Part shown: positions 1 to 64,000 of the stretch, piece by piece
Layout: the number at the start of each line of letters is the position of its first letter
How positions within the stretch are numbered: position 1 is the stretch's first letter
Origin: Nostoc sp. UHCC 0302
GTDB lineage: Bacteria > Cyanobacteriota > Cyanobacteriia > Cyanobacteriales > Nostocaceae
Direction: 5' to 3'
DNA length: 64,000 nt
Assembly (NCBI RefSeq): GCF_038096175.1
Contig: NZ_CP151099.1
Span: forward strand, 4,496,501 to 4,560,500
Position numbers and translations under genes: made by a program
The notes under the pieces: model-generated
Databases searched by the model: none
Seen by the model: only the letters and a program-made list of their open reading frames with translations
Told to the model about the DNA's origin: nothing

Positions 1-385
1 AACGCCAAGAATTAAGAAATCGCCTCAGTGTATTAATTGGACATTTACTGAAGTGGGAATATCAACCTGAGAAACGCAGCCGTAGTTGGTGAGCCAGCGC
101 GTTGCGGGGGTTCCCCCCGTTGTAGCGACTGGCGAACCCGAAGGGTTGGCAACAATTCGTGTACAACGGCGAGAAACTCTAAAGTTACTTAGTGAAAATC
201 CTAGCCTTAAAACTTACTTGGAAGAAGTACTCAAAGAAGCATATCAAAATAGTAGGGATCTAGCGTCAGGAGAAACAAACTTACCATTCTCCACTTTTCC
301 CCAGCAATGTTTATATTCTTCCGAGAATATTTTAAGCGATCGCTTTTATCCAGGTGAAGCTGTAACAGATGAAATAATGGAATAA
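1..385 (+). pseudogene. DUF29-family protein, split by a palindromic repeat (5' end outside window)
   Basis: From base 3 one frame reads a DUF29-like segment ending HLLKWEYQPEKRSRSW and then meets a TGA at 90-92. A second frame resumes at about base 149 with ATIRVQRRETLKLL and runs to the stop at 385, ending in a typical DUF29 tail (NILSDRFYPGE). Between the two lies about 59 bp of GC-rich palindromic repeat that shifts the frame. DUF29 proteins are small cyanobacterial proteins of unknown function. A TTG at 86 could start a 99-residue product, but its first 21 or so residues would come from the repeat, so I treat the gene as broken. The true 5' end lies before this window. Confidence 0.72.
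90..148. repeat. Palindromic repeat inserted in the DUF29 gene (family C)
   Basis: The core reads GCGGGGGTTCCCCCCG followed by TTGTAGCGACTGGCGAA, a strong GC-rich hairpin. A closely similar element occurs in reverse orientation at 62912-62953. The boundaries are inferred from where DUF29 homology stops and resumes. Confidence 0.6.
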
Positions 386-394
386 TCATAATTG

Positions 395-3300
395 CTACAA
401 CGGTAGCTTAATGCTGAAAGTAGCTCCTTGTCCAACACCTGGACTAGTTGCTTGAATAGTGCCACCATGCAATTCTACAAGATGAGAAGCGATCGCTAAA
501 CCTAGCCCTAAACCACCTTGTTTGTGAGTAGAATGTCCCTGACGATAGCGTTCAAAGACGTAGGGCAAAAACTCTGGGTTGATGCCAATACCTGTATCAC
601 TCACCTGGATGAGTGCTGAGTGGGAATTTGATTCAGTAATGGTTGACAACTGCACTTCTACCCGTCCCCATGACGGGGTAAACTTAATGGCGTTGGAGAG
701 TAAATTACCCAAAATTTGCAATAAGCGGTTGGTATCACCGGAAATTGCTGGAATTGACTTATCAAGCCTGGATTCCAAATGAATGTTCTTAGCATTTGCC
801 GATGGATAAGCAGTCTCAATTGCTACGCCTACAATTGCCGCCAGATTAACTTGCCTGACGTCAAGCTGTAGCTGACCACGGATAATGCGAGACATATCCA
901 GCAGGTCTTCTAAAAGTTTTGCTTGAGACTTAGCATTACTTTCGATGGTTTCCAAAGCGCTGGTGAAGGTGGCTTGATCAAAACGTCGAGTACGTAGCAA
1001 TTTTGACCAGCCCAAAATCGCATTCAGCGGAGAGCGCAGGTCATGGGATACCATTGCGACAAACTCATCTTTGGTGCGGTTAGCAGCTTCCGCTTCAGCA
1101 CGGGCCGCTTGCTCAAGTTGCAAAAGCTGAGCGCGTTCTGCTTCCAACTGTTTGCGATCGTTTATATCTGTACTTGTACCAAACCACTTGAGGATACGCC
1201 CTTGCTCATCCTTGATTGGCAACCCTCGTGCTAAATGCCAGCAATAAGTACCGTCACTCCTGCGATAGCGCATTTCTTCTTCATAAGGTTCCCCTCTCTG
1301 TAAGGCATCTTTCCATGTCTGGAGAGTTGTTTGGATGTCGTCTGGATGCAAAACTTGTGTCCACTTGAACCCTATCGCCTGCTCAGGTGTTTGCCCAGTA
1401 AATTCATACCAACGTTGATTAACGTGTTCGCATTCACCGCTAGCGTTGCAAATCCAGACGAGTTGTGGAATAGCATCAGATAGATAACGGTAGCGTTCCT
1501 CGCTTTGGCGTAAAGCTACTTCAGCACGTTTGCGTTCGGTCAAATCAAGAACGAAGCAAACACTATAGCCGTTCTCTTCTATGCCGTCGATACGAGCAAT
1601 TCCCAAAAGAATCGGGATACGAGTCCCATCTTTGTGAAAATATTCCTTTTCAAAGGGGGTACAAACTCCAGAGGTTTGCAGTTCTTGAATTTTTTGCTGG
1701 TCGAGGGCTTGATATTCGGGTGGTGAGATGTTATCCCAGCGCATGATGCCAGCTTCCAATTCTGTGCGGTTGTAGCCAATCATTTCTAGAAAAGCATCGT
1801 TCGCCTCATAGATGCGACCACTGTAGTCACCAAAATAGATGCCAATTATATTCGATTCCACAATGCGTCGGAACTTGGCTTCGCTTTGACGTAAGGCGAC
1901 TTCAGCGTGTTTGCGATCGCTAATATCTGTCGTGCTACCTACTGCTCTGACTGGCTGCCCATTAGCATCTCGTGTAATCACTCCCTGATCGAGAATATAC
2001 CGATATTGCTGATCTTTGTGACGCGTCCTGTATTCCACAGCATAATGGTTTTGCTCATCTGACATAGTTCGGAAGTGGTTGCCTATGCGCTCCCGATCTT
2101 CAGGATGGATCTGTTCTCTCCACCATTGATGAGTTGCTTGTATCTCTTCTGGGGAGTAGCCCAAAAGTTGGCTTAACCTCTCAGTTCTGATTACAGTATT
2201 TTTTTCTATATCCCAGTCATAAATTAGACAGTTAACAGCCGCCGCCGCTAGTTGAAAACGCTCATTGCTTAAACGCAACTGTTCTTCCGTCTGCTTGCGT
2301 TCTGTGATATCAAAGGTTGTACCAACGATTTGGCGCGGTGAACCTCCAACATTTCTGGTAAATACAGTATCTCGACTACAAAACCACTGCCATTCACCAT
2401 TAGCGTGTTGCATCCGATACTCATTTTCTATAACCTCACCATCCTGAGCTGAGTTGAATCTTTGGCACAGCACAGAAAATCGCGCTAAATCGTCAGGATG
2501 CATCAAATTGGGAAGAAACTGGCTTCCCATATCTTGAATTTGCTCTTGAGTGTAGCCCAGCAGTTCGACAACCTGATGATTGAGATAAACATTCCGCTGT
2601 TCGGCTAAATCGTAAACGTACAAAATTCCAGGGATTGTATTGGCAATGCGTTCGATGAACTGTTTACTCTGCCGCAATCGTTCTTCTGCGAGCTTTTTTT
2701 CAGTCACATCCCGCCAGGAAGCAACAAAGCCATCCCCCATCTGGGTGATGCTAATATCAATGGCTTTAGTTAACCCTTGTTTACTATCAGAGGAAGTGTA
2801 GATCCGTGATTCTTTCACTAAAGGCTGACCCGTTTCTACAACTCGGCAACACTCATCAAACAAGCCACTTGCTCGAAAATTAGGTAGGATGTTGCACAGT
2901 CCTTGACTTTGCTGTTCCTCTTTACTCATCCCGGTAAATTCACAAGCTGCGGCATTGACATAATCAACGCGAAAGTCTATTATTTCACCTATTTGATTGC
3001 GAATGGCTGAGTAAATGCCAAAGCAGTCCAGCATATTCTCAACCGATGTGTGGAAACGCTCCTCGCTCTGTTGCAGTTGCTGACGTAGTTGAGCATTTTT
3101 GATTGCTGAGCGAATTGTAGAGCGCAAACGCTCTGCTGTAGTTTGCCCTTTGACTAGATAATCTTGCACACCACTTTTCATCGCTTGGACAGCCACAGTT
3201 TCGTTGCCATACCCTGTCAACATAATTACAGCTGGCATAGCTCCCTGCGACTGCTGCTTTAATTGGTCTAGAAATTCCAATCCATCCAAATCTGGCAGCA

Positions 3301-3478
3301 AAAAGTCTAATAAAATCCCGTCAGGCTGAAACTGCTGACATAATGTCAACGCTCCTTCTCCCGATTCTTCTTCGAGAATTGTATAGCTGTGTTCTTGGTC
3401 TTGCAGTAGATAGCGACGATAAGTCTGGCGGTCTTCCAGACAATCGTCGATGATTAAAACGGTTAGCGGTTTCACCAT
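395..3478 (-). CDS. Hybrid sensor histidine kinase, REC - 5 x PAS - HisKA - HATPase
   Basis: A cytoplasmic signalling kinase of 1027 residues with no membrane segments. An N-terminal receiver domain (about 5-125, IIDDC start and LLDFLLPD phosphoacceptor) is followed by five PAS/PAC repeats, each introduced by an LRQSEERF-like helix, then an H-box (FVAMVSHDLRSPLNAILGW), an N-box (NLLSNAIKF), DTGIGI and a GLGLGLAIA lid. The kinase core has every motif needed for activity. The start ATG lies 2 bp beyond the stop of the upstream response regulator, so the two are very probably cotranscribed and the kinase may act in the phytochrome pathway. With the receiver at the N-terminus, it may be an intermediate of a phosphorelay rather than a primary sensor. 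The PAS ligands cannot be told from sequence. Confidence 0.9.
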   Translation of the reverse strand: MVKPLTVLIIDDCLEDRQTYRRYLLQDQEHSYTILEEESGEGALTLCQQFQPDGILLDFLLPDLDGLEFLDQLKQQSQGAMPAVIMLTGYGNETVAVQAMKSGVQDYLVKGQTTAERLRSTIRSAIKNAQLRQQLQQSEERFHTSVENMLDCFGIYSAIRNQIGEIIDFRVDYVNAAACEFTGMSKEEQQSQGLCNILPNFRASGLFDECCRVVETGQPLVKESRIYTSSDSKQGLTKAIDISITQMGDGFVASWRDVTEKKLAEERLRQSKQFIERIANTIPGILYVYDLAEQRNVYLNHQVVELLGYTQEQIQDMGSQFLPNLMHPDDLARFSVLCQRFNSAQDGEVIENEYRMQHANGEWQWFCSRDTVFTRNVGGSPRQIVGTTFDITERKQTEEQLRLSNERFQLAAAAVNCLIYDWDIEKNTVIRTERLSQLLGYSPEEIQATHQWWREQIHPEDRERIGNHFRTMSDEQNHYAVEYRTRHKDQQYRYILDQGVITRDANGQPVRAVGSTTDISDRKHAEVALRQSEAKFRRIVESNIIGIYFGDYSGRIYEANDAFLEMIGYNRTELEAGIMRWDNISPPEYQALDQQKIQELQTSGVCTPFEKEYFHKDGTRIPILLGIARIDGIEENGYSVCFVLDLTERKRAEVALRQSEERYRYLSDAIPQLVWICNASGECEHVNQRWYEFTGQTPEQAIGFKWTQVLHPDDIQTTLQTWKDALQRGEPYEEEMRYRRSDGTYCWHLARGLPIKDEQGRILKWFGTSTDINDRKQLEAERAQLLQLEQAARAEAEAANRTKDEFVAMVSHDLRSPLNAILGWSKLLRTRRFDQATFTSALETIESNAKSQAKLLEDLLDMSRIIRGQLQLDVRQVNLAAIVGVAIETAYPSANAKNIHLESRLDKSIPAISGDTNRLLQILGNLLSNAIKFTPSWGRVEVQLSTITESNSHSALIQVSDTGIGINPEFLPYVFERYRQGHSTHKQGGLGLGLAIASHLVELHGGTIQATSPGVGQGATFSIKLPL

Positions 3479-3480
3479 GA

Positions 3481-3936
3481 CTACTTGTTAACAGCATCAG
3501 GGAGAATCACAATATCCAACCAGTAAGTGATGAAGACTTGAATAGTTTGTACCAATCGGTTGATGTCGATTGGTTTCAAAATATAACTAGCGATAGAGTA
3601 TCGGTAGCATACTTCAATATCTCTAGGATTACAAGAAGTGGTAAATACAACCACAGGAATATTTCTGAGGTCTGAATCTTGCTTAATTTGCTCTAAAACT
3701 TCTCGTCCATCCGTTCCTGGTAAGTTTAGGTCGAGCAAAATAATTGCAGGACGGGGGGCAGTTTTGGGGTCGCTGTAGGGGCCATTGTGATAAAGGAAGT
3801 CTAGCGCCTCATCGCCATCAGTGCAGCGAAAGACAGGACTAACAACGGCTTGTCGCCGCATGACTCGACAGAAAGCTTCAAAATCTTCGTCGCTGTCTTC
3901 AATCACCAGCAAAGTTTGGGCAATATTACCAATCAT
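3481..3936 (-). CDS. CheY-like response regulator, Rcp1 type
   Basis: This single receiver domain of 151 residues has the acidic pocket VIEDSDED, the phosphoacceptor in LLDLNLPG, a TTS switch and the KP of LKPID. The [12 protein letters not shown] segment and the lack of an output domain match the Rcp family that pairs with cyanobacterial phytochromes. It lies 4 bp downstream of the phytochrome gene and 2 bp upstream of the multi-PAS kinase, in one minus-strand operon. The simplest reading is that it takes phosphate from the phytochrome kinase. The extended C-terminal helix ([13 protein letters not shown]) fits the dimer-forming tail of Rcp proteins. Confidence 0.9.
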
Positions 3937-3940
3937 GGCT

Positions 3941-6199
3941 TCAGTCTACTCCCTGCAACGTGAAATAGAAGGTACTACCTTCGCCGTAAGTTGATTCCAC
4001 CCAGATTTTACCGCCATGACGTTCCACAATTTTTTTGGTGATCGTCAGTCCTGCCCCTGTTCCACCGCCATATTTGCTTGGGCCGTGCAGTCGTTTGAAG
4101 ATGCGGAAAATTGCTTCAAAGTGTTTTTCGCGAATCCCAATGCCGTTATCACGCACGTAGAATGTAACTGGTGCAGGTGAAGCGTCAATATAGCCAATTT
4201 CAATCCATTTTTGGGCTTTGTCGTTGTATTTGATGGCATTAGCTATTAAATTGTTGAAAACTTCACCGACTTGGATGCGATCGCAGTACATTGTTGGTAG
4301 CGGTTTGGGAATGCAAATCTCTACGCTCATCTCTTCAACTCGAGCGCTCAACAAATCTAAACTTCGATATACTACACCATTAATGTCAGTGTGCTGCATA
4401 GATAAATCTACCCTTCCCAAACGGGAAAAATGCAGCAGCGAATCTATCAAATCTTCCATCCGCTGGGTAAGACGAATCAGGGTTCTTAACTTTTCCTTGC
4501 CTTCTTCGTTCAGGGTTTCACCGTAATCTTCTATTAAGAAATTAGAATAATTGTGAATTCCACGCAACGGTTCTTTCAAATCATGGGAAGCAATATAAGC
4601 AAAAGCATCCAATTCGTTATTACTGCGTTCCAGTTCGATATTCAACTGCGCTAGTTCATCTGCCTTCCGCAGCACCACGCCAATAATTGCGCTTCTTAAC
4701 TCCAGTGCTGCACTCACCTCACAAGATTTCCAAGGAACAGACTTTAACCGCACTGTTTCTTTCCATAACTCAAAAGAGCTACGGGGTGATAAGCGCAAAC
4801 TGCCGTTTTTCTTGACTTCTACAGGTTTATTGGGATTCCCTCCCCAATTTACAGTTCGCACTACCTCTGGACGAAACCACAAAACATAGTTTTTCTGAGT
4901 TTTAGAAAAAGAAAACGCCATCAAACCGCTAGCTACATCGCTAAACTTTTCTGCTTGTGGACAAACTTGTGATAAAGAATCAGTATAAAAAATCTCCTCA
5001 TGCAGATTTTGATGAATCCATTCTATTAAATATTGAATATTCTGTTTTTCTGGAATGTTACCAACAGTAAGATATTCTCCTTCAAAACAAACTGCTGCTC
5101 CTTGAGCATTCCCAAGATTAAGTAGATTAGGTTGGTAGTTTATTAAACCCTGAATAAAGTTTTCTTCTGCTGTCATGTACTCCACTAACTTGCTATTGAC
5201 AGACTTTAACAGCATCTTGTATTCAGTATCTTCATTATCCTCTTTTGCACCTAGCTCTAGAGATGTCATTTGTCCTAAAAATTCACACGCGTTGCGAATT
5301 TCATAAGGAATTTTTTTAGGTGATTGATGATGACAAGCAATTAGTCCCCACAGTTTTTTATTTTTCATAATGGAAATTGACATTGATGCTCTTACACCCA
5401 TATTGTGTAAATACTCAATGTGTAAAGGCGACACACTCCGTAGCACCGACATACTCAAATCTAACGGCTGCTCAGTTAATGGGTTATTTGCAGGTAAAAT
5501 TGCCGCGCTTTGATAGTTAGCATCAGGGATCAGCCTCAGCCAGTTTTGACTATAAAGTTGCCTCGCTTGGACAGGAATATCAGAAGCAGGATAGTGTAAG
5601 CCTAAATAAGAAGTGAGATATTCTGGCTTTTCTTCAGCAATAACTAAGCCGTCCCAGTTCTCATCAAATCTATAGAGCAATACCCGATCAAATCCTGTAA
5701 TTTTTTTAACTTCTTTGACAAGAATCTGGCTAAGCTCTATGGTAGTTGATGTACCTTGTAATTTAGAGATAGCCTGTTTTACTGAATGGTAAAATCTAAA
5801 AAAAGCGTTATTTCTTTCAGACAATCTAGGCTCTAATTCTAAAATTAAAGCTTGATTAGACCGATGAATAATCCCATCAAAATTAAGAGGTTTGTCGTCT
5901 CTAACAATCGTCAATTCCAGCGGATTAGCAAAATGTATATCTTCTTGAGAAAGGCAATCTCTCAAAAAATGAATCTGCTCAGATTCCAGTAACTTGTTCA
6001 AAGGCTGATTTAGTAAATGTTCGGGATTGATTCCTAATACTTCGTAGGTATTGTTACTAACTTGCAAGATAGTTAAATCTGGTTCTTTTAATACTAAAAG
6101 AACACCATGAGACTGAATTGAACCAGGAAGATGAATTGGCTCCTGCTCACAGTTTGTGAGGTCAACTTGGAAGGGAATGGTAATATCGTTAGTATTCAC
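3941..6199 (-). CDS. Biliverdin-type phytochrome histidine kinase (CphB/BphP-like)
   Basis: A 752-residue red/far-red photoreceptor kinase with order PAS_2, GAF, PHY, HisKA, HATPase. Cys17 ([17 protein letters not shown]) sits where bacteriophytochromes attach biliverdin. The GAF domain has PASDIP and the [13 protein letters not shown] segment, in which the Cys used by Cph1-type phytochromes is Leu. WGG and PRSSF mark the PHY tongue. The kinase has [15 protein letters not shown], an N-box ([10 protein letters not shown]), DNGIGI and GGTGAGL. This combination is that of Calothrix CphB rather than CphA. It is first gene of the operon with the Rcp-like regulator. Biliverdin could come from the heme oxygenase at 53127-53843. 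The start is the ATG at 6199; 385 bp of AT-rich DNA upstream should hold the promoter. Confidence 0.93.
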
Positions 6200-6584
6200 G
6201 TTTTAGTACTAATGATTACAAGTGTACCTGAGCTTAATTCAGTCTCAAATTTAGTTCTATAGTTTTGTGGGTCGTTATATATCTAAAGGAGTAGCTCAAA
6301 AGTTTGAATATAAATCTAAGTAAATAAAATTTTCTCACTAAAATACTATTGATTAAAGTAATTTTTGTAAATGTAAGGAAAATTAGATATAAACAATTTT
6401 TTACACAAGTAAAAGTTACAAATACCAGCTAATAATTAGTCGTAAATGGGATTATGGCTAGATAAAACGAGTTATTTTATCGGAAAAATTGGCAGGTTCG
6501 CAGTAAAATTGCCAATGGTGTAGTTATAGATAAAAAATAAGCAGAACATTAGGAATATTTTTTTCCAACGTTAATCGAGATATT
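6200..6584. other. Intergenic, divergent promoter region
   Basis: This AT-rich stretch separates the phytochrome operon (minus) from a response regulator (plus). I see no ORF with coding character, no RNA gene and no strong hairpin. It should hold both promoters. Confidence 0.5.
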
Positions 6585-6983
6585 ATGCAACCTCCTCTAC
6601 CTCTTGCTGGTTTGAAGATTCTTGTAGTTGATGATGATGACGACAGTCGTTTTTACATTACTGTCGTTTTAGAAGCAGATGGAGCGATCGCTACGGCAGT
6701 TGCATCAGCAGCAGCAGCGCTCAAAGTGATACCTCAGCTACAACCCGATGTCTTGATTTGTGATATAGCTATGCCTAATGAAGATGGGTACACTTTGATC
6801 CGCAAAATCCGGGCGCTAAAGCCAGATATTTTCCCGGCTATTGCTTTAACCGCCTACGCCGATACCGAGGATCGTAACCGCGCCTTAGCAGCCGGTTTTC
6901 AGGATCATGTGGGTAAACCTGTTGATCCAGGGGAATTAGTAGAGATTGTCGCTAATGTGGTTGCCTCTTTTAAGGCGCAGTAA
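6585..6983 (+). CDS. Single-domain response regulator
   Basis: The 132 residues form one receiver domain with a DDDDD acidic cluster (LVVDDDDDSRF), phosphoacceptor Asp in LICDIAMPNEDGY, the ALTAYA switch and the lysine in VGKPVDP. No output domain is present. Such small regulators act by protein contact or as phosphate shuttles. It is divergent from the phytochrome operon, which suggests but does not prove a link. The ATG has no clear Shine-Dalgarno sequence. Confidence 0.88.
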   Translation: MQPPLPLAGLKILVVDDDDDSRFYITVVLEADGAIATAVASAAAALKVIPQLQPDVLICDIAMPNEDGYTLIRKIRALKPDIFPAIALTAYADTEDRNRALAAGFQDHVGKPVDPGELVEIVANVVASFKAQ

Positions 6984-6998
6984 TTGGTATTTGTGGAA

Positions 6999-7057
6999 GT
7001 AGAGACGCAATTATACTCTTACGAGAAGCCGCTCTTCAAGCGTCTACGCGTCTCTAC
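6999..7057. repeat. 59-bp palindromic repeat (GTAGAGACGC ends)
   Basis: Perfect 10-bp terminal inverted repeats, GTAGAGACGC and GCGTCTCTAC, enclose an inner segment containing TCTTACGAGAAGCCGCTCTT. The same inner segment recurs at 57861-57916. It sits between convergent genes and may also stop transcription. Confidence 0.75.
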
Positions 7058-7063
7058 AAAAGT

Positions 7064-7966
7064 CTATTTCGCTCCAGTTTCAAAGCTAATTTGTTCAGAT
7101 TGGTATGCAGGTGGCTCGACGTGAATTAAAATCCTCACTGGTCTGAAATGTTCTTCTAGTCGACTTTCTACTTCTTCAGTGATGCGGTGAGCGGTTTCTA
7201 CATCTGGTGCATCAACTATTAAATGCATTTCAATGAATACTTGACGACCCAGAACACCACGAGAGGCAATGTCATGACAGTTAATCACACCAGGGACAGA
7301 AGTAGCGATCGCATGAATGGCTTCTGGTGCGATCGCAATTTGATCTACAAGCCAAGGTAAATTTTCTTTTAAAACCGACCAACCACTCCAAAACACCAAC
7401 AAAGCGACAGGAAAAGCTAACACCACATCTAGCCACTGATATCCTAGCCAAACCCCTATCAAACCGCCAATGACAGAAATTGTCACCCAAATATCGCTCA
7501 TGGTATGTGTCGCGTCAGCTATGAGAATTGAGCTATTTACTCGCCTTCCTTCCCTGCGTTCGTAAAACGCCACAAAAATATTTATGCCCAAGACAACCAG
7601 TAATAACCACAACTCAGGTGGCGATATTTTTACTGGTTCACCACCTTTAAGAATTCGCTCAATTGCTCCTTGGAGAATTTCAAAACAGGCTATGCCTAAA
7701 AAGGCAGCAATTCCCAAAGCTCCCACCGCTTCAAACTTAGTGTGTCCGTAAGGATGTTCGCGATCGGGTTGTGGAGAAGAAAATTTACTCGCAATTAATC
7801 CTAAAACGTTGTTGGCGCTGTCTGTAACACTATGCAAGGAATCAGCTAGCAAGCTCAAAGAACCTGTCCATGAAGCAACTACAGCTTTTAAACCCATTAC
7901 AAACAGGTTGAGCAGTAGGGTAATGATTAAAACCTTTCGCACAGCCGCGCGGTTATCGTAAGCCAT
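7064..7966 (-). CDS. Cation diffusion facilitator (CDF) metal transporter
   Basis: This 300-residue inner-membrane protein should export divalent metal ions (Zn, Fe, Mn, Co or Cd) in exchange for protons. About six membrane segments hold the paired metal-site motifs SLLADSLHSVTDSANN and LIADATHTMSDI, and HPYGHTKFE is the family loop. The C-terminal cytoplasmic domain (ATSVPGVINCHDIASR, IEMHLIVDAPDVETAHRI, ILIHVEP) is the usual dimerisation fold. Length is normal for the family. The metal cannot be decided from sequence. It ends just beyond the palindromic repeat, convergent with the response regulator. Confidence 0.92.
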   Translation of the reverse strand: MAYDNRAAVRKVLIITLLLNLFVMGLKAVVASWTGSLSLLADSLHSVTDSANNVLGLIASKFSSPQPDREHPYGHTKFEAVGALGIAAFLGIACFEILQGAIERILKGGEPVKISPPELWLLLVVLGINIFVAFYERREGRRVNSSILIADATHTMSDIWVTISVIGGLIGVWLGYQWLDVVLAFPVALLVFWSGWSVLKENLPWLVDQIAIAPEAIHAIATSVPGVINCHDIASRGVLGRQVFIEMHLIVDAPDVETAHRITEEVESRLEEHFRPVRILIHVEPPAYQSEQISFETGAK

Positions 7967-8339
7967 AGAAAATTTTTAACATATAGTTCTATGACTCCTA
8001 ATGTAAAACCCAAGATAGAAATAAACACATATAAAATGTATCAAAGTCTTACGCTGTAAGGATTACATATTGCTATAGCTTCTATTTTTTATCTTAATTA
8101 TTGAGATTATTTTTAATTAATAAGAGCTACAACCCTGACAGGTATTAGTAACCTTTTGAATAATAAAAGCGTATTTTTAGCATTAATAGTAGAGTAATTT
8201 TAATTAATTTAGTTTGTCTCTTAATGCGCTAGTAAGTTGGCATCACCGCTTTAAAATAAGCTCCGTCTACAAAGTTTTGTCAAAATCATAGCTGCCTAAA
8301 AAAACTATCGCTCCGCTCGATTAAAGCATTTATGCCTCC
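7967..8339. other. Intergenic, AT-rich
   Basis: This is the divergent region between the CDF transporter and the hypothetical gene at 8340. I see no RNA gene or clear hairpin. Confidence 0.45.
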
Positions 8340-8852
8340 GTGCAGAACACTAAAATCAATACAAAATCAATACCATACAAGGCAGTTCCCTCACCAGCAG
8401 TTTCCAGCAACATCTTTACTTCTGGCATCCAAACACCAACCTTGACCACCTATTCCGGTAACATAAGTAATTATCAAAAAGTTTTAATAAAAAAGCTCAT
8501 GTCTTCTACTCCTCTGACATTGAATCTAGTTGAAGGTTCAGTGAGTTTTAGTTTTTCACCCCAAGCTGCACGAGAATTAAAAGCAGCGATTGATCAATTG
8601 ATGGAACGCCTGAAAGCTATCGCTGCTAAACCTACCCCAGGCGGCGGTAAAGTCATACCCCAACCTCCTCTCGAATATCGTCACACTGGTGAGGTATTTT
8701 TAGAAATTTTCTGTAATCCTAATATCTGGCCGACTCCCTTCGCTGCGAAAGTTCTGATCACTGTCCGCACTGTCGGTATCCGATTAACTACAGAAGCTGA
8801 ACTTACCCGCGTCATTGAAGATATTAGCCAGTATTTAGAGCAAGTGGGATGA
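8340..8852 (+). CDS. Conserved cyanobacterial hypothetical protein
   Basis: I do not recognise a named family. The frame is open from a GTG at 8340 (170 residues), but the first 53 residues are Ser/Thr/Asn-rich and look less protein-like. An ATG at 8499 would give 117 residues starting [19 protein letters not shown], which is probably the conserved core. That core has a predicted amphipathic helix ([22 protein letters not shown]), then a beta-rich half ([26 protein letters not shown]) and a helical end. No signal peptide or membrane segment is visible. Neither start has a good ribosome-binding site. Confidence 0.6.
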
Positions 8853-8978
8853 GGGAGGCAGAGGGCAGAAGGCAGGTGGTAGCCGAGCATAGCCGAGGTG
8901 AGGGGGCAGGGGAGCAAGGAAACAATTATTGTTCGTCTCTCTCGCTCCCTTGTTCTCCCCAAAATGCTCTCATAAAAA

Positions 8979-9016
8979 TTACCGGAGTAGTTCCACATGG
9001 AAACCACCCCGGTAAT
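8979..9016. terminator. Imperfect 17-bp hairpin, possible terminator
   Basis: ATTACCGGAGTAGTTCC pairs with GGAAACCACCCCGGTAAT around an ACAT loop, with small mismatches. No T-run follows, so a role as terminator or RNA stabiliser for the gene at 8340 is only likely from its place. Confidence 0.45.
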
Positions 9017-9071
9017 GGTATCTACATACTATCTTCAAGCTGTAGCACCGCATATAGACAACTGGTTCAGA

Positions 9072-9102
9072 TGCGTAGGCGGAGCATCGCCGTAGGCATC
9101 GC
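9072..9102. repeat. Palindromic repeat, family B (GCGATGCCTACGGC type)
   Basis: It reads TGCGTAGGCGGAGCATCGCC then GTAGGCATCGC. Relatives lie at 11102-11130, 38516-38548 and 57435-57463. Confidence 0.6.
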
Positions 9103-9305
9103 TAACTTGAATAGTTGTAGCTAAGTTGAAAAATTCTATAAATCCGACTCTAATGCTTCTGTGTTAATGAAAATTGGAAGACCCTGGATTTAGCAATGCC
9201 AATCAAAACCAGAGATTATCCCTCAGATTAGGGTTTGAATAGTTTAGTGCGAAATCCACACATCAAAAATAAACTCCTAATCCAATATCCAAAATTAAAC
9301 GTTGA

Positions 9306-9542
9306 TTAGTCGTTGTCCCATTGTTCACGACCAATTAGGTCGCCAATCCGATCGCGCAACAGAAAGTCACATTTCTCTAATTCGCATTCAACACAAACCC
9401 ACTCTCTCGCAGGGATATATTGGCAAAGTGTATATATTGGCTGTTGTCGACTGATCATTCCCTTTTGCACCAGTCGGCGTGCTTCGTCCTGAATCACATC
9501 TAGAGAGTAGTAATTGATAGAAGGCACCGTATTCACACTCAT
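9306..9542 (-). CDS. DUF4327 family protein
   Basis: This 78-residue soluble protein matches the small cyanobacterial DUF4327 family as I remember it: SINYYSLDVIQDEARRLV near the N-terminus, ISRQQPIYTLCQYIPAREW in the middle and a C-terminal LLRDRIGDLIGREQWDND. Cysteines at CQYIP and in WVCVECELEKC could bind a metal, though this is unproven. The function is unknown. The start is the ATG at 9542. Confidence 0.85.
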   Translation of the reverse strand: MSVNTVPSINYYSLDVIQDEARRLVQKGMISRQQPIYTLCQYIPAREWVCVECELEKCDFLLRDRIGDLIGREQWDND

Positions 9543-10310
9543 TGTTTTTACTCACAAATTTATACGTAGATAGCGTTCCCATTATTTGCTGAGAACAAAC
9601 ATAGCAAGGATTACACTTGTGGCTAGGGTTTTGTAGTTTGCTATACGGAACTATTTTAATTTTGACGCTACACACCCTAAAATAATTTAAAGATATATTA
9701 AGATTGTCAAAGTTTCCTGACATTAGTCCAATAATACGCATTATCCAAGAATGTCACAGTAGTTAGTTTAACTTGCTGGGCTAGCTAGGTTGCCTCTAGT
9801 CAAAAGGACTGAAAGCTATGCAGGAACTGCCTTAAAACCAAATTTGGCGCACGGGAGTAGTTCATATAGCGATCGCTGCTTATCACAATAATCACCACAA
9901 AGTATTTGATGAGGCTAGTAGTATTTATCCAAAAGGAAAACAAACTAGAAAATGTGTCAAATATATAGTGTATAATCCCTTACTAGTTATAATTGAATAC
10001 ATCCACTATTAAAGCTCTTAGCCTAGCATCTGTAAACGATTTCTTCAATAAATCAGTAATAGTCTAGTAAATTCTGGCACTTTTGTAACATAATTTTACT
10101 TAAACCAATCCCTCTAGGAGAATAAGTGATTCTTAATCAGGTTGTGTAAATCACTAGCAACAAAATTAATAATTTTGCTTGAAGTTATGACTTTTACTAT
10201 TGATATTTGACTTTGTTGCAAAATCTCAACATTGGCTAAATAAGTCAAAGGTGGCAGGGGAGCAGGGGGACAAGCAGAATAAATAACTAATCTAATGACT
10301 TTTGCCTCTT

Positions 10311-10363
10311 GTACAGACGCGATTAATCGCGTCTCTGAGTCTCTGAGATTAATCGCGTCTCAG
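10311..10363. repeat. Two REP-like palindromes in tandem
   Basis: GACGCGATTAATCGCGTC is a perfect palindrome here, followed after CTGAG words by a second partial copy (AGATTAATCGCGTCTCAG). It belongs to the GAGACGCGAT family clustered at the RAYT gene near 38 kb. Confidence 0.7.
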
Positions 10364-10409
10364 CATTTATGCAACTAACAATCTCTGAACCAGGTATAGT
10401 CATATTGAA

Positions 10410-10434
10410 ACAGACGCAACCTAGTTACGTCTGT
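10410..10434. repeat. Hairpin with ACAGACG / CGTCTGT arms
   Basis: Seven-base arms surround an 11-base loop. It looks like a degenerate relative of the neighbouring REP palindrome. Confidence 0.45.
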
Positions 10435-10618
10435 AAAGTGTTTGGCGAATTTCCAGAGGTTAATTGTTCTGAAGTTACATTGTTCTTTAAGTCACTAAAG
10501 TTCCTTTAGAATACGTGTCAGGGCGTAAGCAAACAAGAAACGCAGAAGGAAAAAATTTATAAAAATCTTCACCCTTAGACCCCTACACGCTTACACCCTT
10601 ATACCCTTCTTCTTTGAC

Positions 10619-11029
10619 TTATTCCTCATCATCTTGATTTATGCCATCCTCGACGACTGCCTCATCTTCTAACGGACGCTCATGTTTAAGTTGGTTCAAC
10701 AGCGTCAGTACCTTAGTACCTCGTTCTATAGAGCGGTCTTCGATAAACAGTACCTCTGGTGTACGGCGTAGCCTTACCCGCGCACCAAGTTCGCTACGGA
10801 CGTAACCCGTGGCCGATTTTAAGCCTGCCATTGTTTCTGCTTTAGCTTCTTCTGTACCATAGATGCTGACGTAGATTTTGGCGTGTTGCAGATCGCCAGA
10901 AACATCAACATCAGTAACACTTACCATTCCTGTACCTACACGGTCATCTTTAATGCCGTTGAGCAGCATTTGGCTAACTTCCCGTTTGATCAATTCAGCA
11001 ACGCGGGAAACGCGGCGATTTGTAGCCAT
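10619..11029 (-). CDS. rbfA: Ribosome-binding factor A
   Basis: RbfA binds the 30S subunit and helps 16S rRNA 5'-end maturation, mainly in the cold. The 136 residues carry the family pattern: [17 protein letters not shown] at the N-terminus, [20 protein letters not shown] in the KH-like core, [24 protein letters not shown], and an acidic tail ([16 protein letters not shown]) common in cyanobacterial versions. It follows the DUF751 gene on the same strand, a pairing I recall from other cyanobacteria, with a palindromic repeat between them. Confidence 0.95.
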
Positions 11030-11101
11030 AAAAATTTAGCCTCCTCACAGAGGTTGTACGACGTAAATAAATTAGGAGCAAATTTAGATAGACAGTACTT
11101 A

Positions 11102-11130
11102 GCGATGCCAACGGCGGGCAAAGCCTACGC
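11102..11130. repeat. Palindromic repeat, family B
   Basis: It reads GCGATGCCAACGGCGGGCAA then AGCCTACGC and lies between the DUF751 gene and rbfA. Confidence 0.6.
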
Positions 11131-11164
11131 AAAGCTAAGAGCAACTATCTGTTCTAGCCTTAGT

Positions 11165-11371
11165 CTAGATTGTACTCAAGCCCAGCATTGCACGTAGGGT
11201 GAGAGTCACAAAGACCAAGCTACTTACAAATAAACCTAAAATGGCAATTAAGGTGACTGGGCGTTTGAACAATGGCACTAATGGCGCAAAAGTGTTCAGC
11301 AACACGCCTAAGAGGACAGTAATGAAATAGCGGGGGTAGCGAAAGACGTTATCCCAAAATCCGTCAAACAT
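11165..11371 (-). CDS. DUF751 (Ycf33-like) small membrane protein
   Basis: A 68-residue protein with two hydrophobic segments (YFITVLLGVLLNTFAPLV and VTLIAILGLFVSSLVFVTLTL) and an N-terminal MFDGFWDNVFRYPRYF, the hallmark of DUF751, which is related to plastid Ycf33. The function is unknown; it is probably a thylakoid or plasma-membrane protein. It is upstream of rbfA and likely in its operon. Confidence 0.87.
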   Translation of the reverse strand: MFDGFWDNVFRYPRYFITVLLGVLLNTFAPLVPLFKRPVTLIAILGLFVSSLVFVTLTLRAMLGLSTI

Positions 11372-11535
11372 TTGAATGTAAACTACCTTGTTATAGACTT
11401 ACGTTTGTTTTGCTGTGCTTAATCTACTTAATTGTAATCTATGAGGCTGGAAAATTAGTCAGTTAAGATAAAATATGCTTCGTCAGTTATATTAACTATA
11501 TTTAGTCATGATTATTTTAGTTAAATCGTAAGTAA

Positions 11536-12393
11536 ATGGTAATTCAAATCTCTAAGGAAACTTGCCCGCGTCCATTTTTGAAGTGGGCAGGGGGTAAAGG
11601 TAGGTTAATCCAACAATATATTCCTTATTTTCCTAAGAATTACAAGACTTACTATGAGCCATTTCTTGGTGGCGGTGCTGTTTTTTTCTACCTACAACCA
11701 ACTGCCGCAGCCTTAACTGACATTAACGCCGAATTAGTTACTACTTATCGCTGTGTTAGAGATAACGTTGAAGACTTAATCTGGCTTTTAAAAGAGCATC
11801 AAGATAAACATTCAAAAGATTACTACTATAATGTACGTGATAATCCTGGGTCTACTGATTTAGAAAAAGCTGCTCGTCTAATTTATCTTAATAAGACCTG
11901 TTTTAATGGTCTTTACCGGGTAAACTCACAAGGTAAATTCAATGTACCATTAGGCAGATATGATAATCCTAATATTTGTCCTGAAGATTTGCTGCGAGCA
12001 GACTCAGTAGCACTTTCTCAGACCCAAATTCAACACGAAGATTTTATAAAAGTACTAAATTATGCAACTAGCAGTGATGACTTTGTTTTTTTTGATCCAC
12101 CTTACCATCCGATAAGTGAAACCAGCTATTTTACTGCTTATAGTCCAAATTCTTTTAACAAAAAAGACCAAGAACGTTTGAGAGATACTTGTGCAGAGTT
12201 AGCAAATCGTGGTGTAAAAGTTATGATTTGTAACTCTGATTGCGAATTTATTAGAAAAATTTATATAGATATTAATTTTGAAGTACATAGAATAAAAGCA
12301 GCGCGAACAATTAACTCTAATACAAAAAATAGAGGCATGATTTATGAATTATTAATCACATCTTTTAAAGATTTTTATTTGCCCAAGCAATAA
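11536..12393 (+). CDS. DNA adenine methyltransferase, D12 (Dam) class
   Basis: This 285-residue enzyme should transfer a methyl group from S-adenosylmethionine to N6 of adenine. The N-terminal PRPFLKWAGGKGRL and EPFLGGGAVFFYL form the cofactor site, and VFFDPPY (Asp187 to Tyr190) is the catalytic DPPY motif. The order is that of alpha-class Dam/DpnM enzymes, whose usual target is GATC, though specificity cannot be read here. Its 3' end overlaps by 29 bp the 3' end of the opposing nuclease gene, so the pair looks like a compact restriction-modification unit. It is AT-richer than neighbours such as larC, which fits acquisition by transfer. Confidence 0.93.
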   Translation: MVIQISKETCPRPFLKWAGGKGRLIQQYIPYFPKNYKTYYEPFLGGGAVFFYLQPTAAALTDINAELVTTYRCVRDNVEDLIWLLKEHQDKHSKDYYYNVRDNPGSTDLEKAARLIYLNKTCFNGLYRVNSQGKFNVPLGRYDNPNICPEDLLRADSVALSQTQIQHEDFIKVLNYATSSDDFVFFDPPYHPISETSYFTAYSPNSFNKKDQERLRDTCAELANRGVKVMICNSDCEFIRKIYIDINFEVHRIKAARTINSNTKNRGMIYELLITSFKDFYLPKQ

Positions 12394-12859
12394 ATCTATC
12401 TAAGCTATAAACTGCTAGTAAATTGTGGTTATCGTTAACTCTTGCTTTTAGCCATTTGCTTGCACCTTCTCGCATCCCTTCACCACCTAAAATCACAATA
12501 GTTGGTGCAGGATAATAGTGCTGGATATTCATATTTAAATAAGGGAACTTTTCATCAACTGAACCAGGACTTTCTTGCCATTTACACTCAATAATTAAAC
12601 CAGATGGCATTGCTGATGAGCCAATAACATAAAAGTCAGCTTTCAAATCAGTATGATAAATTCCAGTGCCAATATAAACCTCTTTTCCATAGCGTTTTGG
12701 TAACAAAGCTGCATTTAATATCAATTCTTTCGGGACATAATTTCCTACTTGGAAATAATTATGTCCATTTAAAATTGCTTCTACATTAATTTCTAAAATT
12801 TTACCAGCCTTATTTGCCCGTCCGCCTTGAGTCAGAGCCATTCTCAACTCCTCTGCCAA
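12365..12859 (-). CDS. PD-(D/E)XK nuclease, probable restriction endonuclease
   Basis: The 164 residues contain a PD-(D/E)XK core: Asp75 in HTDLKADFYVIG, then after 16 residues the E-x-K of LIIECKWQ (Glu91, Lys93) with a following Gln95. An early helix with KAGKILEINVEAIL gives the preceding Glu. No other domain is present. It faces the adenine methylase and overlaps its 3' end, so I infer that it cuts the sequence which the methylase protects. The exact family and recognition site are not known to me. The start is the ATG at 12859. Confidence 0.78.
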   Translation of the reverse strand: MAEELRMALTQGGRANKAGKILEINVEAILNGHNYFQVGNYVPKELILNAALLPKRYGKEVYIGTGIYHTDLKADFYVIGSSAMPSGLIIECKWQESPGSVDEKFPYLNMNIQHYYPAPTIVILGGEGMREGASKWLKARVNDNHNLLAVYSLDRFIAWANKNL

Positions 12860-13252
12860 AAGTCCCGCTTATTCTAGGATTCCACGGAAGCGGTAACAAA
12901 TACTCTGTTACTTAATATGAATTTTTGATTTTGGCTATAGCAAACAAGATAAATAGAAGGATAAATCTGGTAAATTTGTACTAAATAAATACAAATGTAT
13001 TAATAAATTGGACAAGGAAAAGGCTACTAATTCAGGTAATGGCTCAAGGAGTAGTAAATAAAATTGAGCTTACATAAATTCAATCATTTTGCTTTTGCCT
13101 TAGTACACGGTTCCGTAAATTCATGGTCAATTGAGGGTTTAAGTTTAAACGCATAGGCGCTTCGCCTTCCCCCAAGATAGAGGCGCAGAGTATAGCGCAA
13201 AGGAGCGCAAAGTTTGTTTAAGTCTATTGGCTATAAATTAATGCAAAGGTAC
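12860..13252. other. Intergenic between nuclease and HetZ-family gene
   Basis: No gene seen. It is AT-rich, with a GC-rich repeat-like patch at 13140-13212 (GCATAGGCGCTTCGCCTTCC, then repeated GCGCAAAG words). Confidence 0.45.
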
Positions 13253-14473
13253 TTAGCCCGCTTGTACTTCAGTATTACCGTTGCGAATAGACCATGCTAT
13301 TTCTAAAAGTTGAGTCCAGCGTTTTTGTAGCTGTTTGGGAGTGCATTTAATGACTTTAGCGATCGCTTGATCACTCTCTCGTGCAGTTTTCAATTGTAAG
13401 ATTTGCTGCTGTTGTTCTGTGAGTTGATTCAAAAAGACTTGCCACTGCTGGGAAGACAATCCTAATTTTTGCTCTAAACCCGCGCCCAACCATTGATGTA
13501 CTAATTGCCAATGGTGTTGTTTGGCAAACTTTTCTACATGATACTTAAACCGCTGTTGCAAATAGTCGCGCTGACGGCTTGTTAAACCGAGAATTTGGTC
13601 AATTTCTGGTGCTGAAAGGTCTTGGAGTTTGAGGGTGAGGTAGTTCATACAGTCAGATTGACCTTGAGCCTCTAGGTATTTCATCAATTCCGAAATGACG
13701 CGATCGCGTTCTGACTCTTCAGATGGGTCAAAATTAGCTTTGGCAATCATTTGCGATCGCAACTGTTGTACTGCCGAGTTACGTTGATAAGATTCTGCTT
13801 CTTCACCCTTAGCAGACTCCACCGCCATTTCAATATCTACAGTAGTTTCTTGGGGCTGACGCCGAGCAAAACCTTGAGCGCGGAGGATAATTAATTGCTG
13901 ATTTGCACCACCAGGTAAATTGATGCGACGTTTGGCATATTGCTCAGTAAACGCCATGTATTCAGCTAGTTGCAATTGAGTACGCGGCGTGTGATCTTCT
14001 GGTAGTTCGTTTTCTCTGCGGAAAGCTTTGATCGCTTCGATATAAAATGCTTGGAGGAAATCTTCAATTAAGCTGTAACGCGCTTCAAACCCCAACTCTG
14101 AGCCAGATATAGTCACATGGCGATACACCATAGCACCTAAATTGCTATGTAATTCCACTCGTCCTTGTTTTGAACCCAATTGATAGTAACGCAGACACTT
14201 CTGTAAACGATGCCTTCCTAACGTCAGCTGCCAAGACTGGATTTGCCCAGATGTTTGGATACGGGAACTTTTATCGCAAATACGTTCTACTTCTTTGGCT
14301 ATGCGTTTTGCTAAAGCTTCCACACACTTTGCTGCTGCTTTCACTTGTGGTTGCATTTCCTCAGACAGCAATTGAATTAAAGTATCAGTGCTGCTGGTTG
14401 AGAATTCTTCGCTCGAAATGTGGTTTTGAAAAACGGGTGTAGAGTTTGGTAGATTGGCTACATTAGCTTTCAT
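13253..14473 (-). CDS. HetZ-family heterocyst differentiation protein
   Basis: The protein (406 residues from the ATG at 14473) matches my memory of the HetZ family: RIAKEVERICDKSSRIQ, the hallmark RHRLQKCLRYYQLGSKQGRVELH, EDFLQAFYIEAIKAFRRENELP, EYMAFTEQYAKRRINLPG and GLTSRQRDYLQQRFKYHV. In Anabaena HetZ acts early in heterocyst commitment and is under HetR. The C-terminal LTEQQQQILQLK with SDQAIAKVIKCTPKQLQKRW resembles a sigma-factor-like DNA-binding helix-turn-helix. I chose 14473 because a GGA-containing ribosome site precedes it; the frame stays open to 14563. patU, normally next to hetZ, is not seen downstream, so this may be a paralogue rather than hetZ itself. Confidence 0.75.
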   Translation of the reverse strand: MKANVANLPNSTPVFQNHISSEEFSTSSTDTLIQLLSEEMQPQVKAAAKCVEALAKRIAKEVERICDKSSRIQTSGQIQSWQLTLGRHRLQKCLRYYQLGSKQGRVELHSNLGAMVYRHVTISGSELGFEARYSLIEDFLQAFYIEAIKAFRRENELPEDHTPRTQLQLAEYMAFTEQYAKRRINLPGGANQQLIILRAQGFARRQPQETTVDIEMAVESAKGEEAESYQRNSAVQQLRSQMIAKANFDPSEESERDRVISELMKYLEAQGQSDCMNYLTLKLQDLSAPEIDQILGLTSRQRDYLQQRFKYHVEKFAKQHHWQLVHQWLGAGLEQKLGLSSQQWQVFLNQLTEQQQQILQLKTARESDQAIAKVIKCTPKQLQKRWTQLLEIAWSIRNGNTEVQAG

Positions 14474-14879
14474 AACTTTTCCTAAGAGTAGTATTGCACC
14501 GTAATTACAACGCAGACACAGCAATAGAGGCTGGACTTGGCTGGAGAATTTTGTAACATTCATCCATCAAGAAATATCGCGTGTATTGCTCACACATAAA
14601 GTTCATATATTAAGACTGTAGTAAATACGAAATAGTTACAGGGATATCAATGTGTCGGTTTTTTCACAAGCCACCACATCGACGCTGGCACATAGATATC
14701 CAGAATTTACTCAAAGTTATCGAATGCCTTGTTATGCCGAATTTTACCGCTAATCTGTTCTACCCAGGGTATAGGCGTTACCCCTCATAGACATCGCTTT
14801 TAATTATGACAATCTCAAAACTGGAGTCATTAAAATCACATTTTCCGAAACTGAGGGATGTGCCTGTGAAGACTAACTT
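14474..14879. promoter_or_regulatory. Upstream region of the HetZ-family gene, candidate HetR half-site
   Basis: This gap separates the HetZ-family start from the 3' end of the threonylcarbamoyl-AMP synthase. On the plus strand at about 14768-14790, GTATAGGCGTTACCCCTCAT contains ACCCCTCAT, matching half of the HetR-binding site I recall for hetP. The other half is poor. No other element is clear. Confidence 0.35.
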
Positions 14880-15539
14880 TTATACCCATGCTGCTGCTGC
14901 TTCCCAACCTAAACCCCTCCGTGTAATTAATGCTTCATCTCCCGTTAAGTCCAAGATGGTAGACACTTCAGATGTAGGTTCCTCGCCAGTATCTACAATT
15001 ACATCTACCAAGTTGTCTAAACGGTCAAATAGCTCTACTCTTGACAGAATAGGTTCTGGAGCTACTCCATCCGTTCCATCATTTGCCTCATCTGGTGGCA
15101 GATGTGCTGAAGTCGAAATAATCGGATTGCTCAAAGCTTCCAGCAGAGCCAAACAAACAGTATGGTTTGGTACTCTAATCCCAGTAGTTTTTCGCTTAGG
15201 GCTTTGCACCAACCGCGGTACTAATTTGGTAGCTGGTAGGAGAAACGTGTATGGGCCTGGTATCAGGCGCTTCATAATCCGATAGGCTGTGTCACTTACG
15301 AAGGCATAAGTTGCCACATTTGAAAGCGAGGGACATAAAAATGTCAGTGGTTTATCATTCGCAAGCTGCTTAATTTGCCGCACTCTTTCTACCGCCGACT
15401 TGGCATTCAAATCACAACCGATCGCATAGACTGTATCAGTAGGGTAAAGCATAACCGCGCCACTTAAGAGCGCCGACTTTATTTCCTCTATTCGACGAAT
15501 TTGAGGATTATCCGGATGAACTGGGAAAAGTTTTGCCAT
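14880..15539 (-). CDS. L-threonylcarbamoyladenylate synthase, Sua5/YciO/YrdC family
   Basis: Enzymes of this family make threonylcarbamoyl-AMP from threonine, bicarbonate and ATP for the t6A modification of ANN-decoding tRNAs. The 219 residues show the YrdC core: GAVMLYPTDTVYAIGCDL, VERVRQIK, KPLTFLCPSLSNV, GPYTFLLPATKLVP, TGIRVPNH and ISTSAH. The protein is closer to the single-domain YciO/YrdC branch than to two-domain Sua5. Whether it is the cell's main t6A enzyme or a YciO paralogue cannot be settled from the motifs. It is divergent from larC. Confidence 0.88.
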   Translation of the reverse strand: MAKLFPVHPDNPQIRRIEEIKSALLSGAVMLYPTDTVYAIGCDLNAKSAVERVRQIKQLANDKPLTFLCPSLSNVATYAFVSDTAYRIMKRLIPGPYTFLLPATKLVPRLVQSPKRKTTGIRVPNHTVCLALLEALSNPIISTSAHLPPDEANDGTDGVAPEPILSRVELFDRLDNLVDVIVDTGEEPTSEVSTILDLTGDEALITRRGLGWEAAAAWV

Positions 15540-15675
15540 AGCACAGAAGGGAAGGGAGTGGGGGAGTGAAAGCAGGGGAGCAGGGGAGCAGAGGAGAATA
15601 ACTAAATAACTCTTGACCGTTGTACAGACGCGATTAATCGCGTTTCTACTCTTGATTATTAACTAACTTATCTAT
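15540..15675. repeat. Divergent intergenic with purine-rich repeat and REP palindrome
   Basis: At 15548-15596 there is a GGGAG/CAGGGGAG-rich repeat, and at 15622-15649 a REP-like palindrome (GTACAGACGCGATTAATCGC then GTTTCTAC), nearly identical to the element at 10311. Confidence 0.65.
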
Positions 15676-16956
15676 ATGAGTAAAATAGCTTATCTTCAAT
15701 GTCCGACGGGGATTTCTGGTGATATGTGCCTGGGAGCCTTAGTTAGTCTTGGTGTTCCTGTGGAGTATTTAATTGAAAAACTCAATGGCTTGGGTATTGA
15801 ACAGGAGTATAAGTTAAGAGCAGAACTTGTTCAACGTAATGGTCAACAGGCGACTAAAGTTCATGTAGATTTAGTAGAGCATCATCATGACCATGACCAC
15901 GAACACACTCATCATCATGGACGACATCTGCCAGAAATAGAGCGGATGATTCTCAAAGCGGGGTTACCATCACGGGCAGAAGCTTGGAGTTTGGCGGTAT
16001 TTCGACGGCTAGCAATTGCAGAAGGTGCAGTACATGGCATTGCCCCAGAAAAAGTTCATTTCCATGAAGTAGGGGCTGTGGATGCGATCGCGGATATTGT
16101 TGGCACTTGTCTAGGTTTGGATTGGTTGGGGATTGAGAGCAATAAGGAGGGATTGCCTTTACTATACTGCTCGCCGTTTCCGACTGGGGGCGGCACTGTG
16201 CGGGCAGCACATGGTCAAATGGCAGTACCAGTACCAGCAGTATTAAAGCTGTGGGAAATGCGGGGTTGTCCAGTTTATAGCAACGGCATTGAACGAGAAC
16301 TGGTGACACCGACAGGAGCCGCGATCGCCACTACTTTGGCAACAGATTTTGGTGCGCCACCTCCTATTTCTATTAAACAGGTAGGTTTGGGAGCAGGAAC
16401 GATAAATTTACCCATTCCCAATATACTACGGCTATGGTTGGGTGAAAGCACAAGTTTACAGCCAGAATTGGCTAATTTTGCAGATACTAGCCCAAATTTA
16501 GAAACCATAACAGTACTAGAAACCCAAGTTGATGACTTAAATCCGCAAGCGATCGGCTATGTGTTTGAGGCGTTGTTTGCGGCTGGTGCTGTGGATGTCT
16601 TCACCCAGCCGATAGGAATGAAAAAGTCTCGTCCAGGGATTTTGCTGACTGTGATCTGTCATCCAGAAAAGTTGCTCAGTTGTGAAGCGGTTTTATTTCG
16701 CGAAACCACCACTTTGGGAATCCGCCGAACGACTGGACAACGCGCCATCTTGGAACGAGAAATTCAACAAGTGGAAACTGAATATGGTAAGGTGCGCGTC
16801 AAAGTAGCATGGAAAGGACAATCACCAGAAAAAGTTATTGCTAATGTGCAGCCAGAATATGAAGATTGTGCAGACTTAGCGCGAAAATATAATATTCCCT
16901 GGCGCGAAATTCAACGGCTGGCGCTACAAAGGTGGTATTTAGAAAATCAAACTTAG
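15676..16956 (+). CDS. larC: LarC-like nickel insertion protein (nickel-pincer cofactor)
   Basis: LarC is the CTP-dependent enzyme that inserts nickel into the pincer cofactor of lactate racemase and related enzymes. The 426 residues start with [17 protein letters not shown], typical of the family, and carry a His-rich nickel-binding stretch at residues 69-84 ([15 protein letters not shown]). Other family segments are [37 protein letters not shown] and GMKKSRPG. The length is normal. larA, larB and larE are not in this window, so the client enzyme is unknown. Many cyanobacteria carry this gene on its own. Confidence 0.9.
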
Positions 16957-17022
16957 GTAAAAATATTCCCAGGCGATCGCCTGGGAACTGGAGAACTTAT
17001 AGCAATTGGCTCTTGACTAACA

Positions 17023-17616
17023 TCAGCTAGCGTTTTTAATTGTATTGTTCACTGCTGAGCCTGCGTCTTCAGCTCCACGCTTAACACTTGTGGTTACGTC
17101 TTCGGTAGCATTCTGGGTATTGCTCTTGATATTTTCAATTCCTCTCTTAGTCCCTTTAGCTACACCTTCGCCTAATTCCTCAGCAGAACTCCCAATATCA
17201 TCACTCAGGTTCTTCACCCTTTGACCAAACGGTGTACCTTTGCGATAGTTTTCAACATACTGCCCTGGAGAATCAATACCCTTCTCATCAACATTCTTCT
17301 TAGCATTTTTTGCCAGCGCACCAGCTCTATCATTTGATGCCTTTTCATCTGCTCCCCCTCTGGGGTCTACATCACTAAAGTTATTCATCCCACCACGAGG
17401 AGAAGATAGAGGATAATCTTTTGTGGGATCGTATCTTTGTTGGCTATAAGATGATTGGGTAGAAGTTTGTGGGGGTTGGGCAGAGGGTTGTGGTGGTTGT
17501 GCTGCAATATCTGGGCGATTACAAGCCTGTGTCAAAAATAGGAACATTCCTGCCACAAGCACCGTTAAAATTTTTACGGGACGAATGTTTTTCAGCCAAG
17601 CAATTACTTTTTTCAT
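17023..17616 (-). CDS. Predicted lipoprotein, paralogue of the next gene
   Basis: A 197-residue protein with a lipoprotein signal (ILTVLVAGMFLFLTQAC, lipid Cys32), then a Pro/Gln/Ser-rich linker and a long polar C-terminal half rich in Gly, Lys, Asp and Asn. The tail has loosely repeated helical words (GEGVAKGTKRGIENIKSNT, SVKRGAEDAGSAVNNTIKN), like LEA or apolipoprotein-type repeats. It shares its N-terminal plan with the adjacent gene at 17715. Both may belong to a cyanobacterial lipoprotein family I recall as DUF6658, but I am unsure. Function unknown. Confidence 0.75.
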   Translation of the reverse strand: MKKVIAWLKNIRPVKILTVLVAGMFLFLTQACNRPDIAAQPPQPSAQPPQTSTQSSYSQQRYDPTKDYPLSSPRGGMNNFSDVDPRGGADEKASNDRAGALAKNAKKNVDEKGIDSPGQYVENYRKGTPFGQRVKNLSDDIGSSAEELGEGVAKGTKRGIENIKSNTQNATEDVTTSVKRGAEDAGSAVNNTIKNAS

Positions 17617-17714
17617 AGTCTATAACCCTTGCGTTTTTGTGTTCAACTTAAACGTTAACCAAGTAGAATTTCGAGCAAATTTTTCATCTCAGTCATTGAG
17701 ACAAAATCAGATTT

Positions 17715-18272
17715 CTACTTGCCGACTGCTGGATTTTTTTGTAATTCTGGTCTGGCAGCTGCTTCATCTGCCTTGTCGTTCAAAAATTCTGAAGCTTTTC
17801 CAAAGGTGTCTTTCACAATCCCAAGTCTATCTTTGGCTCGCTCCCCTACGCTTGATTGGTTCTGAACCAAACCGCCTGGTTCAGGCTGTTGGAAGTTTTC
17901 CTTAGTGATAAATGGCAGTTCTGCTTCTTTTTCAACTCTACCTTCAGGAGTTTCAGCACCTGGATAAAGTATCTCTGAGTCTTGATTTGTGGCAATCAAT
18001 AATTGTGAGCTTGGCTGTAAGTTAGCTTGGTCATCTCCTTTTTTGTTTATTACTTTCGGATCGGTAGACATTCTGTAATTAGTATATTTGTCTCCTCCGT
18101 TCTTATAAGGATTGTTAGCTCCACCAGCTTGTACAGCAGGATTTTGTGGATTTGCTCCTTGAGCATTTGCTCCACTACAAGCAGTGCTAACTATCAACAA
18201 TAGTCCAGCCAAAAATATAGTTAAAATCTGGCGCAGTCGCAGTTTTTTCCAAAAATCAATCACGTTATTCAC
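17715..18272 (-). CDS. Predicted lipoprotein, paralogue of the previous gene
   Basis: This 185-residue protein has a signal peptide and lipobox (LRQILTIFLAGLLLIVSTAC, lipid Cys33) followed by an Asn/Gly/Ala-rich linker and a polar C-terminus with a helix (KDTFGKASEFLNDKADEAAA). The first 33 residues line up with those of the downstream gene (VI.W or VIDFWKK, then ILT.. .AG), so the two probably arose by tandem duplication. They lie 98 bp apart on the same strand and could be one transcript. A good ribosome site (GGAGGA) lies just before the ATG at 18272. Confidence 0.78.
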   Translation of the reverse strand: MNNVIDFWKKLRLRQILTIFLAGLLLIVSTACSGANAQGANPQNPAVQAGGANNPYKNGGDKYTNYRMSTDPKVINKKGDDQANLQPSSQLLIATNQDSEILYPGAETPEGRVEKEAELPFITKENFQQPEPGGLVQNQSSVGERAKDRLGIVKDTFGKASEFLNDKADEAAARPELQKNPAVGK

Positions 18273-18929
18273 CTAGTCCTCCTTTCAATTAAAAATCAGC
18301 TTATGATTTTGCTGAATTTAGGTTAGCATTCAGGATTCATTTCTACTTTTTTTAGTTCGTGAATCTTTTAATAACCCTTCTTCCAGAGTAAGGAGGATAA
18401 AACATTATTTACATCTAGCGTAGGTCACATTTTATTTATTACCAAAGAACTTTTGCGATCTAACTTTAGAGAGATATAAAATAATATAATGTGTTTTGGT
18501 TTTGGTTGCAGAAATTGAACCTATTTTAATTTATGAGTAGTATCCAAATTGACTTTCACTTTAGAGGACAGTTTAGATTTATTGAAATCATCCTTAAGAA
18601 ATAAACTCAATGTAGAGGTACAATACCAGAAATTAATTTAAATAGATATAGTTATATAGTCAAATTTTTAACATATGTATACTAATTTAAATATAAATAA
18701 GAATATTTAACTCTAAAATTTTAGCTTATACAAAGCTTAATCAAAACAGAATAATATTATTTAACGAGCCTAATTGATGATGCTTATCGTAAAAAAATAG
18801 TAATAGCAGCTACGTAAACTTTTCTAAATCACAATTTTTTCAAAAGCTTTTAATTTGTAGCTGTTATACCATAATATTTAATTTTAAAGTATTCATTGCT
18901 GCTGGTTCTAACTTCAAATTACTATATTT
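18273..18929. other. Long AT-rich divergent intergenic region
   Basis: This is 657 bp of very AT-rich DNA without a credible ORF, RNA gene or strong hairpin. It must carry the promoters of the lipoprotein pair and of the membrane protein at 18930, and is longer than two simple promoters need. Confidence 0.5.
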
Positions 18930-19859
18930 ATGAAGCAATTTTTACGCTGGATAATTTTAGGTGGAACACTGTTTTTTATAGGTAAGGCTCTGAAGGACAA
19001 CTGGCTAGAAGTTACTTCCATCCGCATTGATGGTGTAGGATGGGCAGTTATGGCGATCGCCACAGGAGTGACTTTATTAGCACATACTTGGGCGGGCTGG
19101 ATTTGGACTTGGGTTCTAAAAGATTTAAATCAATCCGTAACAGTTACGGAGTTTATTCAAGTTTACCTAAAAACGAACGTTGCTAAATATTTGCCCGGTA
19201 ATATTTGGCATCACTACGGGCGAATTGTCGCAGCAAAAAATGCCAATATTTCTGCTGGTGCTGCAACTTTAAGCGTTTTGCTAGAACCGCTACTCATGGC
19301 AGCAGCTGCTTTAATCATCATTGTCTTATTCGGGAGTCAATTTGCCGCAACTAATACTAGCCTCGTTCTCCAAATACTACAATTACTGAGTTTAGCTATA
19401 GTACTTTGTGCAATTCACCCTTGGTTTCTAAATCCAGTTATTCGCTTTTTATATAAATTGAAAGCCAAAAAATCTGCTACTAGCGCTCAGCCAATAGTTG
19501 CTTTTACTGTTGAACGCTATCCCCTACGCCCTTTATTAGGAGAATTAGGATTTTTAGGACTACGTAGTATAGGTTTTATATTAACTATGTTTGCCCTTGG
19601 TTCACTAAATATGAGTCAAATTCCTTTGTTAGTGGGGGCTTTTAGTTGCGCTTGGTTGCTAGGATTTGTTGTTCCTGGTGCGCCCGGTGGGCTAGGTGTG
19701 TTTGAAGCAACTGCTATCGCACTTTTGCAGCACCACTTTCCTCCTGCTTTGGTAATTAGTGCGATCGCTCTATACCGCCTGATTAGTATTTTAGCTGAAA
19801 CCGCTGGTGCTGCCTTAGCTTGGCTCGACGAACGCCTTATACTAATTCGTAATTCGTAA
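18930..19859 (+). CDS. YbhN/UPF0104 (lysylphosphatidylglycerol synthase TM-like) membrane protein
   Basis: The 309 residues form about seven or eight membrane helices with the family signatures YLKTNVAKYLPGNIWHHYGR and VVPGAPGGLGVFEATAIALL. Relatives are the membrane half of MprF flippases and stand-alone YbhN-type proteins of uncertain role, perhaps in moving lipids or precursors. The soluble aminoacyl-transferase domain is absent, so lysinylation itself is not expected. The last codons and stop (RNS, TAA) lie inside a tandem AATTCGT repeat, so the C-terminus may have been altered by it. Confidence 0.85.
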   Translation: MKQFLRWIILGGTLFFIGKALKDNWLEVTSIRIDGVGWAVMAIATGVTLLAHTWAGWIWTWVLKDLNQSVTVTEFIQVYLKTNVAKYLPGNIWHHYGRIVAAKNANISAGAATLSVLLEPLLMAAAALIIIVLFGSQFAATNTSLVLQILQLLSLAIVLCAIHPWFLNPVIRFLYKLKAKKSATSAQPIVAFTVERYPLRPLLGELGFLGLRSIGFILTMFALGSLNMSQIPLLVGAFSCAWLLGFVVPGAPGGLGVFEATAIALLQHHFPPALVISAIALYRLISILAETAGAALAWLDERLILIRNS

Positions 19860-19882
19860 TTCGTAATTCGTAATTCGTAATT
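19844..19882. repeat. Tandem heptamer AATTCGT, about 5.6 copies
   Basis: Five perfect copies of AATTCGT are followed by AATT. This is a short tandemly repeated repetitive sequence as known in heterocyst formers. An inverted set lies at 19991-20009. Confidence 0.9.
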
Positions 19883-19990
19883 AAGAAAGCTAGACTAAAT
19901 CTGAAGGTCTAGGATTGAATCTATAGCCTTATTTTAATGTGAGTTCGAGGTTTAAAAGCCTCCTGTATCAAGCCTTTTTGGGTAATTGTT

Positions 19991-20009
19991 AATTACGAAT
20001 TACGAATTA
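19991..20009. repeat. Inverted copies of the AATTCGT heptamer
   Basis: AATTACGAATTACGAATTA is the reverse complement of the repeat at 19844. With it, it can form a long hairpin between the two convergent genes. The stop codon of the chloride transporter lies in it. Confidence 0.85.
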
Positions 20010-22604
20010 TGCTGTTGCACTCCGTACCATAATAACTGTGCAATTACTTTTACGATAAATATTCTCTGGAATATTTCCTTGAATCACTTGTTGCAGTAAA
20101 CTTTCACGGCTAGCACCCAGAATAATCACATCACTGTTGTTTTGTTTGGCACAGTCAAGTACAGCTTCAGCAACAGAATTAGCATGAACTGGAGTAGCCA
20201 TTACGTTACCTTTAACTCGGCGTTGGAGAAAATTAACAGAGTTTTCTAGTAATCCTGTATCAGGAATAGATTCATTAGGTTGAAATACTTGACATAGCTT
20301 GATTTGGGGCGATTTGCTCAGAGAAGCAAGAGCAGGTAATAACTGAATTGCTTGGCTGGAGTTTGGGCCACCTGCCATTGGTAGCAACCAACGGTCAAAA
20401 GCTCTTTTCTCATCTAATTTAGCCAAGACAACATCGCAAGCCGCCTGTCGAATTACAGTATCTACCACCCGACTGAAAACTTTACCAGGAGTTAATGTAG
20501 TCCCTTTCCAACCCATCAACACCAAGTCAATGTGTCGGTCTTTCACAGTTTCCAAAATTGCCCCAGCGACATTATGGGCAACTCTAATCTGTGTGTGAAC
20601 AGGAATCCGCCAATCTTCTCCTAATAAAACTGCCCGCTGCAAAAGTTGAAGGCTTTTGCTGATTTGCACTGGTGTTTCAGAGGGGACGCGGTTAGGTGGA
20701 ACGATAATTACTTGGAGACATTCTATTTCGTAATTGCGAGCCTTAGCGATCGCAACTGCCATATCCAGTAAAGTTTGGGCTGTCTGTGGATGTGAAAGCG
20801 GCACTAGCAACCGTCCTTTGCCTGTAGCCGGAGCGCGAGTTTGGTAAATTACATAAGAAGGTGCTGATTTTGGTTCTACCTGCTGTGTATTGCCACTGAG
20901 CCGCTCTGCTTCTACGCGGATAATGTCACTGCGAGTAATAATTCCTACTAGCTTTCGTCCTTCTGTAACAGGCAAGCAGCTCAGGTTATAACGATTGAGT
21001 AGCTGTAGCACATAAGCCAGCGTAGCTGTTGGGCTTACTGTTACAGGCTCTGGTGTCATAATCTGACTAATAGCTGTATCCGTATCTAAGTGTTGTGCGG
21101 CAATACTAACTAAATCTTTCTGAGTCACAATGCCCACAACTCTACCCTTTTCTAAAACTGGGAAGTTGCGATGGTGAGAGTCCGAAAACGCCTTTACAGC
21201 TTCATCAATGCTCATCTGGCTAGAAAGAGTTTCAACACGCGCCTGCATCACATCTGCGGCACTCAGTTGCGCTAACAGCCCCTCTGTGCTTGGTTCTTTT
21301 GTGATGTGAATACCTTTCCACTCCAATAAAAGATCATAGAGCGACCGATGGTCAATCTTTTCCGCAACTAAATAGGCAACCACAGACACAATCATTAGTG
21401 GTAACACCAAATTAAAATCTGTTGTCATCTCAAACACAATGACAACTGCTGTAATTGGTACTTTAGAAACGGCGCTAAAAAACGCAGCCATGCCTACATG
21501 AGCATAGGTTGTTGCCGCACTCATTCCCAGCAAACTATGTTCGGTAGCACCCACTAAGTAACCAAGAGCAGCTCCCAAGCCCAAGGTGGGAACTAGTAAA
21601 CCTCCTGGCGCTCCAGAGCCGTAGGTTAAAATAATTAGGGTGAATTGAACCAAAAAAGCGATCGCTGCAAATAGCCAGTCAGCATCACCTGTAAGTAAAA
21701 TCTCTCTAAGTCCAGCATTATTGCGAAAAGCTACAGGCAACAGAGCTATCACACCACCGCTGACTAACCCAACAATTCCAATTCGCCTGGGTAAACTCAG
21801 ACTTAGCAAGCGGCGATTAAGTGCTAAACTCGCAAGCACACTTTTATTAAATAGAATCCCAAGTAGCCCAGCCAGCACTCCTAAAATCAAGTAAAAAGGA
21901 ATTTCTTGAGCGAAGAAAGTTGTATGGGTAACTGCTAAATTTAGATTCAGATCCAGACTATGAGTGCCATAGAGTCGGGAGATGACTGAAGCGATAAAAG
22001 AAGCCAAAATAGCTGTACCAAGAGTGATACCTGACACATCTTGCAGTAATTCTTCAACGACAAAGAGTACACCAGCAATAGGTGCATTAAAAGCCGCAGC
22101 TAACCCTGCTCCTGCTCCGGCGGCAATCAGTTGACGACGATGCTCTGGTGAAGTGGGGGCCCAGTTACTTAGTTGATTTGCTAAAGCTGCCCCAATTTGC
22201 ACCGTTGGCCCTTCCCGTCCCAAGGGCATCCCAGAACCCAGCACTAGCGTAGCACTCACCAGCTTAACCAAAGCAATCCGCAGATTTAACGGCATCGGCA
22301 CACGAGCCAATACTGCCTTTACTTCAGACATCCCACTACCTGATGCTTCAGGTGCGAAACGCTCAACTAGCCAACCAGCTAAGATTCCCCCTACTAATCC
22401 AATCCCAGGTAACACCAAATAGGCAGGCCACCGATAAGAGATATGCACTCTTAGCGCTCCTGCCCAGTCTACTGCTTGTCCTAACAATACTGCTGCTAAC
22501 CCAGAAACTAGACCAATCAGGCAAGCTTCAACGAAAGCCAAGCGTTTCGGTCGAAGTAACTGACGGGAAAGTCTCAACCAAAAAATCTTACCCTTGACAA
22601 ACAT
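20007..22604 (-). CDS. ClC chloride channel/antiporter with CBS pair and two Usp domains
   Basis: About 865 residues. The first 430 are a ClC core with GSGMPLGREGPTVQIG, whose gating Glu (GREGP) is the mark of proton-coupled exchangers, and GSGAPGGLLVPTLGLG for the anion path. A CBS pair (about 450-570, DVMQARVETLS and QIMTPEPVTVS) is followed by two universal-stress-protein domains (DLVLMGWKGT and DVIILGASRES), which may bind ATP. It should move chloride across the plasma membrane under nucleotide control. The ATG at 22604 is preferred; a GTG at 22619 is possible. The stop lies within the inverted heptamer repeat. Confidence 0.9.
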   Translation of the reverse strand: MFVKGKIFWLRLSRQLLRPKRLAFVEACLIGLVSGLAAVLLGQAVDWAGALRVHISYRWPAYLVLPGIGLVGGILAGWLVERFAPEASGSGMSEVKAVLARVPMPLNLRIALVKLVSATLVLGSGMPLGREGPTVQIGAALANQLSNWAPTSPEHRRQLIAAGAGAGLAAAFNAPIAGVLFVVEELLQDVSGITLGTAILASFIASVISRLYGTHSLDLNLNLAVTHTTFFAQEIPFYLILGVLAGLLGILFNKSVLASLALNRRLLSLSLPRRIGIVGLVSGGVIALLPVAFRNNAGLREILLTGDADWLFAAIAFLVQFTLIILTYGSGAPGGLLVPTLGLGAALGYLVGATEHSLLGMSAATTYAHVGMAAFFSAVSKVPITAVVIVFEMTTDFNLVLPLMIVSVVAYLVAEKIDHRSLYDLLLEWKGIHITKEPSTEGLLAQLSAADVMQARVETLSSQMSIDEAVKAFSDSHHRNFPVLEKGRVVGIVTQKDLVSIAAQHLDTDTAISQIMTPEPVTVSPTATLAYVLQLLNRYNLSCLPVTEGRKLVGIITRSDIIRVEAERLSGNTQQVEPKSAPSYVIYQTRAPATGKGRLLVPLSHPQTAQTLLDMAVAIAKARNYEIECLQVIIVPPNRVPSETPVQISKSLQLLQRAVLLGEDWRIPVHTQIRVAHNVAGAILETVKDRHIDLVLMGWKGTTLTPGKVFSRVVDTVIRQAACDVVLAKLDEKRAFDRWLLPMAGGPNSSQAIQLLPALASLSKSPQIKLCQVFQPNESIPDTGLLENSVNFLQRRVKGNVMATPVHANSVAEAVLDCAKQNNSDVIILGASRESLLQQVIQGNIPENIYRKSNCTVIMVRSATA

Positions 22605-22802
22605 ATTTCTAACAATCACTTGTCATAAGTGAGAGTGCCGTAGATATAAAAAATATTTTTGTCTATAGTCTATATGTATATATAGCTTGTTATTATAAAA
22701 TTAAATTTTTATATGTCAAAAGATAGATAAATGCAATAGTACAAACAGAAAAATCTATTTGTTCTAATAGACATTCGTGAATCAAAATATTTGTTTGTAA
22801 TC

Positions 22803-23231
22803 TTATATATAGTACATAAGTGCCATCTGTTTTTGCCTTACTCGCCGCCGCTCACAAAGGTCAAACAGTGTATATTTTTGCAAAATGGAGTCAGATGCAA
22901 TCGATGCTTCCTGCCATATTTCCTCTACCACATCACCTTCTGCCGTTTTCTGGGTGGTATCAACAGCATCTAACCCTTCAATGCATCTGTAAGCATCCAG
23001 AATTGTAATCTTTTGCGGTTCTCGTGCCAGTACATAACCGCCTTTAGTGCCACGTATACTCTTAATTAAACCACCGCATCTCAATGTCCGCAGTAGCTGT
23101 TCCAAATACCTAACTGGTATATTTTGAAGTGCCGCTATCTCTTTAATTTGCAACGATTCTCCACTGTTGTAGCTTGACGCTAATTCTAATAGGGCAACAA
23201 GCGTGTATTCAAATTTATGCAAGAGTTCCAT
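22803..23231 (-). CDS. Rrf2-family transcriptional regulator
   Basis: A 142-residue DNA-binding protein with the Rrf2 winged helix: MELLHKFEYTLVALLELA, LQIKEIAALQNIPVRYLEQLLRTLR and the wing SIRGTKGGYVLAREP. The IscR-type cluster of three Cys is absent; the Cys residues present (LRCGG, YRCIEG, FDLCERR) are spread out, so Fe-S sensing is uncertain. Cyanobacterial relatives such as Synechocystis Slr0846 have been tied to control of photosystem genes, as far as I recall. The ATG at 23231 is preferred over a TTG 6 bp upstream. Confidence 0.87.
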   Translation of the reverse strand: MELLHKFEYTLVALLELASSYNSGESLQIKEIAALQNIPVRYLEQLLRTLRCGGLIKSIRGTKGGYVLAREPQKITILDAYRCIEGLDAVDTTQKTAEGDVVEEIWQEASIASDSILQKYTLFDLCERRRVRQKQMALMYYI

Positions 23232-24012
23232 AGGCAAGAATTAACTAATTGACACCTATTAATTACTACTCCACCGCATTAGCGATCGCAAAAATCTGGC
23301 ACTCAAATATCCTAGCTAGACCAACACAAAAAATTTAGGATGTTCAAGTCCTTTCCACCGCCACAAACTTTTTAAGTTGAGACTAAAAAGTGAAACTTAG
23401 ATTTTTGCTGCTAACTTTACCAACTGGATTTTAGAAGCTTTTACTTATAGAAGCAAATATTTTTATTTGTCAAATCGATAAATTAAATTTATTAGTAAGA
23501 CATACTATTTTGGAGTTGAGACTATAGCTTTTCTGACTTCGTTGCAATACAGTCACAACCTCATAGAGCATTCGAGCAAAGCAAATGCTACCCTGTCGTA
23601 ACTAAGGAAAGGGGCAGATTTGAGATTAGAGAAATATACTTTACACCAAAAATAACCGCTATAGTTAAGTGCTGTAAAGGAATTTTGACTGGAAACATAC
23701 TGCCTTGATTTAACGTGAGTTCGATGTTCGATGAACCTCTCCCTCCCAACCTCCCTTTCCGCTTCGGAGAGGGAGGAGCAACGAAAAAATCATCGTTTTA
23801 TTCCCCTCTCCTTGTAGGAGAGGGGCTGGGGGAGAGGTCAACATAGCACTCGTCGAACTCACGTTGATTTAGCTAACTCTGCGCTTGAATACTAACTTGA
23901 TGAAAGCTAGCGATCGCACAGACCAATATTAGCCTTAATCTAGACCCTCCCGAAGCACGACAGCGGTCTTGATTGTGACCTTACCCATAATTTTGGGATT
24001 TTAATTTTTAAA
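23232..24012. other. Intergenic with a MITE-like inverted-repeat element
   Basis: No gene seen in about 780 bp. The second half carries the 154-bp element at 23712-23865. The first half is AT-rich with one HIP1 site and should include the Rrf2 promoter. Confidence 0.55.
23712..23865. repeat. 154-bp element with AACGTGAGTTCGA terminal inverted repeats
   Basis: The ends are AACGTGAGTTCGATG and CGTCGAACTCACGTT, inverted with one mismatch. Inside are pyrimidine/purine arms (CCTCTCCCTCCC, CCCCTCTCCTTGTAGGAGAG, CTGGGGGAGAGG). Similar inner words recur near 49970-50065, and a related end (TGTGAGTTCGAGG) at 19937. Confidence 0.65.
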
Positions 24013-24396
24013 TGGGGGCGGAGGGACTTGAACCCTCACGACCTTTTACGGTCAACGGATTTTCATTCTCTCGCAGCTTTCGCTACTGCCTAATAGCTTT
24101 AAGCAGCTTTAGGTTTTGAGAATTGGACTCTCCCTTTACCCTCGACTTAACGTTAGGGTAGCTCCCGTCGGGTCTCTGCACCTTCCCTCAATTTTCGATT
24201 TTGAGTTTTAGATATTGGATTAAAAACTAACCGTAAATCTAAAATTTAGAATCTCAACTTACTGGGCTTGGCTCAGGATTGCCATGTCTGTTACCAGATT
24301 TAGGTTTCCCTGAGTTTGAGAGCTTCCACTTGAGGGATTTCTCCTTCAAGGCTCAGTTATCTAAGTCCGTAGCGTCTACCATTCCGCCACGCCCCC
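24013..24396 (-). tRNA. tRNA-Leu(UAA) interrupted by a group I intron
   Basis: The minus strand gives 5' exon 24396-24363 (34 nt, GGGGGCGTGGCGG to CGGACTT) and 3' exon 24063-24013 (51 nt, from AAAATCCG to CGCCCCCA). Joined, they form an 85-nt leucine tRNA with a 7-bp acceptor stem, a long variable arm and anticodon UAA split after its U. CCA is not encoded. This is the classic cyanobacterial and plastid intron position. It lies alone, transcribed away from the DUF1835 gene. Confidence 0.97.
24064..24362 (-). other. Group I intron of tRNA-Leu(UAA), 299 nt
   Basis: The intron keeps the conserved core: AATCCTGAGCCAAGCC, ACCCGACGGGAGCTACCC, GAGAGTCCAATTCTC and GGCAGTAGCGAAAGCTGC, and it ends in the expected G before the 3' exon. 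The part around 24200-24240, with near-mirrored words (AAATTTTAGATTT, AATCCAATATCTAAAA), is an expanded peripheral stem. There is no ORF inside. It should self-splice with a guanosine cofactor. Confidence 0.95.
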
Positions 24397-24746
24397 TTTA
24401 GATGTTTGGCAACTATTCTATTTGTTTTGCAGAGGCAGCAATTACCTCCTCATCTATTCCACCATCAATTGCGTCTTTTGTGCAACTAAATTTAAAAAGT
24501 TTTCTCCATAAGCAGCATTTTTGTTCATCTGATTCTTGACTTTTTGAGCAAATTCCCCAGCTAGAAATATATTGCAGTTCTCATTTAAATGCAATATCTA
24601 GTAGCTAGATAACGTATGTTAGCATGAGTTTATGCGTAAATGCGCTACCACGTCCGCGGAAAGGGCTGCGCCCACGACAAAAAGTTTCCACAATACGCTT
24701 TCCTTTGCCTGACTAGCGGACACAGGCGGTAATCGAAGGAGATCGT
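24397..24746. other. Intergenic before the DUF1835 gene
   Basis: No gene is visible. The stretch includes the tRNA-Leu promoter, a GC-rich patch at 24650-24680 (CACGTCCGCGGAAAGGGCTG) that looks like a repeat, and at 24736 the AAGGAG ribosome site of the next gene. Confidence 0.45.
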
Positions 24747-26045
24747 ATGTCTAATTTGCTCCAGCCCCTGAAAGAGGAGCGCTTAAATCTTGAACAACAG
24801 AAAAAACGTGCAAAAGACTTGCTCTTTGAGTACAGAAATAGCAAAGAGTCAGCGCTGAGGCGTTTTCAGCAGTATCATCCCAAGGCTAAAGATATTAAAA
24901 ATTTCCTGGCATTTCAACCTAAACTGAGCGATACTCAACTGGTTATTGCTAGGGAAAATGGGTTATCGAGTTGGGCAAAGCTCAAGGAACATATCCAACG
25001 TATCAATCAAGCTAGCTTGGATATCGCTAGCGGTGTGAATATAACTTTCGATATTGATCTAAAGACGCTGCATCTACGGTGTGGAGCGGATATTCAACAA
25101 AAACTGGCGATTGCAGGTTTCCAAGGTGATTTTTTAGAATTTGCCGATCCCTACTGCCAAGGCCCTGTTCCTCCAGATTCGGAAATGTCTCAATTTTTGA
25201 ACACAAGAGCAGCTTTCATTTCACAAGCCTACGGTATTACCTTCAATGACGCCCGCAAGCGCCTGGAACGAGAATACAGCCAATTGCATAGCAGCTATGA
25301 ATATGAGCGAGTGGTGCTGTGGTTTGAGCATGATTCCTACGATCAACTAGTTCTAGCTTATGTCTTGCATCACTTTTGGCAAACTCAGTCATTTCCCAAA
25401 CACCTAGAGCTAATTTGCATCAAAGCTTTCCCTGGTGTTGAACGCTTTGTTGGGTTGGGACAACTTTCATCAGAAGCACTCCGCACACTTTGGCAACAGC
25501 GGCGTACTATCACTCGGCAGGATCTGCAATTAGGGCATCGGGTTTGGCAAGCTTTGACAAATGAATCTCCCCAAGGGCTAATCGAGATTGTGAATAGCAA
25601 AACTCCTGAAATTCCCCCAATGGCAAGGGCGTTACAGCGACATCTCCAAGAACTCCCTTGGATAAACAATGGACTGGGCTTGACACAACAGCTAACACTC
25701 TCAATTCTCGCAGAGAAACCAACTATGGCTGCTGATCAACTCTTTAGAACTCTAGTTGTTGAAAAAGAACCGCTTCCCTATTTGGGAGACATGATGTACT
25801 GGTATGTGCTGGGTGAAATGCTTCAAAGTAGCTATCCCCCATTTGAAATTACGAGCGAATCAAGGGAGGAACCCTGGCATAAACGGATACTTCAGCTAAC
25901 AGATACAGGACGCGCTTTAGTGAAAGGAGAGTTGAATTGGCTGGAGATAAGTAATAGCGATCGCTGGGTCGGTGCGATCCGTTTGGTAAGTGGTCGGCCT
26001 CTGTGGATGTGGGATAATCTGCAAAATAGGTTGATTTTGCAGTAG
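24747..26045 (+). CDS. DUF1835 domain protein
   Basis: A 432-residue soluble protein. The first 90 or so residues form a helical module with an ankyrin-like turn (AKDIKNFLAFQPKLSDTQLVIARENGLSSWAKLKEH), followed by the DUF1835 part (LHLRCGADIQQKLAIAGFQGDFLEFADPYCQGPVP) and VVLWFEHDSYDQLVLAYVL. The C-terminal part (LTDTGRALVKGELNW...RWVGAIRL) is typical of the DUF1835-linked C-domain. The function is unknown. AAGGAGAT precedes the ATG by a good distance, so the start is secure. It lies 65 bp upstream of ndhL, probably by chance. Confidence 0.85.
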   Translation: MSNLLQPLKEERLNLEQQKKRAKDLLFEYRNSKESALRRFQQYHPKAKDIKNFLAFQPKLSDTQLVIARENGLSSWAKLKEHIQRINQASLDIASGVNITFDIDLKTLHLRCGADIQQKLAIAGFQGDFLEFADPYCQGPVPPDSEMSQFLNTRAAFISQAYGITFNDARKRLEREYSQLHSSYEYERVVLWFEHDSYDQLVLAYVLHHFWQTQSFPKHLELICIKAFPGVERFVGLGQLSSEALRTLWQQRRTITRQDLQLGHRVWQALTNESPQGLIEIVNSKTPEIPPMARALQRHLQELPWINNGLGLTQQLTLSILAEKPTMAADQLFRTLVVEKEPLPYLGDMMYWYVLGEMLQSSYPPFEITSESREEPWHKRILQLTDTGRALVKGELNWLEISNSDRWVGAIRLVSGRPLWMWDNLQNRLILQ

Positions 26046-26110
26046 GCAGTACTTCCCTCTGTTCAGGCATTCAGCCTATGATGAGAAATAGATGCTCAGA
26101 CAAATAAAAT

Positions 26111-26323
26111 ATGATTGTCGCCCTACTGTATCTGATTTTGGCTGGAGCCTATCTTTTGGTAGTACCTGTTGCTATATTGTTCTACCTAAAGTGGCGTTGG
26201 TACGTGGCTAGCTCCATTGAGCGTGCCTTCATGTACTTTCTGGTGTTTTTCTTCTTTCCGGGTTTATTGGTTCTATCGCCGTTTGTAAATTTTCGACCCC
26301 AACGGCGACAAATCGAAGTTTAA
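26111..26323 (+). CDS. ndhL: NAD(P)H-quinone oxidoreductase subunit L
   Basis: NdhL is a small membrane subunit of cyanobacterial NDH-1, which serves cyclic electron flow, respiration and CO2 uptake at the thylakoid. The 70 residues have two membrane helices ([20 protein letters not shown] and [19 protein letters not shown]) around [12 protein letters not shown] and end in the conserved [11 protein letters not shown]. It begins the ndhL-DUF3007-trpA order that I recall from many cyanobacteria. Confidence 0.95.
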
Positions 26324-26347
26324 CGAGATTGGTAGGTTATAACTCTC

Positions 26348-26659
26348 ATGCGACGCTTTGACGCTATTGGAATTAGCTTAGGTGTTTTTGTAGCTGGCGG
26401 CTTGGCATACATCATGTTGCAGTTTGTCGGTTTAGATAATCAATCAGCTGGTATATGGAGCCAAGTCTTACTAGTCGGTGGATTAGTTGGCTGGTTAGCT
26501 ACCTATCTTTTCCGTGCGGTGGGGCAAAAAATGACCTACCATCAACAGCGGGAACAGTATGAACAAGCCTTTTTACAAAAACGGCTAGATGAACTGACTC
26601 CCGAAGAACTAGCACGAATTCAAGCCGAAATAGAACAAGAAGAACAAACTCAGGTGTAA
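26348..26659 (+). CDS. DUF3007 family membrane protein
   Basis: This 103-residue protein has two membrane segments (AIGISLGVFVAGGLAYIMLQ and QVLLVGGLVGWLATYLFRA) and a charged helical tail (RLDELTPEELARIQAEIEQE). Pattern and place, 24 bp behind ndhL and before trpA, match DUF3007 of cyanobacteria. The function is unknown; the fixed neighbourhood with ndhL hints at the thylakoid NDH-1 complex but nothing in the sequence proves it. Confidence 0.88.
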   Translation: MRRFDAIGISLGVFVAGGLAYIMLQFVGLDNQSAGIWSQVLLVGGLVGWLATYLFRAVGQKMTYHQQREQYEQAFLQKRLDELTPEELARIQAEIEQEEQTQV

Positions 26660-26899
26660 AGTGATCATGGGGTATAGGGCATGGGGCATTAGACATTTGT
26701 TATTTGTGAAGAACTAATGCCTAATGACCCTTCGAGTGATTGCAAAGCGGACGCAAAGCGTAAGTACAGTTATGCCCAAAGGGTTTTACACTAGTTGCTT
26801 ATGGGAAAAATCACGCCAGTTCATTCTAAGGGGAATACTCCGAAGTTCTGAGCCTCCGAATGAAAAGCTTTGCTAATGAAGGAAGCCTGCACTGGCTCA

Positions 26900-26940
26900 C
26901 CAATGCCCAATGTCCAATGCCCAATGCCGAATGCCCAATG
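26900..26940. repeat. Imperfect tandem CCAATGC repeats
   Basis: Six imperfect copies of a six- to seven-base unit (CCAATGC, CCAATGT, CGAATGC) run up to the trpA start codon, and the last one supplies its ATG. Confidence 0.8.
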
Positions 26941-27756
26941 ACTAAGATTTCCGATCGCTTTGAAACTCTTGCACAGAATCGAGAATGCGCTCTAGTTCCG
27001 TTTATTACTGCTGGTGATCCTGATTTAGAAACAACAGCCGCTGCGTTGCAGATTCTGGATCAAAATGGGGCAGACATTATTGAACTAGGTGTACCCTACT
27101 CCGATCCTCTGGCAGATGGGCCAGTCATTCAAGCTGCTGCTACCCGCTCCTTGCAAAGGGGTACAAGTTTGGATCAAGTGCTGGAAATGTTGCAAGCAAC
27201 TACTCCCAAGTTGCGATCGCCCATCGTTTTATTTACTTATTACAACCCAATTTTGCACCGCGGTGTTGATAAATTTCTTGGGCAAATTGCCGCTGCTGGG
27301 GTGGCAGGACTGGTAGTACCTGATTTACCCTTAGAGGAAGCTGCCGGGTTACTCAAACCAGCAAGTGAGTTGGGTATTGACTTAACCTTATTTGTGGCTC
27401 CCACAACTTCAACCGAACGTATAGAAGCGATCGCTCGCTCCTCGCAAGGATTTATTTATTTAGTCAGTCTCACCGGGGTGACAGGGATGCGATCGCAAAT
27501 GGAAGCGCGAGTGCCAGATTTACTCAAACAAATTCGTGGTGTTACTGATAAACCCATTGGTGTAGGTTTTGGCATATCCCAAGCCGCACACGCCCGTCAG
27601 GTAAGGGATTGGGGCGCAGATGCGGTAATTGTGGGCAGTGCTTTTGTCAAACGGTTGGCAGAAGGCACACCAGAGCAGGGATTGAGTGCGATCGCGGATT
27701 TTTGTCAAAGTCTCAAGACAGCCATCAAAACCGCTAACAGCGGTACAAATACTTAA
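26938..27756 (+). CDS. trpA: Tryptophan synthase alpha subunit
   Basis: TrpA cleaves indole-3-glycerol phosphate to indole and glyceraldehyde 3-phosphate and passes indole to TrpB. The 272 residues form the TIM barrel with catalytic Glu49 ([13 protein letters not shown]) and Asp60 (LADGP), both at the standard positions when counted from this [15 protein letters not shown] and PIGVGFGIS bind the phosphate. The frame stays open upstream to 26860, but that part is repeat sequence and would add 26 unnatural residues. The start codon lies in the last copy of the repeat, with no ribosome site in view. Confidence 0.95.
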
Positions 27757-27940
27757 AACTTGATTAGACTGGGAAAGTAGATTAAAAAGTATAACAGCGT
27801 AGTTTTTTTGTCCTTAGTTTAGTGGACAATTTGACGGTTATGGTCTTGAATATTAACATCAGATATCTGGATGTAAAAAAACTAGCTGATACAGTCGCTT
27901 ATAGTCTGAGTATTATGTCAAGTTAAGTAGAGAAAAAATT

Positions 27941-28012
27941 ATGAGTGTGAGAGTGAGTCAGTCAAAAATGATTATAGTTACGCCGCAGTTGGGGAGCAAA
28001 GGCGATGAGTGA
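27941..28012 (+). CDS. Possible 23-residue leader ORF
   Basis: An ATG at 27941 opens MSVRVSQSKMIIVTPQLGSK and ends at a TGA that overlaps the start codon of the next gene by 8 bp. AGAGAAAA precedes it. Such an overlap would allow translational coupling, but one short ORF can arise by chance. Confidence 0.25.
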   Translation: MSVRVSQSKMIIVTPQLGSKGDE

Positions 28013-28646
28013 GAGTATGGCATTTATCGGCGGGGTCGCCGTAGCTGGGCTGGCGGCTCTCGTATTACTCAAAGGGACAAATATTCCCATCCAATCTAAC
28101 TTCGCTGTTCCCCAACAAATGCCCTCTAATCTAGTGGCACCCCAACCAGTACCGCCAGGGCAATATCCTTATAATCCTTATGGGCAGCCAGTATATCCCA
28201 ATCAACCCCCGTCTGCTCCTAGTTCTGACCAGCGTGTTGATTTAGAACGGATGAAAGCGGAATTTGAGCGTTTAAAAATCGACAACGAACAGCTCAAAAC
28301 ACAAAATCAACGCCTTCTCGATAATTACAACACTCAGCAGTTGCAATTAGCTCAGCAGAACACCCAACTGAAAGTAGCAGAACCCCAGACACAAAATCGC
28401 TGGTGGTCTTCACCTATAGTTTGGGCAGTGGGGGGCATGAGCCTAACTATTGGTGGTGGCGTTGTAGTAGCTGGTGTATTAGCTTTATTCTCACCACGGC
28501 CGCGTCAAACTCGTACTGTACAAGTGATTCACCCCTACCAAGGGTCTACACCGCCTTTAGTTCCTGTACGTCGTGCAGAGTTTTTACCTGCTTCGCGGAT
28601 GGAAGCAAGACGAGTTGAAGCCCCAGAGTATGACGAAATGCACTGA
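28005..28646 (+). CDS. Hypothetical membrane protein with coiled coil
   Basis: I do not recognise the family. The 213 residues begin with a hydrophobic segment (FIGGVAVAGLAALVLL), then a Pro/Gln/Tyr/Asn-rich linker, a coiled coil (about 75-120, LERMKAEFERLKIDNEQLKT), a second membrane segment (about 140-165, VWAVGGMSLTIGGGVVVAGVLALF) and a basic, Pro-rich tail ending EAPEYDEMH. Two membrane anchors with a coiled coil between suggest a scaffold or spacer role. A palindrome at 28710-28756 follows and may end the transcript. Confidence 0.75.
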   Translation: MSESMAFIGGVAVAGLAALVLLKGTNIPIQSNFAVPQQMPSNLVAPQPVPPGQYPYNPYGQPVYPNQPPSAPSSDQRVDLERMKAEFERLKIDNEQLKTQNQRLLDNYNTQQLQLAQQNTQLKVAEPQTQNRWWSSPIVWAVGGMSLTIGGGVVVAGVLALFSPRPRQTRTVQVIHPYQGSTPPLVPVRRAEFLPASRMEARRVEAPEYDEMH

Positions 28647-28709
28647 TAGTGAAACATTTGTTAGCAAGGCTAGCAACCACTGTAATTGTAAATAAAAATG
28701 TCAAATAAA

Positions 28710-28756
28710 GCATTTAGGTAAAAAATATATTAGCTATTAAGCGCTTACCTAAATGC
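28710..28756. terminator. Perfect 12-bp inverted repeat, possible terminator
   Basis: GCATTTAGGTAA and TTACCTAAATGC are separated by 23 bases. It lies 64 bp after the stop of the gene at 28005 and has no T-run. Confidence 0.45.
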
Positions 28757-28871
28757 TTACGTCAAAAATCAGTAATTATTTTACAGATTTAACTGTCCTA
28801 AGTTCAAAGCGGACGGTATTTTTGTGTTTTTGGACATAATCTATCTATTAATACAGCAGAATTCAGAATTC

Positions 28872-28924
28872 AGGTGGTCGCACCTCGACTGCGCTCGGCG
28901 ATCACCGAGCTTAGCCGAGGTGAG
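28872..28924. repeat. GC-rich palindromic repeat (family D)
   Basis: CACCTCGACTGCGCTCGGCG is followed by ATCACCGAGCTTAGCCGAGG, which can pair in part. The AGCCGAGGTGAG end also occurs at 8890-8905. Confidence 0.55.
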
Positions 28925-29209
28925 TCAGAAGTAAAAAAAGCTTTATATCTAGCTTTTAAACTCACACACTGTACTTAATTTACTTGCAAACTGCTGTATG
29001 TTTTTGCCATACTCTCAATTATTTTATTAATTAACTTTATATAAAGTTTAAAAAAGTAGATGAAAGTTAGAACCTTGGTGATCGCCACATTTTACTAACA
29101 TCAATAAAACACAAGATTAGTTTAAAGCCCAGTAGGTAAGGGTAATGAATTTAACTATTAACTATTACCAATAGATTCCTAAACAGCTTGTAGTTAAACA
29201 ACCTTGATA

Positions 29210-31180
29210 TTAAAAACTACTGTTAGGAGTTTCTACAGTATCAGGACTTTCTATTATCTGGGGTTGGTCAGTATTAGGAATTTCCTGTTGAGAGTTATTT
29301 TGCTTGTTTCTTTTAAGTCTTTCTCTTAGAGAATTATTTTGATTACCTTGATCGTCTGTTTTGGGTAGTGCTTGTTTTACAATATTTTCGGCTGCTTGTT
29401 TAAACAATGGTTCTATTTTATTGCGCCAGTATTTAGTATCAGGCAACTTTTCTGGATGGTTTTTATAATCTAAAACTTTATCCCATTTACCGTTATCAAT
29501 GGCTTTATTGATATCATTAAATAGCGCGTCAGCCTTAGCCCAATCTTGCTGCCACTGGGCAATCATTGCACCTGTTTCTTTGATACCAGAAGCAGCATTT
29601 GCAGGAATAGACCTTAGTAGTGCGATCGCACCCTGCAAATCTCCTGATTCATACTTCTGTCTTGCTTGTTCTACAATCTTGGCACTATGATCATTAGGCT
29701 GTGATTCTTCTGATTTCTCAGAGTCGGAAGTAAACCCCTCTGATTTCTCAAATAGGGGAATTTCTACATTAGGAGATTTTGCTCTTGGCTTGGGAATCGG
29801 TCTAGTAGCAATCAGCCTGTTATCATCTACTGTCTTAATTGCAATTCCTTTATCGCGTAGGCAAGAAACCCATTGTTCATTATTGACTATTACATCTGAG
29901 TAAACCCAAGCCAAACGTCCAGAATTAAGTTTAACTTCTATCCAACCCCGCTTTGTTCGTTTACCAGTAACCTCAAACTTGGTGTTATCGCCAACAGTTT
30001 TGACAATATTGTCAGAATTAATCGCACTAGGTTCCGAACGAATATTAGAATTACCAGCAATAACAGCCAAGCAATTTTTGGCTAAGGCCGTATCATCGCC
30101 TGTAAAATTTGCAGCTAAATTTTTGATATTTGGATAGACATTTGCTACTAAAGCAGCAGCACTACCTGCTAATGCCAAGCCAATTAATAGTGGCCAAGGG
30201 TCGGGTTTGTTAGAGTCTTTACTAATAGGTTTTGCAGGTGTAGGATTAGCTGGTGCAAGTGCAATGGTTTGCTGTCGAGATACTTCAGGTTGGGATTTAG
30301 TTCCTTGATAGCTAGAATTTTTTGAGGATTCTTGACTGATTGAAAGTGCAGGAACAGGATTATTCACTTCTTGAGTTGCTTGCAGTGCTTCCGTTGCGTT
30401 TTGGTAACGGTCTTTAAAGTGATAACGCACCATCTTAGTTAACACTGATGCCAATCGGGGATTCACCGTTACTAAATGCTGCCAGAGGATTTCCCCCGTC
30501 TCTGGGTCTTCTTGTAATTCTGTTGCCGATACTCCCGTTAATGCTTGAATAGCAATGATTCCTAGAGAATAAATATCACTGTTGGGGCGGGGTTTGCCTT
30601 GCCCTTGTTCTGTAGGCATATAGCCAGGTGTGCCAATAATTACAGTGGCTGTAGGTTGACCGCCAACTGTGACTATTGGGTTTCGCAATTGCTTGACTGC
30701 GCCAAAATCTACTAAAACTAATTTACTGTCGGAGGCGCGACGGATGATATTATCCGGTTTGATGTCGCGGTGAATCACGCCTTGATGGTGAACAAATTCC
30801 AGAATACTCAGAACTTCCTGTAATAGTTGAATTACCTGGCTTTCACTCCAGCATCTACCAGGGATTAGTTCCTCTGTTAAAGTATGTCCGTCTATAAATT
30901 CTTGTACTAAATAGAATTCTTGGTTCTCGTCAAAGTAAGCTAGCAAACGGGGTATGCGATCATGGTTGCCCAAATGTTCTAGAGTTTCAGCTTCGCTATT
31001 GAACAAGCGCTTGGCGGTGTCAAAAACTTTAGGGTCAGAACTTGCGGGTTTGAGGTGCTTAACAACGCAGATGGGGTTACCTGGCCGCCTAGTATCTTGG
31101 GCAATGTAGGTTTGTCCAAATCCTCCCGTCGCCAGGACTCTAATTACTTGATAACGATGGTCTAATAGCTTACCTATCAT
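29210..31180 (-). CDS. Membrane Ser/Thr protein kinase with SH3-like domain
   Basis: A 656-residue eukaryotic-type kinase. The catalytic domain (about 8-270) has a glycine loop (LATGGFGQTYIA), Lys in VVKHL, catalytic HRDIKPDN, DFG and the APE-like GTPGYMPTEQ, so it should be active. A Ser/Pro-rich linker leads to one membrane segment (LLIGLALAGSAAALVANVY, about 331-350) and an SH3b domain (NIRSEPSAINSDNIVKTVGD...RGWIEVKLNSGRLAWV). The C-terminal part is helical with TPR-like character (QARQKYESGDLQGAIALLRS) and a low-complexity Gln/Asn-rich end. The outside SH3b part may sense the wall. It has no operon partner. Confidence 0.92.
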   Translation of the reverse strand: MIGKLLDHRYQVIRVLATGGFGQTYIAQDTRRPGNPICVVKHLKPASSDPKVFDTAKRLFNSEAETLEHLGNHDRIPRLLAYFDENQEFYLVQEFIDGHTLTEELIPGRCWSESQVIQLLQEVLSILEFVHHQGVIHRDIKPDNIIRRASDSKLVLVDFGAVKQLRNPIVTVGGQPTATVIIGTPGYMPTEQGQGKPRPNSDIYSLGIIAIQALTGVSATELQEDPETGEILWQHLVTVNPRLASVLTKMVRYHFKDRYQNATEALQATQEVNNPVPALSISQESSKNSSYQGTKSQPEVSRQQTIALAPANPTPAKPISKDSNKPDPWPLLIGLALAGSAAALVANVYPNIKNLAANFTGDDTALAKNCLAVIAGNSNIRSEPSAINSDNIVKTVGDNTKFEVTGKRTKRGWIEVKLNSGRLAWVYSDVIVNNEQWVSCLRDKGIAIKTVDDNRLIATRPIPKPRAKSPNVEIPLFEKSEGFTSDSEKSEESQPNDHSAKIVEQARQKYESGDLQGAIALLRSIPANAASGIKETGAMIAQWQQDWAKADALFNDINKAIDNGKWDKVLDYKNHPEKLPDTKYWRNKIEPLFKQAAENIVKQALPKTDDQGNQNNSLRERLKRNKQNNSQQEIPNTDQPQIIESPDTVETPNSSF

Positions 31181-31344
31181 ATTTCCCTTCCCAGTTTTTC
31201 ACACCTAATTTCCCTGATGGTAATAAATATCTCCAAATTTTCTTCAATGAAATCCGCTATTTTGAGAAAATATTTAGAGTAAAAACGCAGTTTTTTAATA
31301 AATTCTGTTCGTTAAATTTCTTTAAGTATCTTTTTTGACGAAAA

Positions 31345-31833
31345 ATGCTACCTAAAATAACTGACTCAGTTGCATGGCAGCAGGCTGAACTCCTCATGCA
31401 ACCTGCTTTCATTCGCGTTGTTGATAATATTCGTAAGCAGTTGGACGAATCTAACTGGACGGGAACTTACCACGATGTATTAATTTGGCCGGCTGATACT
31501 ACTAATGAAATCAAAGCACTGGTGACTCGGCTATTGGAAGAAATGGAAACTGCAACACCACAAGAAGCAGATGAAATCAGAAAGACTCTTACTCGTCTCC
31601 CAATGCCCCATCCAGGATATCATCTGCTTTTGCAGCGTCAACAGCAACAAGCGAGTATCGATTTATGGGATTTGTGTTATCAAGTATGTTTTCTTAATTA
31701 CAGCCCAGATGAGGAAGAAGTTGCTATTGATACTAGTTTAATTGATGAAGTAGGTGAAGTGGATTGGCTACGTTTAGATGCTAAGGCAAAGGAGTTAGTT
31801 GTACAGGCGTTTGCAAATTTAGCAGAGGGTTAG
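31345..31833 (+). CDS. Conserved hypothetical protein
   Basis: I do not recognise a named family. The 162-residue protein is soluble and mostly helical, with an acidic C-terminal half (YSPDEEEVAIDTSLIDEVGE). Segments such as WQQAELLMQPAFIRVVDNIR and MPHPGYHLLLQRQQQQ look well formed. Codon use is like its neighbours. It is divergent from the Ser/Thr kinase gene and is followed by a hairpin at 31844-31867. Confidence 0.72.
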   Translation: MLPKITDSVAWQQAELLMQPAFIRVVDNIRKQLDESNWTGTYHDVLIWPADTTNEIKALVTRLLEEMETATPQEADEIRKTLTRLPMPHPGYHLLLQRQQQQASIDLWDLCYQVCFLNYSPDEEEVAIDTSLIDEVGEVDWLRLDAKAKELVVQAFANLAEG

Positions 31834-31843
31834 TAAAAAAAAT

Positions 31844-31867
31844 GCCCTCAGAATAAAATTCTGGGGC
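31844..31867. terminator. Hairpin between convergent genes
   Basis: GCCCTCAGAAT pairs with ATTCTGGGGC around a three-base loop. Eight A's lie just before it, so it would work as an intrinsic terminator on the minus strand, and it lies 11 bp after the stop of the plus-strand gene. Confidence 0.5.
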
Positions 31868-32008
31868 TATATAAACAATGCTTATTTATGTAGGAAGAGG
31901 GGCGATCGCTTTTTCAACTTATTTGGACTGTTAATATTTCTAGCCGATTAAACAAGCTTGAAAAAGAGCGATCGCTTATTTCTTCAGTTAAAGTTAAGAA
32001 CTATTTAA

Positions 32009-34255
32009 TTAATTCAATTTATCAGATAAAAGTGTATAAGCTTCATTAAATAAGTGCATTTTCTCTTGAGCTTGTTTTTGCAGTTGTGGCTGATTGACAA
32101 ATAAATCTGGATGCCATTTTTTAACTAAGCTACGATAAGCTTGTTTTACCTCAGCCAAAGAAGAACTTGATTGCAATCCTAAAATGCTATAAGCGCGAGT
32201 AATTTTATCTTTTTCAGCTTGGTTTTTAGGTTGATTAGGTACTTTGTTACTTTGATTTGTTTCTTGTGTTTTTCCAGCCTGAGAACCAGGAAAGCGCATT
32301 TCTGATTTCATCTGTGCTATTTCTTCATCGAGTTCCCAAGCAAAAAACTTCGCCTCTACCTCTTCTCGGCTTGGTGAAGGAACAGCTTTTGGTGGTGGTG
32401 GAGGTGAGGAAACTTGCTGACGTGGAGATTCTATTTTTTTTTCAGTCTTATGATTAACAGTAGTTTCTTGCCGTTGTTTGTTAAAAGTATTTTGCGATGA
32501 GGAAGATTGAACTGTCTCCACTTGGGGAAAATATTCTCTATTAGTATTACTACGTTTTAATATTTCTCTATAAGGTTGATGATTCATGTTTAGACTTCCA
32601 TTTCCCAATTCTTGCAACAAAAAATTAAAACTATTTTGTAACTGCTGTAAATATTCACGTTTATTCTTTATTTCTTGGGGTTCTTCACTGACTTTAAAAC
32701 GAATTATTTTTTTAGCTCTCTGTTCATAATCAGCTAAAATTGCTAAACCTTTACTACTAAAATGAGATAAATAATCTTCAGTTGCTGCTATACAAAGTTG
32801 AGCGATCTGCTGATGATAAGATTCTTTTGCTTGTTTATCATCTTGTTTTTGAATATTCTTATTTAATAAATATGAAATACTACCAACTACAGCCGCTCCT
32901 ACAGGCCCACCCAACAACCAACCAATACCACTACCAACTGCTACTGCACCAGTTTCACTCAAATCATCAATGTTACTTGGTTTTGGGGGTAGGTTTACTT
33001 GCGGTTCGCTAGGAAAGGGAATTAATAAGTCTTCTGGTCGTTCTTCTTGGAAAAAATTGTAAGCTTGATAGAGCCATTTAACTACAGCTAGCTGTAGCTC
33101 TATCAAGTCTTTTCTAAGAGTGTTTGTTTGCCAAGTTTCAAAGTTATTTTCTGCTAATGCGATCGCAGCCTCAGCCTGATATTTTGTAAGCAGTTTCGGT
33201 AAACTTAGCCAATCACGTAACTCTCCTACATTTGTAGCAAAACCTTTACTAATTAGGTTGGCGGCTTTTTGTTTAATTTCAATTTTGGCATTTTCTTTAT
33301 CATCAAATGATTTGATTTCATTAAGAATAGGGTCAATTTTAGCTTTTAATAATTGTAATATTTGAGATGCGATCGCCTGCACTCTTGGCAAGCGCACACC
33401 CCCACGATTTTGTTGTAAAATACTCACTATATTTTGCAAAGCGGTTTCAAAAGCTGCCAAACCGCTACTACTTGCTTCTGCAACATCCCCTTTTAATCTA
33501 GCTCTTAAAGCAGGTAAGGCATCAACGCGATATAAATTACTAAAACCTGGGGGTAATTCTGCTCGAAAACTTTCTGCAACGAACAACAAACGATTTTTGA
33601 CTTGTTTTTGTTCTTCAGGCTCAAGCAAGTTAATAAAATTAGCAACAAATATAACTGTTTTAATGCCTCTATCTAATAGCCAATCTCGCAAGTTTTCCCG
33701 TTCACCTAGTGTCATTAACTTACGAGCATCTAATAATTGCACTACTAAATCTGCACTTAAAAGTTGTTCCCGGACTAAATTATCTTGATCTTCTCTGTCA
33801 TTGGTTCCAGGTAAATCGAGCAATTCTACACCCGTTTCTAAGAAGGGATGCGGACAAAATACTTCTATAGACGCTACATCTTTTCGCATCTGTCTGTTGC
33901 CGCCTAGAATAGCAAATTGTTTTAAAACTTCTGTACCACTGCGGTAAACTTCTGTACCGTCTCGCAACATGATCCGAGTTCGTACATCAGTACCATATTT
34001 GACAGTAATTGCTGCACCTGTTGTCGGAATTAAATCAATCGGTAACGTGCGATTTCCCAATATGGCGTTGAGTAAAGTAGACTTGCCATAATTAAAGGGG
34101 CCAAATACCGCAATCCGAAAGCTGGGGTTAGCTAGATGATTGCAGATGGTAATTATATCTTGGTGCAGTTGCGATTTCCGCTCTAAATTTAGTAATGTAG
34201 ACGCAGATTTAAGAGAATCTACTAAATTTTTATAACCTTCATCCTTTTGGTACAT
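32009..34255 (-). CDS. Dynamin-like GTPase with C-terminal J domain
   Basis: A 748-residue protein. The GTPase has its P-loop at residues 52-60 (GPFNYGKST), a switch threonine in LIPTTGAAITV, and LLDLPGTND. The middle is helical with a glycine-rich hydrophobic hairpin (AVAVGSGIGWLLGGPVGAAV) that could enter the membrane. After a polar Ser/Pro/Gln linker, the last 64 or so residues form a J domain (AYSILGLQSS, HPD in KKWHPDLF, NEAYTLLSD), which should stimulate an Hsp70 ATPase. A J domain on a dynamin recalls the way auxilin brings Hsc70 to membrane coats. It lies 141 bp downstream of the BDLP1-like gene on the same strand. Confidence 0.9.
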   Translation of the reverse strand: MYQKDEGYKNLVDSLKSASTLLNLERKSQLHQDIITICNHLANPSFRIAVFGPFNYGKSTLLNAILGNRTLPIDLIPTTGAAITVKYGTDVRTRIMLRDGTEVYRSGTEVLKQFAILGGNRQMRKDVASIEVFCPHPFLETGVELLDLPGTNDREDQDNLVREQLLSADLVVQLLDARKLMTLGERENLRDWLLDRGIKTVIFVANFINLLEPEEQKQVKNRLLFVAESFRAELPPGFSNLYRVDALPALRARLKGDVAEASSSGLAAFETALQNIVSILQQNRGGVRLPRVQAIASQILQLLKAKIDPILNEIKSFDDKENAKIEIKQKAANLISKGFATNVGELRDWLSLPKLLTKYQAEAAIALAENNFETWQTNTLRKDLIELQLAVVKWLYQAYNFFQEERPEDLLIPFPSEPQVNLPPKPSNIDDLSETGAVAVGSGIGWLLGGPVGAAVVGSISYLLNKNIQKQDDKQAKESYHQQIAQLCIAATEDYLSHFSSKGLAILADYEQRAKKIIRFKVSEEPQEIKNKREYLQQLQNSFNFLLQELGNGSLNMNHQPYREILKRSNTNREYFPQVETVQSSSSQNTFNKQRQETTVNHKTEKKIESPRQQVSSPPPPPKAVPSPSREEVEAKFFAWELDEEIAQMKSEMRFPGSQAGKTQETNQSNKVPNQPKNQAEKDKITRAYSILGLQSSSSLAEVKQAYRSLVKKWHPDLFVNQPQLQKQAQEKMHLFNEAYTLLSDKLN

Positions 34256-34310
34256 AGTTTTATATAAGCTTTTATTACAAAATTCTGGTATAAGCAGATT
34301 TATAATTGCA

Positions 34311-34344
34311 GATAAACACAGATAGATTAATATCTGTGTTTATC
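34311..34344. terminator. Perfect 14-bp inverted repeat between the dynamin genes
   Basis: GATAAACACAGATA and TATCTGTGTTTATC flank a six-base loop. On the minus strand it lies between the stop of the BDLP1-like gene and the start of the J-domain dynamin, so it could stop or reduce read-through. There is no clear T-run. Confidence 0.5.
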
Positions 34345-34396
34345 TGTGTTGTCATTTTCTCTTAATTAAGCTTATTAGCGAATTAAAGATAATTTT

Positions 34397-36478
34397 TCAA
34401 CTATAGTAAGCTAATAAATTACTATAGGACGCTTCAATTTTTTGCAACTGGGCTATCACATCTTCTTGTAAAGTTTTTAACCTTTTTAACTCAGCCTCAC
34501 GGTTAATTTCCCGTGTTCCTTTCTGCTTAACCAAATTATCTAATTCAGATTTACGAGATACAATATCATCATCTATCCGTTTACTGACTTCTTTCTCGTA
34601 AGAGTCAAAACACTCTTTGACTGCATCATACACAATCTGCGATTGTTCTTGTGCAACTTGTGGGAGATGTTTAACTAATTCTTTTTTTGCACTTTTAACT
34701 AACTGTTTTCGAGCTTGATCTGCTTGTAAAAAACCGACACCTAACCCTAGCAAAGGAATGTAAAGAGGAGCTAAGATAGGGCTAAATATTGTTCCTATTA
34801 GGGCGCTAATACCAAGTACTGTAAAGTAATTCAGCAAGATATTTTTCCAATCAAACCCTGCACTAGCCATTGCAACACCGGCAATATTACCATTTGTCAA
34901 AGATAACAATCCCATTGCCCATTTTGCCCATCCAGGAGAGTTATAATCTTCTGTACTAGGGTCAGCGTCAACTTTGACTTGTTGTCCTGTGAGTTTTTCG
35001 GTAATTTGGTCTGTGACTTGAATGTAAGACGCGCCATACTGTGCAGCACTACGAGAAAGTTCTTTAAAAGCTGTATTGATACCTTTTTCAGCCGTTAAAG
35101 TCCAAGCAGCAAGTTTATCAGTGATATATTGTTCAAAGGCTTTTTGAAGTGCGGCATTAAAAGCTTCGCGTTTGCCACTACTCAGGAAATCAAACAGATT
35201 TAATTCTGGTTGATAGCGCAAGAAATCAGTTTCAAAGGTATCACCTAAGTTTAAAACATAACTGCGAAAAGATTCAGAAATTTTTCGTGCTTGCGTATCT
35301 CTTGTGTTGAGAATTTCTTTTTGAAATTGATTGCAGATATTTGTGAGTTTGTTAAACTCAGGTTCTACAGAATCAATTCGTTTTTTCAATTCATTTACAT
35401 CTTGGTCAAGTAGTGGTAGTCTTCTGGCAACTGCTTCAATGGTATGGTTGCAAGTTTGTCTAGCTAAGGTTCTGGCTTGACGAAGTTCTGCGATCGCTCT
35501 TTCTCTAGTTAGAAAAGTATTTAGCGCTTCCATAAACTTAGGAAAGCCAGTACCATCTAAGTCAGCTTGGGGATTTTTCAGCCGTCGCCTGAGTGCTTGA
35601 ATTGACGAAAGCTCAAACACACGTTCGTCATAAATATCTTGACCATCTACATAACAATATTCTGCCAAATTCGCTTGGAATACTTGCCGCAATCTATCTT
35701 CAGATGTTTTTAATTCTTCTACATCATCTGGATCAATTAATGATTCTCGCACTTGATCCCAGGCGTTGACTAAGAAGAAAACCGTTAATCCTCTATCTTT
35801 AATGTAATTTTCTAGGTAGCGACGCTCACCCAAAGTACAAGGTTGAGAGGCTCTCATCACAAACAGAATTGCATGGCAATTATTTACATAGCCTAAAGAT
35901 AATTCGTTACGTGCTTCTGTATCATTCAACCCTGGACTATCGACGATTTCAATGCCATTTTCTAGCAGTGTTAAGGGATACTCAACTACTGCATAATTAA
36001 CATTAGGAAATGCTTGTTTTTTCTCTTGTTCTAGTTTTTTAGCTTCAGTTGGATCTATAGTGTATTTATATTTAAAGCTTTGAAAATCTAGCTGTTGAGG
36101 TCTTTTTCCATCATTAAAATGAATTGTGACTTTCTTTTCTAACCCATAACGTAAAACTGTTAACACTGCTGTACAAGGGTTAACGTCACTCGGTAATAAG
36201 TTTTCGCCAATTAAGGCATTTAAAAAAGTGCTTTTTCCCCTTTTCATATCGCCCAATACTAATAGGCGAAACACACCTTGCTTAAGGTTTTTACTAGCTA
36301 CTGTAATATCTTCTATGTTGCGTTCTAAACTCAGCTTTCCTGATGAGATTTCACCAGCTAATTCAGCTTTATTTATTGTTTGAGCGAGTTTCTCTAAACA
36401 TCCAGAAATTTCTAAGCGTACTTGAGCAACACGCTCTAAATCTTTAATGAATCTGTCAGTAGCTGCTTGATCACTCAT
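34397..36478 (-). CDS. Bacterial dynamin-like protein, BDLP1 orthologue
   Basis: The length of 693 residues and the sequence agree closely with what I recall of Nostoc punctiforme BDLP1, a GTP-driven membrane-tubulating protein of known structure. The P-loop is GDMKRGKST, with Lys82 at the position mutated in published work. VNPCTAVLTVLRYG holds the switch threonine and VDSPGLNDTEARN the G3 motif. Long helices form neck and trunk, and residues of about 570-610 (FTVLGISALIGTIFSPILAP, LGLGVGFLQ) form the lipid-inserting paddle. It should polymerise on the inner or thylakoid membrane. A second dynamin follows downstream. Confidence 0.95.
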   Translation of the reverse strand: MSDQAATDRFIKDLERVAQVRLEISGCLEKLAQTINKAELAGEISSGKLSLERNIEDITVASKNLKQGVFRLLVLGDMKRGKSTFLNALIGENLLPSDVNPCTAVLTVLRYGLEKKVTIHFNDGKRPQQLDFQSFKYKYTIDPTEAKKLEQEKKQAFPNVNYAVVEYPLTLLENGIEIVDSPGLNDTEARNELSLGYVNNCHAILFVMRASQPCTLGERRYLENYIKDRGLTVFFLVNAWDQVRESLIDPDDVEELKTSEDRLRQVFQANLAEYCYVDGQDIYDERVFELSSIQALRRRLKNPQADLDGTGFPKFMEALNTFLTRERAIAELRQARTLARQTCNHTIEAVARRLPLLDQDVNELKKRIDSVEPEFNKLTNICNQFQKEILNTRDTQARKISESFRSYVLNLGDTFETDFLRYQPELNLFDFLSSGKREAFNAALQKAFEQYITDKLAAWTLTAEKGINTAFKELSRSAAQYGASYIQVTDQITEKLTGQQVKVDADPSTEDYNSPGWAKWAMGLLSLTNGNIAGVAMASAGFDWKNILLNYFTVLGISALIGTIFSPILAPLYIPLLGLGVGFLQADQARKQLVKSAKKELVKHLPQVAQEQSQIVYDAVKECFDSYEKEVSKRIDDDIVSRKSELDNLVKQKGTREINREAELKRLKTLQEDVIAQLQKIEASYSNLLAYYS

Positions 36479-36837
36479 AATTACACCTTAATTAGTGTTT
36501 ACTTTTTTGTGATTCAAAAAATAGTTTGTAAGACACCTATGCTAGTACTGCAATAGTATTCACTCATGAATCATGCTGTATAGTAACTTATGTAAATATT
36601 TAACAACCCCAGTAAAATTACTATTTTAATTTTCATTTCCTCTTAAATTTAAGCTGGAGCTAACTACTACAAAATGTACCTGCTTTCCAGAAAAATGTTG
36701 ACTTTTTGGTGTTAAGCTTTAGTGCGATCGCTTCAGTCGGTGGGTTAATCACAAATTGCGTTAGTGCTGCTTCCCAGAACCAAAGCGAAGCTAAGGTGCA
36801 GCATCATTCACGGTGAATGATGCCTACTTGTTGCTCA
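36479..36837. other. Intergenic upstream of the dynamin pair
   Basis: No gene seen. It is AT-rich up to 36700, then has a HIP1-like site (36723-36730) and a near-perfect palindrome at 36801-36823 (GCATCATTCAC / GTGAATGATGC). It should carry the dynamin promoter. Confidence 0.45.
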
Positions 36838-37233
36838 TTACGCCGTCTGTGTAGAAGTCGCTTTTAAGTCTGCGGCCGATTTTAACCGGGTGATGGTGGC
36901 TTTACGAATGCGGTCGCTTTTGCGTACCCCGCCTGTCATCTCGTATTCCCGGCTGTCTTTGCCATACTTCGACACCACACCACTGACTAAGCGTTCTGAG
37001 GTTTCCCGAATGGCCTTTTCAAGGGTTTCTATTTCTGCCTTTGCTGTGTCAAGAGCAGTTAGCATCATATTATACTGGTCAATCTGGTTGCGGAGTTGCC
37101 CAGTTAACTGGGTTAAATGCTTTAAACTGATGGAATCACCAAAGTCAAGGCTAGAATCAATCGATTTAAATCCGATTACTTTCTGCTCAGTTTTTTCTAG
37201 CACGGGAGAGCTTCTTTTTTTGCGTGGCATCAA
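36838..37233 (-). CDS. Hypothetical protein
   Basis: I do not recognise this 131-residue protein. It begins with a basic stretch (MMPRKKRSSP), then a central helical coiled-coil region (LTQLTGQLRNQIDQYNMMLT, AKAEIETLEKAIRETSERLV) and a basic C-terminus (VRKSDRIRKATITRLKSA). The charge pattern would suit a small nucleic-acid-associated protein, but this is a guess. Its GC content is higher than the flanks, and it is next to the repeat-rich patch, so it may be part of a mobile region. Confidence 0.62.
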   Translation of the reverse strand: MMPRKKRSSPVLEKTEQKVIGFKSIDSSLDFGDSISLKHLTQLTGQLRNQIDQYNMMLTALDTAKAEIETLEKAIRETSERLVSGVVSKYGKDSREYEMTGGVRKSDRIRKATITRLKSAADLKATSTQTA

Positions 37234-37386
37234 TCACACCTTTTACTAAACTTTATCTTTCTAGAGTGTCTCAATAGGATAATGTAGCGGTTCAGTAAAA
37301 CTTGCGAAAAAAAGTATTTTTTTTAATTAAGTTGATCTGCTATCTCAGTAATTACACGCCGCTAGACAAAAAATTGTTGAGAACGG

Positions 37387-37636
37387 ACTTGTGTTGTGGA
37401 TGAATAGACTTGTGTTGTGGACGAATGGACTTGTGTTGTGGACGAATGGACTTGTGTTGTGGACGAATGGACTTGTGTTGTGGACGAATGGACTTGTGTT
37501 GTGGACGAATGGACTTGTGTTGTGGACGAATGGACTTGTGTTGTGGACGAATGGACTTGTTTTGTGGATGAATAGACTTGTTTTGTGGATGAATGGACTT
37601 GTTTTGTGGATGAATGGACTTGTGTTGTGGACGAAC
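37387..37636. repeat. 21-bp minisatellite, 12 units
   Basis: Twelve tandem 21-bp units start with ACTTGTGTTGTG or ACTTGTTTTGTG; the last is cut short by two bases. Units 2-9 are identical, while units 1 and 10-12 differ at the same positions (GGATGAAT instead of GGACGAAT, and TTTT in 10-12). As 21 is a multiple of three, several frames stay open through it, encoding a heptapeptide repeat (HNTSPFV on minus, LVLWTNG on plus), but no frame has a good start. Confidence 0.93.
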
Positions 37637-37637
37637 A

Positions 37638-37666
37638 AGAGAGACGCGATAAATCGCCGTCTCTAC
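37638..37666. repeat. REP-like palindrome
   Basis: AGAGACGCGATAAATCGCCG followed by TCTCTAC. It directly follows the minisatellite and is the first of the REP copies near the RAYT gene. Confidence 0.72.
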
Positions 37667-37781
37667 AAAGCGTTTTTGTCATGTATGATTTTTATCAAAA
37701 AACCCGAACCGTATTCCATACAATCGATAAACACCACATTTATACCAATTTGAAAAGAGAATGTAACAAATAGACCATATT

Positions 37782-37806
37782 GTAGAGACGCGATGAATCG
37801 CGTCTT
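37782..37806. repeat. REP-like palindrome
   Basis: GTAGAGACGCGATGAATCGC followed by GTCTT. The arms GACGCGAT / ATCGCGTC match the copies inside and after the RAYT gene. Confidence 0.75.
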
Positions 37807-37918
37807 CTTCCTTCCCATCATTTACATAGCGCAAATAATTCCGAGTTTTCTGGATTGGCAATTACATCAATGCAAGGCAATAATTGCATAAATTTTTGTA
37901 TCAATCAAAGATGTAACC

Positions 37919-38539
37919 ATGAATCATTACGATTCTCAACCAGAAAACAACAAACCTAAATACAAAGGTAAATATCGCATTGATGCAACCCGTTTACCAG
38001 CATGGAGTTATGCTAGCAATGCCGGATATTTCGTTACTATTTGCACCGACAGTAAAAAATGCTTTTTTGGTGAGGTTGTACAGGGTGAAATGCAGTTATC
38101 ACCAATTGGAGAAATTGTTCAGAAATTGTGGGACGAGATTCCTAATCATTTTTCTAATTGCCAGATAGATTCATTTTGCGTCATGCCTAATCATATTCAT
38201 GGGATTTTGGTTATTAATCAAATACGAGAAGAGGGCGTGATGAATCCACGAACACAGGAAGAAGACGCGATGAATCGCGTCTCTACAAAGGGGGATGGCC
38301 AACGGGGTGGGATTACTGGGTTATTTAATCCGATGTTGTCTAAAAATTCCCTTTCTAAAATTGTTAGATGGTACAAAGGACGATGTACATTTGAAATTAA
38401 TCAAATCTATGAAGGTTTTGGATGGCAAGAAAGGTTTCATGACAACATAATTCGTGATGAATTCGCCCTTGAGAAAATTAGAGAATATATTATCAATAAC
38501 CCAATCAATTGGGAACGCGATGCCTACGGCGGGGCATAG
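37919..38539 (+). CDS. REP-associated tyrosine transposase (RAYT, Y1_Tnp family)
   Basis: A 206-residue single-strand nuclease of the IS200/IS605-like Y1 family, in the branch linked to REP palindromes. It has YFVTICTDSKKCFFGEV at the N-terminus, the HUH-type pair His92/His94 in VMPNHIHGILVI, SLSKIVRWYKG and the C-terminal FHDNIIRDEFALEKIREYII with NNPINW, all typical. The usual terminal repeats of an insertion sequence are absent. Copies of one REP palindrome lie on both sides and one is inside the gene (residues of about 115-123, DAMNRVSTK). The last residues and the stop come from another palindrome (38516-38548). Confidence 0.88.
   Translation: MNHYDSQPENNKPKYKGKYRIDATRLPAWSYASNAGYFVTICTDSKKCFFGEVVQGEMQLSPIGEIVQKLWDEIPNHFSNCQIDSFCVMPNHIHGILVINQIREEGVMNPRTQEEDAMNRVSTKGDGQRGGITGLFNPMLSKNSLSKIVRWYKGRCTFEINQIYEGFGWQERFHDNIIRDEFALEKIREYIINNPINWERDAYGGA
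38261..38286. repeat. REP-like palindrome inside the RAYT gene
   Basis: GAAGACGCGATGAATCGCGT followed by CTCTAC, in frame. A more degenerate copy (GAGGGCGTGATGAATCCACG) lies just before it at 38231-38250. Confidence 0.75.
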
Positions 38540-38548
38540 CCCATCGCG
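38516..38548. repeat. Palindromic repeat, family B, at the RAYT stop codon
   Basis: CGCGATGCCTACGGCGGGGC followed by ATAGCCCATCGCG. It supplies the RAYT C-terminus (DAYGGA) and its TAG stop. Confidence 0.75.
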
Positions 38549-38570
38549 AACAACCACCCCATTACCCCTT

Positions 38571-38600
38571 GTAGAGATGGCGATTCATCGCGTCTCTTAC
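38571..38600. repeat. REP-like palindrome after the RAYT gene
   Basis: GTAGAGATGGCGATTCATCG followed by CGTCTCTTAC, a slightly diverged copy of the family flanking the RAYT on the other side. Confidence 0.7.
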
Positions 38601-38640
38601 CTTGTTAAAGGAGAAAATAAAGGAATATATGAGGTAACCA

Positions 38641-38811
38641 GGAGTACAACTAGGCTTGCTAATTAACCGCAAGCATCGCCGAGTCTATATTTATTGTCCT
38701 GGTCTACTAGAAAAATATCCAGCAAATACTGCCAGTGTTAGAGGCGATCGCGTATTGCCTGGGTTTATGCTGAATTTAGGTAAAGTGTGGGAGCGATCGC
38801 GTTACTGTTGA
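38641..38811 (+). pseudogene. C-terminal remnant of a Uma2-family (DUF820) endonuclease
   Basis: From 38641 the frame reads GVQLGLLINRKHRRVYIYCP, then GDRVLPGFMLNLGKVW, and stops at 38811. The LINRKHRRVYIY and VLPGFMLNL.KVW blocks are the end of Uma2 proteins, a PD-(D/E)XK-like family very abundant in cyanobacteria. The catalytic N-terminal part is missing, replaced by the REP/RAYT patch, so the gene is dead. Confidence 0.7.
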
Positions 38812-38886
38812 AGTTTAATAAAGCGTATATCCTGCCACCACTATAAGCCAAAATTTTTATATGCACCTGACTTAACTAAATTCAAC

Positions 38887-39861
38887 ATGGATATCAAAGA
38901 TGGATTTGTTGGCACTATTGGCAACACACCGCTGATTCGGTTAAATAGTTTCAGTGAAGAAACAGGTTGTGAAATCCTCGCTAAAGCAGAATTTCTTAAT
39001 CCAGGCGGTTCTGTTAAAGATCGCGCCGCACTTTACATTATCAAAGAGGCAGAAGAGCAAGGTTTGCTCAAACCCGGTGGTACTGTTGTCGAAGGAACCG
39101 CTGGTAATACTGGCATTGGGCTGGCACATATTTGCAATGCTAAAGGCTACAAATGCCTCATTATTATTCCCAATACCCAGTCTCAAGAAAAGATAGATGC
39201 ACTCACAGCACTGGGGGCAGAAGTTCGTCCTGTGCCAGCTGTACCTTACAAAGATCCGAATAATTACGTCAAGCTATCTGGCAGAATAGCTGCTGAGTTA
39301 GAAAATGCTATTTGGGCAAATCAGTTTGATAATTTAGCCAACCGCCGCGCTCACTACGAAACCACAGGCCCAGAAATTTGGACGCAGACAGATGGTAAAA
39401 TAGATGCATGGACAACCTCAACTGGTACTGGCGGTACTTTTGCTGGTGTAGCGATGTACCTAAAAGAACAAAATCCGGCGATAAAATGCGTTGTTGCCGA
39501 TCCGTTGGGTAGCGGACTTTATAGCTATGTTAAAACTGGCGAAATCAAGATAGAAGGAAGTTCTATTACTGAAGGCATTGGTAACAGTCGCGTCACTGCC
39601 AATATGGAAGGCGCACCTGCTGATGATGCCATCCAGGTAGATGACACAGAAGCTTTACGGGTAGTTTACCAACTGCTAAGGAAAGATGGGCTATTAATGG
39701 GTGGTTCCACTGGTATTAATGTTGCCGCAGCTGTTGCCCTAGCCAAGCAACTGGGCCCAGGACATACGATTGTCACTATTTTATGTGATAGTGGCTCTCG
39801 GTATCAGTCACGGATATTCAACCGCGAGTGGCTAGCCTCAAAAGGATTGTCGATAGATTAA
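38887..39861 (+). CDS. cysK: Cysteine synthase A (O-acetylserine sulfhydrylase)
   Basis: This PLP enzyme makes cysteine from O-acetylserine and sulfide. The 324 residues have TIGNTPLIRLN at the N-terminus, the PLP lysine in NPGGSVKDRAA, substrate loop EGTAGNTGIGLA, phosphate loop STGTGGTFAGVA and ILCDSGSRYQSR near the end. Length is normal. The family has several branches in cyanobacteria (CysK, CysM and related), and the AGNTGIG loop, where many CysK have SGNTGIA, leaves the subfamily a little open. It stands alone, right after the Uma2 remnant. Confidence 0.9.
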   Translation: MDIKDGFVGTIGNTPLIRLNSFSEETGCEILAKAEFLNPGGSVKDRAALYIIKEAEEQGLLKPGGTVVEGTAGNTGIGLAHICNAKGYKCLIIIPNTQSQEKIDALTALGAEVRPVPAVPYKDPNNYVKLSGRIAAELENAIWANQFDNLANRRAHYETTGPEIWTQTDGKIDAWTTSTGTGGTFAGVAMYLKEQNPAIKCVVADPLGSGLYSYVKTGEIKIEGSSITEGIGNSRVTANMEGAPADDAIQVDDTEALRVVYQLLRKDGLLMGGSTGINVAAAVALAKQLGPGHTIVTILCDSGSRYQSRIFNREWLASKGLSID

Positions 39862-40056
39862 TCAGTGTTGCGCTCCAATTCAAAACTCAAAATCAAGAGT
39901 CCTATTTTTGAATTTTGCATTTTGAGTGGAGTTGGAGATGCTCCGCTTGTAGAAAAGTCTGAGCGGTGTCTTTTGGCGTTCATAACTCCGGTACTTTTTA
40001 ATTGATTTATTTTCCCCTCTTCTGAATTTTTTGTGTCTGAAATGCTTTGTTAAAAA

Positions 40057-40386
40057 ATGTCATACACAACTCAACCATCACACTCCCCAAAAACAGATGA
40101 ACCCTCTTCTAAATGTGTAAGGGTGTGTCAAAATCGTACTTGTAAAAAGCAAGGCGCAGCCAAGATACTAGAAGCTTTTAAAGCTTTGCCAATCCCTGGA
40201 GTGACAATAACTGCTAGCAGTTGTTTGGGGCAATGTGGCAATGGCCCTATGGTTTTAGTATTACCCGATATGGTTTGGTATAACGCTGTTCGACCTAATG
40301 AAGTACCTCTACTGCTAGAACAACATCTACTAGGTGGTGAAAGTGTCAAAAAAATGCTCTATTATCGGTTTCATCCCCAGGGATAA
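40057..40386 (+). CDS. Thioredoxin-like [2Fe-2S] ferredoxin domain protein
   Basis: The 109 residues carry the thioredoxin-like ferredoxin pattern: first pair VRVCQNRTCKKQGA and second pair SSCLGQCGNGPMV, the four cysteines expected to hold a [2Fe-2S] cluster, then VLPDMVWYNAVRPNEV. It is the cyanobacterial stand-alone form, related to the NuoE/HoxE fold. An electron-transfer role is likely; the partner is unknown. Confidence 0.88.
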   Translation: MSYTTQPSHSPKTDEPSSKCVRVCQNRTCKKQGAAKILEAFKALPIPGVTITASSCLGQCGNGPMVLVLPDMVWYNAVRPNEVPLLLEQHLLGGESVKKMLYYRFHPQG

Positions 40387-40453
40387 AGCGAATTAAAAAA
40401 GCTAATTAACAATTTAAAAGTCTGCACTCTTGTTGACTGAAGTGAGGCATCTA

Positions 40454-41353
40454 ATGAATATCCAGGAGCTGCGTCAATCCTTGAAACTGAAGTGGCTGAG
40501 TTACTATGAGCAAAATAGTTCTTGGCTTGACAAAATCCAAATTTGGGCTACTTACGATGGAGTGCGGCGTCCTTCGTCTGGTTTAATTGTGACAACGCTG
40601 TCTGTTTTAGAGCCGCAGTTTGAGCAGCTACTTCCTTTTCTCCTGGAGCTAAATAACAATCCAGATAAGATAGTCGCAGCTTTAGGCCTCAACTTTAATC
40701 CTGGTGAAGAGTTACGTTTAATCAAATCAGAGCATTCTACTGTTGCAAACCAAGTAGAAAGCGAGTCTACACAAGATAAAAGTTTTCAGAAGGAACTTGT
40801 ACCATCAGTCGCGATTGCAACTCAGGTAACTCGCCAGTCTGCTGTCAAGACGCTAGACACTCCAAAGTTAGCTTACCAACCTGTGTCATCATTAACAGCT
40901 ACTGCTGAAGTTAGTGACACACCCAAACCAGGGCTATTGGTAGCAGTTGCGACTAAGACTTCTCCTGGGTATCCTCAAAAGATGCCAAATTCCACCAAGC
41001 CAGACTCTGGTTTAGTCCACCAAAACAAACCAGTCAGGTCGTTGGTAATTAATACTGACGTTAAGAGTAACGGTAATAATATGCGATTGGCTTTACCACT
41101 ATCCTTTGGGCGGTTACCTATGGGAGCATCACTGGTTATTACTACTCAAGTTAATAGCAAAGCCAAGACAGTCCCATCATCAGTATTAACTAGTGAGATT
41201 TCCCGCGAACACAAACCTTTAAACACCCAACCCCAGGACATTAAGAGCAAAGTAAAGTTATCACATAGCACTAATGCCCGCAGTTTAGCTTCTTGGGTGG
41301 ATGAATTTTGTCAGGGTACTAAAGGAGAGCGAGAGGACAATATTTTTATTTAA
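40454..41353 (+). CDS. DUF5331 domain protein
   Basis: The first 95 or so residues (MNIQELRQSLKLKWLSYYEQ, WATYDGVRRPSSGLI, LEPQFEQLLPFLLELNNNPD, ALGLNFNP) match the cyanobacterial DUF5331 family. The other 200 residues are Ser/Thr/Lys-rich and probably disordered, ending in a short helix (SLASWVDEFCQGTKGER). A TTG at 40430 could add eight residues, but the ATG at 40454 fits the family start. The function is unknown. Confidence 0.8.
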   Translation: MNIQELRQSLKLKWLSYYEQNSSWLDKIQIWATYDGVRRPSSGLIVTTLSVLEPQFEQLLPFLLELNNNPDKIVAALGLNFNPGEELRLIKSEHSTVANQVESESTQDKSFQKELVPSVAIATQVTRQSAVKTLDTPKLAYQPVSSLTATAEVSDTPKPGLLVAVATKTSPGYPQKMPNSTKPDSGLVHQNKPVRSLVINTDVKSNGNNMRLALPLSFGRLPMGASLVITTQVNSKAKTVPSSVLTSEISREHKPLNTQPQDIKSKVKLSHSTNARSLASWVDEFCQGTKGEREDNIFI

Positions 41354-41377
41354 ATCTCGAATGTCAACTACACAGAA

Positions 41378-42373
41378 TTAGGGGTATTCATGAGAAACAA
41401 AGGGAATTTCTACTATTTCTCCCTCTGTTTCTCCTACTTGGACTTTCAAACCAACGCCACCAGCTTTAGTGCGGATATAACCCAGTCCAAAGTAGCCATC
41501 AGCAGTTTCTGTAAAACTGGTAAGTTTGCCAACTTTTTCCTCTCCGATCGCGATCGCACTTCCTACTTCCGCATAATCATTTAGTTTAATTCCCCAAAGG
41601 TATTGTTTTACACCTTTATATGTGTTTAATCTAGCAATAGTTTCTTGCCCGATATAACAGCCTTTGCTCAAAGAAATAGTCTGCCACAAACCTACTTCCA
41701 GGGGATTGTAATCATCTGTCAGTTCGGCATCTGGGGCGGGGCGTCCTTGTAAAATTCGCAACACATCCCAAGCGCGATCGCTCATCTCGACTGCCCCAGC
41801 CTCTAAAATTTTGTTCCAGACTGTTGCTTTGTCAGTATAAGGAAAAGTCAAGGTGTATCCAGGAGAAGCTAACCCACTACCCACAGCAATCCGCACACCC
41901 TCAGCAGGAGCAATTGTGTATACTTGGTGATTACCGTAAGGCTGTCCGATTAGTTCACTAGCACCCAACTTTTCTATCACTGCATCGCTTCCTGGCCCTA
42001 TGAGACTGAAGGTGTTGGTGTAAGTAGTAATGTCAGATAATTCCACCTTGTCGGCGAAGAAAATATATTTATCCAGCCATTCCATCAAAAATTGGCAGCG
42101 GTTGGGTGAGACTAACAGGATTACCGCGTCTTCTCTTACGTAAGCGGTTACTAAGTCAATTGTCCTAGCTGTAGAAGTGACGAAAACCGTATCGCATCCT
42201 TGTCCTGGCTTAAGTATTTGGAAATCACTAGTACTTTGGTTGTGTAAGAAGCGGAGTCGATCATCGCCAGAGACTTTGATGCGTCCCCAATGGGAGCGAT
42301 CGCATACAGCAACCCCATCTGTTGCGGCTTGGATTGCTGCTGCGTCTTTACCGTCAAGTGTAGATGTTGGCAT
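41378..42373 (-). CDS. ygfZ: YgfZ/GcvT-like folate-binding protein
   Basis: YgfZ-type proteins use folate to help assemble or repair certain Fe-S enzymes. The signature KGCYIGQETIAR is complete, and the GcvT fold is visible in DRSHWGRIKVSGDDRLRFLH, PTSTLDGKDA and LGLGYI-like (FGLGYIRTKA) segments. From the ATG at 42373 the protein has 331 residues; a TTG at 42424 would add 17. The glycine-cleavage T protein itself has other active-site features, so I prefer YgfZ. It stands alone. Confidence 0.87.
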   Translation of the reverse strand: MPTSTLDGKDAAAIQAATDGVAVCDRSHWGRIKVSGDDRLRFLHNQSTSDFQILKPGQGCDTVFVTSTARTIDLVTAYVREDAVILLVSPNRCQFLMEWLDKYIFFADKVELSDITTYTNTFSLIGPGSDAVIEKLGASELIGQPYGNHQVYTIAPAEGVRIAVGSGLASPGYTLTFPYTDKATVWNKILEAGAVEMSDRAWDVLRILQGRPAPDAELTDDYNPLEVGLWQTISLSKGCYIGQETIARLNTYKGVKQYLWGIKLNDYAEVGSAIAIGEEKVGKLTSFTETADGYFGLGYIRTKAGGVGLKVQVGETEGEIVEIPFVSHEYP

Positions 42374-42647
42374 GGTGATGATGAGTTGCCCTGTTTCAAT
42401 GTTTTCGCACTGGAATCTTAGCAAATAAAGTTTTACAGCTTCAATGGCGTAGGGATAGAAGAGGAAACGGTAATTTGGTGTTTAAACTTGTGGCAGCTTG
42501 TCGTCAAACATGATCTTTGGCTAAGAGTTAATCTTAAAGGTTTTTAATTTCGATTATTTTTCTTCACGTAAAGACGCAAAAGCACGCAATTCTAACTTTG
42601 TGCCTTTGCGCCTCATGTGCGAAATAAATTGGATCAGCTTACCAAAC

Positions 42648-43286
42648 TTACTTGTTAGGCTGAGGAGTTATCCGCAGGTAGGGTTTAACTTCCTCATAGC
42701 CTTTGGGAAATTTCTGTTTGAGTACTTCTGGATCTTTGAGTGAGGGGACGATTACAACATCATCGCCGTCTTTCCAGTCAGCTGGCGTTGCGACGCTGTA
42801 ATTATCAGTCAGTTGTAAAGAATCAATCACCCGCAAAAGTTCGTCAAAGTTGCGTCCAGTGCTGGGAGGGTAGGTGAAACTAAGACGAAGTTTTTTATTG
42901 GGGTCAATAACGAAAACCGATCGCACTGTCACAGCTGCATTGGCATTAGGATGGATCATGTCATAAAGGTCAGAAACCTTACGATCTGCGTCTGCCAAAA
43001 TTGGGTAATTGAGGGAGGTGCTTTGAGTTTCTTCGATATCTCCCACCCATCCCTTGTGAGATTCTACATTATCAACGCTCAGAGCGATCGCTTTCACGTT
43101 GCGCTTGTCAAATTCTGGTTTTAGCTTGGCAACTGTGCCTAACTCTGTAGTACAAACAGGTGTAAAATCAGCAGGGTGAGAGAACAGCACAACCCAGCTG
43201 TCACCTGCCCATTCGTAAAAATTTATGTCGCCGTGTGTAGAGGCTTGCGTAAAGTTGGGTACTGTATCACCTAGACGGAGAGCCAT
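42648..43286 (-). CDS. 1-Cys peroxiredoxin (Prx6 type)
   Basis: This 212-residue enzyme reduces hydrogen peroxide and organic peroxides. The peroxidatic Cys45 lies in PADFTPVCTTELG, and the long C-terminal domain (ADWKDGDDVVIVPSLKDPEV, KGYEEVKPYLRITPQP) is that of Prx6/1-Cys enzymes; no resolving Cys is present. The ATG at 43286 (MALRLGDTVPNF) is the family start, although the frame is open to 43367. In Nostoc this class protects against peroxide during dark or nitrogen-fixing phases, according to family knowledge. Confidence 0.93.
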   Translation of the reverse strand: MALRLGDTVPNFTQASTHGDINFYEWAGDSWVVLFSHPADFTPVCTTELGTVAKLKPEFDKRNVKAIALSVDNVESHKGWVGDIEETQSTSLNYPILADADRKVSDLYDMIHPNANAAVTVRSVFVIDPNKKLRLSFTYPPSTGRNFDELLRVIDSLQLTDNYSVATPADWKDGDDVVIVPSLKDPEVLKQKFPKGYEEVKPYLRITPQPNK

Positions 43287-43458
43287 GCGAGATTCCCTGT
43301 AGTTAAAAAGGCGTATGTGTTCTACTTTGCCATCATGACATAAAACACCCGTTTTCCAATCGGGCATTAGCTGTTTGAAACAAAATTTTAAGTTGTCAGT
43401 ACTTTCAGACAGGGAGACAGAGGATACAAATTGATGAGAAAGTTCTCATTTTTTAAAC

Positions 43459-44664
43459 TTAGTTTGTCAAAATTTCCTGGTAAGCTTGGATTGTTTGCTT
43501 AGCGATCGCATCCCAACTAAAATGCTGTAATGCGTATTGTTGGGCGTTTAATCCTCTACGTTGACGTTCGGCGGGATTTTGCAAAGCTTCTTGTAGTAAC
43601 TCTACAAGTGCTTGTACATCTGTTGCACCCACCCAGCCCGATTGACTATCAACCACCTGCTGGCAAATATGCACTTGGTCGGAAATGATTACAGGTGTTC
43701 CTGCTACCATTGCTTCAGCTACAGCAATCCCAAAATTTTCATAGTAAGAAGGCAAGACAAATAAATCAGCAGCTTGCAGTAAACTAACTTTTAATTCACC
43801 AGTCACAAAGCCAGTGATTGTAGTGTGCGATCGCAATGGTGAATTGTGTATCTGCGATATTATTTTTTGTTCATAATCTGGATCTTGGGGATTTGTCCCA
43901 GCTAAAATAAAGTGAAATTTTTCACCCATTACTAATAGCTTTTCTAGCGCTGGAATCAACAGATTCAACCCTTTTTTCGGGTCAATTCGCGACATAAACA
44001 GCACCAAAGGAATATCAGCCGAAATATTGAATTGCTGACGCACAATATTTTTCTTCTCTCCCCCTCTTCCTCTCCCCCCATGTTCTTTAACCCCCAAGGG
44101 AATTACCAAATCTGAGGTTGATACTCCAAATCTTTCTGATATTTTGGCTTCTTGATAGCTGGTAAAGTGAATTGCTGCTGCACCAGCTAAATTTTGACGT
44201 TCTAAAAGAGCAACATAAAGCCGTTTTAATTGTTTTTTCTTGCGTAAATCAGCCGGATCGAGAGTACCCAAAGGACGCAAAATGTAAGGTAGATTTTGCT
44301 GACGGCACACAATTGCAGCAGCACTACTTATAGGGGAGAATAAAGCATGGATATGTGCTATGTCAAACTCGTGAGCATGACGCTTTAGCCACCGTAATAA
44401 GTCCAACGAAAATTTGTAACGTCTAAATGGGGCGCAACGAAAGTAAATTATTTCATAGCCATCTTGTTTGATTGGGTGATTTAAGGGAACATCTAAAGGT
44501 TTCTGCCCAGTATCGCCATTACTGTCAGTCGTGAGAATTGTAACTTCTACTCCCTCTTTTTTCAATGCTGGGGCTAGCCCTAATACCATTTGACTAGGGC
44601 CACCATAAATCAGAGAAATTGAGGGGACAATTTGCAGAATTTTCAATTTTCTGTGATTTTTCAC
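43459..44664 (-). CDS. hpsP: Glycosyltransferase family 4, HpsP-like
   Basis: A 401-residue GT-B enzyme that should transfer a sugar from a nucleotide sugar to a growing polysaccharide. It has SLIYGGPSQMVLGLAPALKK near the N-terminus, IPLVLFMSRIDPKKGLNLLI in the donor domain and the catalytic E-x7-E block NFGIAVAEAMVAGTPVIIS. It is the last gene of the minus-strand polysaccharide cluster. The order and lengths here, after an HpsL-like protein, match the hpsL to hpsP series named from Nostoc punctiforme, so I suggest HpsP; the exact letter is from memory. Confidence 0.7.
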   Translation of the reverse strand: MKNHRKLKILQIVPSISLIYGGPSQMVLGLAPALKKEGVEVTILTTDSNGDTGQKPLDVPLNHPIKQDGYEIIYFRCAPFRRYKFSLDLLRWLKRHAHEFDIAHIHALFSPISSAAAIVCRQQNLPYILRPLGTLDPADLRKKKQLKRLYVALLERQNLAGAAAIHFTSYQEAKISERFGVSTSDLVIPLGVKEHGGRGRGGEKKNIVRQQFNISADIPLVLFMSRIDPKKGLNLLIPALEKLLVMGEKFHFILAGTNPQDPDYEQKIISQIHNSPLRSHTTITGFVTGELKVSLLQAADLFVLPSYYENFGIAVAEAMVAGTPVIISDQVHICQQVVDSQSGWVGATDVQALVELLQEALQNPAERQRRGLNAQQYALQHFSWDAIAKQTIQAYQEILTN

Positions 44665-44729
44665 TTAACTAATAAACCTCTTACATTAAACAAAATATAA
44701 ACTACAAAATAGATAAACCTCCTCTTACT

Positions 44730-44796
44730 CTCTGCGTCTTCTCTGCGTTCGCGCAGCGTGTCGCAGACAGATGCTACGCGAATGCGTCTCTGCGTG
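44730..44796. repeat. CTCTGCGT-rich intergenic repeat
   Basis: CTCTCTGCGTCTTCTCTGCG is followed by GTTCGCGCAGCGTGTCGCAG and TGCTACGCGAATGCGTCTCT. Several inverted words can pair. Similar words occur near 50995-51040. Confidence 0.5.
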
Positions 44797-44847
44797 AACA
44801 TAAAAACTCTTATCCCCTACAATTAAAATTTGTAATAATTTGAATAA

Positions 44848-46023
44848 CTAATGACTAATAATAAGTTCTCTATAAAACTCTAATTGTTGTTTAGCTAAAG
44901 CTTTATTTGTATATTTAACTATTGCTTTTTGATAACCCATCTCACCAAGACTCTGGGCTAGCTCAGGTTTTTCCATTAATTGAACTAAACAATTAGCTAA
45001 AGCTTGGAAATCACCTTCAGGAAAAACTAAACCAGCATCACCAATTACATGAGGAATCTCACCAGAATTAGAACCTATAACAGGTACTTGGCAAGCCATA
45101 GCCTCAATTAACACATGACCAAATTGCTCTTTCCAGCCAGCAGAAGTTAAGGTTTTAAATTTGTAAGTTGTTTCAGAAGGGAGTACTAAAGTACTCATTA
45201 AGTTTATATAATTAGCAACTTCATCATGGGAAACACTTTCTACCAAAATTAATCGTTCTTGAATGTTATTTTTTGCAGCAATTTTAATTAATTCTGCTTG
45301 TAATTCTCCGCGCCCTAGCAACAGTAGCTTCCAAGGTTTATTTTTTAATGTAACTAATGCTTGCAAAAGAGTTAATAAACCCTTTTCTTGCACAAAGCGT
45401 CCCACAAAACCTACCACAAAACTTCCTTCTTCAATACCCAATTTAGTAGCTAAATCTGGTTGGAATTTGGGAGTAAATAGCTTTTCATCCACACCAAGTT
45501 GCGGCATGACTTTAATTGGGCCTTGATATCCCCGCTGTCTTAAAATATCTGCTCCATCTTGGTTACCAGAAATGATGCCGTGGCTATGGTTGAGGTTATA
45601 CTTTTCTAGTAAAGCAATTGGTAATTTCAGTTCATAAGGTAGATTCCACCAAGTGAAGAAAACATTTTTTGCTTTTAGTCCTAATAACTGATTTAAGACA
45701 ATCGTTTGAGTATAAGATAAGCCTCTAGAGCCTTGCTCTACCTGAATAACTTGAGGGCGAAATTCCCGCAACAAAGATATTAAATCAGCACCAAAAGTGA
45801 GAAGTCCCTGATGATTTTGACTAAAATTAGATATTGGAACAATTTTAAATCTGCCTTCATCGCGGTATTCAGTTTCAATAATTTTATTTTGTACACCACC
45901 TGGTTTCCAGCGCTTTGGAACTATGACTGTGACTTCAACTTCCGGCTCTAGTTGAGATAATTGGCGTAATTTTTCACAGTTGAGGTCTACAATATAAGTG
46001 TGGCTAGCAACTAAAATTTTCAT
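44848..46023 (-). CDS. hpsO: Glycosyltransferase family 4, HpsO-like
   Basis: A 391-residue GT-B enzyme with N-terminal KILVASHTYIVDLNCEKLRQ, donor domain start FVVGFVGRFVQEKGLLTLLQ and GHVLIEAMACQVPVIGSNSGEI, the usual nucleotide-sugar motif. It lies between the family 2 enzyme and the HpsP-like gene in the same cluster. Acceptor and sugar are unknown. HpsO is proposed from cluster order and general likeness. Confidence 0.68.
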   Translation of the reverse strand: MKILVASHTYIVDLNCEKLRQLSQLEPEVEVTVIVPKRWKPGGVQNKIIETEYRDEGRFKIVPISNFSQNHQGLLTFGADLISLLREFRPQVIQVEQGSRGLSYTQTIVLNQLLGLKAKNVFFTWWNLPYELKLPIALLEKYNLNHSHGIISGNQDGADILRQRGYQGPIKVMPQLGVDEKLFTPKFQPDLATKLGIEEGSFVVGFVGRFVQEKGLLTLLQALVTLKNKPWKLLLLGRGELQAELIKIAAKNNIQERLILVESVSHDEVANYINLMSTLVLPSETTYKFKTLTSAGWKEQFGHVLIEAMACQVPVIGSNSGEIPHVIGDAGLVFPEGDFQALANCLVQLMEKPELAQSLGEMGYQKAIVKYTNKALAKQQLEFYRELIISH

Positions 46024-46087
46024 TTATATTTAATAGTTTTTATTTGTTAATAGCCATTTGTTGTTTATAACGACCAATGACTAATTA

Positions 46088-47068
46088 CTAAACTTGTTTA
46101 TCAAGGCGACTATAAATTTGCCCATCATTCCATATTGCTTGGATGACAGTACCCAAGGCTTTAAGAAAACCCAAAGTGTAGAAAACGGAGCGAGTAGCGA
46201 TTTTGATGGGAGAACCGCTTTTATGGCAAGGTGGGCGTCCTAAAACGTGACAGTCAAATAAACGGGCGTATAGGCGTAAAGCTTGGGTAACAGTGAGGTT
46301 TTTTAGCCCCATTAAGAAATGATTGTGGTAGAAGGTTATTTGATATTTGAGCGATCGCATACTAATATCATGGCAACCTCCAGTTTCTTCGCCTAAATGC
46401 ACTAAATGGGCTTCTGGGTCGTACCAAATTTTATATCCCGTTTGCCGCACTCGCAAACAAAAATCTGATTCTTCCCGCACTGCACTACCGCAAAACCTCT
46501 CATCAAACCTCAGTCCGTGCTTAGTAAAAATTTCGCGGCGAAAAGACATATTGCAACCCCTAGCTGTTAATACTTGCTGGGGTTTAGTTGTGTGTACTAA
46601 ATCAATATGATACCAAGCAATTCCAGGATCCATAGCTTGGGGAGGTAGATATTCAATCTGCATCTCTCCTCCAGAATCACCTAATTTCATTCTGTCAAAG
46701 ACTCGCCCAGCAACAGCCCCCACCTCTGGGTTTTGCAAATAGTTCTTCACATGAGCTGCCAAAAATCCAGGTGTTAACTGAACATCATCATCAATAAACA
46801 GTATTATTTCACCAAGCGATCGCCGCACAGCATAATTTCGCGCTCCTGGCAAACTTGCCCAACCTAAGCGCAACCATTTAATTTTACCTGCTGCCGCCTG
46901 TTCTTCTAAGTACGCTTGAGTTTCTGGTTGGTGTTTGTCTGTTTGATCTACTACCAAAACTTCAAAGTTCGGATAGTCCTGTTTGAGGACATCTACAATA
47001 CTATCCCGTAGTGGTTCCTCTCGGCTGTAGGTTGGAATCACTACGGAAATCAAAGGACAATTGTTCAT
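46088..47068 (-). CDS. hpsN: Glycosyltransferase family 2, HpsN-like
   Basis: A 326-residue GT-A enzyme. It begins PLISVVIPTYSREEPLRDSI, has the metal-binding DDD in ILFIDDDVQLTPGFL, and a conserved acceptor-side block (FCGSAVREESDFCLRVRQTG) with catalytic Asp. No membrane segment is strong, so it works at the inner face of the membrane. It lies in the cluster with the HpsL-like protein. HpsN is my best match from family type, length and order. Confidence 0.68.
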   Translation of the reverse strand: MNNCPLISVVIPTYSREEPLRDSIVDVLKQDYPNFEVLVVDQTDKHQPETQAYLEEQAAAGKIKWLRLGWASLPGARNYAVRRSLGEIILFIDDDVQLTPGFLAAHVKNYLQNPEVGAVAGRVFDRMKLGDSGGEMQIEYLPPQAMDPGIAWYHIDLVHTTKPQQVLTARGCNMSFRREIFTKHGLRFDERFCGSAVREESDFCLRVRQTGYKIWYDPEAHLVHLGEETGGCHDISMRSLKYQITFYHNHFLMGLKNLTVTQALRLYARLFDCHVLGRPPCHKSGSPIKIATRSVFYTLGFLKALGTVIQAIWNDGQIYSRLDKQV

Positions 47069-47107
47069 AATTTTCTGAGGTAGTTTTGCTTTTTCATTTT
47101 TAATTAT

Positions 47108-48259
47108 TCATACTGCTGCTGCATAAAGATTGTCCAATAAATCATTTTGTTTTTCGGAGTTATGTACATTTTGGGCTTGAGCTAATGCTCCTGCACTTAA
47201 GGATTCATAATGTTCTCTTTTATCTCCTCTATCCAGAAAATGTAAAATTTGCTGTAATGCTTGATCTGCTAGATAGTCATAAGTGCTATTCACAATATCC
47301 CAATATTCATCAGTTTTAGTTTTTTCTCCGTGCAACCAATTACTCCAATGCTTAATTTCATTAATTGGTAATTCTAAAATATATCCATTTTCCCCATGAC
47401 GAATAAACTCTGGTAATGCACATACATTCGTTGTAATCGCGGGTGTAGCAACTGTAAAACCTTCGACAATACTATATCCGTAAGTATCATGTAATGTTGC
47501 CATTAATTGAAAATGACTTTGTGAGAATAACTCAAGAACTTTGGCATTCGGAATATTTTTATGGAAGACAATGTTACTTAAATTAAGTAACTTTAAATCT
47601 TCTGTATATTTGGTGCGATCGGGAAAATCGGTCGGTACTCCTGAACCATATTCAAGCCCAGATATAATATGTATAGTGATAGGCAAACCTAGTTTTTCAG
47701 CTTTTTTTGCTAATCTTAAAGCAACAATTCCACCTTTTCTAGCAAAGTGGTTACCAACAAAGACAAGCTGTAAACTTGGATGTTCTTGATAAATTTTAGG
47801 TTGGCTAACTCTTACAGGAAAGTTAGGATGTATTACCAGTAGTTTATTATTAACTTTCTCTGCAAGTGTCCATCCTTCTATCCGCTTGCCGAATCTTAGT
47901 TTTGCATAATCTGAAATTGCTATAATTTTTTGGCAATTTTCTAGTGATAACCGATTATTTAATAAATCATAAATTCTAGCTTCTTGCTTATTTTGAGGAT
48001 TTCTATATAGAACACGATGATCTTCAAATGTGAGAAACCAAGGTTTATTTGTATATAAAATTCTATTGAAAGAATGAATGGTTTGGTATCTTCCCCACAA
48101 AGGTTGCCAGGGAATAAAGCTGCCTAAAGGATACCAAACTTTTTCTATAGGATATCTGCCAGCAGGAAAAGGCTTAGGCCGGATAAGTGTATGTTGAGAA
48201 TTACGAGGTAGATTAGGAATGCTGAGGTGTTGTTGACCTCCTATGATAACTTTTACCAT
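47108..48259 (-). CDS. Glycosyltransferase (GT4-like) in the hps-type cluster
   Basis: A 383-residue GT-B-type enzyme. The C-terminal half has LQLVFVGNHFARKGGIVALR for the donor domain and HDTYGYSIVEGFTVATPAITTN, where the first Glu of the usual E-x7-E pair is at IVEG. The N-terminal half is less typical (PFPAGRYPIEKVWYPLGSFI). It starts 10 bp after the HpsL-like gene stop, so the two are likely cotranslated. By position it would be hpsM, which I could not confirm. Confidence 0.75.
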   Translation of the reverse strand: MVKVIIGGQQHLSIPNLPRNSQHTLIRPKPFPAGRYPIEKVWYPLGSFIPWQPLWGRYQTIHSFNRILYTNKPWFLTFEDHRVLYRNPQNKQEARIYDLLNNRLSLENCQKIIAISDYAKLRFGKRIEGWTLAEKVNNKLLVIHPNFPVRVSQPKIYQEHPSLQLVFVGNHFARKGGIVALRLAKKAEKLGLPITIHIISGLEYGSGVPTDFPDRTKYTEDLKLLNLSNIVFHKNIPNAKVLELFSQSHFQLMATLHDTYGYSIVEGFTVATPAITTNVCALPEFIRHGENGYILELPINEIKHWSNWLHGEKTKTDEYWDIVNSTYDYLADQALQQILHFLDRGDKREHYESLSAGALAQAQNVHNSEKQNDLLDNLYAAAV

Positions 48260-48269
48260 TTTTATCTCT

Positions 48270-49916
48270 TTAAATTGTTTTTAGAGGTTTTTTCTTGTTT
48301 TTGTTCTGAGGGTCAGCATCTTCCTTCTCTTGTTTATCCAAGACTGGCAATTTAAAAAGAACTCCCGCAAAAAACCAGTAGTAGACAGCAACTGGATCGA
48401 CATCCAGAGGGTAGTAGTAAGTGTTGTAACTTATAAACAATATAAACACCCATAAAGCAGCTCCGTAACTGCGGAAATTACGGTTTTTTATCGAACGATA
48501 TGTTTTGAAGGCAATAATTGTTAAACTAGTGACTAAACCCAAAAAGGCTAGCAATCCCACTATTCCAACTTCATAAAGTACTTTGGGGTAATAGGTTTCC
48601 ACCAATTTAGTTGAACCCATCGCACGGGCAGAGTTAGTTGCTCGACCTAAGCCAGTTCCTAGTGGCCCGTCTACGTTTTTCCAGTTTTCCTCAAATTGCT
48701 GGACGATAAAATCTTGAGGTGGTGAAGCATCCCAGCGGCTGGTAAAACTCTCAGTTCTTTCTTGGACAATAGCAGGGTTAGTCACCATCGCTATTCCCAG
48801 AATTATGGCCAGTCCTACTCCTATAGGGATAAATCGTTTGAGGTTGGCAATTTGACCAGTGAGCAGTAGTAAAATTACGAAGCAGGTTGGTACTAAGGCT
48901 AAGGCAATTCTCTGTCCAGAGATGACAGCATTGATAAATACCGATGCCAAAGAACCTAAACCCATTAGCCGCCAAAATATAGAAGGATCAGTGAAGCCTG
49001 TAGCAAAGGTAAAAAAGGTGCTGGCAATTAAGAACCATGCCCACTGCCAAGGGGCTACAAAGGTTCCAGGTAAGCGAATAACCCCTTCTTCAGGGCTATA
49101 TACTAACGCCCCACCAAAATAACATCGGGCTTCGAGTGTTGCTCTAAATAAGGCATCTCCTTCAAGACCTCTAGTACCTTGACATACACCAGTTAGTAAA
49201 AAAAAGTATTGAATAAATCCCAGCACACAACAAATTAGTGTGAGAACAATCTGGAGGCGCGATAAAAATAGAAAATCCTGCTTATTGCGAATTAAATAGT
49301 AAGCGCAAGTAATTAAGGGTACGTAGCCCAAAAGTACTTTCAGTCCTAAAATACCCATGCCTAAAGGTATTTCGTTGGGTGCTTTTTCCAAAAGTCCGAC
49401 GCTTGGCGGGTTGAACTGCTGTCCTCCGTTGACAAACACGAGCGTTAACAGACTGCAAGCCAAAACAATATACAGTGGGATCTTAATGCCTTGGGGAATA
49501 ATTATCGGTAGCCCCTGCTTACGGCAAGTTTGCCAAAGCCCAATTAGCGCTGGTACATAAAAGGAGTCTTTAGCTAATTGAAGTATCGGGCTATTACCCA
49601 AGTAGTAGGTGATAGTACCGCCAACAGGCACATAAATGATGAAGGCATATAGCGCTATCCGCGGATACTTATAGGAAAGGGACATAACGATTATCCCTAA
49701 GACGGAAGGAGCTGCTGCTTTAAATCCAGCTATGAAAAAAAGCACAATGCCAACGAATAAACCGCCAAAGGTAGCGGTGGTAAGCAAACTAATGAGTTCT
49801 TTGCGTGATTGGGCTGTTTTGCGCTTTTGAGCTAACCGTTCTTTGAGGCTAAGAGTAGGAGTTTCTTTTTCAGCCTGCTTTTTTGATTTCTGAGATTTTG
49901 ACTTGAATTTTGGCAT
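48270..49916 (-). CDS. hpsL: HpsL-like polysaccharide polymerase/O-antigen ligase family protein
   Basis: A 548-residue membrane protein with about 11 to 12 helices and a basic N-terminal tail (KSKSQKSKKQAEKETPTLSL, KERLAQKRKTAQSRKEL) that I recall from HpsL, the hormogonium polysaccharide protein of Nostoc. The Wzy/WaaL fold is suggested by LPGTFVAPWQWAWFLIAS, the periplasmic loop with GPLGTGLGRATNSAR and the late helices. It should polymerise or ligate the glycan outside the membrane. It is first in the cluster and 10 bp ahead of the next gene, so it probably leads the operon. Confidence 0.78.
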   Translation of the reverse strand: MPKFKSKSQKSKKQAEKETPTLSLKERLAQKRKTAQSRKELISLLTTATFGGLFVGIVLFFIAGFKAAAPSVLGIIVMSLSYKYPRIALYAFIIYVPVGGTITYYLGNSPILQLAKDSFYVPALIGLWQTCRKQGLPIIIPQGIKIPLYIVLACSLLTLVFVNGGQQFNPPSVGLLEKAPNEIPLGMGILGLKVLLGYVPLITCAYYLIRNKQDFLFLSRLQIVLTLICCVLGFIQYFFLLTGVCQGTRGLEGDALFRATLEARCYFGGALVYSPEEGVIRLPGTFVAPWQWAWFLIASTFFTFATGFTDPSIFWRLMGLGSLASVFINAVISGQRIALALVPTCFVILLLLTGQIANLKRFIPIGVGLAIILGIAMVTNPAIVQERTESFTSRWDASPPQDFIVQQFEENWKNVDGPLGTGLGRATNSARAMGSTKLVETYYPKVLYEVGIVGLLAFLGLVTSLTIIAFKTYRSIKNRNFRSYGAALWVFILFISYNTYYYPLDVDPVAVYYWFFAGVLFKLPVLDKQEKEDADPQNKNKKKPLKTI

Positions 49917-49967
49917 AGTGGCGCTGTAGCCTATCAGAGGATGCTTGGAAAATCGTAAAGTTTACTG

Positions 49968-50066
49968 AAAAACCCTCTTCAAACTTCTCCCCCACAGGGA
50001 AAGAGGCTTTGAAACCTCCATTCATTTGTAGATAAGGGAGGCTAGGGGAGTTAGGTTTGGGAGTTC
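49968..50066. repeat. Purine/pyrimidine inverted repeat element
   Basis: ACCCTCTTCAAACTTCTCCC and a later AAGGGAGGCTAGGGGAGTTA can partly pair. The words resemble those within 23712-23865. The rest of the gap has no gene. Confidence 0.45.
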
Positions 50067-50148
50067 TTAATGTTAATCACAATACTTTTCAAACATCCTC
50101 TCAACCTCAAAAAATATCTATAGCTTACATACAAATGCATCAGAATAG

Positions 50149-50889
50149 CTATAGCGTATACAAACCAAATTCATCTCTAATTGATTTAGTTAATGATTTA
50201 CGGTCAAAAATATTGAAGTTTAGTTTCATTGAACCATAGAAAAGATTTTCGCCTGTTTCTACAATGTAAATTGCCCCAAGAAATGGCAATGGTTTAATAG
50301 GTTTTGCCTTATTTTCTAATACGCCTCTGACTTTACCGTGGTCTATATAATATTTGTAGTATCCATAACCGCGATTATATTCTGCATTTTCTGGTAAAAA
50401 ATTTAAGTCATAGCGGATAATGTTTGATGTACCGCACATTAAATAGAAATTTTTTCTTTTAATATATATATATTTACTAGCTTCTTTATATTTATAACCT
50501 TTGTTGATAAACCATCCATTACATTTGGGATGTTGCTTAATAAATGCGGCTAAGTTTTTGCTGATGCAATCGTCTGCATCTACTGTCATAGTGTGAGTTG
50601 GGGAAAATCGGCTAGCATACATTAATCCTTTCAAGATTTTTCGCCCTTTATCTGTGTCTCCTCTAGTTATAGGGTTTGTCTCATTAGCAGGTGGGAAATC
50701 AACTGTAATGTATGTAATTTTAGGATGATAAAATTCTATTTTTGGCTGTTCATGGCAAACGACAATAGCTTGAAAGTCAGGTGATGTTTGGTTGCAAATT
50801 GATTTAATACATCTTTCAAATAATTGTGTAACACGCTCCCAAGAATTGGAAGCTTGGGGACTTCTGAGTGGGATAATAAAAACAAGCAT
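50149..50889 (-). CDS. Glycosyltransferase-like protein, GT-A fold
   Basis: The 246 residues show a GT2-type fold: MLVFIIPLRSPQASNSWERV, LFERCIKSICNQTSPDFQAI and the metal motif TVDADDCISKNLAAFI. The C-terminal half is Lys/Tyr-rich. It is shorter than most GT2 enzymes. It follows the hps-like cluster upstream on the same strand with a 230-bp gap, so it may be a separate unit. Low GC and an AT-rich codon pattern (KYIYIKRKNFYL) suggest a distinct origin. Confidence 0.72.
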   Translation of the reverse strand: MLVFIIPLRSPQASNSWERVTQLFERCIKSICNQTSPDFQAIVVCHEQPKIEFYHPKITYITVDFPPANETNPITRGDTDKGRKILKGLMYASRFSPTHTMTVDADDCISKNLAAFIKQHPKCNGWFINKGYKYKEASKYIYIKRKNFYLMCGTSNIIRYDLNFLPENAEYNRGYGYYKYYIDHGKVRGVLENKAKPIKPLPFLGAIYIVETGENLFYGSMKLNFNIFDRKSLTKSIRDEFGLYTL

Positions 50890-51190
50890 TTTATTAAGAA
50901 AGAAATGAGGAGTCAGGAGTCAGAATTTATATTACTCCCTCTACGATGTAAGATTACTATCTACTTTTTCTTTTTTCTTCTCCTATCGGAGATGCTATGC
51001 GAATGCGTCCTTCTCTGTGAGACCGGAGGCGAATGCGGTTTGTTAAATCAGATATCCTATCAGAATTCTAAATTATTCAATATATTAATTAATACAAATG
51101 TCAAAGCTTCCACAGATCACCAAGGCTGGTTAATTTGCAGAAGCTGTGACGAAAAAGTTGCACTATTTGAATGGTGAGATAGGGGCGAAT
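50890..51190. other. Intergenic with repeat words
   Basis: No convincing gene. GAGATGCTATGCGAATGCGT and CCGGAGGCGAATGCGG at 50988-51036 belong to the same loose repeat group as 44730-44796. An open frame across it includes these repeats and is not credible. Confidence 0.45.
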
Positions 51191-52663
51191 TTAGACCGCT
51201 ATGTGTTGCTGAACTTGTGAGACTAATTCGTTTGTCCAGTAGTTAGTAAGTTCGGCATTAGCGGCTTCTACCATAACCCTGATGACTGGTTCTGTACCAG
51301 AGGCGCGAACCAAAATTCTGCCAGAATCACCCATTGCTGCTTCGGCAAGGGCGATCGCTTGTTGCAAAGGTTCACAATCTTGCCATGCTAGACGGCGATC
51401 GCGGTCTACTACTCGCACGTTCCGCAATAGCTGTGGATAGGTCTGAAAGCTTTGGTCTACTAATTCTGCTAAGGAAACACCCGCCTCTTTAACTAAAGCT
51501 GCTAAATGCAATGCTGTTAATAAGCCATCGCCAGTAATGCCGTAATGACGGCAAAGAATATGACCTGATTGTTCACCGCCTAGCATTCCCCCAGTCCGCA
51601 ACATTTCTGCTTGTACATATTGGTCACCGACTGCGGTGCGAATTAAGTTACCACCTTGTTGCTTCCAAGCCCTCTCAAAGCCTAAGTTAGCCATGACTGT
51701 GGATACAATCAGGTTGTCTGGGAGTTGTTGCTTTTGTTGTAAGTGGCTTCCCCACAGGTAGAGAATGTAATCACCGTTTACTTGCCGTCCAGTATTGTCT
51801 ACAGCTAAAACGCGATCGGCATCGCCATCAAAGGCAAAGCCTAAGTCGGCGTTGTGTTCTTGTACAGTTGCTTGCAGAATATCTAGGTGAGTAGAACCGC
51901 AGTTGACGTTGATGCGATCGCCATCTGCTTCGTTATGCAAGGAAATGACTTCTGCCCCCATTTCTGTAAATACTGAAGGTGCTAATCCAACAGCTGCACC
52001 CCAGGCTAAGTCCAAAACAATTTTCATTCCCTGAAGATTTACAGCAGCGTTTAAGGGGGTTTTCAATGTCTCGCTATAATGCCGCAATAACTCAAGGCGT
52101 GAGTAATGCCGTCCCCACTTATTGCTGCTAGCAGTCGATGATATGTTGCCGCGTAGTCCTGCCTCAATTTCTGCCTGTAATAGTTGGGGTAACTTCGCAC
52201 CACCCGCACCAAAAATTTTAATCCCATTGTCCTCTGGGGGGTTATGGCTGGCAGAAATCATGACTCCGCCGATGGCGTCAGTGATGCTGGTGAGATAGGC
52301 AACGCAAGGAGTGGGACATAACCCTAGATACCAAACCTCTAATCCCGCTGCTGTTAACCCTGCACTCAAGGCCATAGCTAACATATCGCTGGAGTTTCTG
52401 GAATCCTGTCCGAGAATCACTGGCCCTGTTTGACTCGCATGGGTACGCAAAACAATACCCGCCCAAAAACCAACTTGCAATGCTAAGGGCGCACTCAGCA
52501 ATTCTCCCACTCGTCCGCGAATACCATCTGTACCAAAAAGGGAAGTCGCTGGTAATGGAATTAAATTTAGTGCAAAACTGCTCTCACTAGCTTTACCCAC
52601 TCCATCAGCTTCTGAAGCAGAATCACCAGCAATACCTGAAGTCCGAGTTATAGATGAAACCAT
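51191..52663 (-). CDS. glmM: Phosphoglucosamine mutase
   Basis: GlmM converts glucosamine 6-phosphate to glucosamine 1-phosphate for UDP-GlcNAc, hence for peptidoglycan and lipopolysaccharide. The four blocks of the family are present: [13 protein letters not shown], catalytic serine loop [18 protein letters not shown], metal loop [14 protein letters not shown] and sugar loop GGEQSGHI, with [13 protein letters not shown] binding phosphate. The N-terminus has about 45 extra residues ahead of the core (Ser/Ala-rich), as in some cyanobacteria. The ATG at 52663 (490 residues) is preferred over a TTG at 52684. Confidence 0.95.
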
Positions 52664-53126
52664 AAGTTTAAACACTCCACACAATCACACCAAAAATATA
52701 CTTGACACTTTGTTCAACAATTCCGACAGAATAACTTATCTATAATTGTTTTTCTTTGGCAAAATTTATTTTTATGAAGTTTTTTTACGTATATTTATTT
52801 AAATTGATTTTTATTTGTACGTCAGTATTGTGACAATAATATTATTAGCTTTTACTGAGATATGAAGTCTCTAGGTTGTAGCTAACTATTGCTATTATGT
52901 CTCGACTTCAGCCCTGTTAGAAAAAGTTAGACTATTGCAATACAACTTGTATTTCCTGAGCCATATTGTCGCTAAATGCTGTGTAAATTAATACAAAAAA
53001 CTAAAACTTAAAGAATTTTAATATAAATTCTCATCAAAAAGTTCTAATGTAACGTTTTAATGGCTTTTTTAGCCGTTCGTAAATCAAAAACTCCAACAAT
53101 TGATTTTTAAAGTTGAGAAATTTAGC
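52664..53126. other. Divergent promoter region of glmM and heme oxygenase
   Basis: AT-rich and without ORF or strong hairpin. It must hold the two promoters. I found no clear NtcA-type site. Confidence 0.45.
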
Positions 53127-53843
53127 ATGAGCAGCAATTTAGCAACCAAATTACGTGTAGGCACTAAAAAAGCCCATACGATGGCAGAAAATGTAGGTTT
53201 TGTCAAGTGCTTTTTAAAAGGAGTAGTCGAGAAGAACTCCTACCGGAAACTAGTTGCTAACTTCTACTTCATCTACTCAGCGATGGAAGAGGAGATGGAA
53301 AAGCACCGCCAGCATCCAATTATTTCTAAAATTTACTTTCCCCAGCTAAACCGCAAGTATACCTTAGAGAAAGACTTGAGTTATTACTTTGGTAACAACT
53401 GGCGGGAGCAAATCCAACTATCTTCAGCAGGAGAAGCTTATGTAAAACGTATCAGAGAAATATCTGAAAAAGAGCCGGAACTATTAATCGCCCATTCTTA
53501 CACCCGTTACTTAGGCGATTTATCTGGGGGACAGATTCTCAAAAACATTGCCCAAACGGCGATGAACCTCTCTGATGGGCAAGGTACTGCCTTCTACGAA
53601 TTTGCAGACATTTCTGACGAAAAAGCATTCAAAGCCAAATATCGTCAAGCTTTGGATGAACTACCCCTTGATGATGCTACAGGCGATCGCATAGTTGAGG
53701 AAGCTAACGACGCGTTTGGCATGAACATGAAGATGTTCCAAGAATTAGAAGGCAATTTAATTAAAGCGATCGGTGTAATGCTGTTCAACAGCCTCACCCG
53801 GCGTCGTACACGCGGTAGCACTGAACTTGCCACTGCCGAGTAA
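53127..53843 (+). CDS. ho1: Heme oxygenase (biliverdin-producing)
   Basis: Heme oxygenase opens heme with reduced ferredoxin to give biliverdin, CO and iron. Biliverdin is the precursor of phycobilins and of the phytochrome chromophore predicted here. From the ATG at 53127 the protein has 238 residues, the HO-1 length, with proximal ligand His17 (GTKKAHTMAEN), distal helix YTRYLGDLSGGQILKNIAQ and the conserved FAYE-like ADISDEKAFKAKYRQ. A TTG at 53100 would add nine residues. The gene is alone, as for ho1 in many cyanobacteria. Confidence 0.95.
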   Translation: MSSNLATKLRVGTKKAHTMAENVGFVKCFLKGVVEKNSYRKLVANFYFIYSAMEEEMEKHRQHPIISKIYFPQLNRKYTLEKDLSYYFGNNWREQIQLSSAGEAYVKRIREISEKEPELLIAHSYTRYLGDLSGGQILKNIAQTAMNLSDGQGTAFYEFADISDEKAFKAKYRQALDELPLDDATGDRIVEEANDAFGMNMKMFQELEGNLIKAIGVMLFNSLTRRRTRGSTELATAE

Positions 53844-54122
53844 AAGAAGAAAGATTTTCATGTTTTGTTATGAACAGCAGTGCATGGGAGTTCGTCTTAA
53901 AAGTCTAAGAGTGCGGAGTGTGGTGTGTAGAGTCATCAGTTTAGACAACTTTGTGAATGTGAGTTCATAAGTGTATCTGGGAAAAATTAAGCGCTAAAAA
54001 CGCTCAAAATATTTAGGGGCAATAGCCTTGTGACTGCTTTAGATAGATGAAAGCAAGCATGGGGAGATTGCCCCTCAATTATGATTAATCAGCGTGTGAA
54101 TTCTGCGGGAGTAGTGAACTTG
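53844..54122. other. Intergenic with a long hairpin
   Basis: The gap after heme oxygenase has no gene. It holds a hairpin at 54016-54074 with arms GGGGCAAT and ATTGCCCC and an inner GCTTT/AAAGC stem. It might be a terminator or a small RNA. Confidence 0.45.
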
Positions 54123-54345
54123 CTAACGTTGAGTAAATTTTTGTAATTTTTCATCTAGTTTTTCTTGTTTCAGAAGCGTTGTAGCCAAGTTACTGTATTC
54201 TGTATCACGGGTTGAATGGCAATAGCTTGACGAAAAGCAGCGATCGCTTCTTCAAGTTTTTCCTGTTCTATTAAAGCTACAACCAATTGGCTGTAGCTAA
54301 AAACACTCAGTTTAATTTTAATGGCTTGGCGATAAGCAACTATCG
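54123..54345 (-). pseudogene. 3' remnant of a TPR-protein gene
   Basis: Directly downstream of the protease-TPR stop codon the minus strand reads AIVAYRQAIKIKLSVFSYSQ, then LVVALIEQEKLEEAIAAFRQ and AIAIQP. A frameshift near 54215 moves the rest to another frame (EYSNLATTLLKQEKLDEKLQ), ending at a TAG at 54123. It has TPR character, lacks a start, and fits onto the end of the fragment at 56437-56685. Confidence 0.65.
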
Positions 54346-56181
54346 CTAAAGCTTTTTAATTAATTCCATCAGTGTTTGATAGGAATCTGTGTCCCCTTGT
54401 TCTTGAAAGAGGTTGGCTGCTTTTTGTAAATCCGCGATCCCCCCTTTCTTGTCTTCCAAGGCATACCGGGTAAGTCCTCGACCTGCATAGGCTTTGGCAT
54501 AATTAGGATTAATCTTGAGGGCAAGGTTGAAATCTGCTATAGCTCCTTGCTTGTCACCTAACTCATAGTGGGCTAGTCCCCGGTCACTGTAGGCTTCGAC
54601 AAAGTTAGGATTAATCTTGAGGGCAAGGTTGTAATCTGCTATAGCCCCTTGCTTGTCACCTAACTTATAGCGGACAATTCCCCGGCTGTAGTAGGCTTCG
54701 ACAAAGTTAGGATTAATCTTGAGGGCAAGGTTGAAATCTGCTATAGCCCCTTGCTTGTCTCCCAAATCATAGCGTGCTAGTCCTCGGTTGACGTAGGCTG
54801 GGGCAATATTGGGATTAATCTTGAGGGCAAGGTTGTAATCTGCTATAGCTCCTTGCTTGTCGCCTAGCTCATAGTGGGCTAATCCTCGATTGTAGTAGGC
54901 AAAGGCATAATTGGGATTAATCTTGAGGGCAAGGTTGTGATCTGCTATAGCCCCTTGTTTGTCTCCCAAATCATAGCGGGCTAATCCTCGATTGCTGTAG
55001 GCTGGGGCAAAGTTGGGATTAATCTTGAGGACAAAGTTGAAATCAGCTATAGCCCCTTGCTTGTCTCCCAAATAATAGCGGGCAGTTCCTCGGATGTTGT
55101 AGGCTTGAGCATCATTGGGATTGAGGCGAATTGCTTCTGTGGAAGCTGTGATTGCTCCTTTATAGTCTTTTAATAAATAACGAATAACCCCTTGACTACG
55201 TTTGGCATCAGCTTTCTTTCCTTGTACAGCAAATAATTCTGTTGCTTTCTGTAAATCTTCAACAGCTTTCTGATTGTCTCCAGAATCTCTGTGAGCTAAT
55301 CCTAGTTTATAGTAGGCATCGGCATAATTAGGATTAATCTTGATGGCTTGGTTGTAATCAGCGATCGCACCTTTATAATCTCCTTTATGGTACTTATCCC
55401 CACCCTGAATAAAGAAGTCATCTGCTTTCGGAACTGTAGCGATGGATGTACTAGGAGAACTAACGCCTACATCAACTCCAGTTTGGGCAGAGAGTTTCAA
55501 AAAGGTATTAATCGGAATGCCCAAATTAAAGCCAGTCTTAATAATCACGTTAGGATTTTTATCAGAGATTTTAAAGTTCTCAGTTGTATCGCTTCGACCA
55601 TGAATTCCTATAACTTCGCCTTTGTCATTCAACACTGGGCCACCACTCATCCCTGCCAACGTCTCATTGCTGTAAACCAATGCATAGCCATCACGCAGAG
55701 GTTTTGAGGCATTAGCTGTAATTCGCCCATCAGTGAAATTGTAAATGGAACTGGAAATGGCTGCACTTATTTGTGGAAAACCAGCCACATAGGCGGTTGT
55801 TCCTTCAGTTGACAAGTCTGAGTTACCGATTTTGGCAACAGGATAATTTTGATTGCTAGTAAATTGCACAACAGCTAAATCAACTGAAGGAAGCTTTTTA
55901 ACAGTGCTGTAGTTAAGTGAGTAATGCGTTCCCTCTGGAGTTACAATTTCGTATTGAGCTTGAGCTTCGACAACGTGTTTGGCAGTAAGGACAGTGTAAG
56001 TATTACCCTCTCGTTTAATAATGATTCCACTCCCAGAGCCATCGTGATTCTCAATTTCTACAGTAATAGCTTTGGCAACTTTCGCAACCTCAGATGAGTC
56101 AAGTGCAAGAGCGTTTTGGGGTTGCACAAAGGCAATTGATACACCAATTAATGCTGGTACGAGTGAATAATAAAATTTCAT
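54346..56181 (-). CDS. Secreted trypsin-like serine protease with C-terminal TPRs
   Basis: A 611-residue protein with a signal peptide (LVPALIGVSIAFVQPQNALA). The protease domain (about 30-230) has the full triad: His in LTAKHVVEA, Asp in PSVDLAVVQF and Ser in LAGMSGGPVLN, so it should be active in the periplasm or outside. Ten TPRs follow; numbers 4-9 are nearly identical 34-residue units (GDKQGAIADYNLALKINPN). In DNA they form a 102-bp tandem repeat at about 54500-55120. TPRs should bind a partner or substrate. The gene lies between the two halves of an interrupted TPR gene. Confidence 0.9.
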   Translation of the reverse strand: MKFYYSLVPALIGVSIAFVQPQNALALDSSEVAKVAKAITVEIENHDGSGSGIIIKREGNTYTVLTAKHVVEAQAQYEIVTPEGTHYSLNYSTVKKLPSVDLAVVQFTSNQNYPVAKIGNSDLSTEGTTAYVAGFPQISAAISSSIYNFTDGRITANASKPLRDGYALVYSNETLAGMSGGPVLNDKGEVIGIHGRSDTTENFKISDKNPNVIIKTGFNLGIPINTFLKLSAQTGVDVGVSSPSTSIATVPKADDFFIQGGDKYHKGDYKGAIADYNQAIKINPNYADAYYKLGLAHRDSGDNQKAVEDLQKATELFAVQGKKADAKRSQGVIRYLLKDYKGAITASTEAIRLNPNDAQAYNIRGTARYYLGDKQGAIADFNFVLKINPNFAPAYSNRGLARYDLGDKQGAIADHNLALKINPNYAFAYYNRGLAHYELGDKQGAIADYNLALKINPNIAPAYVNRGLARYDLGDKQGAIADFNLALKINPNFVEAYYSRGIVRYKLGDKQGAIADYNLALKINPNFVEAYSDRGLAHYELGDKQGAIADFNLALKINPNYAKAYAGRGLTRYALEDKKGGIADLQKAANLFQEQGDTDSYQTLMELIKKL

Positions 56182-56436
56182 TTAATTTATGATGAGGGAG
56201 CAAATCCGAGCAAAGGATACAGCAAGAGTTAGTAAAATTCCTTAAATAAGATGACTTTAATAAAATACCGTAATTAATCACAAAAAAGTCAGTCAAAATT
56301 AATTAAGTTATTTAGCATTATAAAAGCCTGTTGATTAGCGATCACATAGCCCACTGGGGACTTTGGATAATATCCAAAATGAGCGCAAATATTAACAGTT
56401 AACTGACAGTAGTCGCGCTGGTGTTTGATATTCTGA

Positions 56437-56685
56437 CTACAAAGCGATCGCTGCTTCTGTTTTGTTCTGCACAAATAACACTGTGCCTAACCGCACATAC
56501 GCAGTAGCATCATTAGGTTCTTTTTGAATTATGCGTTGCCAAAGAGCTTCTGCTTGCTGATATTTTTCCTCTTGTAGGGCAGTTTGTGCCTGTTCCACTA
56601 AATCTACAATCTGGGCAAAACTAATTTGCGGTACTATCACCAGAGATAAAGTTACAAGCAATGGCAATATTTTTAGGCTATGCAC
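56437..56685 (-). pseudogene. 5' remnant of a secreted TPR-protein gene
   Basis: The 82 residues start with a signal peptide (LPLLVTLSLVIVPQISFAQI) and one TPR (AQTALQEEKYQQAEALWQRI, then IQKEPNDATAYVRLGTVLFV). It stops right after QNKTEAAIAL, where a longer TPR protein would go on with a second repeat. The missing continuation is found at 54345 on the far side of the protease gene. The break coincides with a HIP1 octamer at 56444-56451. It could still make a short secreted peptide. Confidence 0.65.
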
Positions 56686-56791
56686 AGAATTTCAGTTTAG
56701 AATAACTAAGTCAATTTTCAAACCTAGCTTAACCTCCGTATCTAAGTTTGTAACCCGTGAGACTTATACACTGAGAAAATCAGGCAAAAAG

Positions 56792-57853
56792 ATGGCTACA
56801 AAAATTCCTGTCACAGTAATCACAGGCTTCTTAGGTAGTGGTAAAACCAGCTTAATTCGCCACCTGCTACAAAACAACCAAGGACGCCGCATTGCTGTTT
56901 TAGTCAACGAATTTGGCGAACTTGGTATTGATGGTGAATTGTTGAAATCTTGTCAAATTTGCCCCGAAGATGGCGATGGCGAGAGTAATATTTTTGAATT
57001 AACAAATGGCTGCTTATGTTGCACGGTTCAAGAAGAATTTTTTCCCACAATGCAACAGTTAATTAAGCGGCGAGATAGCATTGATTGCATTTTAATTGAA
57101 ACCTCTGGTTTAGCTTTACCAAAACCTCTGGTAAAGGCTTTTCGCTGGCAGGAAATTCGTAACGCGGCTACTGTCGACGCCGTAATTACTGTAGTAGATT
57201 GTGCGGCGGTAGCAGCAGGGACATTTGCCAGTGATCCGGAGGCAGTGGCAGCCCAGCGGCAAGCTGATGATAGTCTAGAACACGAGACACCTTTGCAAGA
57301 ATTGTTTGAAGACCAACTTGCTTGTGCAGACTTAGTAGTTTTGAATAAAACTGATTTAGTTGATGCAAAAACGAAAGCGCAAGTTGAGGAGTTGATTAAA
57401 CGAGAATTGCCGAGAGTTGTGAAGATTGTTGAAAGCGATGCCTCCGGCGGGCTACGCCTACGCTCTCAACTAGACCCATCTATATTATTAGGATTTAAAG
57501 CCGCAGTTGAAGACAATTTAGATAGCCGTCCCAGTCATCACGATACCGAAGAAGAACACGAACACGACGAAGAAATTACCTCAGCTAATTTAATTTTGGA
57601 TCGTGCTTTTGACCCAGAAAAGCTGCAACAACAGTTAGAAATATTGGCACAGCAACAAGAAATTTATCGAATTAAAGGCTTTGTGGCAGTACCAAACAAA
57701 CCTATGCGTTTAGTAATGCAAGGTGTGGGAACACGATTTGATAAGTTTTATGATCGCCCTTGGCAGCCAGAAGAAGCAAGACAAACCCGCTTAGTTTTTA
57801 TCGGTCGTGATTTGAAATCCTCAGAAATAGAAGCACAACTTGTAGCTTTATAA
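56792..57853 (+). CDS. cobW: CobW-family GTPase (COG0523 metallochaperone)
   Basis: This 353-residue G3E GTPase has a P-loop (TGFLGSGKTSLIRHLL), the metal-binding CxCC motif at Cys74-Cys77 (TNGCLCCTVQEEF), ETSGLALP and NKTDLVD. A His/Glu-rich stretch (RPSHHDTEEEHEHDEE) may bind metal. Such proteins deliver zinc or cobalt to client enzymes; the name CobW comes from cobalamin pathways, and the client here is unknown. Residues of about 215-224 (DASGGLRLRS) are coded by a palindromic repeat (57435-57463) that keeps the frame. An active protein is likely as the insert lies between domains. Confidence 0.88.
   Translation: MATKIPVTVITGFLGSGKTSLIRHLLQNNQGRRIAVLVNEFGELGIDGELLKSCQICPEDGDGESNIFELTNGCLCCTVQEEFFPTMQQLIKRRDSIDCILIETSGLALPKPLVKAFRWQEIRNAATVDAVITVVDCAAVAAGTFASDPEAVAAQRQADDSLEHETPLQELFEDQLACADLVVLNKTDLVDAKTKAQVEELIKRELPRVVKIVESDASGGLRLRSQLDPSILLGFKAAVEDNLDSRPSHHDTEEEHEHDEEITSANLILDRAFDPEKLQQQLEILAQQQEIYRIKGFVAVPNKPMRLVMQGVGTRFDKFYDRPWQPEEARQTRLVFIGRDLKSSEIEAQLVAL
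57435..57463. repeat. Palindromic repeat, family B, in frame within cobW
   Basis: GCGATGCCTCCGGCGGGCTA followed by CGCCTACGC. It matches the intergenic copies at 9072 and 11102 but sits inside a reading frame. Confidence 0.75.
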
Positions 57854-57860
57854 GTTAGGA

Positions 57861-57916
57861 GTAGAGACGCGATTATACTCTTACGAGAAGCCGCTCTTCG
57901 AGCGTCTACGCGTCTG
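57861..57916. repeat. Second copy of the 59-bp GTAGAGACGC repeat
   Basis: It starts GTAGAGACGCGATTATACTC and continues TTACGAGAAGCCGCTCTTCG, nearly identical to 6999-7057, with a slightly eroded right end (GCGTCTG). Confidence 0.75.
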
Positions 57917-57986
57917 TTAATGTAAAATCAACAAACAATACTAATCACTTGAAATACCTAACCCTAATTATTCACTTTAAAAAAGT

Positions 57987-58457
57987 ATGGATATCTCTCA
58001 ACTGTTTAACGTTGCTAATCTTTTCGTTTTGCCCTTTTGGGCATTGATGATTTTCTTACCCAATTGGAAAGTGACGCGGCGAATAATGGAATCATATTTG
58101 CCATTTGTGCTATTAGCTGGGGTATATTTGTATTTATTTATTAGCAGTATTACCCCAGAAACCGCTCAAGATTTCTCGAATCCTCAATTAGCTGATATTG
58201 CCCGGCTTTTTGCAGATGAGAAAGTCGCTGCTACGGGTTGGATTCATTTTCTAGTAATGGATTTATTCGTTGGTCGTTGGATATATTGGGAAGGACAGAA
58301 AACAGGTATTTGGACAATTCACTCCCTAGCTTTATGTTTGTTTGCTGGGCCTTTAGGATTACTGTCCCATATCTTGACTGTCTGGATTTCTAAGACATTT
58401 TTCCCGCAGTTTCAATCAAATGAAGCGGCTACTGTAACAGAAAAAACTGCCTCATAA
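57987..58457 (+). CDS. ABA4-like (DUF4281) membrane protein
   Basis: A 156-residue protein with four membrane helices and the family blocks FVLPFWALMIFLPNWKVTRR, GWIHFLVMDLFVGRWIYWEG and FAGPLGLLSHILT. In plants ABA4 is needed to make neoxanthin, and in cyanobacteria relatives have been tied to carotenoid (echinenone, myxol) cis-trans or hydroxylation steps only loosely. A perfect hairpin follows at 58478-58511. Confidence 0.87.
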   Translation: MDISQLFNVANLFVLPFWALMIFLPNWKVTRRIMESYLPFVLLAGVYLYLFISSITPETAQDFSNPQLADIARLFADEKVAATGWIHFLVMDLFVGRWIYWEGQKTGIWTIHSLALCLFAGPLGLLSHILTVWISKTFFPQFQSNEAATVTEKTAS

Positions 58458-58477
58458 ACTGGTACATAATAACATAC

Positions 58478-58511
58478 AGTAGAGGCGCACAGCTAACTGT
58501 GCGCCTCTACT
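58478..58511. terminator. Perfect 15-bp hairpin between convergent genes
   Basis: AGTAGAGGCGCACAG and CTGTGCGCCTCTACT enclose a CTAA loop. It lies between the convergent genes at 57987 and 58566. No T-run follows, so it may instead be a member of the dispersed palindrome families (GTAGAG ends). Confidence 0.6.
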
Positions 58512-58565
58512 ATGATTTGTATGCTACTCAATTGAAAATTGCTGCTATTTTCAAATCATTAAGCT

Positions 58566-58775
58566 TTAACCGTTTCTATAGTTGGCATCTAACCAACAGC
58601 GTGGTAAGTCTTCACCAGAAGGAAAAATCAGGTTTTCTTTTTTAAAAGAATCGGTTTGCTGTTCTTCCTGTCCCTCTTGGTCTTTAGCGTGAACTGTATC
58701 ATTATTGGGGTCAAGCAATTCTTGAATTTCTGTAATTTTTACCAATTCCCCAGAATCTTTGAGTTGCAAAAGCAT
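58566..58775 (-). CDS. Small conserved cyanobacterial protein
   Basis: A 69-residue soluble, acidic protein: MLLQLKDSGELVKITEIQEL at the start, a polar middle and NLIFPSGEDLPRCWLDANY at the end. The pattern recurs in Nostocales, as far as I recall, sometimes under a doubtful acetyltransferase label. No catalytic motif is visible, so I leave it without a function. Confidence 0.75.
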   Translation of the reverse strand: MLLQLKDSGELVKITEIQELLDPNNDTVHAKDQEGQEEQQTDSFKKENLIFPSGEDLPRCWLDANYRNG

Positions 58776-59135
58776 AGAATAAACCTCAGTAAGTGTAAGT
58801 TTGTGAAAGTCGAGTGCTAAGTCAGTTTGAAACTAGCACTATATCTGCGCCAACTTGTTGCGATCGCAGAAACTGCTTATCCTTAATTGTTGGGGATAAT
58901 ATTTATCACGCTAGATGTAGATCAGCTTTTGTATTACAAAGCTATCGTGAAAGGCTAAAATAGGGTATACAAAACTGCCACTAGATTAGTTGTTATTTAG
59001 TGGTGTCTTTTTTATAAAATTGACTAAGTACAAGATATTTAATGTAATCGAACAATTCCCTAATTCAAAATTGTGCAAGGAAATGCTTCCTGACAAAATT
59101 GTTCAGTTAAAATCTCTACTTAATTAGGGCAGAAA
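58776..59135. other. Intergenic, nothing clear
   Basis: About 360 AT-rich bases with a HIP1-like GCGATCGC-related site near 58860. I see no gene or clear structure. Confidence 0.45.
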
Positions 59136-59444
59136 TTATATCTCGCGTTGATATTTCTCCAAAATATCTACTAAGTTAACCTGCCCTTGCAGAGGTAGTA
59201 AATCGATTAAAGGAAGTTCTCGTCTTCCGCCACCAATTTTTACAGAAATCGATTCCAGAACTTTTATAACTCGGTCTTCTGTTACAGAATTGGAAGTAAT
59301 TAAGGGATATAGCTGTTCAGCGACAACAGTATGTAGTTTGGCATCTGATAAATAAAGATGCCACTTTGCTATGTCTATGTAGACATTTTCGCCAATTTCA
59401 GATGCTAGGGCTTCGAGTAGTTCTGCTGTGTTAGTTTTAGCCAT
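59136..59444 (-). CDS. DUF3181 family protein
   Basis: From the ATG at 59444 the product has 102 residues and matches the cyanobacterial DUF3181 pattern: NTAELLEALASEIGENVYID, AKWHLYLSDAKLHTVVAEQL, then IKVLESISVKIGGGRRELPL and VNLVDILEKYQRE. The frame is open to 59507, but the extra part is unlike the family. The function is unknown. Confidence 0.87.
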   Translation of the reverse strand: MAKTNTAELLEALASEIGENVYIDIAKWHLYLSDAKLHTVVAEQLYPLITSNSVTEDRVIKVLESISVKIGGGRRELPLIDLLPLQGQVNLVDILEKYQREI

Positions 59445-59565
59445 AAAAACAACCTTATATTCAGAAAAATAGTGAACTATCAGGCTTCGTTTTACATTAT
59501 CGCTCAATTAATTCAGCTTACCCACTGCCAGAGGTTACAATCGCCCTAGCATCAGTATTCCATCT

Positions 59566-59823
59566 TCAGGTGGATTTTGGTGGCGACTCGGTGTAGTTAG
59601 CGATCGCCGCAATATAAATCAGATGTACCAACAATAGTACTAGCCAACTTACCGTCAACCAGGGCAGCCACTCCCAGGTTGCTGCTTTTAAGTTGTGGAA
59701 AAACCACAACCCAGAATTAATAGTAGCGGCGATCGCCACATGGATGGCAAAATTCATGCGGTCATCTAATTTGCGGAACTCTGGATCTTTGCGATCGGGT
59801 TTGCGAGGCCAACGAGGAGGCAT
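59566..59823 (-). CDS. 2TM domain protein
   Basis: An 85-residue protein with a basic N-terminus (MPPRWPRKPDRKDPEFRKLD) and two membrane helices (NFAIHVAIAATINSGLWFFH and WLTVSWLVLLLVHLIYIAA). This plan is the 2TM family found in many bacteria, of unknown role. Confidence 0.82.
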   Translation of the reverse strand: MPPRWPRKPDRKDPEFRKLDDRMNFAIHVAIAATINSGLWFFHNLKAATWEWLPWLTVSWLVLLLVHLIYIAAIANYTESPPKST

Positions 59824-59923
59824 AAATATTTGTTACCAGCTTGAATACACCCTAATTATTCTAAAGTTTTTGGGGATGCGGTTGCTATTAGACCTCTAAA
59901 GCTAATCATCACCTTTGAATTGC

Positions 59924-60433
59924 TTATGAGTCTGCTAAGGAATAATCTCCTGATTTTCCGCCACTTTTACTTAATAATCGAATCGATTCAATTTGAATGG
60001 ACTTTTCTAAGGCTTTCGCCATATCGTACAGAGTCAAGGCTGCAATAGAAACGGCAGTCAAAGCTTCCATTTCCACACCAGTTTCAGCTTTGGTTTTAAC
60101 TGTGGCACGAATATGGTATCCAGGTAGTTGTGGATCAGGTGTAATCTCTACGGTAATTTTTTGTAAGGGCAGTGGATGACATAAGGGAATTAAAGCCGCC
60201 GTTTGTTTGGCTGCCATAATCCCAGCTAATCTTGCAGTTGCTAGCACATCCCCTTTTGGAGCATTTCCGGCTTGTATCGTGGCGAAGGTGTCTGGTAGCA
60301 TTCGCACCTTGGCAACTGCTATTGCTTGGCGGACTGTAGCTGCTTTGGCAGACACATCCACCATTTGCGCTTCTCCTTGCTGATCGAGATGAGTTAAGTT
60401 GGCAGAATTAGAGAAAAAATTATCTTGCATCAT
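59924..60433 (-). CDS. moaC: Cyclic pyranopterin monophosphate synthase
   Basis: MoaC works with MoaA in the first steps of molybdenum cofactor synthesis, closing the cyclic phosphate ring. The 169 residues show [71 protein letters not shown] and KSGGKSGDY, all family blocks. Length is normal. Other moa genes are not in the window. The cofactor would serve nitrate reductase, among others. Confidence 0.96.
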
Positions 60434-60467
60434 TGGGTGAAAACGTGTTAATATAATTTCCTGGCAG

Positions 60468-60541
60468 GGGCGTGTAGCTCAGTGGACTAGAGCACGTGGC
60501 TACGGACCACGGTGTCGGGGGTTCGAATCCCTCCTCGCCCG
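60468..60541 (+). tRNA. tRNA-Arg(ACG)
   Basis: The 74 bases fold as a cloverleaf: acceptor GGGCGTG with CTCGCCC (one U-U mismatch), D arm GCTC...GAGC, anticodon stem CGTGG/CCACG with loop CTACGGA (anticodon ACG), T arm GGGGG TTCGAAT CCCTC, discriminator G. CCA is not encoded. ACG, edited to ICG, reads CGU, CGC and CGA. Confidence 0.96.
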
Positions 60542-60556
60542 TTAGTTAAAAATAGT

Positions 60557-60587
60557 AAAGGCGCTGTAAACAGCGTCTTTTTATTTT
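60557..60587 (+). terminator. Intrinsic terminator of tRNA-Arg
   Basis: AAAGGCGCTG pairs with CAGCGTCTTT around a TAAA loop and is followed by TTATTTT. Read on the other strand it also follows the MFS gene, so it may serve both. Confidence 0.85.
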
Positions 60588-61815
60588 AGGTTTTCTCTAA
60601 GGCGTAAGCATCTGGAGCGCGACCCAAAGCAAAGCGCAGAGAATTGCCTAAATCTTTGCTGGATTGAGTCAGGAAGATGATTAGTGCCAGAAAAGTTAAA
60701 GCTGCGCCGTAGCCAAACATATTGTTGTAGCCAACTTGTTCTGCAATTGAACCGAGAATAGGAGCTGCGATCGCAATCCCTAAGTCAAAGCCGGCTATGC
60801 ACAGAGCAAAAATTCGCCCTCGTTCTTGTGGGAATGAGCGGTCTGCCATCATCGTAGTGATCATGGAGATTAGCGTACCACCACCACAGCCCTCAAGGAT
60901 CGCAGCGAGTAAGAAGGCAGTTTTACTATTGGCTTGCCATAGAAATAATGAAGATAAAGTGTAGCAGACTATACCAATAGTAATAAATAGGCCACGACCT
61001 AAGCGATCGCTTGCCCGACCAGCAAACACCCTGATTGCAAAACTGGAAATGGCTGCGGCGGTGAAAAATAATCCAGCGTTCAAATCTACCCCAGTTGATT
61101 TGATGAACAATGATACAAAGGTATGCATAGTACCGACGGACAGACCAACTAGCAACATGACCACAGCCGGAACTCTCACCCGTGGACTGCTCAAAATTTG
61201 CCAAAAGTTGCTACTCTTCTCATCTGACAACTTTGTGTGTATTGGTGGATTAGTGACTTGTAAAATCCCTAAGAACGCCAGGAAAGCTATTTCTGCGGAT
61301 AACAAAAATAAGAATGAATAACCAGTTGTACTTTGTAAATACCCTCCCACAGCAGGGCCAATGGCTAAACCAATGGGAGCCGTCAAACTCATATAACTAA
61401 AGATTTCCCCACGAGTTTCCGCAGGAGCTAAATCTGCTATTAATGCACTATATCCAGTGGTAAAAGCGGCGATGCTAATGCCATGAAAAATCCGCACCAG
61501 GATTAACAGCGGAATTGATGTGAATATTATGTAACCAAAAGGAGCGATCGCGGCTACTATTGTGCCAATCAACAAAACAATTTTTCGACCGCGTTCATCC
61601 GCTAGTCGTCCCAGCATTGGGCGAAATAGCAATAACCCAATGGCGAAACTGCCCATCACAATCCCAATTTGTTGCTTGGTTGCCCCTACATCTTCGATGT
61701 ACAGAGGTAGAGTTGGCAAGAAAGATGACAAACTTGACCAGAATAATAAACCTGCTGTGAATAAAATCAGCAGGTTGCGTCGCAGGTGCGCATCGAAGGT
61801 ATTAAAAGCTTTCAA
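60586..61815 (-). CDS. MFS transporter
   Basis: A 409-residue membrane protein with twelve predicted helices in two halves. The family loops are visible: LGRLADERGRKIVL between helices 2 and 3 and AGRASDRLGRGLF in the second half, and LIADLAPAETRGEIFSY before helix 5. It resembles proton-driven drug or metabolite exporters. The substrate is not predictable. Its stop lies at the shared terminator. Confidence 0.9.
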   Translation of the reverse strand: MKAFNTFDAHLRRNLLILFTAGLLFWSSLSSFLPTLPLYIEDVGATKQQIGIVMGSFAIGLLLFRPMLGRLADERGRKIVLLIGTIVAAIAPFGYIIFTSIPLLILVRIFHGISIAAFTTGYSALIADLAPAETRGEIFSYMSLTAPIGLAIGPAVGGYLQSTTGYSFLFLLSAEIAFLAFLGILQVTNPPIHTKLSDEKSSNFWQILSSPRVRVPAVVMLLVGLSVGTMHTFVSLFIKSTGVDLNAGLFFTAAAISSFAIRVFAGRASDRLGRGLFITIGIVCYTLSSLFLWQANSKTAFLLAAILEGCGGGTLISMITTMMADRSFPQERGRIFALCIAGFDLGIAIAAPILGSIAEQVGYNNMFGYGAALTFLALIIFLTQSSKDLGNSLRFALGRAPDAYALEKT

Positions 61816-61884
61816 AGCAGATGTAATTTCTCAGTTATCAGTTAACAGTTATCAGTTGTATTGATAACTGTTAATATTGTTACC

Positions 61885-62910
61885 TTACTTAATATTTTTT
61901 GCTACTACCTCTCGCACGCGATAGATGGGGCGTCCTTGGGATTCATGGTATGTACGCATGAGTAATTCTGCCAAGAGACCGAAGCAAAATAACTGTACTC
62001 CAGTTACTAGCAGGAGAACCGCCAAAATCAGCAAAGGGCGATTACCAATATCTTCATGAAAAGCCAATTTAACGAAAGTCAAGTAAATTCCAATCAGTGA
62101 CCCCGCAACCATTGAAGTTAAACCCAACAGCCCAAAAACGTGCATTGGACGTGTCAGGAACTTCTTCATAAACAAAATAGTTAACAAATCCATTAATACC
62201 CGGAATGTTCGCCAGATACCATACTTACTGCGGCCAAAGCGCCGGGCGTGATGTCGTACAGGCATCTCTGTAATTCTGGCCCCTTCAATATAAGCTAAGG
62301 CTGGTAAAAATCGATGTAGTTCCCCGTAGAGGTTCATATCTGCCACTAGTTCCGTACGATAGGCTTTCAGGGAACAGCCATAGTCGTGGATATTGACGCT
62401 AGTGGTGCGTCGAATCAGCCAGTTAGCAATTTTGGAAGGAAGTAAGCGATTCACAGCACCATCTTGCCGTTTTTGCCGCCAACCACTTACTAAATCGTAA
62501 CCTTCCTCCAGTTTTGCCAATAACATAGGGATATCCAGGGGGTCATTTTGCAGGTCAGCATCTAAAGTAACGATCGCTTTACCTAATGCATAATTAAACC
62601 CAGCTGCCATTGCCGCAGTTTGTCCGTAATTACGACGCAAAATTACCGCTTTTAAATCACTACGGATTTGCGCTTGTTCTTTGAGCAGTGCTGCGGAACC
62701 ATCTGTAGAACCATCATCCACACAAATTATTTCATAACTTAACTGACTCGCAGATAAACTAGATGCGATCGCTTCTAGCAAAAGCGGCAAACTTTCTACT
62801 TCGTTATGCACTGGTACAACCACCGATACATCAGGGGTAATTGCTAAAATCGCCCCATTCTCCTCACTATTCCTTTCGGAAATTAACCCACTCCTCATTT
62901 TTCTTCGCAT
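61885..62910 (-). CDS. Membrane glycosyltransferase family 2, DPM1/GtrB type
   Basis: The 341 residues combine a GT-A domain (SVVVPVHNEVESLPLLLEAI, ICVDDGSTDGSAALL, metal site VTLDADLQNDP) and two C-terminal membrane helices (GLLGLTSMVAGSLIGIYLTF and PLLILAVLLLVTGVQLFCFG). Proteins of this type put glucose or a similar sugar on polyprenyl phosphate at the inner face of the plasma membrane. RFGRSKYGIWRTFRVLMDLL is the family block between the two parts. A palindromic repeat lies right upstream. Confidence 0.92.
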   Translation of the reverse strand: MRRKMRSGLISERNSEENGAILAITPDVSVVVPVHNEVESLPLLLEAIASSLSASQLSYEIICVDDGSTDGSAALLKEQAQIRSDLKAVILRRNYGQTAAMAAGFNYALGKAIVTLDADLQNDPLDIPMLLAKLEEGYDLVSGWRQKRQDGAVNRLLPSKIANWLIRRTTSVNIHDYGCSLKAYRTELVADMNLYGELHRFLPALAYIEGARITEMPVRHHARRFGRSKYGIWRTFRVLMDLLTILFMKKFLTRPMHVFGLLGLTSMVAGSLIGIYLTFVKLAFHEDIGNRPLLILAVLLLVTGVQLFCFGLLAELLMRTYHESQGRPIYRVREVVAKNIK

Positions 62911-62911
62911 C

Positions 62912-62953
62912 CTTCGCTACGGCAGTCGCTACAACGGAGGGAACCCCCTGAAG
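62912..62953. repeat. Palindromic repeat, family C, second copy
   Basis: The plus strand reads CTTCGCTACGGCAGTCGCTA then CAACGGAGGGAACCCCCTGA; reversed, it shares GGGGGTTCC and CGTTGTAGCGACTG with the element in the DUF29 gene at 90-148. Confidence 0.65.
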
Positions 62954-62976
62954 TTTTCAGCGGAGGCTTCCTCTGC

Positions 62977-63708
62977 TCAGACTTCTTTGTGCAATGCGCT
63001 GCCTTGTCTTTGTGGTTCGTAACTCCTGACAACTCTGCCAGCACCTCGTAATTGCTGATAGTATGACTGGCTTACCGCATCTCCCTGTTCCGAAAGAATA
63101 TCAATTCCAATACCATTCCGTCCCTGGTCTTTGCCAGAACTATGGATGTAATAACCATCTGCCAAATAAAGTCCTACATGAGTTGCTTTTTGAGTATTTC
63201 CAAAAAATACCAGATCACCTGCTGCTAATTCTGCAATGGTGATTGGTTGGGTGAATGCTTCTTGCTGATAAGCATCTCTGGGTAACCAAATACCCACCGA
63301 AGCAAAAGCTGCTTGCATCAACCCAGAACAGTCGTAATTTGGGCCGACTGTACCACCCCAAAGATAATAATTTGATTGTTGCATCGCTTTTTGGGTAAAG
63401 TCGATGACCTCTACTATGAGTTTTTTAATTTCAGATTCTGAAAATATGGCAGCTTGATAAGGTACAGTGGCAGGTTGTAATAAACCCAAATCTGAAAGAG
63501 ATATCCACCCTGGATAGTCATCCTCACGTAAATAGACCTCAACCGCTGAATCTTGATGATTTGATGTTACCTGTAAATGTCGCCCAGATGCGGCTTGAGT
63601 TGCTAAACTCTTACATTCAGGAGAATCATATAAATTTAAGTCGCTTAGGCACTGGTACTCTCCCGATTTGGGATTTGGGATTTGGGATTTTAGATTAAAG
63701 GACTTCAT
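62977..63708 (-). CDS. NlpC/P60 peptidase with N-terminal SH3b domain
   Basis: This 243-residue enzyme should cut the bond between gamma-D-glutamate and the diamino acid of peptidoglycan peptides. It closely resembles the crystallised Anabaena/Nostoc cysteine peptidase of this kind as I recall it. The SH3b domain covers about residues 17-80 (GEYQCLSDLNLYDSPECKSL). The catalytic residues are Cys127 (GPNYDCSGLMQAAF), His177 (KATHVGLYLADG) and His189 (YYIHSSG). No signal peptide is visible, so it probably recycles wall fragments in the cytoplasm. The ATG at 63708 lies 6 bp from the start of the opposite gene. Confidence 0.93.
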   Translation of the reverse strand: MKSFNLKSQIPNPKSGEYQCLSDLNLYDSPECKSLATQAASGRHLQVTSNHQDSAVEVYLREDDYPGWISLSDLGLLQPATVPYQAAIFSESEIKKLIVEVIDFTQKAMQQSNYYLWGGTVGPNYDCSGLMQAAFASVGIWLPRDAYQQEAFTQPITIAELAAGDLVFFGNTQKATHVGLYLADGYYIHSSGKDQGRNGIGIDILSEQGDAVSQSYYQQLRGAGRVVRSYEPQRQGSALHKEV

Positions 63709-63714
63709 TCGAGA

Positions 63715-64000
63715 ATGATTTTTTTTAGTAAAGACGAACAACTCGAAAATCTTGGTAATGGCATTTTAGAAGCAACTTGGACAGCATTTCCGACTTTAGC
63801 TCGTAACCAAATTGCTCTGACTTGGATTGTTTACGATCCCCCAGTCCCAGTAAATACTGGTGGCGCTTTGACTCCCAACGCTTTTTGGAACCACTCTGTC
63901 CGTGGTTTCACGTATCGCGGTGTTGAGCGTATTTATCCTGCAAGTGTAGTTAAGCTATTTTACTTAGTGGCTGTCAACGAATGGCTGGAAAAAGGCATGA
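63715..64000 (+). CDS. Serine hydrolase, class A beta-lactamase-like (partial, runs off the window)
   Basis: The frame from the ATG at 63715 stays open to the end of the window (95 residues seen). It contains RIYPASVVKLFYLVAV, where Ser77-x-x-Lys80 is the SxxK active-site motif of serine beta-lactamases and penicillin-binding enzymes. The later SDN and KTG motifs would lie beyond the window. There is no signal peptide in the visible part. It may be a wall-related hydrolase rather than a resistance enzyme. It is divergent from the NlpC/P60 gene. Confidence 0.8.
   Translation, partial: MIFFSKDEQLENLGNGILEATWTAFPTLARNQIALTWIVYDPPVPVNTGGALTPNAFWNHSVRGFTYRGVERIYPASVVKLFYLVAVNEWLEKGM

Follow-up and report, generated by a model that had tools for sequence, protein, structure and literature searches.

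RAYT proteins (TnpAREP) and the short palindromes associated with them have been described in cyanobacteria on several occasions. REPINs, i.e. short mobile palindromes tied to RAYT, were reported in 2011 in a study that included Nostoc punctiforme (PMC3116915). REPs provided with a GTAG tag, their organization into REPtrons and the use of the TAG of the tag as a stop codon were described in 2013 for Nostoc and Anabaena (PMC3733652), where GTAG-12, GTAG-15 and GTAG-16 are numbers given to REP families of filamentous cyanobacteria. According to the available text of Quentin et al. (2018; PMC6006769), TnpAREP subclass 2.4, which corresponds to group 4 of Bertels, is defined by motifs of the NHIH, WQ and YIINNP types, has a mean copy number of 1.5 per genome and comprises genes with in-frame REPs, generally placed between HuH and Y; REP insertions are also mentioned there for some subclass 2.8 genes. 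The original prediction for the locus analyzed here, made from the DNA sequence, mentioned few known descriptions for Nostoc; REPs of N. punctiforme and Anabaena (PMC3733652, PMC3116915) as well as REPs within subclass 2.4 genes (PMC6006769) have been published. This kind of arrangement was already described in print in 2018, and what is added here is mainly how closely the gene and its hairpins match. In contrast to PMC6006769, as far as its text is available to us, this work measures place, orientation, cognate match and gene-flank sharing on 90 loci; such measurements were not found in the accessible parts of PMC6006769 or PMC3733652, supplementary files aside.

The locus lies in a 64-kb window (the whole stretch of DNA that was analyzed) of the genome of Nostoc sp. 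UHCC 0302. The RAYT/TnpAREP gene (37919–38539, + strand) encodes a protein of 206 aa, whose translation contains an HUH motif (H92-I-H94; 38192–38200, + strand), with H92 and H94 invariant in the alignment, and a presumed catalytic tyrosine, Y190 of YIINNP (38486–38488, + strand), which forms an invariant column and whose role is assigned from the family. The protein was matched by Pfam PF01797 (E 1.3e-7; best stretch residues 141–194) and, in two stretches (best 142–196), by NCBIfam NF047646 (REP_Tyr_transpos) at 50 bits, short of the curated cut-off of 80, while the IS200 model gave 13.1 bits, below its cut-off of 55. Because of the NF047646 score, the gene is filed under subclass 2.4 only. 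All motifs of this subclass are present, namely NHIH (residues 91–94, fitting NH[IFV]H), GWQERF (WQ) and YIINNP (YIxNNP). Moreover, GT[AG]G REPs occur within 1 kb of the gene, an in-frame REP (a predominant but not universal trait of subclass 2.4) is located between HuH and Y, and a protein search of the genome with a threshold of E 0.001 returned a single match, in keeping with a low copy number. By its motifs, REPs and copy number the window gene is of the TnpAREP subclass 2.4 type, and no defining difference from the subclass, as presented in the available text of PMC6006769, was found. Close relatives carrying the gene belong to Nostoc, Komarekiella, Fischerella, Nodularia and Mojavia.

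An AlphaFold2 model (alignment of 25 sequences) had a mean pLDDT of 75.2, with values below 50 in a linker spanning residues 104–139. The internal REP is located in this linker, which is predicted to be disordered. Among PDB folds the top match, at E 7.9e-6 and 14% identity, was the RAYT of E. coli in complex with a REP hairpin (4er8). IS200/IS605 transposases came next (E 9.0e-6); since these values are almost the same, the fold is established but the RAYT and IS200/IS605 subfamilies are not separated by it. By sequence, no PDB chain was matched with E below 0.17. The E. coli enzyme (4er8; PMC8266576, as described in its available text) resembles the window protein in its fold, HUH/Tyr core and REP hairpin partner, but differs in sequence (14% identity in the fold alignment) and in that its REPs are bulged.

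The surroundings of the gene include an ORF of 131 aa without assigned function (36838–37233), located near RAYT in 12 of 21 related loci (some of them cut short), the distance being less than 1 kb in some and as much as roughly 5 kb in others. A cysK-like ORF at 38887 adjoins RAYT in only 1 of the 21 loci. At 33116–36478, two GTPase-like ORFs lie next to each other; they are distant relatives, with 26% identity over 416 aa, and their sequences suggest that they may be dynamin-like.

Scanning of the window with GACGCGATNNATCGCGTC (up to 3 mismatches) identified 6 matches, compared with 0.04 expected from 100 shuffles. Four of these are contained in a span of 952 bp, two upstream of the RAYT gene, one inside it and one downstream: (i) the second upstream REP (37641–37666, − strand; core at 37643), with 3 mismatches, a one-base bulge and the tag on the − strand, (ii) the upstream REP (37782–37804, + strand; core at 37787), with an exact core and a GTAG tag at 37782–37785, (iii) the internal REP (38264–38286, − strand), whose exact core is in frame and encodes DAMNRVST, with the GTAG tag on the − strand, and (iv) the downstream REP (38571–38594, + strand; core at 38577), with 3 mismatches and a one-base bulge. 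The internal REP is inverted with respect to both the upstream (37782) and the downstream copy. Two distal REPs with a TA loop were found at 10316–10333 (+ strand; exact core, with an adjoining half-arm duplication) and 15627–15644 (− strand; 1 mismatch, tag on the − strand); a GTAG tag was sought on both sides of the 10316 copy, and none was present. These positions agree with the original prediction, which had placed palindromes at 37638, 37782 and 38571 around the gene, at 38261 within it, and at 10311 and 15622 elsewhere in the window.

The whole genome (9.59 Mb) contains 183 exact cores, which gives 0.018 expected per 952 bp, compared with 2 seen in the span. Since this span had been picked in the original prediction, the density of cores over 21 loci (the window and 20 named relatives) served as the independent test. 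Close to the gene, up to a distance of 200 bp, 30 exact REP-A cores were counted in 8,321 bases (3.6 per kb), compared with 15 in 324,646 bases (0.046 per kb) at distances above 1.5 kb. The density near the gene is thus approximately 78-fold higher, which disposes of the objection that REPs might be equally dense elsewhere. An exact core was present inside the gene in 19 of the 21 loci and, among the subfamily A loci examined, in 30 of 33. The E. coli TnpAREP gene is not known to contain an internal REP. In the orientation analysis proposed with the original prediction, each of these 30 internal copies had its GTAG tag directed towards the 3′ end of the gene, and the nearest exact flanking copies are oriented oppositely to it in 20/20 cases upstream and 25/26 downstream (the one exception, 1.4 kb off, was left unassigned).

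The GTAG of the downstream REP supplies the TAG stop codon in 24 of the 33 subfamily A loci, the window not being among them. Tag, REPtron layout and TAG used as a stop are features that subfamily A loci have in common with the GTAG REPs of PMC3733652, so far as its available text describes them. The window gene has received a 23-base insert of another repeat (38522–38544, + strand), which supplies the stop of the ORF (TAG, 38537–38539) and replaces the last nine residues of the relatives with five different ones; because of this insert the stop no longer comes from the downstream GTAG. The same gene ending was observed in L011 and L015.

Other repeats were noted beside the REPs. A tandem array at 37374–37635, in which 12.5 units of 21 bp are 95% alike, is directly adjacent to the upstream bulged REP. 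In L107 and L022 similar units and the same bulged REP are likewise located 5′ of the gene, and in L098 they are about 5 kb away from it. Half-arm tandem duplications of approximately 21–27 bp occur on the untagged side of REPs in the window (10316–10360) and in L006, L008, L010, L021 and L036, both in REPs within the gene and in flanking ones.

The internal palindrome was then compared across 90 related loci (34–100% identity), comprising that of the window (L005), 29 others and a further 60 chosen mostly by rank among the matches listed; seven matches in the last part of the list (in G056, G053, G018, G013, G156, G059 and G074) were passed over, pieces of a single gene were merged, and some genomes contribute two or three loci. 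When a palindrome was required to have arms of 8 or more bases and a G+C content of at least 35%, one was detected in the linker in 72 of the 90 loci, compared with a mean of 3.1 and a maximum of 7 in 20 codon shuffles, and in 7 of the 90 when an N-terminal segment of equal length was searched. Its sequence varies by subtype (e.g. GACGTTGCAATGCAACGTC, GACGCGCCATGGCGCGTC, GACGACCCGGCGGGTCGTC and GGGCACAACATTGTTGTGCCC) and on average follows that of the flanking REPs: in 37 loci outside subfamily A the internal palindrome matched its own flanks over a mean of 21.3 nt, compared with 10.6 nt for permuted pairings, a value reached in none of 10,000 permutations (the 18 loci without an internal palindrome were left out of this test and, in the 37-locus version, also 35 subfamily A loci). 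The own flank was the best or tied match in 22 of the 37 loci, the flank of another locus being better in 15, and in L046, L062 and L092 the own-flank match did not exceed the median.

Seven more distant relatives from outside the cyanobacteria (L116–L122) are hosted by Bacteroidales, Gracilibacteria, Marinimicrobia, Anaerolineales and an uncultured bacterium. Five of them (L116, L117, L118, L120 and L121, from the four named groups) contain a linker palindrome; a clear flank match was found in L116 only (18 nt).

One explanation for the retention of the palindrome is that it is kept solely for the peptide it encodes, DAMNRVST, and the amino acids are indeed conserved in subfamily A. However, the same linker is occupied by different REPs in other subtypes, and the peptides that these encode, in part through a different frame, are unrelated. 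Among 58 palindromes with GACG/CGTC arms, three combinations of arm frames were found (38, 10 and 10 cases) and each arm is read in two frames; since the frames vary between subtypes, it is the DNA, not the peptide, that is conserved. In addition, the linker is predicted to be disordered, and L022 lacks the internal REP yet has an open ORF. Peptide constraint is therefore disfavoured, and we consider it a very improbable cause.

A second explanation regards the internal REP as a cis-regulatory site under selection, through which RAYT would bind its own mRNA or the single-stranded gene and so limit its expression or activity. The place and orientation of this REP are constant among the 30 loci whose core is exact, and the palindrome is retained while the reading frame of the arms differs between subtypes. 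Codon usage points the same way: at amino acids common to subfamily A sequences (L022, L023, L031 and L033 of the 33 excluded), the synonymous codon difference was 0.019 in the REP codons (58/3,043) and 0.153 elsewhere (9,130/59,519). On the other hand, the REP window ranks 2 of 188 for codon conservation, a window in the C-terminal half being more conserved, and copying could explain the conservation equally well. Furthermore, 18 of the 90 genes have no palindrome above the threshold, some of them (e.g. L025 and L047) retaining decayed copies, yet 14 of the 18 still have tagged palindromes within 350 bp (the match of L085 looks like chance). The association between internal and flanking palindromes over the 90 loci (65/7 vs 14/4) was not significant (P 0.22). 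In three genomes with palindrome-less genes, the 19-mer REP type present beside these genes reaches 49, 56 and 59 copies. Taken together, the tagged flanks and these copy numbers indicate that the spread of REPs apparently needs no intact internal copy, which, on sequence grounds, is probably dispensable. A selected regulatory role is thus possible but doubtful, and is the main rival to the reading that we favour, namely tolerance of the REP by a disordered linker combined with its renewal from nearby copies.

Traces of copying between gene and flank were seen at three loci. In L022, located at a contig end, the internal REP has been lost from the gene, and the 3′ flank contains an inverted REP and, after it, two copies of linker-typical coding sequence. 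On the untagged side, the internal copy has a further 27 bases (L030) and 23 bases (L032) in common with the downstream one, whereas this common tract does not exceed 9 bases elsewhere. Sharing between gene and flank therefore extends past the REP in 3 of the 33 loci and may have taken place in the rest as well.

The link between RAYT and REPs was also examined genome-wide in 217 genomes of the family. Subfamily A carriers (n = 37, from the matches listed) had a best match of at least 200 bits, with the addition of G148 (best piece 184 bits). Without correction for phylogeny, the median number of exact cores was 127 (9 to 265) in the carriers and 3 in the 180 other genomes; within one genus, likewise uncorrected, the medians were 121.5 (22 carriers) and 53 (31 others; P 1.1e-5). 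For two other REP types, with genomes whose RAYT gene contains the type in question taken as carriers, the phylogeny-uncorrected medians of carriers and remaining genomes were 39 vs 1 (8/209 genomes) and 58.5 vs 1 (4/213), with the near types L061 and L068 not taken as carriers, and with no linker read for some high-copy genomes (e.g. G206, 181 copies of the 19-mer). RAYT type thus tracks the genome-wide REP count for three types, again without phylogenetic correction. Counting against this link, one of the 37 subfamily A carriers has only 9 REP-A cores, and 24 of the 180 others have 60 or more. The REP type GACGTTGCANTGCAACGTC is present 28 times in the window's own genome, yet no second related RAYT was found there in the protein search.

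It might be argued that another transposase spreads the REPs and that the RAYT neighbourhood is merely a favoured landing place, since REP-A is abundant in the 24 genomes just mentioned, in which no subfamily A gene was detected, and TA-loop copies adjoin the RAYT gene of L041. However, the four other places in the window's genome marked by PF01797 as Y1_Tnp, in which motifs deviate or copies are broken, have no REP-A at a distance of 1.5 kb or less even when 4 mismatches are allowed, a comparison that covers the Y1 family only, and REP type tracks RAYT type for the three types mentioned above. Overall, spread by another transposase appears improbable.

The TA loop is found in 64 of the 183 exact cores of the genome, and both distal window copies start with TTGTACAG, present 28 times in it; these copies do not represent a longer element, as the flanks differ in the 10 of 28 viewed. 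The RAYT of L041, which has 49% identity and lacks an internal palindrome, is followed just downstream by two TA-loop double-foot REPs, and 115 of the 164 cores in the genome of L041 have a TA loop. The distal window copies may therefore belong to another RAYT type, but the TA-loop counts do not demand such a reading: they track RAYT-A at least as well as those of other loops, which weakens specificity at the level of the loop. The idea that RAYT-A does not serve TA-loop copies finds no support in the genome counts. The loop dinucleotide was also considered as a marker of concerted change and was uninformative, because the loop flips.

Comparison of close strains, suggested in the original prediction as a means of detecting recent moves, pointed to one site. 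Nostoc sp. JL33 (L106) has a lone REP approximately 3.5 kb from the gene, with a TA loop unlike that of the REPs at the gene, which is missing at the same site in five relatives alignable on both sides (L103 and four others); by parsimony this would be a gain, a single event within a variable AGGAGTT-like array. The 10316 site of the window was uninformative in this respect, since the matches listed for relatives spanned one side only or represented other REPs. The unit of REPINs is an inverted REP doublet. Among the 60 genomic cores listed (of 183) there is one close pair; the other 58 lack an exact partner at a distance of up to 100 bp, although imperfect partners could exist. Together with the JL33 event, the small number of close pairs suggests that movement or loss of single REPs is possible in this cyanobacterial group. 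Enterobacterial REP singlets are described, in the part of a 2021 Genetics paper available to us (PMC8049555), as immobile REPIN remnants.

The identity of the gene, the enrichment of REPs, the co-occurrence of RAYT and REPs, and the absence of REP-A within 1.5 kb of the four other Y1_Tnp matches all argue for a REPtron, as originally proposed. We consider it probable that the locus consists of a single gene for a subclass 2.4 HUH/Tyr nuclease with cognate flanking and in-frame REPs, in which the internal copy undergoes local renewal. By analogy with the E. coli enzyme, the protein would bind single-stranded REP hairpins via the stem and the GTAG guide, cut beside them and rejoin the ends, and such activity may spread single REPs at a low rate. 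The protein may tolerate the internal REP because the linker is predicted to be disordered, and the likeness of this REP to the flanking ones would be maintained mainly by local action of the enzyme and by copying between the inverted internal and flanking copies. Vertical inheritance of RAYT is taken here from the literature, and the neighbourhood of the related loci agrees with it only in part. A more far-reaching proposal, which we regard as unlikely, is that in subclass 2.4 the REP within the gene is functional, being a self-target that is exchanged each time the enzyme changes its specificity. It would then allow the protein to sense or limit its own gene, and would also be the reference copy for the renewal of REPs in the flanks and in the genome.

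These findings bear on two questions, namely why bacteria keep RAYTs and how REPs and RAYTs are matched. Genes with a presumed substrate in frame represent natural enzyme-REP pairs for many subtypes; since the presumed substrate lies within the gene itself, specificity should be readable from the gene and testable by swapping. Recoding of the palindrome without changing the protein would provide a clean probe of the function of the in-gene hairpin.
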